From NCBI GenBank assembly GCA_903849265.1, contig CAININ010000036.1:1-33017 (forward strand): 33,017 nucleotides of DNA. The letters are read 5' to 3'. Within the stretch, counting starts at the first letter, position 1; the number at the start of each line of letters is the position of its first letter. Position numbers and translations under genes: made by a program. This DNA comes from an uncultured Acidimicrobiaceae bacterium (lineage in GTDB: Bacteria; Actinomycetota; Acidimicrobiia; Acidimicrobiales; RAAP-2). Positions 1 to 33,017 of this stretch are shown here, one piece after another. The notes below the pieces were generated by a model, which was not told where the DNA came from, searched no databases, and was given only the letters and a program-made list of their open reading frames with translations.

Positions 1-315
1 GAGCTCCGTCCGGACCAGCGCGACGACGAGTCGCTGCCGCCCTACTCCGTCCTCGACCCGGTGATGGCGGGCTATGTGGAGGCTGACCGCTCCCCTGACG
101 ACCTGGTGGCCGAGGGGTTCGATGCCGAGGCGGTCGCCCGGGTGGTGGGTCTTGTCGACCGTGCCGAGTACAAGCGGCGCCAGATGCCGCCGGGGGTCCG
201 GATATCCGGGAAGGCGTTCGGCAAGGATCGTCGGATGCCCATCACCAATCACTACCGGTCGGTCCGCACCGTCCCGGTGCCGCCGTCCGCCGGCGAGGCT
301 CCGACCGTTGTCTGA
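1..315 (+). CDS. nadE: Glutamine-dependent NAD+ synthetase, C-terminal fragment (5' end outside window)
   Basis: Open from base 1 in frame 1; translated ELRPDQRDDESLPPYSVLDPV...EYKRRQMPPGVRISGKAFGKDRRMPITNHYR matches the conserved C-terminal end of NadE. Confidence 0.9.
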   Translation, partial: ELRPDQRDDESLPPYSVLDPVMAGYVEADRSPDDLVAEGFDAEAVARVVGLVDRAEYKRRQMPPGVRISGKAFGKDRRMPITNHYRSVRTVPVPPSAGEAPTVV

Positions 316-1000
316 CCTCCCGACGGCCGACGCGCTGCTCGACACGGCCGCTGGCGAGCCGTGGCCGGCCATGCCCCTCGAACGTGCTGCTGCACTGGTG
401 GGTGAGTACCGCTGGATCGAGTCGGCCCTCTTCGCCATGCTCGGAACCTGGGTCTCAGACATGCCCATCGCCGGCGTGCAGGTGCACCTGGACAGTCAAA
501 GCATGCGCCACGCCTGGCACGCAGAGCTGTGGGGCGATCGTCTGCCGGTGCTGAACGGCGTCGATCCTGACGCTCTGACGAAGCCATCAGCGGCCACCGT
601 CGCCCTGTTCGCCGCACTTGACGGTGTCGAGCCCCCGACGGAGGGGCCTGGTTCGACATGGCCCCCGGCGGACCGCCCATCAGCCCCCCGCCCAGGGGCA
701 CTTCCCCGCCTGGCAGGGCTCTACCGGGTGGTGCTGCCCCGCCTGGTGACGTCCTACACGCGCCATCTGCGGGTCGTGGCGCCCGTGGCGGACGGCCCGC
801 TGCGCCGTGCCTTGAGACTCGTGCTCAACGACGAGGTCGAAGACTGGCTGGCAGGTGAGCGGCTGGTGCAGCGCTTGATGACCCGTCCCCATGATGTTGC
901 CGCGGCATACGAATTTCAACGCCATCTCGAGTCGGTGGCGGTGGCGGCCGGCGCCCACTCCGGCCTGGTCGACCTGCCCGGTTGGGTTCCGGCCGACTGA
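308..1000 (+). CDS. Conserved hypothetical protein (helical, possibly ferritin-like)
   Basis: Frame 2 ORF; TTG start at 308 overlaps the nadE stop; coherent protein SDLPTADALLDTAAGEPWPAMPLERAAALVGEYRWIESALFAMLGTWVSD... The ORF track's upstream extension to 74 overlaps nadE and is probably not translated. Confidence 0.6.
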   Translation: MSDLPTADALLDTAAGEPWPAMPLERAAALVGEYRWIESALFAMLGTWVSDMPIAGVQVHLDSQSMRHAWHAELWGDRLPVLNGVDPDALTKPSAATVALFAALDGVEPPTEGPGSTWPPADRPSAPRPGALPRLAGLYRVVLPRLVTSYTRHLRVVAPVADGPLRRALRLVLNDEVEDWLAGERLVQRLMTRPHDVAAAYEFQRHLESVAVAAGAHSGLVDLPGWVPAD

Positions 1001-1094
1001 CCCGTCCAGAGGCATTCCAGCCGTGCGACGTTCGGGGGGCTTGACGCGTCCGGTAAACTACAGGGGCAGCGATCGTTGCGCCCGATTTCGCTCG

Positions 1095-1132
1095 ACCGGC
1101 ACCGCCGTACCCCTGCTTCGCAGGGGGCCGGT
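1095..1132 (+). promoter_or_regulatory. Structured 5' leader hairpin upstream of the sigma factor
   Basis: Outer stem ACCGGC(1095-1100)/GCCGGT(1127-1132) and inner perfect stem CCCCTGC(1110-1116)-TTC-GCAGGGG(1120-1126), with a 9-nt 5' bulge. Confidence 0.4.
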
Positions 1133-1177
1133 CTACTGGTGGAGCGTCCCCACGCAGGTGGGAAACCGAAGGACCTG

Positions 1178-2122
1178 GTGATTTTGGCAAAGGAGCGGCT
1201 CGAGCGAGACGACGAGGACCTTGTTCGTCTGTATCTGACCGACATCGGCCAGTACCCCCTGCTGACCAAGGACGACGAAGTCCGGCTGGCCCAGGCCATC
1301 GAAGCGGGCCGCGAAGCGGACGCCCAGATGCAGGCCGCTCCCAAGGGACTGACCCCCGCCAAGAAGCGCGAACTCCGTCGCACCACGCTCCAGGGCGAGT
1401 CCGCCCAGCAGACCTTCGTCCAGTCGAACCTCCGTCTGGTCGTGTCGATCGCCAAGAAGTACCAGGCGTCCGGCCTTCCGCTGCTCGACCTCATCCAAGA
1501 GGGCAACCTGGGCCTGATGCACGCCGTCGAGAAGTTCGACTGGCGCAAGGGCTTCAAGTTCTCCACCTACGCCACCTGGTGGATCCGCCAGGCCATCACC
1601 CGCGGCATCGCCAACACGGGCCGGACCATCCGGCTCCCGGTGCACGCCGGTGACACGCTGGCCAGGGTCCAGAAGGCCCAGGCCCGGCTCGAGCTCAAGT
1701 ACGGCCGTCCGGCCACGCTGGCCGAGTTGGGTGCCGAGGTCGAGATGCCCGAGGACAAGCTGGTCGAAGCGCTCCGGTTCCGTGCCGAGCCGCTGTCGTT
1801 GTCCGAGCCGCTGCGCGAGGACGGGGACGCCGAACTCGGCGACGTCGTCGAGGACCGGTCGGCAGAGTCACCGTTCGAGGTTGCTGCCGTGTCGTTGCTC
1901 CCCGACGAGATCGGTCGCCTGCTGTCGCCGCTCGATGAGCGCGAGCGGGAGATCCTCCGGCTGCGCTTCGGCCTCGACCGGGGCGAGCCCCGTACCCTCG
2001 AGGAAGTGGGCGAGCACTTCAACCTGACCCGTGAGCGGATCCGCCAGATCGAAGCGCGGGCCATGTCGAAGCTGCGCCACCCATCGTCGGACACCGGCGC
2101 CCGCGACCTCCTGACCGTCTAG
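1178..2122 (+). CDS. RNA polymerase sigma factor, RpoD/SigA-type (group 1/2)
   Basis: Region 2 (NLRLVVSIAKKYQASGLPLLDLIQEGNLGLMHAVEKFDWRKGFKFSTYATWWIRQAI) and region 4 (LRLRFGLDRGEPRTLEEVGEHFNLTRERIRQIEARAMSKLRHP) clearly visible; GTG at 1178 preceded by GAAGGA. Confidence 0.95.
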   Translation: MILAKERLERDDEDLVRLYLTDIGQYPLLTKDDEVRLAQAIEAGREADAQMQAAPKGLTPAKKRELRRTTLQGESAQQTFVQSNLRLVVSIAKKYQASGLPLLDLIQEGNLGLMHAVEKFDWRKGFKFSTYATWWIRQAITRGIANTGRTIRLPVHAGDTLARVQKAQARLELKYGRPATLAELGAEVEMPEDKLVEALRFRAEPLSLSEPLREDGDAELGDVVEDRSAESPFEVAAVSLLPDEIGRLLSPLDEREREILRLRFGLDRGEPRTLEEVGEHFNLTRERIRQIEARAMSKLRHPSSDTGARDLLTV

Positions 2123-2145
2123 GGAGCCCAGTCGCCGCCTGGGTT

Positions 2146-2161
2146 GCGGCCCTGGGGCCGC
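2146..2161 (+). terminator. Possible U-less terminator hairpin downstream of the sigma factor
   Basis: GCGGCC-CTGG-GGCCGC perfect 6-bp stem just after the stop codon; no T-run. Confidence 0.3.
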
Positions 2162-2218
2162 CCGAGGGCTGTGGGGCGCTGGACCACAGGTGACGCAGAG
2201 TGGGTATGCTCTACATCC

Positions 2219-2293
2219 ATGAAGAAGCTCGTGATCCTCATCGTCATCATCGCACTCGGCGCCGTCGCCGCTCAGCGCCTCCGCGCTTCCTGA
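2219..2293 (+). CDS. 24-aa predicted membrane microprotein
   Basis: ATG...TGA = MKKLVILIVIIALGAVAAQRLRAS; charged N-terminus plus one hydrophobic segment; -10-like TATGCT ends 8 nt before the ATG (leaderless arrangement). Confidence 0.5.
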   Translation: MKKLVILIVIIALGAVAAQRLRAS

Positions 2294-2325
2294 GCGCTCC
2301 TCGTTCTGACGCCCGGTAGGTTGCT

Positions 2326-2368
2326 CAGCCGCGCAGCGGCTGGGTGGCGCCGTCGATTCCGTCGACGG
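2326..2368. terminator. Two tandem perfect hairpins between convergent genes
   Basis: CAGCCGC-GCA-GCGGCTG (2326-2342) and CCGTCGA-TTCCG-TCGACGG (2350-2368). Confidence 0.4.
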
Positions 2369-2422
2369 GCTGCGCTGGTCTGATCAGGCAGGTCCGAGGA
2401 TGTCTTCGGTCCTTGCGTCCGT

Positions 2423-3211
2423 TCAGATGTGCGTGCGGCGAGCCATACGCCAGGCGACTAACGCACCGGCCGTGGCCACTGCGGTCACCCCTGCAGCGGT
2501 GGCAGTGACCGTCATGCTGGGTGCGCTCACCCGGTCGCGTAGACGGACCGGCTTGGTGAACTGCATGACCTCCCATTCGCGCTCACGCGCCACCTTGGCC
2601 AGGACGCGGTCGGGGTTGACGGCCACCGGGTGCCCCACCGCCTCCAACATGGGCAGGTCGGTGTAGGAGTCGGAGTAGGCGGAAGACTCGGCGAGATCGA
2701 TCCCCTCGGTATCGGCCAGCGCCCGCATGGCTTCGGCCTTGAACGGACCGTACGCGTAGAACTCCATCTCGCCGGCGTATCGGCCGTCGTCGTCGACGAC
2801 GGCTCGGGTGGCGATGCAACCGTCGACCCCGAGGTGTTCGGCGAGCGGCTGGACGATCTCCTCAGGTGACGCCGAGACCAGGTAGACCTTGTGGCCCGCG
2901 GCCCGGTGGGCCTCGATCAGGTCGAGGGCCTCGGCGTAGATGATCGGCTCGACCGTCTCCTCGAGGGCCTCGCGGACGATCTCCCGGATCAGCTCGCGGT
3001 CCCACCCTTTGGTCAGAGCAAGCATCGACTCACGGACCCTGGCCAGCTTCTGCTCGCTGGCTCCAAGGTGGAGATAGATGATCTGGGAGACCACCGCACG
3101 GGCGATCAGGCGCCGGTTGATGAGCCCGCCCCGGTAGAACGGGCGCCCGAATGCGGCGATCGACGCCTTGGCGATGACTGTCTTGTCGAGATCGAAGAAC
3201 GCGGCCTTCAT
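2423..3211 (-). CDS. HAD-IB family (SerB-like) hydrolase with C-terminal hydrophobic segment
   Basis: MKAAFFDLDKTVI (DxDxT motif), LVSASPEEIVQPLAEHLGVD, YSDSYTDLPMLEAVGHPVAVNPD; C-terminal TVTATAAGVTAVATAGALVAW. Confidence 0.9.
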   Translation of the reverse strand: MKAAFFDLDKTVIAKASIAAFGRPFYRGGLINRRLIARAVVSQIIYLHLGASEQKLARVRESMLALTKGWDRELIREIVREALEETVEPIIYAEALDLIEAHRAAGHKVYLVSASPEEIVQPLAEHLGVDGCIATRAVVDDDGRYAGEMEFYAYGPFKAEAMRALADTEGIDLAESSAYSDSYTDLPMLEAVGHPVAVNPDRVLAKVAREREWEVMQFTKPVRLRDRVSAPSMTVTATAAGVTAVATAGALVAWRMARRTHI

Positions 3212-3216
3212 GGTGG

Positions 3217-3879
3217 TCAGGGCCCTACGAGCAGGCGCTGTACCTCATCCTCGGCATTGGCCGTGATCAACACCAGCACCTCGTCACCGGCTGCCAGCCG
3301 CGTATCGCCTCGGGGGACGATGAGGTGGTCGGAGCGGACTACGGCCACGACGGTGGCGTCCCGGGGGACACCGAGTTCGGCGATGGTGACGCCGTCTGCC
3401 GGTGAGTCCTCGGCCAGCGTGACCTCCACCAGGTGGGCCGTCCCGCCCTCGAAGTGCAGAAGTCGGACGAGGCTGCCCACGGACACCGCTTCTTCGACCA
3501 GCGCGGTGAGCAGCTGCGGAGTCGATACGGAAACGTCCACGCCCCAGGTCTCGGTGAACAGCCACTGGTTCTTCGGATGGTTGACCCGGGCCACGACCCG
3601 AGGGACGGCGAACTCCTGCTTGGCCAGGAGCGACACGACCAAGTTGTCCTCGTCGTCGCCGGTGGCAGCCACCACCACGTCGACTGTGGCCAGGCCTGCC
3701 GCGTCGAGCGAGGCCACCTCGCAGGCGTCGGCGACCACCCAGGTCACGTCGAGATCGCCTCGTTGGCGGGCCACGACGTCGGGATCCTGCTCGATCAGAA
3801 GCACTTCGTGGCCTGCTGCATGCAGGTCTCCAGCGATGGCGACCCCCACACTTCCGGCACCGGCTATGGCTACCTTCAT
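3217..3879 (-). CDS. TrkA family potassium uptake regulatory protein (NAD-binding + TrkA-C)
   Basis: MKVAIAGAGSVGVAIAGDLHAAGHEVLLIEQDP Rossmann motif; TrkA_C-like C-terminal half. Confidence 0.9.
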   Translation of the reverse strand: MKVAIAGAGSVGVAIAGDLHAAGHEVLLIEQDPDVVARQRGDLDVTWVVADACEVASLDAAGLATVDVVVAATGDDEDNLVVSLLAKQEFAVPRVVARVNHPKNQWLFTETWGVDVSVSTPQLLTALVEEAVSVGSLVRLLHFEGGTAHLVEVTLAEDSPADGVTIAELGVPRDATVVAVVRSDHLIVPRGDTRLAAGDEVLVLITANAEDEVQRLLVGP

Positions 3880-4562
3880 GCGAGCTCCCCGTGGGTGGTC
3901 GTGGTGGAGCCCATCAGCCGCTCCTGGAACTTGGTGAGGGCTCCATCGGTCACCATGAGGTGAAGGACGTCGCCGTCCTGGCCGACGAGATCAGTGAAGT
4001 CGAGTCGGACGACCCCCGCCCTGGTGACCGACACGAGGGTGACCTCGCCCGGCACGTTCAGGTCGGCCAGCCGCTTTCCGGCCCAGCGCTCGGGCAGGTG
4101 GCGCTCGATGAGCGAGATGCGTCCGGTCGGGTCTGACCACTCGCTCTCGAGGTCGTTCGGCAGGAGTCGGTGACGCACCTGGTCGATCGTCCACGAGACG
4201 GTGGCCACGGTCGAGATCCCGAGCCGGAGGTAGATCTGCGCCCGCCGGGGGTCGTAGATGCGGGCCACCACGTTGGGGATCCCGTACGACTCGCGGGCGA
4301 TCCGTGCCGTGAGGATGTTGGAGTTGTCGCCGCTGGTCACAGCGGCAAGTGCCGTGGCGTCATTGGCCCGGGCCGATTCGAGGTCGTCGCGGTCGAACCC
4401 GGAACCCACGATCGTCGCCCCGGGCCAATCGGGCGGGAGGCGACGGAAGGCCTTGGCGTTCCGGTCGATGATGGCCACCGAATGGCCTTGTCCAACGAGC
4501 TCGACGCCTAGGCCGGAGCCGACCCGGCCGCAGCCGACGATGATGATGTGCACGGCCACCAT
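3876..4562 (-). CDS. TrkA family potassium uptake regulatory protein (second paralog)
   Basis: MVAVHIIIVGCGRVGSGLGVELVGQGHSVAIIDRN...; 4-bp overlap with the downstream trkA paralog; ATG at 4562 preferred over the ORF-track start at 4589. Confidence 0.9.
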   Translation of the reverse strand: MVAVHIIIVGCGRVGSGLGVELVGQGHSVAIIDRNAKAFRRLPPDWPGATIVGSGFDRDDLESARANDATALAAVTSGDNSNILTARIARESYGIPNVVARIYDPRRAQIYLRLGISTVATVSWTIDQVRHRLLPNDLESEWSDPTGRISLIERHLPERWAGKRLADLNVPGEVTLVSVTRAGVVRLDFTDLVGQDGDVLHLMVTDGALTKFQERLMGSTTTTHGELA

Positions 4563-4643
4563 GCAACTCGCTTCGCCCCTCCGGCACAACTCATAGCGTC
4601 CGAACGTGGATTACCGGCGCTCAAACGGAGCGTTTTTCCACGC

Positions 4644-4671
4644 ATGACATCCAGGTGGAGCGTGGTCTAAT
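4644..4671 (+). promoter_or_regulatory. Predicted sigma70-type promoter (leaderless) for the KimA/APC-like permease
   Basis: ATGACA (4644-4649) - N16 - TCTAAT (4666-4671), 6 nt before the ATG at 4678. Confidence 0.5.
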
Positions 4672-4677
4672 GGTGAG

Positions 4678-7152
4678 ATGGAGTCCCAGGTGAGTGCCGA
4701 CGGCGAGTCCGCCGCGGGCGTCGGCGCCGTCGGTGGAGTGCCGGAAGGACCCCGCCGCCCCTTAGCCCCGCCTCGCCGCCCGTCGGCTTCCACTGTGGTC
4801 AAGGTCGATCTGCCGGAATCCCTCCGGTACCGAATGAAGAACGCACTGCTCGGCCCGCCGCTGGTGAACGAAAAGCTGGGTGACGAACGGCTGGGACGCC
4901 CGTCCGCACTCGGCGTGCTCGCCCCTGACTGCATCTCCTCTTCGGCCTACGGCACCGAACAGATGCTCACCGTGCTCATCCCGTTCTTCGGTCTGGCCGG
5001 TTTCGTGCTCGTTGTGCCGATCACCATGGCCATCCTCGGCGTGCTGTTCTTCGTCACGCTGTCCTACCTCGACGTCATCGCCTTCTACACCAAGGCCGGT
5101 GGCGCCTATGTCGTGGCCCGAGAGAACTTCGGACCGAAGATCGCCCAGATCGCGGCGGTAGCACTGCTCATCGACTACACGGTGACCGTGGCTGTCCAGA
5201 CCGCCGCTGGTACCGCCGCGCTCACCAGCGCCCTCCCCACGTTGCTGCCGTACACGGTGCCGATCACGGTCGGGGTCATCCTGCTGCTCTTGTACGGCAA
5301 CCTCCGAGGGATCAAGGAGGCCGGCAAGTTCTTCGCCTTCCCGACCTACTTCTTCATCGGAAGCCTCGGCTTGATCGTCCTCATCGGGTATGCGAAGAAG
5401 ATCATGGGGACGTTGGCCGTACACGGCATCCCGGTCCACTCGGCCTCCAACCCCACGGTGCCGATCGGGGGGCATGGGTCCGGGCTCCTCTACGGGGCGG
5501 CCTTCATCATCTTGCTCAAGTCGTTCGCCAACGGCGGCTCCTCGCTCACCGGACTCGAAGCAATCTCCAACGGGGTGGGCGCCTTTCGCGAGCCGACGAG
5601 CAGGAACGCCCGCCAGACCCTGGTCATCATGTCGAGCGTCCTCGCCTTCTTGGTCCTCGGGGTCACGCTCATCGCGCATTGGACCCATGCGATCCCCTAC
5701 GTGTCGGGTTCGCCCACGGTGGTATCCCAAGAGGTCCAGTACGTGCTGGGCACTGGGCCATTCGGCAAGGTGTTCTTCTACGTCGTGCAGCTGGCGACGA
5801 TGCTCATCCTCTACACCGGCGGCAACACAAGCTTCAACGGGTTCCCCTTCCTGGCCAACTTCGTGGCCGAGGACGCCTACCTTCCCAAGCAGCTGACGCG
5901 TCGCGGCCACCGGCTGGCCTTCTCCAACGGCATCATCGTGCTCACGATCGTGGCCCTGGTGCTGATCATCGCCACCGGCGCGCAGCTGTCCTCGCTGGTG
6001 GCGCTCTACGCCATCGGGGTGTTCACCGGCTTCGCCATGGCCGGGGCCGGGATGATCAAGCACCACTTCGACGCCCGTGGACCGAAGTGGCGCCGCGGCG
6101 TTGTCGTCAACGCCATCTCGGCATTCTTGACCGCACTGATCGTCCTCATCTTCGCCACGGTCAAGTTCACCGAGGGCGCCTGGGTGGTCGTGATCATCGG
6201 CCCGATCATGTACTTCGGACTTGTTCGGCTCCATCGTCAGTACGTCGAAGAAGATGAGCAGCTCGAGGAGGGCGCCGCCGAGGCGGCCGAGGCCCCGGTG
6301 CTCAGCCGCCACGCCGTCGTCGTCCTGGTCGACCGGCTCGACATGGCGACAGCCCGTGCCCTCCAGTACGCCCGCACTCTGCACCCGGACGATCTGCGCG
6401 CCATCCACTTCGCACTCGACCCCCAGGAATCGGAGCAGCTCGAGGAAGAGTGGCGACGTCTGGGCTTGTCCGACCTGCCGCTCGACATCCAAGAGTGCGA
6501 GGACCGCCGCCTTACCCGGGCTGCACTCGAGCTGGCGGCGGAAACGGTCGCCGACCGAAAGACCGAGCTGACCATCCTCTTGCCACGTCGGATCTTCGCT
6601 TCGGGGTGGCAGCGGGTGCTACACGACAACACTGCGGACCACATCGCCTCGGCCGTCGGCCACCTCGAGCACGTCAACGCCACCGTCGTCCCTTATCAGC
6701 TCGAGGGGGGCTGGTGGTCGAACCGGCGCGAGTGGCGACGCAAGACCGAGGAGGCCAGCTTGCCGTCGCCGGGAGCGCGGGCAGCGGACAAGGCGGCCGA
6801 TCGGGAGCGGGCGGCCCGAGCTCTGTCCCATCGCGAGGCCTTCGGCGAACGCGCCCGCGGCACCATTCCGATCGCAGACGCCGAGTGGCGGAACCGGGTG
6901 CGGGTGGCCGGACGGGTGCGTTCGGTTCGGGTCCAGCCCCGTGCCGGAACGTCCAACCTCGAGTGCCTCCTGGCAGACGACAGCGGGCAGCTCCTGCTCG
7001 TGTTCCAGGGACGCCGCCGGATCCCCGGAATCCAGCCCGGGGCACGCCTCGTGGTCGAGGGGATGGTGGGCGACTGGGCCCGTCGCCAGGCCATCCTCAA
7101 CCCCGATTACGAGCTCATCGCCGGGCCGGACGCCACCGTCGAGCCTGTCTGA
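4678..7152 (+). CDS. KimA/YdaO-like APC-superfamily permease with USP-like cytosolic domain and C-terminal OB-fold domain
   Basis: DCISSSAYGTEQML, GGAYVVARENFGPKIAQIAAVALLIDYTVTVAVQTAAGTAALTSALP, SFANGGSSLTGLEAISNGVGAF resemble the Bacillus KimA core; cytosolic segment ARALQYARTLHPDDLRAIHFALD; final about 90 aa WRNRVRVAGRVRSVRVQPRAGTSNLECLLADDSGQLLLVFQGRRRIPGIQPGARLVVEGMV resemble an OB-fold nucleic-acid-binding domain. Confidence 0.85.
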   Translation: MESQVSADGESAAGVGAVGGVPEGPRRPLAPPRRPSASTVVKVDLPESLRYRMKNALLGPPLVNEKLGDERLGRPSALGVLAPDCISSSAYGTEQMLTVLIPFFGLAGFVLVVPITMAILGVLFFVTLSYLDVIAFYTKAGGAYVVARENFGPKIAQIAAVALLIDYTVTVAVQTAAGTAALTSALPTLLPYTVPITVGVILLLLYGNLRGIKEAGKFFAFPTYFFIGSLGLIVLIGYAKKIMGTLAVHGIPVHSASNPTVPIGGHGSGLLYGAAFIILLKSFANGGSSLTGLEAISNGVGAFREPTSRNARQTLVIMSSVLAFLVLGVTLIAHWTHAIPYVSGSPTVVSQEVQYVLGTGPFGKVFFYVVQLATMLILYTGGNTSFNGFPFLANFVAEDAYLPKQLTRRGHRLAFSNGIIVLTIVALVLIIATGAQLSSLVALYAIGVFTGFAMAGAGMIKHHFDARGPKWRRGVVVNAISAFLTALIVLIFATVKFTEGAWVVVIIGPIMYFGLVRLHRQYVEEDEQLEEGAAEAAEAPVLSRHAVVVLVDRLDMATARALQYARTLHPDDLRAIHFALDPQESEQLEEEWRRLGLSDLPLDIQECEDRRLTRAALELAAETVADRKTELTILLPRRIFASGWQRVLHDNTADHIASAVGHLEHVNATVVPYQLEGGWWSNRREWRRKTEEASLPSPGARAADKAADRERAARALSHREAFGERARGTIPIADAEWRNRVRVAGRVRSVRVQPRAGTSNLECLLADDSGQLLLVFQGRRRIPGIQPGARLVVEGMVGDWARRQAILNPDYELIAGPDATVEPV

Positions 7153-7380
7153 GAGCGATCTGCACGGGGTGATCCTTGCTCCGGACCCCGGTTGTCGGTA
7201 TGTTCTCCCCGATTGCCGGTTATGGCGCGCCTTGGTGCGGGCCCCGGCACCCGGCCGATGGCGGCCGTGATTTCGCGTGGGGGGGACCCGTGCCCTTTTG
7301 TCTGACGCGAGGTGACGTAGCCGTGGGTGTCGGGTAGCGATCGCCAGTACTCGCGCAGGACACCGAAGGGAGCCACACCG

Positions 7381-9750
7381 ATGACCCACCTCCTGGCTGA
7401 AGGGGGCTATCAGATCTTCTCACTGGACAGTTCCGAGAAGCTCTGGCTGTACTTCGCACTCGCTTGTTCGCTCGCCGCCATCGTCGTGGCGCTGTTCCTC
7501 GTGCGGGGCGTCCTCGCCGCCGACCAGGGGACAGCCAAGATGCAGGACATCGCCAAGGCGATCCAGGAAGGGGCCGAAGCGTTCCTTTCCCGCCAGTTCA
7601 AGACGATCGGCATCATCATCATCCCGCTGGCCATCCTGATCTTCTTTACCGCCACCAAGGTCACCCATACGGCGACGAGCGCCATCCTGGTTGGCGGCAC
7701 GATGGTCGTGGTCCGTCACACGGTGACCGACCTCACGTTCGCCCAGGCCGGTCTCTACCGGGTCATCTGCTTCCTGGCCGGCGCCATCTGCTCCGGCCTC
7801 ACCGGCTTCATCGGGATGAGCCTGGCTGTGCGCGGCAACGTCCGCACCGCCGCCGCCGCCCGTGAGGGCAAGATGGCTCCGGCCCTCAAGGTCGCCTACC
7901 GGACCGGTGCCATCACCGGCCTGCTCTGCGTTGGTCTCGGCCTGCTGGGCACGACCGTGATCGTCCTGATCTTCCAGAACACGGCCACCGCAGTGCTGAT
8001 CGGCTTCGCTTTCGGCGCCTCGCTGCTCGCGTTGTTCATGCGGGTCGGCGGCGGAATCTTCACCAAGGCGGCCGACGTCGGTGCCGACCTGGTCGGCAAG
8101 GTCGAGGCTGGGATCCCCGAGGACGACCCCCGCAACGCCGCCACCATCGCCGACAACGTGGGCGACAACGTGGGTGACTGCGCAGGCATGGCTGCAGACC
8201 TCTTCGAGTCCTACGTCATCACCATCATCGCCGCAGTCATCCTGGGCGTAACGGCGTTCGGATCGATCGGCCGTGGTGGCGATGCCGCCAAGACGGTCAT
8301 CTTCCCGATCGCCATCCCGGCCATCGGCATCCTGGCCACCATCGTGGGCGTGTTCGTTGTGAAGGCCGGCAAGAAGGACCGCAACGCCATGGCCCCGATC
8401 AATCGGGGCGTCTGGACGGCGGCCATCTTGACCGTCGCCGGATCCGCCATCGTGGCCGGCGCCTACCTCCACTACTGGAAGGCCTTCTACGCCGTCCTGA
8501 CCGGCGTCATCCTCATGCTGGTGGCAAGCCAGATCACCGAGCACTTCACCTCGACCGAGCGTGGCCCGGTGAAGGAAGTCGCCGAGACGGCTCGCACGGG
8601 CCCGGCCACCCTCACCCTCTCCGGCCTGGCCCTCGGCCTCGAGTCGTCGGTGTGGGCGATCATCGCCATCGTCCTGGCCATCGCCGTGTGCATCGGCCTC
8701 GGCGAGGGCAACATCCAGCTCACCTTGTACCTCGTGGCACTCACCGGCATCGGCCTGCTGTCGACCGCCGGCATGATCGTCTCCGAGGACAGCTTCGGTC
8801 CGGTGTCGGACAACGCCGCCGGCGTGGCCGAGATGTCAGGTGAGTTCACCGGCGAGGCCGAGCGGGTCATGGTCAGCCTCGACGCCGTGGGTAACACCAC
8901 CAAGGCCGTCACCAAGGGCGTGGCCATCGGCTCCGCCGTCATCGCCTCGGTAGCCCTGTTCGCCTCGTTCATCGAGACGATCGGGAGCCAGCTCAACCTG
9001 CACCCACCGAGGTTCGCTCCCACAAACTGGCTGTTCGACCTGCCGCAGACATCGATCAACGTGTCTCATCCGACCGTGTTCATCGGCGTGCTCTTGGGCG
9101 GCTCGGTGGCGTTCATCTTCAGCGCACTGGCCATCCGCGCCGTCGGCCGCTCGGCCGGAACCGTCGTCCAAGAGGTGCGCCGCCAGTTCCGCGAGCACCC
9201 GGGGATCATGGACTACACCGAGAAGCCCGAATACGGCAAGGTCATCGCCATCTGCACCGCGGCGAGTCAGCGCGAGCTGGCCACCCCGGCACTTCTGGCC
9301 ATCCTCACCCCGGTCATCGTCGGGTTCGGCATCAACTACTTCGCACTCGGTGCGTTCCTGGTGGGCGCCATCCTGACCGGCCAGCTGATGGCCAACTTCC
9401 TGTCCAACTCGGGCGGGGCGTGGGACAACGCCAAGAAGTACATCGAAGATGGCAACGAAGGCGGCAAGGGATCCGAGGCCCACAAGGCCGCGGTCATCGG
9501 TGACACCATCGGCGACCCGTTCAAGGACACCGCCGGCCCAGCGCTCAACCCGCTGATCAAGGTGATGAACCTGGTATCGCTGCTGATCCTCCCGGCCGTC
9601 ATCACGCTGTCGCACCACACGGCAGCCCGGCTGTCGATCGCCGGTGTCTCGCTGATCGTGCTGCTGGGATCCATCGCCTTCTCCAAGCGCAAGACCGAGA
9701 GCATGGACAGCGACCTTCCCGCCTTCACGCAGCCGGTCGCCCCTCTCTGA
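7381..9750 (+). CDS. hppA: Membrane-bound H+-translocating pyrophosphatase, K+-independent type
   Basis: DDPRNAATIADNVGDNVGDCAGMAADLFESY and EDSFGPVSDNAAGVAEM signatures; GNTTKAVTKG carries the Lys associated with K+-independent enzymes. ATG at 7381 with GAAGGGAG upstream. Confidence 0.95.
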   Translation: MTHLLAEGGYQIFSLDSSEKLWLYFALACSLAAIVVALFLVRGVLAADQGTAKMQDIAKAIQEGAEAFLSRQFKTIGIIIIPLAILIFFTATKVTHTATSAILVGGTMVVVRHTVTDLTFAQAGLYRVICFLAGAICSGLTGFIGMSLAVRGNVRTAAAAREGKMAPALKVAYRTGAITGLLCVGLGLLGTTVIVLIFQNTATAVLIGFAFGASLLALFMRVGGGIFTKAADVGADLVGKVEAGIPEDDPRNAATIADNVGDNVGDCAGMAADLFESYVITIIAAVILGVTAFGSIGRGGDAAKTVIFPIAIPAIGILATIVGVFVVKAGKKDRNAMAPINRGVWTAAILTVAGSAIVAGAYLHYWKAFYAVLTGVILMLVASQITEHFTSTERGPVKEVAETARTGPATLTLSGLALGLESSVWAIIAIVLAIAVCIGLGEGNIQLTLYLVALTGIGLLSTAGMIVSEDSFGPVSDNAAGVAEMSGEFTGEAERVMVSLDAVGNTTKAVTKGVAIGSAVIASVALFASFIETIGSQLNLHPPRFAPTNWLFDLPQTSINVSHPTVFIGVLLGGSVAFIFSALAIRAVGRSAGTVVQEVRRQFREHPGIMDYTEKPEYGKVIAICTAASQRELATPALLAILTPVIVGFGINYFALGAFLVGAILTGQLMANFLSNSGGAWDNAKKYIEDGNEGGKGSEAHKAAVIGDTIGDPFKDTAGPALNPLIKVMNLVSLLILPAVITLSHHTAARLSIAGVSLIVLLGSIAFSKRKTESMDSDLPAFTQPVAPL

Positions 9751-9815
9751 TCCTTGCGATCACCCGGGCGCACTTCGGCCTCCGGAACACCGAATTCACG
9801 CAGCAAAAAATGTTT

Positions 9816-9841
9816 CCACCGGGGCCGTGAGGCCCCGGTGG
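9816..9841. terminator. Perfect 11-bp hairpin between hppA and topA
   Basis: CCACCGGGGCC-GTGA-GGCCCCGGTGG; A-run (9805-9810) on the left, i.e. a U-tract only for transcription on the minus strand. Confidence 0.5.
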
Positions 9842-9895
9842 CGCGTCACCGGGGTTGACAAGCCGGCGTTAGACAGTTCACCCTTTGCCACAGCG

Positions 9896-12754
9896 ATGCC
9901 ACCAACCGACCTGACTGAGACGATCCTCGAAGCCGACGCCGACGATGGTGTCCCCTCCCCCCGACGCGCCCCTCGCGGGTCCGGTGGCGGCAAGAAGCTG
10001 GTGATCGTCGAGTCGCCGGCCAAGGCCAAGACCATCGGCGGGCTCCTGGGTCCGGACTACGTGGTCGAATCCTCGATCGGGCACATCCGGGACCTGGCCA
10101 CGCGTAAGGACCTCCCAGAGGCCTTCAAGCACGAGTCGTGGGCGGACCTCGCCGTCGATGTCGACAATGGGTTCAAGCCCGTCTACATCGTCTCGCCCGA
10201 GAAGAAGTCCCAGGTATCCACCCTCAAGCGGCTGGCCCGCAACGCAGACGAAGTCTTCCTGGCTACGGACGAGGACCGCGAAGGGGAGTCGATCGCCTGG
10301 CACCTCAGCCAGGTCCTGGGACTCCCCGAAGACACTCCCCGGATGGTCTTTCACGAGATCACCGCCCAAGCCATCGAGCGGGCGATCGACGAGTGCCGGA
10401 CCATCGACACCCACCTGGTCGAGGCCCAAGAGGCCCGCCGGATCTTCGACCGCATCTACGGGTTCAAGCTTTCGGACGTCATGCGCCGCAAGACGAACGG
10501 TCGTTCTGCCGGCCGGGTCCAGAGCGTCGCCACCCGGATGGTGGTCGATCGGGAACGCGAGCGGATGGCCTTCCGTTCGGCCGACTGGTGGGGGATCGAC
10601 GCCCAGGTGACCGCAGACGGAGAGGCCGCCCGGTCCGCCGAAGCGGACGTGTCGCGGACCTTTGCTGCCGCTCTGGTGTCGGTCGACGGCACACCTCTGG
10701 CCGCCGGCAAGGACTTCGACGCCTCGGGTCGGCTGGCCCACCCGGACCGCGTGGTGGTGCTGGATCAAGATGAAGCGCGGGCCCTGGCCGCTGGGCTCGA
10801 TGGTGCTGGCCTGACGGTGTCGTCGATGACCCACAAGCCGTTTCGGCGCTCGCCCCGTGCGCCGTTCATCACCTCGACCCTGCAGCAAGAGGCCGGACGA
10901 AAGCTCCGGTTCAGCTCCAAGCGGACCATGTCGGTGGCCCAGGCCCTCTACGAGGCTGGCTGGATCACCTATATGCGGACAGACTCGACGACGCTGTCGA
11001 ACCAGGCCCTGACCGCAGCCCGGTCCCAGGCCACCGCCATGTACGGACCGGCCTATGTCCCGTCTGCTCCCCGGCTCTACAACAAGAAGGTCAAGAACGC
11101 CCAAGAGGCGCACGAGGCCATCCGGCCGGCGGGGGAGACCTTCCGCACCCCGGACGAGGCCGCCCGGTCGCTGTCCGGAGACGAGTTCAAGCTCTACGAC
11201 CTCATTTGGAAGCGGACGGTCGCCTCGCAGATGGCCGACGCCACCGGAACGAGCGCCCAGGTCCGCTTGACCGGCTCGGCCAACGTCGGCGGCATGGCGC
11301 GCTCGGTCGAGTTCGGTGCCTCTGGCACTGTCATCGAGTTCCCGGGCTTCCAGCGGGCGTACGTCGAAGGGGAGGACGACCCCGAAGCGGAGCTGGCCGA
11401 CCGTGAGGTCCACCTCCCGCCGATGGCCGAGGGCGACCCGGCGTCGTTGTCTGGAGTCGAGCCCGGCGGACACGCCACGCAGCCGCCTGCCCGCTACACC
11501 GAGGCCTCACTGGTCAAGGCCATGGAGGAGATCGGCGTGGGGCGTCCCTCCACCTACGCCAGCATCGTGTCCACCATCCTCGACCGTGGCTACGCATGGA
11601 AGAAGGGCCCGGCCATGGTGCCGTCCCTGACGGCCTTCGGTGTCGTCGGCTTGCTCGAGCAGCACTTCGCCGACCTCGTCGACTACGGGCTGACTGCATC
11701 GATGGAGGACGACCTCGATGAGATCGCCGGCGGCGAACAGGACATGGCTCACTGGCTGGGGGACTTCTACTTCGGCCCCGGCGGCTCGGGCGGGCTGCGC
11801 GACCAGCTCGAGCGCAACCTCGACGCCATCGACGCCAGCGCGGTCAACGCCGTCCCGATCGGGATGGCCGCCGACGGCCAGGAGATCGTGGCTCGTTCGG
11901 GCAAGTTCGGTCCCTACCTGAAGAAGGGCGAGGAGACCGTCTCCATCCCCGAGGACCTCGCTCCTGACGAGATCACCGTCGAGAAGGCTGAGGAGCTCCT
12001 TGCCGCTCCGTCGTCCGACCGCGTCCTCGGCACCGACCCCGAGTCCGGCCTCGAGGTCCAGGTGAAGGCCGGCCGCTTCGGCCCCTACGTGCAGCTCGGC
12101 GAACTCGTCGAGGGGGGAGAGAAGCCCCGCACGTCGTCGCTGTTCGCCTCGATGACCCCGGCCACGATCACGTTCGAGGAAGCCCAGCAGCTCCTCCAGA
12201 TCCCCCGTGTGGTCGGAGCGGATCCGACGACGGGTGAGGAGATCGTCGCCTTCAACGGGAAGTTCGGCCCCTATATGAAGAAGGGGACCGACACCCGCAG
12301 CCTGTTGACCGAGGACCAGATCCTCAACATCACGGTCGACGAGGCCATGGCGATCTACGCCCAGCCCAAGGCCCGGGGACGCAACGCCAAGGCGCCGCTG
12401 CGCGACATGGGAGCGGACCCCGACACCGGTCTGCCCATGGTGGTCAAGGACGGCCGGTTCGGCCCGTATGTGACCGACGGCGTCACCAACGCCTCGCTTC
12501 GTCGTGGGGACGACGTGGAAGAGCTCACCGTCGAGCGAGCGTCGGAGCTGCTGGCCGAACGCCGGGCAGCGGGCCCATCGAAGAAGAAGGCGGCCAAGAA
12601 GAAGGCGCCGGCCAAGAAGAAGGCCGCCGCCAAGAAGGCCCCGGCCAAGAAGTCGGCGGCGAAGAAAGCTGCTGCCACCAAGAAAGCTGCGGCCACGAAG
12701 AAGGCGGCAGCTCCCATCCTCGCGGTGGCACCGAGCACCAGCGACGACGAGTGA
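9896..12754 (+). CDS. topA: DNA topoisomerase I
   Basis: KLVIVESPAKAKTIGGLLG toprim start, DEDREGESIAWHL, YMRTDSTTLS active site, four GxFGPYxxxG C-terminal repeats, Lys/Ala-rich tail as in other actinobacterial TopA. Confidence 0.97.
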   Translation: MPPTDLTETILEADADDGVPSPRRAPRGSGGGKKLVIVESPAKAKTIGGLLGPDYVVESSIGHIRDLATRKDLPEAFKHESWADLAVDVDNGFKPVYIVSPEKKSQVSTLKRLARNADEVFLATDEDREGESIAWHLSQVLGLPEDTPRMVFHEITAQAIERAIDECRTIDTHLVEAQEARRIFDRIYGFKLSDVMRRKTNGRSAGRVQSVATRMVVDRERERMAFRSADWWGIDAQVTADGEAARSAEADVSRTFAAALVSVDGTPLAAGKDFDASGRLAHPDRVVVLDQDEARALAAGLDGAGLTVSSMTHKPFRRSPRAPFITSTLQQEAGRKLRFSSKRTMSVAQALYEAGWITYMRTDSTTLSNQALTAARSQATAMYGPAYVPSAPRLYNKKVKNAQEAHEAIRPAGETFRTPDEAARSLSGDEFKLYDLIWKRTVASQMADATGTSAQVRLTGSANVGGMARSVEFGASGTVIEFPGFQRAYVEGEDDPEAELADREVHLPPMAEGDPASLSGVEPGGHATQPPARYTEASLVKAMEEIGVGRPSTYASIVSTILDRGYAWKKGPAMVPSLTAFGVVGLLEQHFADLVDYGLTASMEDDLDEIAGGEQDMAHWLGDFYFGPGGSGGLRDQLERNLDAIDASAVNAVPIGMAADGQEIVARSGKFGPYLKKGEETVSIPEDLAPDEITVEKAEELLAAPSSDRVLGTDPESGLEVQVKAGRFGPYVQLGELVEGGEKPRTSSLFASMTPATITFEEAQQLLQIPRVVGADPTTGEEIVAFNGKFGPYMKKGTDTRSLLTEDQILNITVDEAMAIYAQPKARGRNAKAPLRDMGADPDTGLPMVVKDGRFGPYVTDGVTNASLRRGDDVEELTVERASELLAERRAAGPSKKKAAKKKAPAKKKAAAKKAPAKKSAAKKAAATKKAAATKKAAAPILAVAPSTSDDE

Positions 12755-13434
12755 CCGTGGCACGGGGCCGGCTCATCGCCCTGGAAGGGATCGACGGCTG
12801 CGGAAAGTCGACCCAGGCCCGCATCCTGTCCGAACGGCTCGGTGCGGTCTCCACCTTCGAACCGGGCGCCACACCGCTCGGGTCGTCGCTGCGCGCGCTG
12901 CTGCTCGACCGTGGAAGCGCCCCGGTGTCTGACCGTGCCGAGGCGTTGTTGATGGCGGCAGACCGGGCCCAGCACGTGGCCGAGGTGATCGAGCCCGCGC
13001 TCGACGCCGGCCGCTGGGTCGTGACCGACCGCTTCGCGGCGTCCACTCTGGCCTACCAAGGGTTCGGACGCGGGCTCGATCGTGCAACGCTCGAGACGTT
13101 GGTGCTGTGGGCGACCGGTGGCCTCCGTCCTGATCTCACCGTGCTGTTCGACCTTCCGGTGGAAGTGGCTGCAGCTCGTCGCAACGGTGGAGCGGTCGAC
13201 CGGATGGAGGCCGAGGGAGCTGCGTTCGCACAACGGGTGGCCGATGGGTTCCTGGCGCTGGCTAGCGAAGGCCGGGACCCGTGGCTGGTGCTCGACGCCA
13301 CCGAACCGGTCGACTCGATCGCAGCCACCGTGTGGGATGCCATTGAAGTCTTGGCTGGACCCTCTGGCACGGGTGGTGCGGACGGCATCAGAGGCGCAGA
13401 CGGTGCGGGCGGCATCGGAGGCCATGCCCGGTGA
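12751..13434 (+). CDS. tmk: Thymidylate kinase
   Basis: RLIALEGIDGCGKSTQARIL P-loop, VVTDRFAASTLAYQGFGRGL DR[YFH] motif; overlaps topA stop. Confidence 0.95.
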   Translation: MTVARGRLIALEGIDGCGKSTQARILSERLGAVSTFEPGATPLGSSLRALLLDRGSAPVSDRAEALLMAADRAQHVAEVIEPALDAGRWVVTDRFAASTLAYQGFGRGLDRATLETLVLWATGGLRPDLTVLFDLPVEVAAARRNGGAVDRMEAEGAAFAQRVADGFLALASEGRDPWLVLDATEPVDSIAATVWDAIEVLAGPSGTGGADGIRGADGAGGIGGHAR

Positions 13435-14546
13435 GCGGCACCGACGAGGCCTCGGGCCCTTCGTTCCTATTGTTCAGCGGCGTTGTCGGCCAGGACCGGG
13501 CTGTGTCGCGATTGATGGACGCCGCTCGTCAGCCGGTGCACGCCTACCTGTTCCACGGGCCGGCAGGCAGTGGTAAACGGGTAGCGGCGCGTGGACTGGC
13601 CGCAGCACTCCTGTGTCCTGACGGTGGCTGCGGGGTGTGCAACTCGTGTCGACGGGCCCTGGCCGGAACCCATCCCGACCTCGTGACCGTGGAGCGCACC
13701 GGTGCCGCTCTCGACGTCGACGATGCCCGGGAGATCACCATGCGGGCCCAGCGGCGTCCACTCGAGTCCGCCCGACAGGTGCTCTTGGTCCCTGACGTGC
13801 ACCTGGCAGCGAAGGCGGCACCCGCGCTCCTCAAGACGGTCGAGGAACCCCCGCCGTCGACGATCTTCATCTTGCTGGCCGACGACCTGCCGGCCGGGTT
13901 GGCCACCATCATCAGTCGGTGCGTGCAGGTACCGTTCACCGCGCTTGCTCCTCAGGTGGTCCAGGAGTGGCTGATCGGCCGGGGCGTGGCTGCAGATGTG
14001 GCCGAGACGGTGGCGGCCGCATCGGGAGGGAACCTGGACCGGGCCCGTCTGCTGGCGGACGACCCGGGGTTCGACGAGCGCCGCCAGCAGTGGCGAGCGG
14101 TCCCCGGTCGGCTCGACGGCACCGGAGCCGCAGCCGCAGCCGTCGCCGACGACCTTCTCGGTCTGGCCGATGGGGCGCTGGCTCCGTTGCGTGAGCGCCA
14201 TGCCCAAGAGTTCGCGGCGCTGGAGGAGCAGGCGGAGGCCACAGGGGCTCGTGGCGTGCCAGGGCGCAAAGGTGTGGAGGACCGTCACAAGCGCGAGGAG
14301 CGCCGGTGTCGGACCGACGACCTCCGGATGGGGCTCGCCACCTTGGCCGAGGCCTACCGTGACCGGCTGGTGGCGACGGTGGAGGGGGACGTCCTTGCCG
14401 GCCTCCCCGGAGTCGATGCTGATCGCCGCGAGGCGGCCGCACATGTGGACGCCGTAGGCCGGGCATCGGCGGCCCTGTCACGCAACGTGCGCGAGGGGCT
14501 GCTCCTCGAAGCGCTGATGGTCGAGCTGTCCGGCATGCTGGAGTGA
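13431..14546 (+). CDS. holB: DNA polymerase III subunit delta'
   Basis: AYLFHGPAGSGKRVAARGLAAALLC P-loop, CxxCxxC zinc module (CPDGGCGVCNSCRRALAGTHPDL), TVEEPPPSTIFILLADD; GTG start overlaps tmk. Confidence 0.92.
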   Translation: MSGTDEASGPSFLLFSGVVGQDRAVSRLMDAARQPVHAYLFHGPAGSGKRVAARGLAAALLCPDGGCGVCNSCRRALAGTHPDLVTVERTGAALDVDDAREITMRAQRRPLESARQVLLVPDVHLAAKAAPALLKTVEEPPPSTIFILLADDLPAGLATIISRCVQVPFTALAPQVVQEWLIGRGVAADVAETVAAASGGNLDRARLLADDPGFDERRQQWRAVPGRLDGTGAAAAAVADDLLGLADGALAPLRERHAQEFAALEEQAEATGARGVPGRKGVEDRHKREERRCRTDDLRMGLATLAEAYRDRLVATVEGDVLAGLPGVDADRREAAAHVDAVGRASAALSRNVREGLLLEALMVELSGMLE

Positions 14547-14581
14547 GCCGGGTGCGCCGCGTCGGATAGATTGATGCTTTG

Positions 14582-14657
14582 GCCTGGGTAGCTCAGTCGG
14601 TAGAGCAACGCACTCGTAATGCGTAGGTCAGGAGTTCAATTCTCCTCCCAGGCTCCA
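14582..14657 (+). tRNA. tRNA-Thr, anticodon CGU, CCA encoded
   Basis: Acceptor GCCTGGG/CCCAGGC, D arm GCTCAGTCGGTAGAGC, anticodon arm ACGCA-CTCGTAA-TGCGT, T arm AGGAG-TTCAATT-CTCCT, discriminator T then CCA; lengths sum to 76 nt. Confidence 0.96.
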
Positions 14658-15388
14658 GAAGTGCAGGTCAACCGCCAATCACACAAGGTGCAGGTCCCGC
14701 CTCCCCATCTGTTGGCGGCGAATGCCCGTGCGCCTGCGGGCGACACGGTCAGACCATGACCACGATTGCGTCACAAGACCCAGAAATCCATAGTTCTGGC
14801 AATCCCTTCGTTGTTCCTCAGGGTCTGTGTTGGGTCGTGCCACCGTCACCCTGATTCCGGTAGCGATGCCTCTGGGAGAGGCGGTGTGGGGCTCTGCCAC
14901 GATTCCTAGTGGAGTGCCGGTGTCTGCAACTCTCATTCTGATTGAGCCAACTCCCTTCATCTCCGTCGGTCCGGTTTGCCGAGCGCCACCTGACGCACAG
15001 CTCACTACGAACATCCTGAAGGTGGCGACCATCTCCTTGGTTCATCTACGAAGAACCCGAGTGTCGGTCGCAACGTGTCGACTCGAAACTTGACCCCTCA
15101 CTTGCACCGCTGACTCTGTTGAACGGCCTCATCTGTGAGGACTCGTCGGCGACCCAGCACTATGGGCTGGATGATCTCCTTCGCTTGCCAAGGCAAAGGG
15201 ATCGCTCTTGGAAAGGCATGGCCGAAGAAGCCTTTCTCAACACGGTGGCGTGGCATCCGTTAGTGGCCAGCCATCCGACGATCGGCCCTCCTGCGGCTCC
15301 CCAAATCTCTCCCTAACTCTTCCCCCAGCCGTTGGGGCCAGGACCGACGGGCGACCCGGCGTGTCACCCGGAGTGAGATGCTTGGTCG

Positions 15389-15862
15389 GTGACCATCACC
15401 CTGCACCCTGCCCTCGAACCGCTTGCTGCCCTGGTGGGAACCTGGACCGGTTCAGGTCACGGGGAGTATCCGACGATCGAAGACTTCGACTACGAGGAGA
15501 CCGTCACGTTCTCTCACGTCGGCAAGCCGTTCCTCACTTACACCCAGTCGACTAATCACCCAGACGACGGGCGGCTGCTCCACAGCGAAACTGGCTTCTG
15601 GCGCCTGGTGCGACCGGACTGGGCCGAGGTCGTCATCGCGCAACCGACGGGGATTGCAGAGGTTGGCGAAGGTGCTGTTGCCGGCTCCTCCATCCGACTC
15701 CGATCAACGGCGATCGCCCGCACCCCGACCGCCAAAGAGGTGACGGCCGTCGAGCGAGACGTCACCGTCGATGGTGACGTGCTCCGGTACTCGCTGCGGA
15801 TGGCTGCTGTGGGTCAGCCGCTCACCCATCACCTTTCGGCCGAGCTGCATCGCATCGGATAG
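15389..15862 (+). CDS. Nitrobindin / FABP-like heme-binding beta-barrel protein (DUF1794 family)
   Basis: [51 protein letters not shown] ... HHLSAELHR, typical of bacterial nitrobindins. Confidence 0.88.
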
Positions 15863-15954
15863 GAGCCGGCACGTCTGATCCGGGATTGAACTGAAGTCAC
15901 CGGCGAACGAGGCTGCGAATCCGTCGGATGAGGTCCGCGAGTCGTGGTCGTTGT

Positions 15955-16536
15955 TCAGTTGCTCCCGGACCGCGGTGGAGCAACCAGGAACTGCTGATGC
16001 CACAGCGACGGCAGGGTCCCCTCGTGCCCTCGCAGGCGGGCGACGGTCGAGGACGTTCGCTTCAGGATTGAGATGGCACTGCTGGCCAGGAGGATCGCGA
16101 ACGGGATCTCGAGCACTGCGGCGCTGAGGATCGCTCCCCACTGCTCTCCGGTGCCATACGAGAGTGCAACATCGAACCACGCGTCCGTGAAGAGCATGGT
16201 CGAAGAAACCAGCAATCCGAGGATGGCCACCTGTCGGTGGCGGAATCCGAGCCAAGCTGTTGTCATCAGCACCAAGGCGAGCATGACGTCGAAGCCGACC
16301 CATGCAACCCGCCAGGCCCCGCCGGATTCGGCTAGTGGCAGCGATAAGGCGAGGTAGCCGATCCATGGCAGCATGACCAGCGCGCCGATGGCGGCTGCCA
16401 CGATCGAGAGCCTCCGCCTTCTGATGACGCCCGAGGTCCCAGTCGGTCGTTCGACCAGTTGATCCAACAGGCGGGCAACCGCGGCTCGCTCCCCAGGGGT
16501 CCAGGAACGCACCTCACTCGCTGTTGGCATAGCCAT
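15955..16536 (-). CDS. Hypothetical four-helix membrane protein
   Basis: MAMPTASEVRSWTPGERAAVARLLDQLVERPTG followed by about four hydrophobic segments; ATG at 16536 preferred to the ORF-track start. Confidence 0.6.
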   Translation of the reverse strand: MAMPTASEVRSWTPGERAAVARLLDQLVERPTGTSGVIRRRRLSIVAAAIGALVMLPWIGYLALSLPLAESGGAWRVAWVGFDVMLALVLMTTAWLGFRHRQVAILGLLVSSTMLFTDAWFDVALSYGTGEQWGAILSAAVLEIPFAILLASSAISILKRTSSTVARLRGHEGTLPSLWHQQFLVAPPRSGSN

Positions 16537-16644
16537 GACAGTGACCTCTCTCGTCTCCGAACGCAGCGTCCGCCCAACCGTTCTAGGTGGTCTTCGGGAT
16601 GGTGAACGTGTTGGCACGGACGGTATACGCCCCACACGACACAA

Positions 16645-16684
16645 GTGTCCGAACAGGTGGAGCCGATTCAGACAAGGTGGAGCC
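16645..16684. mobile_element. Possible insertion-sequence terminal relic (IS21-like subterminal repeats)
   Basis: TGTCCGAACAGGTGGAGCCGATTCAGACAAGGTGGAGCC: exact AGGTGGAGCC direct repeats at 16655-16664 and 16675-16684, 20 bp apart; no transposase nearby. Confidence 0.3.
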
Positions 16685-16744
16685 CCACCGATCGGCATGG
16701 CTTCGTTACGCTGACCAGATGGCAGAGTCCACCAGGTTGCTCAC

Positions 16745-17239
16745 GTGACCGATCGGCGGGCAGGCGGCGAGCGGTCGGGTGAAGAGCCCGCCACGCCTCC
16801 CCTCACGGAGCAGGAGTTCCGCCAGATCTACGCCAAGGTTCCGCGCCTCACCGTGGAGGTGGTCGTCCAAGGTCCGAGTGGCATTCTGCTTACGAAGCGC
16901 ACCCAGGGCCCGTGTTCGGGACTGTGGCACCTGCCCGGGGGCACGGTGCGGTTCGGCGAAGCCTTGGCCGCCGCAGTCAGCCGGGTCGGATCCATGGAGC
17001 TCGGTGTGGAGATCGAGGCGGGGCCGCTCTTGGGCTACATCGAGTACCCGAGCCACTACCTCAACGGGTTGGACTCACCCGTCGGCATTGCCTTCCTGTG
17101 TCACGTCGAAGGCGAGCAGACGGCCGACGGCACGTCCGGACGCGGGTGGTTCACGACACCACCGGATCCGATGCACGCAGAACAGGTCGACTTCTTGGTC
17201 GAGCACAAACTCCTCGAACGGGACCCACCCCGGCCATAG
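16745..17239 (+). CDS. Nudix family protein with variant Nudix box (GDP-mannose mannosyl hydrolase-like)
   Basis: GGTVRFGEALAAAVSRVGSMELGVEI: G-x5-E-x7-R retained, REUxEE replaced by RVGSME. Confidence 0.8.
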   Translation: MTDRRAGGERSGEEPATPPLTEQEFRQIYAKVPRLTVEVVVQGPSGILLTKRTQGPCSGLWHLPGGTVRFGEALAAAVSRVGSMELGVEIEAGPLLGYIEYPSHYLNGLDSPVGIAFLCHVEGEQTADGTSGRGWFTTPPDPMHAEQVDFLVEHKLLERDPPRP

Positions 17240-17424
17240 GCCGACTGTTGGCGAGGTTCGACGAGCAGAGTTGCCGGGCTCCGTGACCATAGGGCCGTCG
17301 TTCGCCTTTCGCCGATCGTCTTCGGGCAACGGGGGCGACTCCGTCCACCTGCACGCCGTGCTGTCTGTCGAGCTGGCCGCCGGACTTCTGAAGGAGGGTG
17401 ATACAACCCACTTCGGCGAACTAC

Positions 17425-17454
17425 TTGATACCCAGGGGGGTACCCTGTTACGAT
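17425..17454 (+). promoter_or_regulatory. Predicted promoter for the MMPL operon
   Basis: TTGATA (17425-17430) - N18 - TACGAT (17449-17454). Confidence 0.5.
17428..17443. promoter_or_regulatory. CsoR/CstR-type operator, copy 1
   Basis: ATACCC-AGGG-GGGTAC; overlaps the -35 and spacer. Confidence 0.65.
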
Positions 17455-17459
17455 TGTAG

Positions 17460-17475
17460 ATACCCACCCAGGTAT
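17460..17475. promoter_or_regulatory. CsoR/CstR-type operator, copy 2
   Basis: ATACCC-ACCC-AGGTAT; with flanking G and C gives perfect GATACC/GGTATC arms; start lies 32 bp from copy 1. Confidence 0.6.
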
Positions 17476-17533
17476 CCGTGCACATACCCCTCGATCCGAG
17501 CGTGTGTGCCGGTCTGATCAAAGGATTGCTCCC

Positions 17534-19789
17534 ATGGCCGCAACCCGAGGAACCGGACTCGACTCACCCCAAGCACTGGCGCCCACCCACGTCAATCACG
17601 AGCCGACTCCGGTCGGGACCAGCGTCGGGGGGCCAGACGACACGAACCACATCGGGAGCCCGAGTCCCTTCGCTCGGCTCGGCGCCTGGGCCGCTACCCA
17701 CTTCCGCCGCGTGCTCATCGCATGGCTGCTGATCCTGCTCGTCTTCGGTATCTTCGCCGTCCGCGTCGAGAACTCGCTCGCCGGTGCCGGATGGCAGGCA
17801 TCGAACAGTCAATCCGTCGCGGCTCGGGCCATCATCGAAAAGAACTTCGCCGGACTTGGTGCGACCGGACTACAGGTCGTCATCGTCGACCATAAGGGCC
17901 CGATCACCTCGGATCCCCAGGCCCAGGCCATCGTGACCAAGGCGACGAGCGTGCTCCGCAGCGATCCTCGGGTGTCCACCGTCATCGCACCTCAGCCCGG
18001 GGTCTCGATCTCCAAGGACGGCCGGACCGCCATCATCACCGCCGGGTCGGCTGCGGACTCCAACAAGATGGTTCTGGCGGCAGACGCCGTGCAGCCGAAG
18101 TTGGCCGCGTTGTCCACCGCCGGCACCAGCGTGACGCTGACCGGGAGCAGTGCCCTGTGGGCGGACTTCAACACGGCCAACCGCTCGGCCATGCTTAAGT
18201 CGGAACTGCTGTCGTGGCCGGTGACGATCATCATCTTGGTGATCGCCTTCGGCAGTCTGGTGGCCGCTGGTCTGCCCCTGCTGCTGACGATGGCCGGCCT
18301 GCTGGTGGCCGCTGGTGCACTGGTGATCACCACCAAGTTCACTCCGGTCTCCATCTGGGCACTCAACTTCGCCCTGATGTTCGCCCTGGCCCTGGGGATC
18401 GACTACGCCCTCTTCCTGGTCATGCGCTTTCGGTCCGCACTGGAACGAAGGGGTGCGAAACCGGGCGACCGTGAGGCGATCGTCGCCTCGGTGGCTGAAA
18501 CAGTCGACACCGCCGGCAAGGCCGTCGCCTTCAGCGCACTGACCGTGCTGGCATCGCTGGCTGCCATCCTTATCGTGCCCAGCCCAGCATTCCGGTCGAT
18601 GGCCTTCGGGATCATGTTGTCGGTCCTCGCGGTCCTCGCGGCCACGCTCACTCTGCTGCCCGCCGTACTCGGCAAGCTCGGCACCAACATCAACAAGGGC
18701 ACGATCCGCCTCGGGCGCGGCGGCACGAAGGTCGGTGAAGGCCCGCTCGACCGCCAGCTCCACCGGTGGGGCAAGTTCCTGTGGAAGCACCCGCTCCCGG
18801 CGGGTGCGGCTGCCCTGGTGCTTCTACTCCTGGCCGCCGCACCGGTCATCGGGATGCGGACCAACATGCCCTCGATCACTATCGTGCCGCCGAACGCCAA
18901 CGCCCGGATCGGCTACTACCAGGTGACCGGGGCGTTCGGTCCTGGCGCACCGGGAACGCTCCAGGTGGTCGTGCCCGCAGGCGAGCAGGCCCGGGCCATG
19001 GCCATCCTCGCCCATACCTCCGGGGTGGCCGGTGCCGTGCCAGGCCCGACCAATGCCGGGTGGACCTTGGACCAGGTGGTGCCCACCACCGGGCCGTCGA
19101 CGACGACCACGGGTGCCACGATCGACCACCTCCGCCAGGTCCTGCCCACCGGCACGCTGGTGGGCGGGGCAGCGGCCGAAAACCACGATCTGCAGCAGTC
19201 GCTGGCCGCCCACACGCCGATCGTCCTGGCCATCTTGGGCGTCCTCGGGTTTCTGCTGCTACTCATCGCCCTCGGGGCCCCGCTGATCGCAGCGCTCGGC
19301 GTGCTCATCACCGCCCTGTCGGTGGCCGGAGCCTTCGGCATCGGCCGACTCATCTTTCAGAACGGGTTCCTCTCCGGTCCGCTCAACTTCCAGCCGCAGG
19401 GGTTCATTGATGCCTGGGCCCCGCTCTTCTTCGGAGCGATGGTCTTCGGTGTGGCCATGGACTACACGCTGTTCATGCTGTCGGCGGCCAAGGAGCGGTA
19501 TGAGACCCACCCCGATCCGGAGCACGCCATGATCGGGTCGATGCGCACCTCTGGGCGGGTCGTTCTGTCGGCAGCCGCCGTGATGATCGCGGTGTTCCTG
19601 ACGTTCGCCCTGTCCGGGCCGCTGGCGCCCAAGGAGATGGGAGTCATCCTGGCCATCGCCGTGGCCCTCGACGCCCTGGTGGTGCGACTGGTCGTGCTGC
19701 CGGTCGTCCTGCGACTGGGTGGGCACAGCGCGTGGCACCAGCCGAAGTGGCTCGGGAAGATCCTGCCCAAGGTGAAGTTTTCGCACTGA
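17534..19789 (+). CDS. MMPL family (RND superfamily) transporter
   Basis: Two RND halves; GIDYALFLVMRFRSALERG and MDYTLFMLSAAKERYE motifs; ATG at 17534 preceded by AAAGGA. Confidence 0.93.
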   Translation: MAATRGTGLDSPQALAPTHVNHEPTPVGTSVGGPDDTNHIGSPSPFARLGAWAATHFRRVLIAWLLILLVFGIFAVRVENSLAGAGWQASNSQSVAARAIIEKNFAGLGATGLQVVIVDHKGPITSDPQAQAIVTKATSVLRSDPRVSTVIAPQPGVSISKDGRTAIITAGSAADSNKMVLAADAVQPKLAALSTAGTSVTLTGSSALWADFNTANRSAMLKSELLSWPVTIIILVIAFGSLVAAGLPLLLTMAGLLVAAGALVITTKFTPVSIWALNFALMFALALGIDYALFLVMRFRSALERRGAKPGDREAIVASVAETVDTAGKAVAFSALTVLASLAAILIVPSPAFRSMAFGIMLSVLAVLAATLTLLPAVLGKLGTNINKGTIRLGRGGTKVGEGPLDRQLHRWGKFLWKHPLPAGAAALVLLLLAAAPVIGMRTNMPSITIVPPNANARIGYYQVTGAFGPGAPGTLQVVVPAGEQARAMAILAHTSGVAGAVPGPTNAGWTLDQVVPTTGPSTTTTGATIDHLRQVLPTGTLVGGAAAENHDLQQSLAAHTPIVLAILGVLGFLLLLIALGAPLIAALGVLITALSVAGAFGIGRLIFQNGFLSGPLNFQPQGFIDAWAPLFFGAMVFGVAMDYTLFMLSAAKERYETHPDPEHAMIGSMRTSGRVVLSAAAVMIAVFLTFALSGPLAPKEMGVILAIAVALDALVVRLVVLPVVLRLGGHSAWHQPKWLGKILPKVKFSH

Positions 19790-19840
19790 CGAGGCAGCCG
19801 CGATCGCGAGATCAGCCATGAGGACAGAGGAGGCGTGACG

Positions 19841-20110
19841 ATGGAACTACCCGAAGAAGTGGTCAATGACCTGAGTCTGCGGCTGCGCCGGGCCGAGGGA
19901 CAGGTCCGCGCCGTCGAGACGATGCTGTCCGAAGGGCGCGAGTGCCGCGACATCGTCACGCAGTTGAGCGCGGCGACCAAGGCGCTCGAGCAGGTCGGCT
20001 TCCGGCTCATCGCCAGCGGCCTCACCTACTGCGTGCAGCACCCCGAAGAAGCCGAGGCATCCGGCTACCCCCTCGATGAGGTCCAGCGGCTGTTCACCAA
20101 GCTGGCCTGA
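19841..20110 (+). CDS. CsoR family repressor, CstR-like (metal-site His absent)
   Basis: LRRAEGQVRAVETMLSEGRECRDIVTQLSAATKALEQVGFRLIASGLTYC; two Cys 29 residues apart, Gly where CsoR has His. AGGAGG upstream of ATG 19841. Confidence 0.9.
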   Translation: MELPEEVVNDLSLRLRRAEGQVRAVETMLSEGRECRDIVTQLSAATKALEQVGFRLIASGLTYCVQHPEEAEASGYPLDEVQRLFTKLA

Positions 20111-20158
20111 GCACCAGACCGAATCACTGAAGCAGTAACGGAAGAAGGAGCAGGAACC

Positions 20159-20374
20159 ATGGGATTCTCCAAGTTCATGGCATCAACAACAGGCAGGGCA
20201 GTGCGGGTCATCGCCGGATTGGCGCTGATCGTCGTCGGCGGGTTGCTGGGTGGAGGATGGTGGGCACTCGCCATCGTCGGCCTCGTCCCCTTTGCTGCAG
20301 GCGCACTCGACATCTGCCTGTTCAACGTGCTGTTCGGACAGCCGCTGAGCGGAAAAGTCGTCCGGGCCAGTTGA
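20159..20374 (+). CDS. DUF2892 / YgaP-like inner membrane protein
   Basis: MGFSKFMASTTGRAVRVIAGLALIVVGGLLGGGWWALAIVGLVPFAAGALDICLFNVLFG, typical of the family often linked to sulfur-transfer loci. Confidence 0.85.
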   Translation: MGFSKFMASTTGRAVRVIAGLALIVVGGLLGGGWWALAIVGLVPFAAGALDICLFNVLFGQPLSGKVVRAS

Positions 20375-20446
20375 TAGTCCTCCACCCAAGTGCGTTGGGA
20401 CCTCAAGACCGGTCCCGGCACCCGTTCTGATTCGAGAGGTGATCGT

Positions 20447-21091
20447 ATGAGTAGGACAACGAGTCCCATCATCGAGGTGTTCGCCGACATCTGGTGCCCT
20501 TTCGCCCACGTCGGCCTGCGGGCGATCGACGAGCAGCGCGCCCAGGCCGGTCGAGGTGATGTGGCGATCTGGGTGCGAGCGTGGCCGCTCGAATTGGTGA
20601 ACGGCGCGCCCCTGGACCCACGAACCACCGAGGAGCACGCCGATGACCTGCGCAACCAGGTCGCACCCTCCATGTTCTCGGACTTCGAGGTCGGCCGGTT
20701 CCCGACCTCGACACTGGAGGCCCTCGCCCTGGCCAACCGCGCCTACCGAATCGATCTGCAGGTTGGGGAGCGTGTGAGCTTCGCGCTCCGGGACGCGCTG
20801 TTCGAGGAGGGGCGGGACATCTCGGATCCGGTCACGCTTGAGCGCATGGCCCACGACCTGGGGGTCGACATGCCTGACGACACCGACCGTGCCGCGGTGC
20901 TTGACGACTGGCACGAGGGCCAGCGTCGTGGCGTCCTCGGCTCACCGCACTTCTTCTGCGGCAAGACCGACGTCTTCTGCCCATCGCTCGACATCACCAA
21001 GGACCCGGCCGAAGGGCTGTCGGTGGCCCGAGACATCTCGGGCCTGACGGCGTTCTTGGATCGCTGCCTTGCTCGGTCCGAACCGCAATGA
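20447..21091 (+). CDS. DsbA family (FrnE/HCCA isomerase-like) thioredoxin-fold oxidoreductase
   Basis: IIEVFADIWCPFAHVGLRAIDEQRA ... GVLGSPHFFCGKTDVFCPSLD. Confidence 0.85.
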   Translation: MSRTTSPIIEVFADIWCPFAHVGLRAIDEQRAQAGRGDVAIWVRAWPLELVNGAPLDPRTTEEHADDLRNQVAPSMFSDFEVGRFPTSTLEALALANRAYRIDLQVGERVSFALRDALFEEGRDISDPVTLERMAHDLGVDMPDDTDRAAVLDDWHEGQRRGVLGSPHFFCGKTDVFCPSLDITKDPAEGLSVARDISGLTAFLDRCLARSEPQ

Positions 21092-21112
21092 AACGTCATC
21101 CTGAGTTCGTGC

Positions 21113-21141
21113 TTGATACCCTAGGGGGTATGAGGTATGGT
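21113..21141 (+). promoter_or_regulatory. Predicted promoter for the SQR gene
   Basis: TTGATA (21113-21118) - N17 - TATGGT (21136-21141). Confidence 0.6.
21116..21131. promoter_or_regulatory. CsoR/CstR-type operator, copy 3
   Basis: ATACCC-TAGG-GGGTAT, perfect 6-bp arms, overlapping the -35 and spacer. Confidence 0.75.
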
Positions 21142-21170
21142 GAAAGGAACGCACGCAATGGAGGTGTGAC

Positions 21171-22628
21171 ATGACACGAGTCGTAGTCCTGGGCGGAGGG
21201 ATCGCCGGCCATACTGCCGCCCTCCACCTCTCTCGGATGCTCAAGCGGTCCGACGAGGTGTTGGTGGTCACCCCGAACTCGAAGTGGAACTGGATCCCAT
21301 CCAACATCTGGGTCGGCGTCGGCAAGATGAAGACCGAGCAGGTGACGTTCGAGCTCGCTCCGATCTACAAGCGCAAAGGGATCGGCTACGAGCAAGCCCT
21401 GGCCACGGCCATCCACCCCGAGGGCGATGCGACGCACGACTCCCCCTATGTCGAGTTGACCTATACGGATCCGAATCGCTCGGGTCAGCACGGCGAACTG
21501 ACCTACGACTACCTGATCAACGCCACCGGACCCAAGCTCAACTTCGGGGCCACGCCAGGCCTGGGTCCTGACGGCCACTCGCAGTCCGTGTGCACCTCGA
21601 GCCACGCTGTCGAGGCAGCCGCTGCGCTCGAGGCATCGATCGCCAAGATGAAGCAGGGCGAGCAGCAGACCCTGGTCGTGGGCATGGGCCACGGGACATG
21701 CACGTGCGAGGGCGCCGCCTTCGAGTACGCCTTCAACGTCGAGCACGAGGTACGCCAAGCCGGGGTGCGCGACTTGGCCGACATCGTGTACCTGACCAAC
21801 GAGTACGAGCTCGGCGATTTCGGCGTGGGCGGGCTCACCTTCACCCAGCAGGGCTTCCAGACCACGTCGAAGTTGTGGACCGAGTCGCTGTTCCGCGAGC
21901 GGGGGATCCGGGCCATTACCGGTGCCCACGTCACCGGCGTCGAAGAGGGCGTCGTGCACTACGAGCAGTTGGACGGCACCATGAACTCGCTGGCATTCGA
22001 CTTCGCCATGCTCCTCCCTCCGTTTCGCGGGGTCGACCTCCATGCGTTCGACAGGGCTGGCGAGGACATAAGTGCCGAGCTCTTCGCTCCCAGCGGGTTC
22101 ATGAAGGTGGATGCGGACTACACGGCCAAGCCCTTCGAGGAATGGCGGGCGGAGGACTGGCCCCGCACGTACCAGGTACCCCGGTTTCCCAACGTCTTCG
22201 CCGTGGGGATCGCCTTCGCCCCACCCCACCAGATCTCGCGGCCCAGGACCTCACCTCACGGCACGGTCATCGCCCCGTCACCTCCCCGGACGGGCATGCC
22301 GTCAGGGATCATGGGCAAGCTGGCCGCCACCAACATCGTCGCCATGATCGAGGACGGCGCGTCGGCGCAGGTTCGATCGGGCTCGATGGCCGACATGGGG
22401 GCTGCGTGTGTGGCCTCGGCCGGTTCTGGCCTGCGCCACGGAAGCGCGGCCTCGATGACCATGTACCCGGTCGTGCCCGACCTCCAGAAGTACCCGGGGA
22501 CGGGGCGCAGTCTCAAGGACACCTTCGGCGAGATCGGCTTGGCCGGGCACTGGATCAAGCTCGCGCTCCACTACCTGTTCATCTACAAGGCCAAGGCCCG
22601 TCCGGGCTGGCACCTGATCCCCGAGTAG
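21171..22628 (+). CDS. sqr: Sulfide:quinone oxidoreductase family FAD-dependent oxidoreductase
   Basis: VVVLGGGIAGHTAALHLSRML FAD motif, ATGPKLNFGATPGLGPDGHSQSVCTSSHA, CEGAAFEYAF, GEIGLAGHWIKLALHYLFIYKAKARPGWHLIPE C-terminus. Confidence 0.88.
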   Translation: MTRVVVLGGGIAGHTAALHLSRMLKRSDEVLVVTPNSKWNWIPSNIWVGVGKMKTEQVTFELAPIYKRKGIGYEQALATAIHPEGDATHDSPYVELTYTDPNRSGQHGELTYDYLINATGPKLNFGATPGLGPDGHSQSVCTSSHAVEAAAALEASIAKMKQGEQQTLVVGMGHGTCTCEGAAFEYAFNVEHEVRQAGVRDLADIVYLTNEYELGDFGVGGLTFTQQGFQTTSKLWTESLFRERGIRAITGAHVTGVEEGVVHYEQLDGTMNSLAFDFAMLLPPFRGVDLHAFDRAGEDISAELFAPSGFMKVDADYTAKPFEEWRAEDWPRTYQVPRFPNVFAVGIAFAPPHQISRPRTSPHGTVIAPSPPRTGMPSGIMGKLAATNIVAMIEDGASAQVRSGSMADMGAACVASAGSGLRHGSAASMTMYPVVPDLQKYPGTGRSLKDTFGEIGLAGHWIKLALHYLFIYKAKARPGWHLIPE

Positions 22629-22642
22629 GGAAGGAGAGGACG

Positions 22643-22789
22643 ATGGACCACACCGCAGACGACATCGCCAGTGCGCCACTCCCGACAGCGAAGACCCTTC
22701 GGGCCCGCACGAACCTGTTCGTCCAGTTCGAACGGTTCCTCGCCATCAATCTGAAGATGGCGAAGATCATCCGCAAAGAACACCGCTGA
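22643..22789 (+). CDS. 48-aa small basic protein in SQR operon
   Basis: ATG with GGAAGGAGAGG upstream; MDHTADDIASAPLPTAKTLRARTNLFVQFERFLAINLKMAKIIRKEHR; starts 14 bp after the sqr stop. Confidence 0.65.
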   Translation: MDHTADDIASAPLPTAKTLRARTNLFVQFERFLAINLKMAKIIRKEHR

Positions 22790-22825
22790 GCGCTTCGGCA
22801 CTCAGATCCAAGAGAGGAATAAGCA

Positions 22826-22981
22826 ATGTGTGCAGCAGTGACATGTAAGCAGTGCGGCCGACCGTCCTGGAAGGGGTGTGGCATGCACGTGGAACAGGTG
22901 CTTGGGCATGTCGCTCCCGCGGATCGCTGCCAAGGCCACCCTCGGACGACGACCAAGAAGCGACGTTGGTTTGCCCGATGA
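22826..22981 (+). CDS. 51-aa Cys/His-rich small protein
   Basis: MCAAVTCKQCGRPSWKGCGMHVEQVLGHVAPADRCQGHPRTTTKKRRWFAR; AGAGGAA upstream; stop overlaps the ATG of the methyltransferase (ATGA). Confidence 0.75.
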   Translation: MCAAVTCKQCGRPSWKGCGMHVEQVLGHVAPADRCQGHPRTTTKKRRWFAR

Positions 22982-23595
22982 CAGACCATTCGCCAGCGCA
23001 GGCCATGTGGGAGCAGCGCTACAGCGTGGACGAGTACGTCTACGGCACCGAACCCAACGGCTTCTTGAGTGAGCACGTGGTCGACCTCCCCGTGGGAGAT
23101 GTCCTCTGCATAGCGGAAGGCGAAGGCCGCAACGCAGTGTTCCTTGCTGGCACGGGTCGCCGGGTGTCGAGCGTCGATCTGACCGAGGCAGGAGTGGCCA
23201 AGACCCTTCGCCTCGCCGATGCTGCTGGTGTGTCGGTCGACGCGGTGGTCGCCGATCTGGCCGACTACGACCTCGGTGTGGGCCGATGGGACGCAATCGT
23301 CTCGATCTTCGCCCATATGCCTTCGACGGTACGGATCGATCTCCACAGGCGAGTCGTGGCAGCGCTTCGTCCTGGCGGTGTGGTCCTGTTGGAGGCCTAT
23401 ACGCCGGACCAGATCGGGCGGGGCACCGGGGGACCGGGTGCAGCGGATCTGATGATGACGATCGAGGGCCTGAAGAGTGAGCTCGACCCGCTCGAGTTCG
23501 TGCACGCCGAAGAACTGGAACGAGAGATCGTCGAAGGGGTCCATCACACGGGCATCGGGTCGGTCGTGCAGGTCATCGCCCGCAAGCAGCAATGA
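22978..23595 (+). CDS. Class I SAM-dependent methyltransferase (TehB/TPMT-like)
   Basis: VLCIAEGEGRNAVFLAGTGRRVSSVDLTEAG motif I; WDAIVSIFAHMPSTVRIDLHRRVVAALRPGGVVLLEAY. Confidence 0.88.
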   Translation: MTDHSPAQAMWEQRYSVDEYVYGTEPNGFLSEHVVDLPVGDVLCIAEGEGRNAVFLAGTGRRVSSVDLTEAGVAKTLRLADAAGVSVDAVVADLADYDLGVGRWDAIVSIFAHMPSTVRIDLHRRVVAALRPGGVVLLEAYTPDQIGRGTGGPGAADLMMTIEGLKSELDPLEFVHAEELEREIVEGVHHTGIGSVVQVIARKQQ

Positions 23596-23664
23596 GTTCC
23601 GCTAGGTGTGCTCGGTCGGCTTGCATCCCAGATCCGTCGTAGTGGAGAGCGGCCTCAGCTGCAG

Positions 23665-24795
23665 TCAGTCGAGTGCAGGCTGTTGCGCGATGGCGTAGGC
23701 CTCGGCAGCCTGCGCCTCCCACTTGCGTTCGACGTCGCCGAAGTGCCAGATGGCGAGGGCGACGATCCACGTGAGCACGAAGATCCCCACGATGTAGAAG
23801 CCCGCTCTGTTGATGTTGAAGGTCTGCAGGAAGCTCCACACTCCGCCGTTCAGGTTCGTCTCCTGCGACACCAGCCCCAAGATCTCGACCGTCCCGATGA
23901 AGAGGGCGATGAACACGGAGAGTCCGGTGATCGTGAGGTTGTAGTAGATCTTCCGGATCGGATTCGAGAACGCCCAGCCGTAGGCGAAGTTCATGAAGCA
24001 GCCATCGATCGTGTCGAACAGGCACATCCCCGCGGCAAACAGGAACGGAAGCGACAAGACGGCATAGAACGGGAGACCGCCGACCACCGCGCTGCCCGCC
24101 AAGACGAGTAGCCCGACCTCGGTGGCGGTATCGAACCCCAGCCCGAAGAGCATGCCGAGCGGGTACATCTTCCACGGTTGGTCGATCTTCTTGGAGTAGC
24201 CGCCGAGGAACCGGCTCATCAGCCCGCGGTTGTCGAGCTGGCGCTCTAGTTCTGCGTCGTCGTACTTCCCCTGGCGCATCTCACGCGTGATCTTGACGAT
24301 GGAGAAGAGGACGACCAGGTTCAGCAGTCCGATCAACAACAAGAACGTCCCCGACACCGACGTGCCGATGATCCCTGTCCACTTGTGCAAGGCGGACGAA
24401 TCGTTCTGCACCGCGCCGTTTAGGGCGCGGATGCCGAAGTTCAAGGCGACAGCAAGAACGAACACGATGCTGGAGTGGCCCAGCGAAAACCAGAATCCGA
24501 CGCTGAGGGGCCGTTCGCCGTCCTGGATGAGCTTGCGGGTCGTGTTGTCGATCGCGGCGATGTGATCGGCGTCGAAGGCGTGGCGCATGCCGAGCGTGTA
24601 GGCCAAGATCCCGGTGCCGAACCCGAAGATCTCGTACTTCGACACGTGGTAGCGCCCGCTGGCCGTCGCCAAGAGCCCCCATCCGACGACATTGAGCACC
24701 ACGATCGTGAGCGCCATGCCGCCGACCTTCGTCCACTCGGCTCGGGTCAGTCCGTTACGGATCTTGACCAGGCGGCCGATGGGGTCCGGTTGCAC
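23665..24795 (-). CDS. NiCoT family nickel/cobalt transporter (HoxN/NixA-like)
   Basis: GMRHAFDADHIAAIDNTTRK signature; LGFDTATEVGLLVLAG; GTG start at 24795 with GGAGG upstream. Confidence 0.92.
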   Translation of the reverse strand: MQPDPIGRLVKIRNGLTRAEWTKVGGMALTIVVLNVVGWGLLATASGRYHVSKYEIFGFGTGILAYTLGMRHAFDADHIAAIDNTTRKLIQDGERPLSVGFWFSLGHSSIVFVLAVALNFGIRALNGAVQNDSSALHKWTGIIGTSVSGTFLLLIGLLNLVVLFSIVKITREMRQGKYDDAELERQLDNRGLMSRFLGGYSKKIDQPWKMYPLGMLFGLGFDTATEVGLLVLAGSAVVGGLPFYAVLSLPFLFAAGMCLFDTIDGCFMNFAYGWAFSNPIRKIYYNLTITGLSVFIALFIGTVEILGLVSQETNLNGGVWSFLQTFNINRAGFYIVGIFVLTWIVALAIWHFGDVERKWEAQAAEAYAIAQQPALD

Positions 24796-24844
24796 GCATG
24801 TCCTCCGTGGTGTGGCGATCGGGCTGACGCTCAAAGTAGAGCAA

Positions 24845-24861
24845 ATGCATATGGTTCGCAA
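24845..24861 (-). promoter_or_regulatory. Nur-like nickel-responsive box upstream of NiCoT
   Basis: Minus strand TTGCGA-ACCAT-ATGCAT versus Streptomyces Nur box tTGCaA-N5-ttGCAA (9 of 12 half-site bases by eye). Confidence 0.35.
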
Positions 24862-25135
24862 TAACGAAGGGCTCCCCCCATCGGTGGGCCGTGGCCAGTT
24901 GGCTAGCGGGGGATGACCGATGTCACGAGGGATCTCCCCGGCCGCAGCAGGGCCTTGACGCGGGGGCCCGGACGGCCCAGCACTCACCGAAACCCCCATT
25001 GCACCCATGGAATTCCGCCGATTTTCCGGCATCATCCCTGGTCTGGACGGGTAACCACATCGGGTCGTGATCCGGGCCATGCTTAGGGGCGCGGTGGGCA
25101 CCTCTCCTTCACACGAGACGCGGGAAACGGGCAGA

Positions 25136-28100
25136 ATGCCGTCCGGAAACGCCTTGACGGCGATGGTCGCAGCGGCACTCGTGGTGGCGCTGACCCTCGT
25201 AGTGGCGCTCTGGCCCGGATCGCGACTGGGTGCTCCGGCAGCGCAGCTCCCCGGGAGCCCGGCAGCTCCCACCGCTGCCGAGATCACCCCCATGTGCAAC
25301 ACGACGACTCCGGCATCGGTCTTGGGGCCGGCCACGAGCCTCCCGGCCAACCCGACCACGACCGTGGTCATGCCCAGCGGAGGGGTCGAGGACTTCACCG
25401 CCACCGCCTCTGCCCTCTACGTGGATACCGGCACCCACCTGGTGACCTACACGTTGTCCGGGACCCAGACGGCCTCGTTTGCCCTGCCCGCCCAGTTCAC
25501 GAACAACTCGGCGTCCACCCCGGTGATCGACCCAGCCGGCAACATCTACCTCTCGTCCTACTACGGCAAGCTCGTCGACAAGTTCTCGCCCGCCGGCGTG
25601 CTGCTCTGGTCGGTGGACCCGCAGGCCGGAAATCCCACCGGCCTGTTCTCTGTCGGTACTGGAAGCGGCTTCCAGCTCGTGGTCAGCCTGGTCCAGAACT
25701 CGGCGTCGAGCGTGATCCTCAACACCGCCAACGGGGCGGTGTCGGGCACCTTCCCCTTGATCGACAATGGCTATGTCACTCAAGAAGCGAACGGCAACCT
25801 GCTCTATTCCGCCAACGGATACATCGAGACGATCTCGCCAGCGGGCAAGGTGCTCTCCACGTTCGGCTCCTCGCGCATAGAGGGCAACGGCGTCCACGCC
25901 GGGTCGGGCACCCAGATCTTCTACCCGGCACAAGCTGCACAGGGGCCCGACGGAACCATCTACACGGCAGACCCGCTCCAGACGGTGGAAGCCACGACCC
26001 CTTCCGGACTCCTCAAGGCCACGACGACCCTCGGCGGACACCTGGCCTTCGGAGGCTGGAACTTCGTGCTCGTGGGTTCGACCTTCTACTACCAGAGCGG
26101 CCCCCCGTTCTCGTCGACCAGTGATGGAATCTCCTCGTTCACGCTCGCCACGCTCCAGACCTACCTGTCTGCGATTCAGGCCCCACCGAACACCCTCGGA
26201 TGGGGTGCCGGACTATCGACGCCGGCTACAGGCAACTACTTCGCTCCGGGCTCTACACCCGCGGTCGTGGCCTCGTTCGACCCCTGGTGGACATCGCTAG
26301 CGCCCAACTTGAAGTTGGCGTATTCGGTCGAGGACACCACATCACTGGATGCAGGAACGATTCCGGCACCGCAAGTGATTTCGCTCCCTACTGGGAGCAC
26401 AGGGCTGGCGTCGATTCCACTGCCCATCCCGTCATTCGACACGGTGCCGGGGCCCTACGAGGTGCGGGCCACCCTCCTCGACGAACGCACGTCGCCACCG
26501 ACCACGCTCGGCACCACGTGCATGCCGTACACAGTGGGGGCTCCCGGGAACAACCTCTCCTTGTCGACGCTGCCATCTGGCGCCGGGTCCGGCGGTCCGG
26601 CCGATCCTCGGGGAGTGGCCCTGAACGCACAGCTCGGACTGAGCGGCTTTCGGAGCACCACCGCTGCCCCCTGGAGCACCATCCTCCCCAAGTGCAACGG
26701 ATCGGCCCCGACTGCGGCGACGTGCGGACCAGCGGCCATGACCTTCGCCAACGCCAGCCAAGATCCGTACAAGGCGGCGTTCTTGGGGGCGAAGAATCAT
26801 GTCGCCTACTGGATGCAGGTCAGCGACGGCGGCCCCGTGTCCACCGCCCTGGTCCACGGTGGATGGTGGCAACAGGACGTAGCTGCACTGGTCGCCCACT
26901 ACGCCAAGGTGCCGGCTGGCTGTGCCAACTGCTCGCCCGTCACTGCGTGGGAGGCCTGGAACGAGTCGAACAACACCGGCTGGGGCAACGGCGGCACCTA
27001 TGTCACATCGGTCTTGGCCCCCTTCCACGCTGCCGTCAAGGCGGCGCTTCCGGGCTCGGCGTCGACCGTGATCGGCGGCTCCACTCTCGAGCCATCGCCG
27101 GGATGGTGGCAGCAGCTGATCGCCGCCGGTGGGCTGGCGGACATGGATGTGGCCGCCATCCATCCTTACGCAGGGTCGAACGGTGCCTACGAAGAGGAAG
27201 GGATGCAGATCCAGGTGCGTCAGCTGCAGGCCCTCCTCGGGGCCAAGCCGCTGTGGTTCACCGAGATCGGCTGGTGGAGCGACGGAGACGTCAACTTCCT
27301 CGGCCAGGCCGACAACGTCGCACGATCCCTGATCTGGCAGAAGGTGCTGGGCATCCCGGTCGAGAGCTACTTCTTCGACGAGGGGTCGTGGGGGAACGAC
27401 GGGATCAGCTTTTCGCTGATCCAGGCCTCGAACGGCGTGGACTACGTGAAGCCGGCTGCGCTCGCCACCATGACCACGTCCGGTGTGCTGGCCGGCCGGC
27501 CCTACCTGTCGATGCCGGCAACGGGTATCCCGCAGTCGTACCAAGCTGACTTCGGCGCCGCGACCGGCGGCACGAACCATGTGACCGCGATATGGACCGA
27601 TGGTCTTCCGGTGACGGGGTCCGTCACCTTGACCGATCCCGGGGGCGCCACCCGAACGATCACCGCGACGAACGAGTTCGGGAGGGCCACGCCCGTGCAG
27701 GCGGCGTCGGGAGCGGCATACAGCCTGCCCCTGTCGGGTCACGTGACGTATCTGACCTATCCGGCCGAGGACACGCTGACCGTGGGCCCGACGGAGGACT
27801 ACGGCACGGACCTGGCTGCTGCCACTGCCGGCGCCACCGCCACGGCCTCCAGCGGAAACGCCACCGCTGCCATCTCCGGGTTCCCGATCGGGTACGGACA
27901 GGGATGGGCATCGGCCAACGGGGACACGTCCCCCTCGCTGACAGTCACCTTGCAGTCCACGTCCACCGTCGATCGCGTCATCGTCGACACGCAGTCGGCC
28001 GGATCCACCGCCCCCAGCGTTCGCAACTACATCGTGTCGGGCAACGTGCCGGGCACGGGCTGGGTGACTCTGGCCACCGAAACAGGACAGCTCCGGGACC

Positions 28101-29185
28101 ACGAGCTCCAGTTCGCATTCGACCCTGTGGCCGTCAGCGCGCTGCGCATCGCCATCACCGAGGTGAACTTCGGGGGGTACTTCGGAGGCGGAATCCCCGC
28201 GTGGTGGCCGTCGACTCAGGGGGAGTACGCCTTTCTGCACGCGTTCCAGGCCTACGGGGGTTCGGGCGGCCCAGCGGTGGTCGCAGGGAGCGGGCTTCCT
28301 CCCCTGCTCACATCGTCGACAACTGGCGGCGGCGGAACCGGTGGAGGGAGCGGGGGTGCCACCACGACCACCGATCCCGGGGTGACGGCAACGAGCGGCG
28401 TCCCGACCTCCACACCCGTGGCGCCAGCGGCTCATGGGGACAGCTACCGGGTGGTCACCTCCGCGGCGCAGGTGGCGACGTTCGGCGCCGGCACGACCTT
28501 CGGCCCTGACGGCGCCCTCGGCCTGAACAAGCCCATCGTCGGCATGGCCACCTACCCGGGCGGGACCGGGTACTGGCTGGTCGGCGCCGACGGCGGCATC
28601 TTCAACTTCGGTGCAGCCGGGTTCCACGGCTCCACGGGGAGTCTGGGGCTCAACGCCCCAATCGTGGGGATGGCGTCCACCACTGATGGCAACGGCTACT
28701 GGCTGGTCGGCGCCGACGGCGGGATCTTTGCCGCTGGAGATGCTTCGTACCTCGGTTCTACCGGCGCCCTCACGCTGAACAAGCCGGTGGTGGGCATGAC
28801 GGCAACCTCCGACGGCAAGGGCTACTGGCTGGTCGCCTCTGACGGCGGCATCTTCGCCTTCGGCGACGCTGGATTCTTCGGTTCGACCGGCGCCCTCCAA
28901 TTGAACAAGCCCATCGTCGGCATGAGCGCCACAGCCGATGGCAAGGGCTACTGGCTGGCCGCCTCTGACGGCGGCATCTTCGCCTTCGGCGATGCCGTGT
29001 TCCACGGCTCCACCGGAGGCCTGCACCTGAACGCCGACATCGTCGGCATGGCTGGCACCTCCGACGGCAAGGGTTACTGGCTCGCCGCTTCTGACGGCGG
29101 CATCTTCGCCTTCGGTGACGCCTCGTACCTGGGATCGGCGCAGGTAGCTTCCAGTCAGCCCGTGGTCGGCATCGCCGCCGGCTAG
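25136..29185 (+). CDS. Secreted multidomain protein: beta-propeller-like N-terminus, clan GH-A glycoside-hydrolase-like domain, discoidin-like domain, C-terminal WL/DGGIF repeats
   Basis: N-terminal hydrophobic signal; WEAWNESNNTGWG and LWFTEIGWW as candidate acid/base and nucleophile; DGGIFAFGDAxFxGSTGxLxLNxPIVGM repeats at C-terminus. Confidence 0.75.
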   Translation: MPSGNALTAMVAAALVVALTLVVALWPGSRLGAPAAQLPGSPAAPTAAEITPMCNTTTPASVLGPATSLPANPTTTVVMPSGGVEDFTATASALYVDTGTHLVTYTLSGTQTASFALPAQFTNNSASTPVIDPAGNIYLSSYYGKLVDKFSPAGVLLWSVDPQAGNPTGLFSVGTGSGFQLVVSLVQNSASSVILNTANGAVSGTFPLIDNGYVTQEANGNLLYSANGYIETISPAGKVLSTFGSSRIEGNGVHAGSGTQIFYPAQAAQGPDGTIYTADPLQTVEATTPSGLLKATTTLGGHLAFGGWNFVLVGSTFYYQSGPPFSSTSDGISSFTLATLQTYLSAIQAPPNTLGWGAGLSTPATGNYFAPGSTPAVVASFDPWWTSLAPNLKLAYSVEDTTSLDAGTIPAPQVISLPTGSTGLASIPLPIPSFDTVPGPYEVRATLLDERTSPPTTLGTTCMPYTVGAPGNNLSLSTLPSGAGSGGPADPRGVALNAQLGLSGFRSTTAAPWSTILPKCNGSAPTAATCGPAAMTFANASQDPYKAAFLGAKNHVAYWMQVSDGGPVSTALVHGGWWQQDVAALVAHYAKVPAGCANCSPVTAWEAWNESNNTGWGNGGTYVTSVLAPFHAAVKAALPGSASTVIGGSTLEPSPGWWQQLIAAGGLADMDVAAIHPYAGSNGAYEEEGMQIQVRQLQALLGAKPLWFTEIGWWSDGDVNFLGQADNVARSLIWQKVLGIPVESYFFDEGSWGNDGISFSLIQASNGVDYVKPAALATMTTSGVLAGRPYLSMPATGIPQSYQADFGAATGGTNHVTAIWTDGLPVTGSVTLTDPGGATRTITATNEFGRATPVQAASGAAYSLPLSGHVTYLTYPAEDTLTVGPTEDYGTDLAAATAGATATASSGNATAAISGFPIGYGQGWASANGDTSPSLTVTLQSTSTVDRVIVDTQSAGSTAPSVRNYIVSGNVPGTGWVTLATETGQLRDHELQFAFDPVAVSALRIAITEVNFGGYFGGGIPAWWPSTQGEYAFLHAFQAYGGSGGPAVVAGSGLPPLLTSSTTGGGGTGGGSGGATTTTDPGVTATSGVPTSTPVAPAAHGDSYRVVTSAAQVATFGAGTTFGPDGALGLNKPIVGMATYPGGTGYWLVGADGGIFNFGAAGFHGSTGSLGLNAPIVGMASTTDGNGYWLVGADGGIFAAGDASYLGSTGALTLNKPVVGMTATSDGKGYWLVASDGGIFAFGDAGFFGSTGALQLNKPIVGMSATADGKGYWLAASDGGIFAFGDAVFHGSTGGLHLNADIVGMAGTSDGKGYWLAASDGGIFAFGDASYLGSAQVASSQPVVGIAAG
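28568..29185 (+). repeat. 126-bp (42-aa) tandem coding repeats, about 5 units
   Basis: GYW(L) units start at 28568, 28694, 28820, 28946 and 29072. Confidence 0.9.
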
Positions 29186-29292
29186 CGACACGTTCGCCGG
29201 GCGCCCCCGCCCGTTGTTCCCGGATGGCACTGGGGTAGCCTCGCCTAGCGCGGCGCCTGGTCGCAGCGGTCATCGAGTTCCCGGGGGGTCCT

Positions 29293-31608
29293 GTGCACAG
29301 TCGTCGAACGGTTCCTGTCCTCGTCGCGATCAGCGTCGTGTTCGCAAGCGTGGCGGTGGCCATCGGTGGCACGGCTTCCGCCACCGCCACCACCCTGCCC
29401 GCCCCCACGGCGGCAGCTCCCTTCACCGGGCACGGATCGGTCGGCCAGGCCTATGTCGCCGGTACCACCCCCGGGCAGACGGTGACCCTTGCTGATTCCT
29501 CTGGCCACCCGGTGGGCACGGGCCGCACCGATGCGCTCGGAAGCCTCGTTGTCCGCAACGTGGCCGCCGGTCCCGGGTACACGTTCCGGACCGTCCTCGC
29601 CGGCAAGCAGGCGGCCACCGCTCGGTTCCGGGTCCTTGCCCCCACGGATGTTCCGGCGGCTGGGTTCTATTCCGGCCAGACCTTGCACGTCGGGCTGAAC
29701 TACCTCACCATGCGTGACGGAGTGCGCCTGGCCGCCACCGTGCGCCTCCCGTACGGCAAGACGATGGCCGACGGGCCCTTCCCCACGGTGATCGAAGACT
29801 CCGGCTATGCCATCGCCGGCCCCCACAGCCTGATCGATGCCGTTCTGCACCAGAACGGCGAGACCACGTCAGACCCGCTGCTCCCCTCGGCCTCTACCGC
29901 TGTTGGGTCGCTCGTGGCACCGCTTCTGGGCTTCGCCGCCATCAGCCTGCAGATGCGCGGCACCGGCTGTTCAGGTGGGGCGTTCGACTTGTTCGGTCTG
30001 CCCACCACCTACGACGGGTATGACGCAGTACAGATCGCCGCGTCACAGCCGTGGGTGGCGCACCACAAAGTCGGACTGGTCGGGATCTCCTTTTCGGGCA
30101 TCTCTCAGCTCTTCGTCGCCGGTACCCAACCTCCCGGGCTGGCAGCGGTGGCCCCGATGAGCCTCACCGACGACCTCTACTCGACCGGATTCCCGGGCGG
30201 GATGTTCAACAGCGGGTTCGCCGGGTCATGGCTCCTCGATCGGATCTCTGATGCCAAGCCGGCTCCCGCGGGCGGCCAGATCTATGCCCGGACGCTGATC
30301 CAGCAGGGGGATGCAACGTGCCTGGCCAATCAGGAGCTCCATGGCCAAGCCCAGGATCTGGCATCCATGTTGAAGCAGGCATCTCATCGTGACCCCGGCC
30401 TCTACGACCAGCGGGCTCCGGCTACGTGGGCCGCCAAGACCAAGGTCCCGGTCTTCCTCTCGGGGGCGTTCCAGGACGAGCAGACCGGGGGGCAGTGGCC
30501 CGCCATCATGTCGGCACTCGCCGGGGACCCACGGGTCTGGGCGACGATGATCAACGGGACTCACACCGACTCGCTCGGCCCAGGGACGATCAGCCGGTGG
30601 TTGGAGTTCCTCGACATCTATGTAGCCCAGCAGGTGCCGAAGCAGTCGGCGCTCCTCGACACCCTGGCCCCGCTGCTCTACAGCCAGTTGGCGAGCGCTC
30701 CGTCCGAGACGCCCCCGCCGCTGCAGTACACGGATGCACCGAACGTGGCCGCGGCACGCAAGTCCTTTGAGGCGCAGCCCCGCGTCCGAGTCCTGATGGA
30801 CAACGGCAGCGGAAGCAAGGGCCCTGGTGCCCTCCAGCCGGTGTGGCAGGCCCAGTTCGTCTCCTGGCCGCCGCCTGCTGCCGTGGCCACCACCTTCCAT
30901 CTGGGCTCCGGAGGCACGCTGGTCCGCTCGACGCCCGTCGCGTCGAGCGTTTCCTTCCGGCCGGATCCCACGGCCCGGCCCGCCACCGACTTGCCGAAAG
31001 GCAATGTGTGGGCCGCGCTGCCCCCCTATGTCTGGACACCGGTGACCGGATCGAACGGACTCGGCTTCTCTTCTGCCCCACTAGCGAAGGACGTCACGGT
31101 CATCGGGCCAGCCAGCCTCGATGTTTGGGTACAGAGTTCGGCGGCGGACACCGACCTGCAGACAACCGTGTCCGAGGTGCGGCCCGACGGATCCGAGATG
31201 TTCATCCAGAGCGGCACCCTGCGGGCCAGCGATCGGGCCCTCGACGCGTCCCGGTCGACGGCGACCCATCCGGTGCCGACCTACCTCCTCTCTACGGCGA
31301 AGCCCCTGGCAAAGGGGACGTTCACCAAGGTTCGGGTGCCGATCCTGCCGTTCGCCTACTCGTTCCGAGCCGGATCGCGCATCCGGGTGACGGTGACCGC
31401 TCCAGGGGGTGACCGGCCAGCTTGGGTATTCGACACGGTCCCGACCGGAGGAACCGTCACCGACACGGTCGGTATCGGGGGGTCCACTCCGTCGGCACTC
31501 GTGCTGTCCGTCGTGCCGGGCATCACCCCTCCGGACGCACAACCCGCCTGCCCGTCGCTGCGCGGACAGCCGTGCCGGGCGTACGTCCCGGCCCACAACG
31601 GCGGCTAA
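29293..31608 (+). CDS. Secreted CocE/NonD (X-Pro dipeptidyl-peptidase S15-like) alpha/beta hydrolase
   Basis: Signal peptide MHSRRTVPVLVAISVVFASVAVA; MRDGVRLAATVRLPYG; GLVGISFSGISQLFVA nucleophile elbow; C-terminal jelly-roll-like domain. Confidence 0.88.
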   Translation: MHSRRTVPVLVAISVVFASVAVAIGGTASATATTLPAPTAAAPFTGHGSVGQAYVAGTTPGQTVTLADSSGHPVGTGRTDALGSLVVRNVAAGPGYTFRTVLAGKQAATARFRVLAPTDVPAAGFYSGQTLHVGLNYLTMRDGVRLAATVRLPYGKTMADGPFPTVIEDSGYAIAGPHSLIDAVLHQNGETTSDPLLPSASTAVGSLVAPLLGFAAISLQMRGTGCSGGAFDLFGLPTTYDGYDAVQIAASQPWVAHHKVGLVGISFSGISQLFVAGTQPPGLAAVAPMSLTDDLYSTGFPGGMFNSGFAGSWLLDRISDAKPAPAGGQIYARTLIQQGDATCLANQELHGQAQDLASMLKQASHRDPGLYDQRAPATWAAKTKVPVFLSGAFQDEQTGGQWPAIMSALAGDPRVWATMINGTHTDSLGPGTISRWLEFLDIYVAQQVPKQSALLDTLAPLLYSQLASAPSETPPPLQYTDAPNVAAARKSFEAQPRVRVLMDNGSGSKGPGALQPVWQAQFVSWPPPAAVATTFHLGSGGTLVRSTPVASSVSFRPDPTARPATDLPKGNVWAALPPYVWTPVTGSNGLGFSSAPLAKDVTVIGPASLDVWVQSSAADTDLQTTVSEVRPDGSEMFIQSGTLRASDRALDASRSTATHPVPTYLLSTAKPLAKGTFTKVRVPILPFAYSFRAGSRIRVTVTAPGGDRPAWVFDTVPTGGTVTDTVGIGGSTPSALVLSVVPGITPPDAQPACPSLRGQPCRAYVPAHNGG

Positions 31609-31742
31609 GGGACTGGTCTGACGGAGATTCGGCGTCGACTCACCAGACGGCGTCCCGGGTCCTCTTGATTCCCGTCCCCGAGCACGGGCGACCGCCTCGG
31701 CCTCACCGGACTGGGGAGGGCTGGCCTGTGTAGGGTTACTCC

Positions 31743-32321
31743 ATGGCCGACCAGGAGCAGTTCTCCGATCTCGCCATGGAGTACATGTCGGCGCTCTACA
31801 CAGTGGCATTGCGCATGACACGGAACCCTGCAGACGCCGAGGACCTCGTCCAAGAGACGTACCTGAAGGCGTACCGGGCGTTCGGCTCGTTCGAGAGCGG
31901 GACCAATCTGAAGGCCTGGCTCTACCGGATCCTGACCAACACCTACATCAACACGTACCGGGCCAAGAAGCGGCGGCCCGAGATCGCCGATGTGGAGGAC
32001 GTGGAGGACCTGTACCTCTACCACCGTCTATCCGGAAACTCCTCGGCCAGCCTTGGCCGCAGTGCCGAAGATGAGGCCCTGGACCGCTTTACCGACACCG
32101 ACGTCAAGGCCGCGATCGAGTCCCTGCCGGACTCGTTCCGGATAGCGGTCCTCCTGGCCGATGTCGAAGGGTTCTCGTACAAGGAGATCGCCGAGATCAC
32201 CGAGGTGCCGATCGGCACCGTCATGAGCCGGATCCACCGTGGAAGAAAAGCCCTGCAGAAGGCGTTGATGGATCTAGGAATCGCACGTGGACTCGTCGGG
32301 GCATCCGATGAGCCGAGGTAG
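31743..32321 (+). CDS. ECF RNA polymerase sigma factor, SigR/SigH-like
   Basis: [82 protein letters not shown]. Confidence 0.95.
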
Positions 32322-32332
32322 GGGGACTGCCG

Positions 32333-32647
32333 ATGCAACCAGAGGGAGACGACGTGCCGGGCACATCGGATGACGACGGTGGGACGCCGGAGGCGCCGGC
32401 GGGGTTCGTCGGATGCGACGAGACCATCGAGAAGCTCTACTTCTATCTCGACGGCGAGCTGACCGAGCAGCGTCGCATCGAGATCGCCCGCCACCTTGAT
32501 CTGTGCGGACCCTGTGTGGGCGCCTACGGGTTCGAAGACGAGCTCCGAAAGCTGGTGGCGAGCCGGTGCCACGACCACGTCCCCGACGAGCTTCGGGAGC
32601 GGGTGGCCGCCGCCCTGCGCGCCGAAAGCGGCATGCCCGCCGACTGA
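32333..32647 (+). CDS. Zinc-binding anti-sigma factor (RsrA-like)
   Basis: LYFYLDGELTEQRRIEIARHLDLCGPCVGAYGFE, H-x3-C-x2-C motif; immediately downstream of the SigR-like gene. Confidence 0.9.
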   Translation: MQPEGDDVPGTSDDDGGTPEAPAGFVGCDETIEKLYFYLDGELTEQRRIEIARHLDLCGPCVGAYGFEDELRKLVASRCHDHVPDELRERVAAALRAESGMPAD

Positions 32648-32709
32648 CGCCATCTCGGGGAGCGCTCTGTGCACCCCCTCGGAGGGCCGGGCCTCCCTAC
32701 ACTGGTGCT

Positions 32710-33017
32710 GTGCCCATGATCGACGCCGAACTCCAGCCCCTCGATGGTGCTCTCGTGGTTCCGTCACCAGGCGCGGTCAGCTGGGAGACTGCTGAACGGG
32801 TGGCCGGATGGGTCGCTAGCCGGACGCGTACCCCCGCCCCCTACCGTCCTGACCTCCTCCAGGCCGAGTTCGCCGAACTGACGGCCCAGGCCGAGGAGCT
32901 GGTCGCGGCATCGACCGGGATGCGCTCGGCCGCCGGACCGGCCCGGGCTCGGGTCACCGACCGGGCCGGCTGGGTGCACGCCAACGTCGCCAGCTTCCAG
33001 CGCCTGCTCGGTCCTCA
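32710..33017 (+). CDS. Zinc-dependent metalloprotease / DUF2342 (F420 biosynthesis-associated) protein, N-terminal fragment
   Basis: PMIDAELQPLDGALVVPSPGAVSWETAERVAGWVASRT ... DRAGWVHANVASFQRLLGP, open to window end; GTG 32710 (or ATG 32716); -10-like TACACT 6 nt upstream of the GTG. Confidence 0.7.
   Translation, partial: MPMIDAELQPLDGALVVPSPGAVSWETAERVAGWVASRTRTPAPYRPDLLQAEFAELTAQAEELVAASTGMRSAAGPARARVTDRAGWVHANVASFQRLLGP

Follow-up and report, generated by a model that had tools for sequence, protein, structure and literature searches.

The 824-residue protein encoded at positions 4678-7152 of the window (the whole stretch of 33,017 nucleotides analysed here, from an uncultured Acidimicrobiaceae bacterium) is a KimA-type transporter that carries, within a single open reading frame, an OB-fold domain at its C-terminus. 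We read it, with a probability of roughly 0.6, as a K+/H+ symporter with a fused OB-fold accessory subunit, a tethered cytosolic regulatory module that would work together with the TrkA-type proteins CeoB and CeoC. The main surprise of the analysis is the repeated association of this OB family with unrelated K+ uptake systems, along with the case that can be made for KimA as the partner of CeoB/CeoC. A literature search of limited extent, which preceded the Kdp finding described below, found no description of a KimA-OB fusion or of an OB encoded in a Kdp operon.

Architecture of the fused gene and its locus

The fused gene lies on the forward strand (4678-7152), begins with ATG and has no internal stops. 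Its product comprises a LeuT/APC-fold K+/H+ symporter core (residues ~51-525, positions 4828-6252), a PPAT-like cytosolic domain with an altered c-di-AMP pocket (residues ~540-680, positions 6295-6717, delimited by alignment with the KimA cytosolic domain), a linker running from the cytosolic domain to the OB-fold (6694-6882), modelled with low confidence and containing one long helix, and the C-terminal OB-fold domain (residues ~736-815, positions 6883-7122). Divergent from it, across an intergenic region of 124 bp (4554-4677), the reverse strand carries a gene for a CeoB-like TrkA/RCK protein (3876-4553; TrkA_N 2e-22, TrkA_C 3e-5), followed with an overlap of 4 nt by one for a CeoC-like TrkA/RCK protein (3217-3879; TrkA_N 2e-26, TrkA_C 5e-19), and the GxGxxG motifs are kept in both products. 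The downstream neighbour, on the forward strand, encodes a membrane H+-pyrophosphatase (7381-9750; PF03030, E = 5.6e-244). In the window's family a common order is sigma factor, HAD, CeoC, CeoB, KimA-OB, H+-pyrophosphatase and topA.

Scanning GTDB genomes with a narrow OB alignment as query, a first alignment having been too diverse, gave 80 named loci with 72 fused ORFs, mostly from Acidimicrobiaceae/Acidimicrobiales MAGs (Acidimicrobiia) and also from Dormibacterota, with one locus labelled Chloroflexi and one labelled Acidobacteriota. In the phylum search a frame was called fused when it combined a high score with a long frame; the length of the open frame alone is misleading because long frames with weak scores resemble RecG. 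Linker lengths among the 72 fused ORFs range between 2 and 147 aa (median 44), a spread more in keeping with a tethered partner than with a rigidly placed domain.

Membrane core and transport site

Residues 51-672 match KimA of Bacillus subtilis (PDB 6s3k/8b70/8b71; phmmer against 6s3k, E = 2.1e-98), which bears out the first-pass annotation in its view of the membrane core as KimA-like, and Pfam AA_permease_2 (PF13520) is found at residues 88-495. The best solved Foldseek matches of the full-length model are the KimA structures 8b70, 8b71 and 6s3k, with a TM-score (by target) of 0.82 for 8b70. In KimA, D36, Y43, T230 and Y377 make up the K+ site, while T121 serves as gate and E233 in proton coupling (PMC6994465, PMC10284832). 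The window protein keeps all six residues, and among 163 KimA homologues D36, Y43, Y377, T121 and E233 are practically invariant and T230 nearly so (4 have S). Sequence, K+/H+ residues and modelled fold thus all place the protein among the predicted K+/H+ symporters of the KimA/KUP type. A USP-like middle domain had also been proposed, but Pfam gave no USP call there, and the counterpart in the KimA structure, its cytosolic domain, is described as PPAT-like (PMC6994465).

The model of the full-length fusion protein, a monomer with a pLDDT of 78 and a pTM of 0.65, shows in order the membrane helices, a cytosolic domain of five strands, a poorly ordered linker that includes a long helix (pLDDT < 50 at model residues 638-667, helix at 664-688) and the OB-fold. 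The position of the latter is not fixed by a monomer model of such modest confidence.

The OB-fold domain

The OB-fold family PF01336 ('tRNA_anti-codon') matches at residues 741-814, with 25.5 bits when the whole protein is searched, below the curated cut-off of 27, and above it with the C-terminal segment alone (29.2 bits for 140 aa, up to 30.2 bits); of 55 OB segments aligned, 53 give the match as well. AlphaFold2 folds the C-terminal 107 aa into six strands (mean pLDDT 87.9, pTM 0.78), and the best Foldseek matches of this model are OB folds, namely human SSB, archaeal RPA domains, AspRS and PolC. Domain search and structure prediction, which had been put forward as checks on the protein's end, thus agree with the OB-fold proposed for it; the proposed start, about 6874, was slightly early, the OB proper beginning near nt 6883-6898. 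A sequence search of the PDB with the OB alone returned designed beta-propellers and one RubL chain with poor E-values, which we judged to be chance matches.

The same invariant positions (R, D..G, G-R, G..G, N-P) recur in the OB domains fused to KimA, in separate OB proteins and in those of Kdp operons described below. Among the aromatic positions of the alignment the F of 'VF.GR' alone shows no variation, and the Y of 'NP.Y' hardly any. Both the linker (pI 11.1) and the OB (pI 10.4) are basic, and the nearest OB relatives by sequence are the wedge OBs of RecG.

Linkage of KimA, the OB protein and CeoB/CeoC

CeoB/CeoC genes are present in the locus of 60 of the 72 fused ORFs, at a median gap of 266 bp; 4/72 lack them and another 8/72 lie on contigs too short to tell. 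The H+-pyrophosphatase gene is in the locus of 45/72. The first-pass annotation had described the OB-fold as a separate protein encoded, in other actinobacteria, near a TrkA/CeoBC-permease cluster, and this is borne out: out of 35 separate-OB loci picked by OB alone across the phylum, 32 have KimA and CeoB/CeoC within about 8 kb. Three architectures can be distinguished. In the first, the separate OB gene is clustered with those of KimA, CeoB and CeoC, typically as KimA<- ->CeoB->CeoC <-OB; in the second, it overlaps or abuts the KimA gene on the same strand, either at the 3' end (L036, L038, L165) or at the 5' end (L196, L253, L255); in the third, the OB is fused to the C-terminus of KimA. 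One-strand arrangements occur in L142, L144 and L172, with ceoB, ceoC and kimA-OB co-directional in L142 and L144. Because the OB is fused to KimA here and stands as a separate protein beside KimA and CeoB/CeoC elsewhere, the Rosetta-stone analysis that had been suggested supports a functional linkage. In some loci a gene for a DUF3159 protein lies between the OB gene and ceoC (L173, L174, L181, L182), and in others the gene upstream of the separate OB resembles a putative RsbW-type anti-sigma kinase (L040, L042, L043, L045).

The distribution of CeoB points the same way. With orthologues defined at E<=1e-50, CeoB turns up in 50 of the 54 KimA-bearing genomes and in 0 of the 7 that lack KimA (61 genomes, Fisher p = 7.6e-7; p = 1.6e-4 with one genome per family), p-values that are weakened by kinship and by the linkage of the two genes as neighbours. 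TrkH is anti-correlated with both KimA and CeoB in the same 61 genomes; it was found in 0 of 37 genomes of the window's family and was not found in the genome of the window itself (82% complete). The locus thus has the TrkA/RCK proteins of a Trk system, CeoB and CeoC, and no TrkH/TrkG membrane subunit was found to go with them. CeoB follows KimA, not TrkH, and part of this linkage may come from adjacent genes having been gained and lost together.

These data bear on the idea that KimA-OB and CeoB/CeoC perform separate K+ functions and merely share a locus, with CeoB/CeoC acting on another channel. As far as we are aware, there is no precedent for an RCK protein gating a LeuT-fold transporter, which counts for such a separation, as does a finding from Streptomyces venezuelae, where the KimA-like Vnz_27465 is numbered adjacent to an RCK_C protein, Vnz_27460, which did not bind c-di-AMP (PMC10117811). 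However, the linkage is maintained in many families despite rearranged gene order and altered orientation, one-strand arrangements included, and CeoB tracks KimA rather than TrkH, so that we regard a mere sharing of the locus as unlikely. Fusion, synteny and presence/absence together point to KimA as the membrane subunit of CeoB/CeoC, with the OB protein as an additional component of the system.

The c-di-AMP pocket

The c-di-AMP pocket of KimA is lined by R337, V457, P479, A481, V506, H579, N580, Q581 and S582, and tryptophan at A481 or S582 has been used to block c-di-AMP binding (PMC10284832). At these nine positions the window protein has, in the same order, K, E, L, D, F, H, D, N and T, so that in the alignment only the histidine is identical to the c-di-AMP-binding set, R/K and S/T being conservative replacements. 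The substitutions include A481D, F568R, N580D and Q581N, together with V457E in the helix preceding the cytosolic domain. They are shared by the fused group, where E457 occurs in 113/113 members, D481 in 102, R568 in 102 and D580 in 100, with R, A or N at position 581 in most; unfused KimAs of the cluster type mostly retain V457, H579, N580, Q581 and S/T582. We considered whether the fusion had caused the altered pocket and rejected this, since unfused members of the subfamily carry the same residues. Because unfused members of the same clade also have an altered pocket, the change as seen in the alignment either predates the fusion or arose independently of it, and it is best described as a trait of the subfamily, not a consequence of the fusion.

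A cyclic dinucleotide in the KimA pocket is not favoured, since most residues of the c-di-AMP site are replaced in the subfamily, and a built-in contact between E457 and R568 might stand in for the ligand; c-di-AMP may nevertheless bind, as R/K337, H579 and T/S582 are kept. The organism probably makes c-di-AMP, to judge by the DAC domain detected in its genome (4.2e-25); DAC domains were seen in 46 of 61 genomes. Some genomes in which no DAC was detected (G019, G020, G022, G023) carry the fused gene too. The RCK_C signature for c-di-AMP, (I/L)(I/L)x2DxRx5N(I/L)(I/L) (PMC10117811), is absent from CeoB and CeoC, even when I/L/V/M are allowed. No ydaO riboswitch or other Rfam regulator was found within the window, including the 124-bp intergenic region; the sole Rfam match in the window is a tRNA gene at 14582-14654.

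OB proteins beside Kdp and other transporters

In relatives of the window, second, paralogous copies from the same OB family occur in Kdp operons. The order is kdpA-kdpB-kdpC-OB in L217-L227 and L250, often with the OB gene overlapping the end of kdpC (for example L219:6524-6856 and L226:2468-2791), and OB-kdpA-B-C in L215 and L216; at least 13 further Kdp operons that were sampled have no OB. Order-wide, 13 same-strand OB matches lie no more than 3.1 kb from kdpA, in several families as compared by eye, where a rough estimate from 1-2 OBs per ~3-Mb genome gives a chance expectation well under one. The Kdp OBs keep R, D, G, G, G, G and N-P, and the R after the first listed G is nearly invariant. 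In one locus (L234, G043:C68) kdpABC is immediately preceded, in the same direction, by a gene for a KimA-OB fusion.

Separate OB genes also stand directly behind an H+-pyrophosphatase gene in 8 distant loci (L168, L169, L176, L177, L198-L201), at gaps of 4 to 86 bp with one overlap, and in six Dormibacterota loci (L154, L155, L157, L158, L161 and L164) a standalone OB paralogue comes after a gene for an MFS transporter, in the same direction (gap -3 to 97 bp, the OB being at about 6.9-7.3 kb of those loci). We looked for a link to K+ in a K+-dependence of the H+-pyrophosphatases and discarded it, all those examined having GN[TS]TKA whether or not an OB is adjacent; the lysine form is presumably that of the K+-independent type. 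The window's own enzyme (7381-9750) has the form GNTTKA.

The fusion, synteny and presence/absence also draw attention to an unstudied OB protein of Kdp operons. The occurrence of the OB as a fusion to KimA here, and as a separate protein beside KimA and CeoB/CeoC in other actinobacteria, suggests a hitherto unrecognised working role for the OB protein in bacterial K+ uptake. A broader proposal, which we hold tentatively and at somewhat less than even odds, is that the OB constitutes a dedicated accessory family of K+ uptake serving machines of unrelated mechanism (the KUP-type KimA, the P-type pump Kdp, perhaps the H+-pyrophosphatase) and that KimA is the missing membrane subunit under the control of CeoB/CeoC in actinobacteria, mycobacteria included.

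The variety of partners can be read otherwise. The OB could be a general accessory or assembly factor of ion transporters that binds no ligand, acting in stability, membrane targeting or a dimer contact, with the fusion doing nothing more than securing stoichiometry. That one OB family stands behind such unrelated folds as KimA, Kdp, H+-pyrophosphatase and MFS fits this, as does the highly variable linker (2-147 aa). What it accounts for less easily are the residues invariant across KimA-OB, separate OB and Kdp-OB, several of which may only shape the fold, while a purely structural role is harder to see for R, D and N, and we consider a ligand-free factor improbable. Far less probable is an OB with single-stranded nucleic acid or tRNA as its ligand, the permease being a membrane anchor or a nucleic-acid sensor. 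The fold relatives (SSB, RPA, AspRS), the RecG wedge OBs as nearest sequence relatives and the basic linker and OB (pI 11.1 and 10.4) speak for it, and the fold with its RecG/AspRS-type similarity may leave room for a nucleic-acid ligand; but the recurring genomic partners in the loci examined are ion transporters and K+ regulators, and only one aromatic residue is invariant and one nearly so. Because the OB travels with membrane ion transporters, the context does not indicate such a ligand.

Age and stability of the fusion

A tree of the KimA membrane core (107 rows) places the fused rows, 58 of 58, in one clade with an SH-aLRT of 100, together with 8 unfused rows. The fusion label changes 4 times on this tree, against a mean of 35 in shuffles, and as judged from it the fusion is old and stable. 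The inner clade holds three unfused rows: two of them have an overlapping separate OB, and the third runs off the end of its contig, an OB being found right at the beginning of a different contig from that genome. KimA of Streptomyces plasmids (L212, NZ_CP107835.1; L213, NZ_CP109514.1), with 51% identity and 650 aa, falls inside the fused clade; at both loci the OB domain is absent and there is no CeoBC or OB neighbour. This is probably a loss of the OB after horizontal transfer, and the OB is therefore not strictly required for the transporter.

In a first genome search, permease and OB were within one ORF in 31 of 31 relatives' loci, and tandem fused copies occur (L048, L150). The genome of the window has a second fused paralogue with 54% identity (G000:C70:2150-4441; L002, L205), on a 6.2-kb contig on which no CeoBC match was found beside it. 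A frameshift or an assembly error joining two genes, which the first-pass annotation had named as what would refute its proposal, is ruled out for practical purposes by the 72 fused ORFs from independent assemblies and by this second paralogue.

Proposed mechanism

The reading that we prefer, a symporter with a tethered OB regulatory module, can be put as follows. The window protein would be a KimA-type symporter of the KUP/APC kind with an accessory OB subunit fused at its C-terminus, and elsewhere KimA, CeoB, CeoC and a separate small OB protein would form a four-gene K+ uptake module. KimA would take up K+ together with H+ as a domain-swapped dimer, and the OB, on its flexible linker, would face the cytosol alongside the PPAT-like domains and the RCK proteins CeoB and CeoC. 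There it could pass on to the transporter a cytosolic signal, be it a small nucleotide as ligand or CeoB/CeoC in their nucleotide-bound state, and so take over part of the control that c-di-AMP exerts in Bacillus KimA. We infer the physical complex, the cytosolic placement, the regulatory role, the ligand and the sign of control from the architecture and the genomic associations. The natural KimA-OB fusion offers a ready construct for structural work.

Comparison with known systems

The closest known system is KimA (YdaO) of B. subtilis, of the KUP family, which resembles the window protein in its core and PPAT-like domain and in the K+/H+ residues and is its closest solved fold. Unlike it, the window protein bears a C-terminal OB and has V457, A481, F568, N580 and Q581 replaced, and its gene adjoins ceoBC in a window without a ydaO riboswitch.

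Work on CeoB and CeoC treats them as the principal K+ uptake system in Mycobacterium tuberculosis, whose KimA we take to be Rv2690c and whose OB-fold protein of the ceoBC locus is presumably Rv2694c. That Trk system has two TrkA-type proteins, as found beside the fused gene, but its membrane subunit is left unnamed (PMC13163235), whereas the present data suggest KimA. The CeoBC literature sampled for M. tuberculosis makes no mention of Rv2690 or KimA, nor did the titles and abstracts of papers that name Rv2690c or Rv2694c provide a lead. The OB-fold protein of actinobacterial ceoBC loci shares with the window's domain the OB family, the kind of locus and the invariant residues; there it is a separate gene, usually on the strand opposite to ceoC and in some families with DUF3159 alongside, whereas here it is fused to KimA.

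In Streptomyces, a synteny survey (2026) places an OB-fold protein, cluster 13947, near trkA and kdpD/kdpE (PMC13118837); in the passage on this protein the likeness is one of synteny only, with neither a fusion nor a KimA partner described. Finally, the OBs of the RecG wedge and AspRS type (PF01336, PF17191) are the nearest OB families by sequence, but the window's OB family differs from them in having its own set of 'GR..[IV].G' and N-P-x-Y, and in having transporters as its partners.
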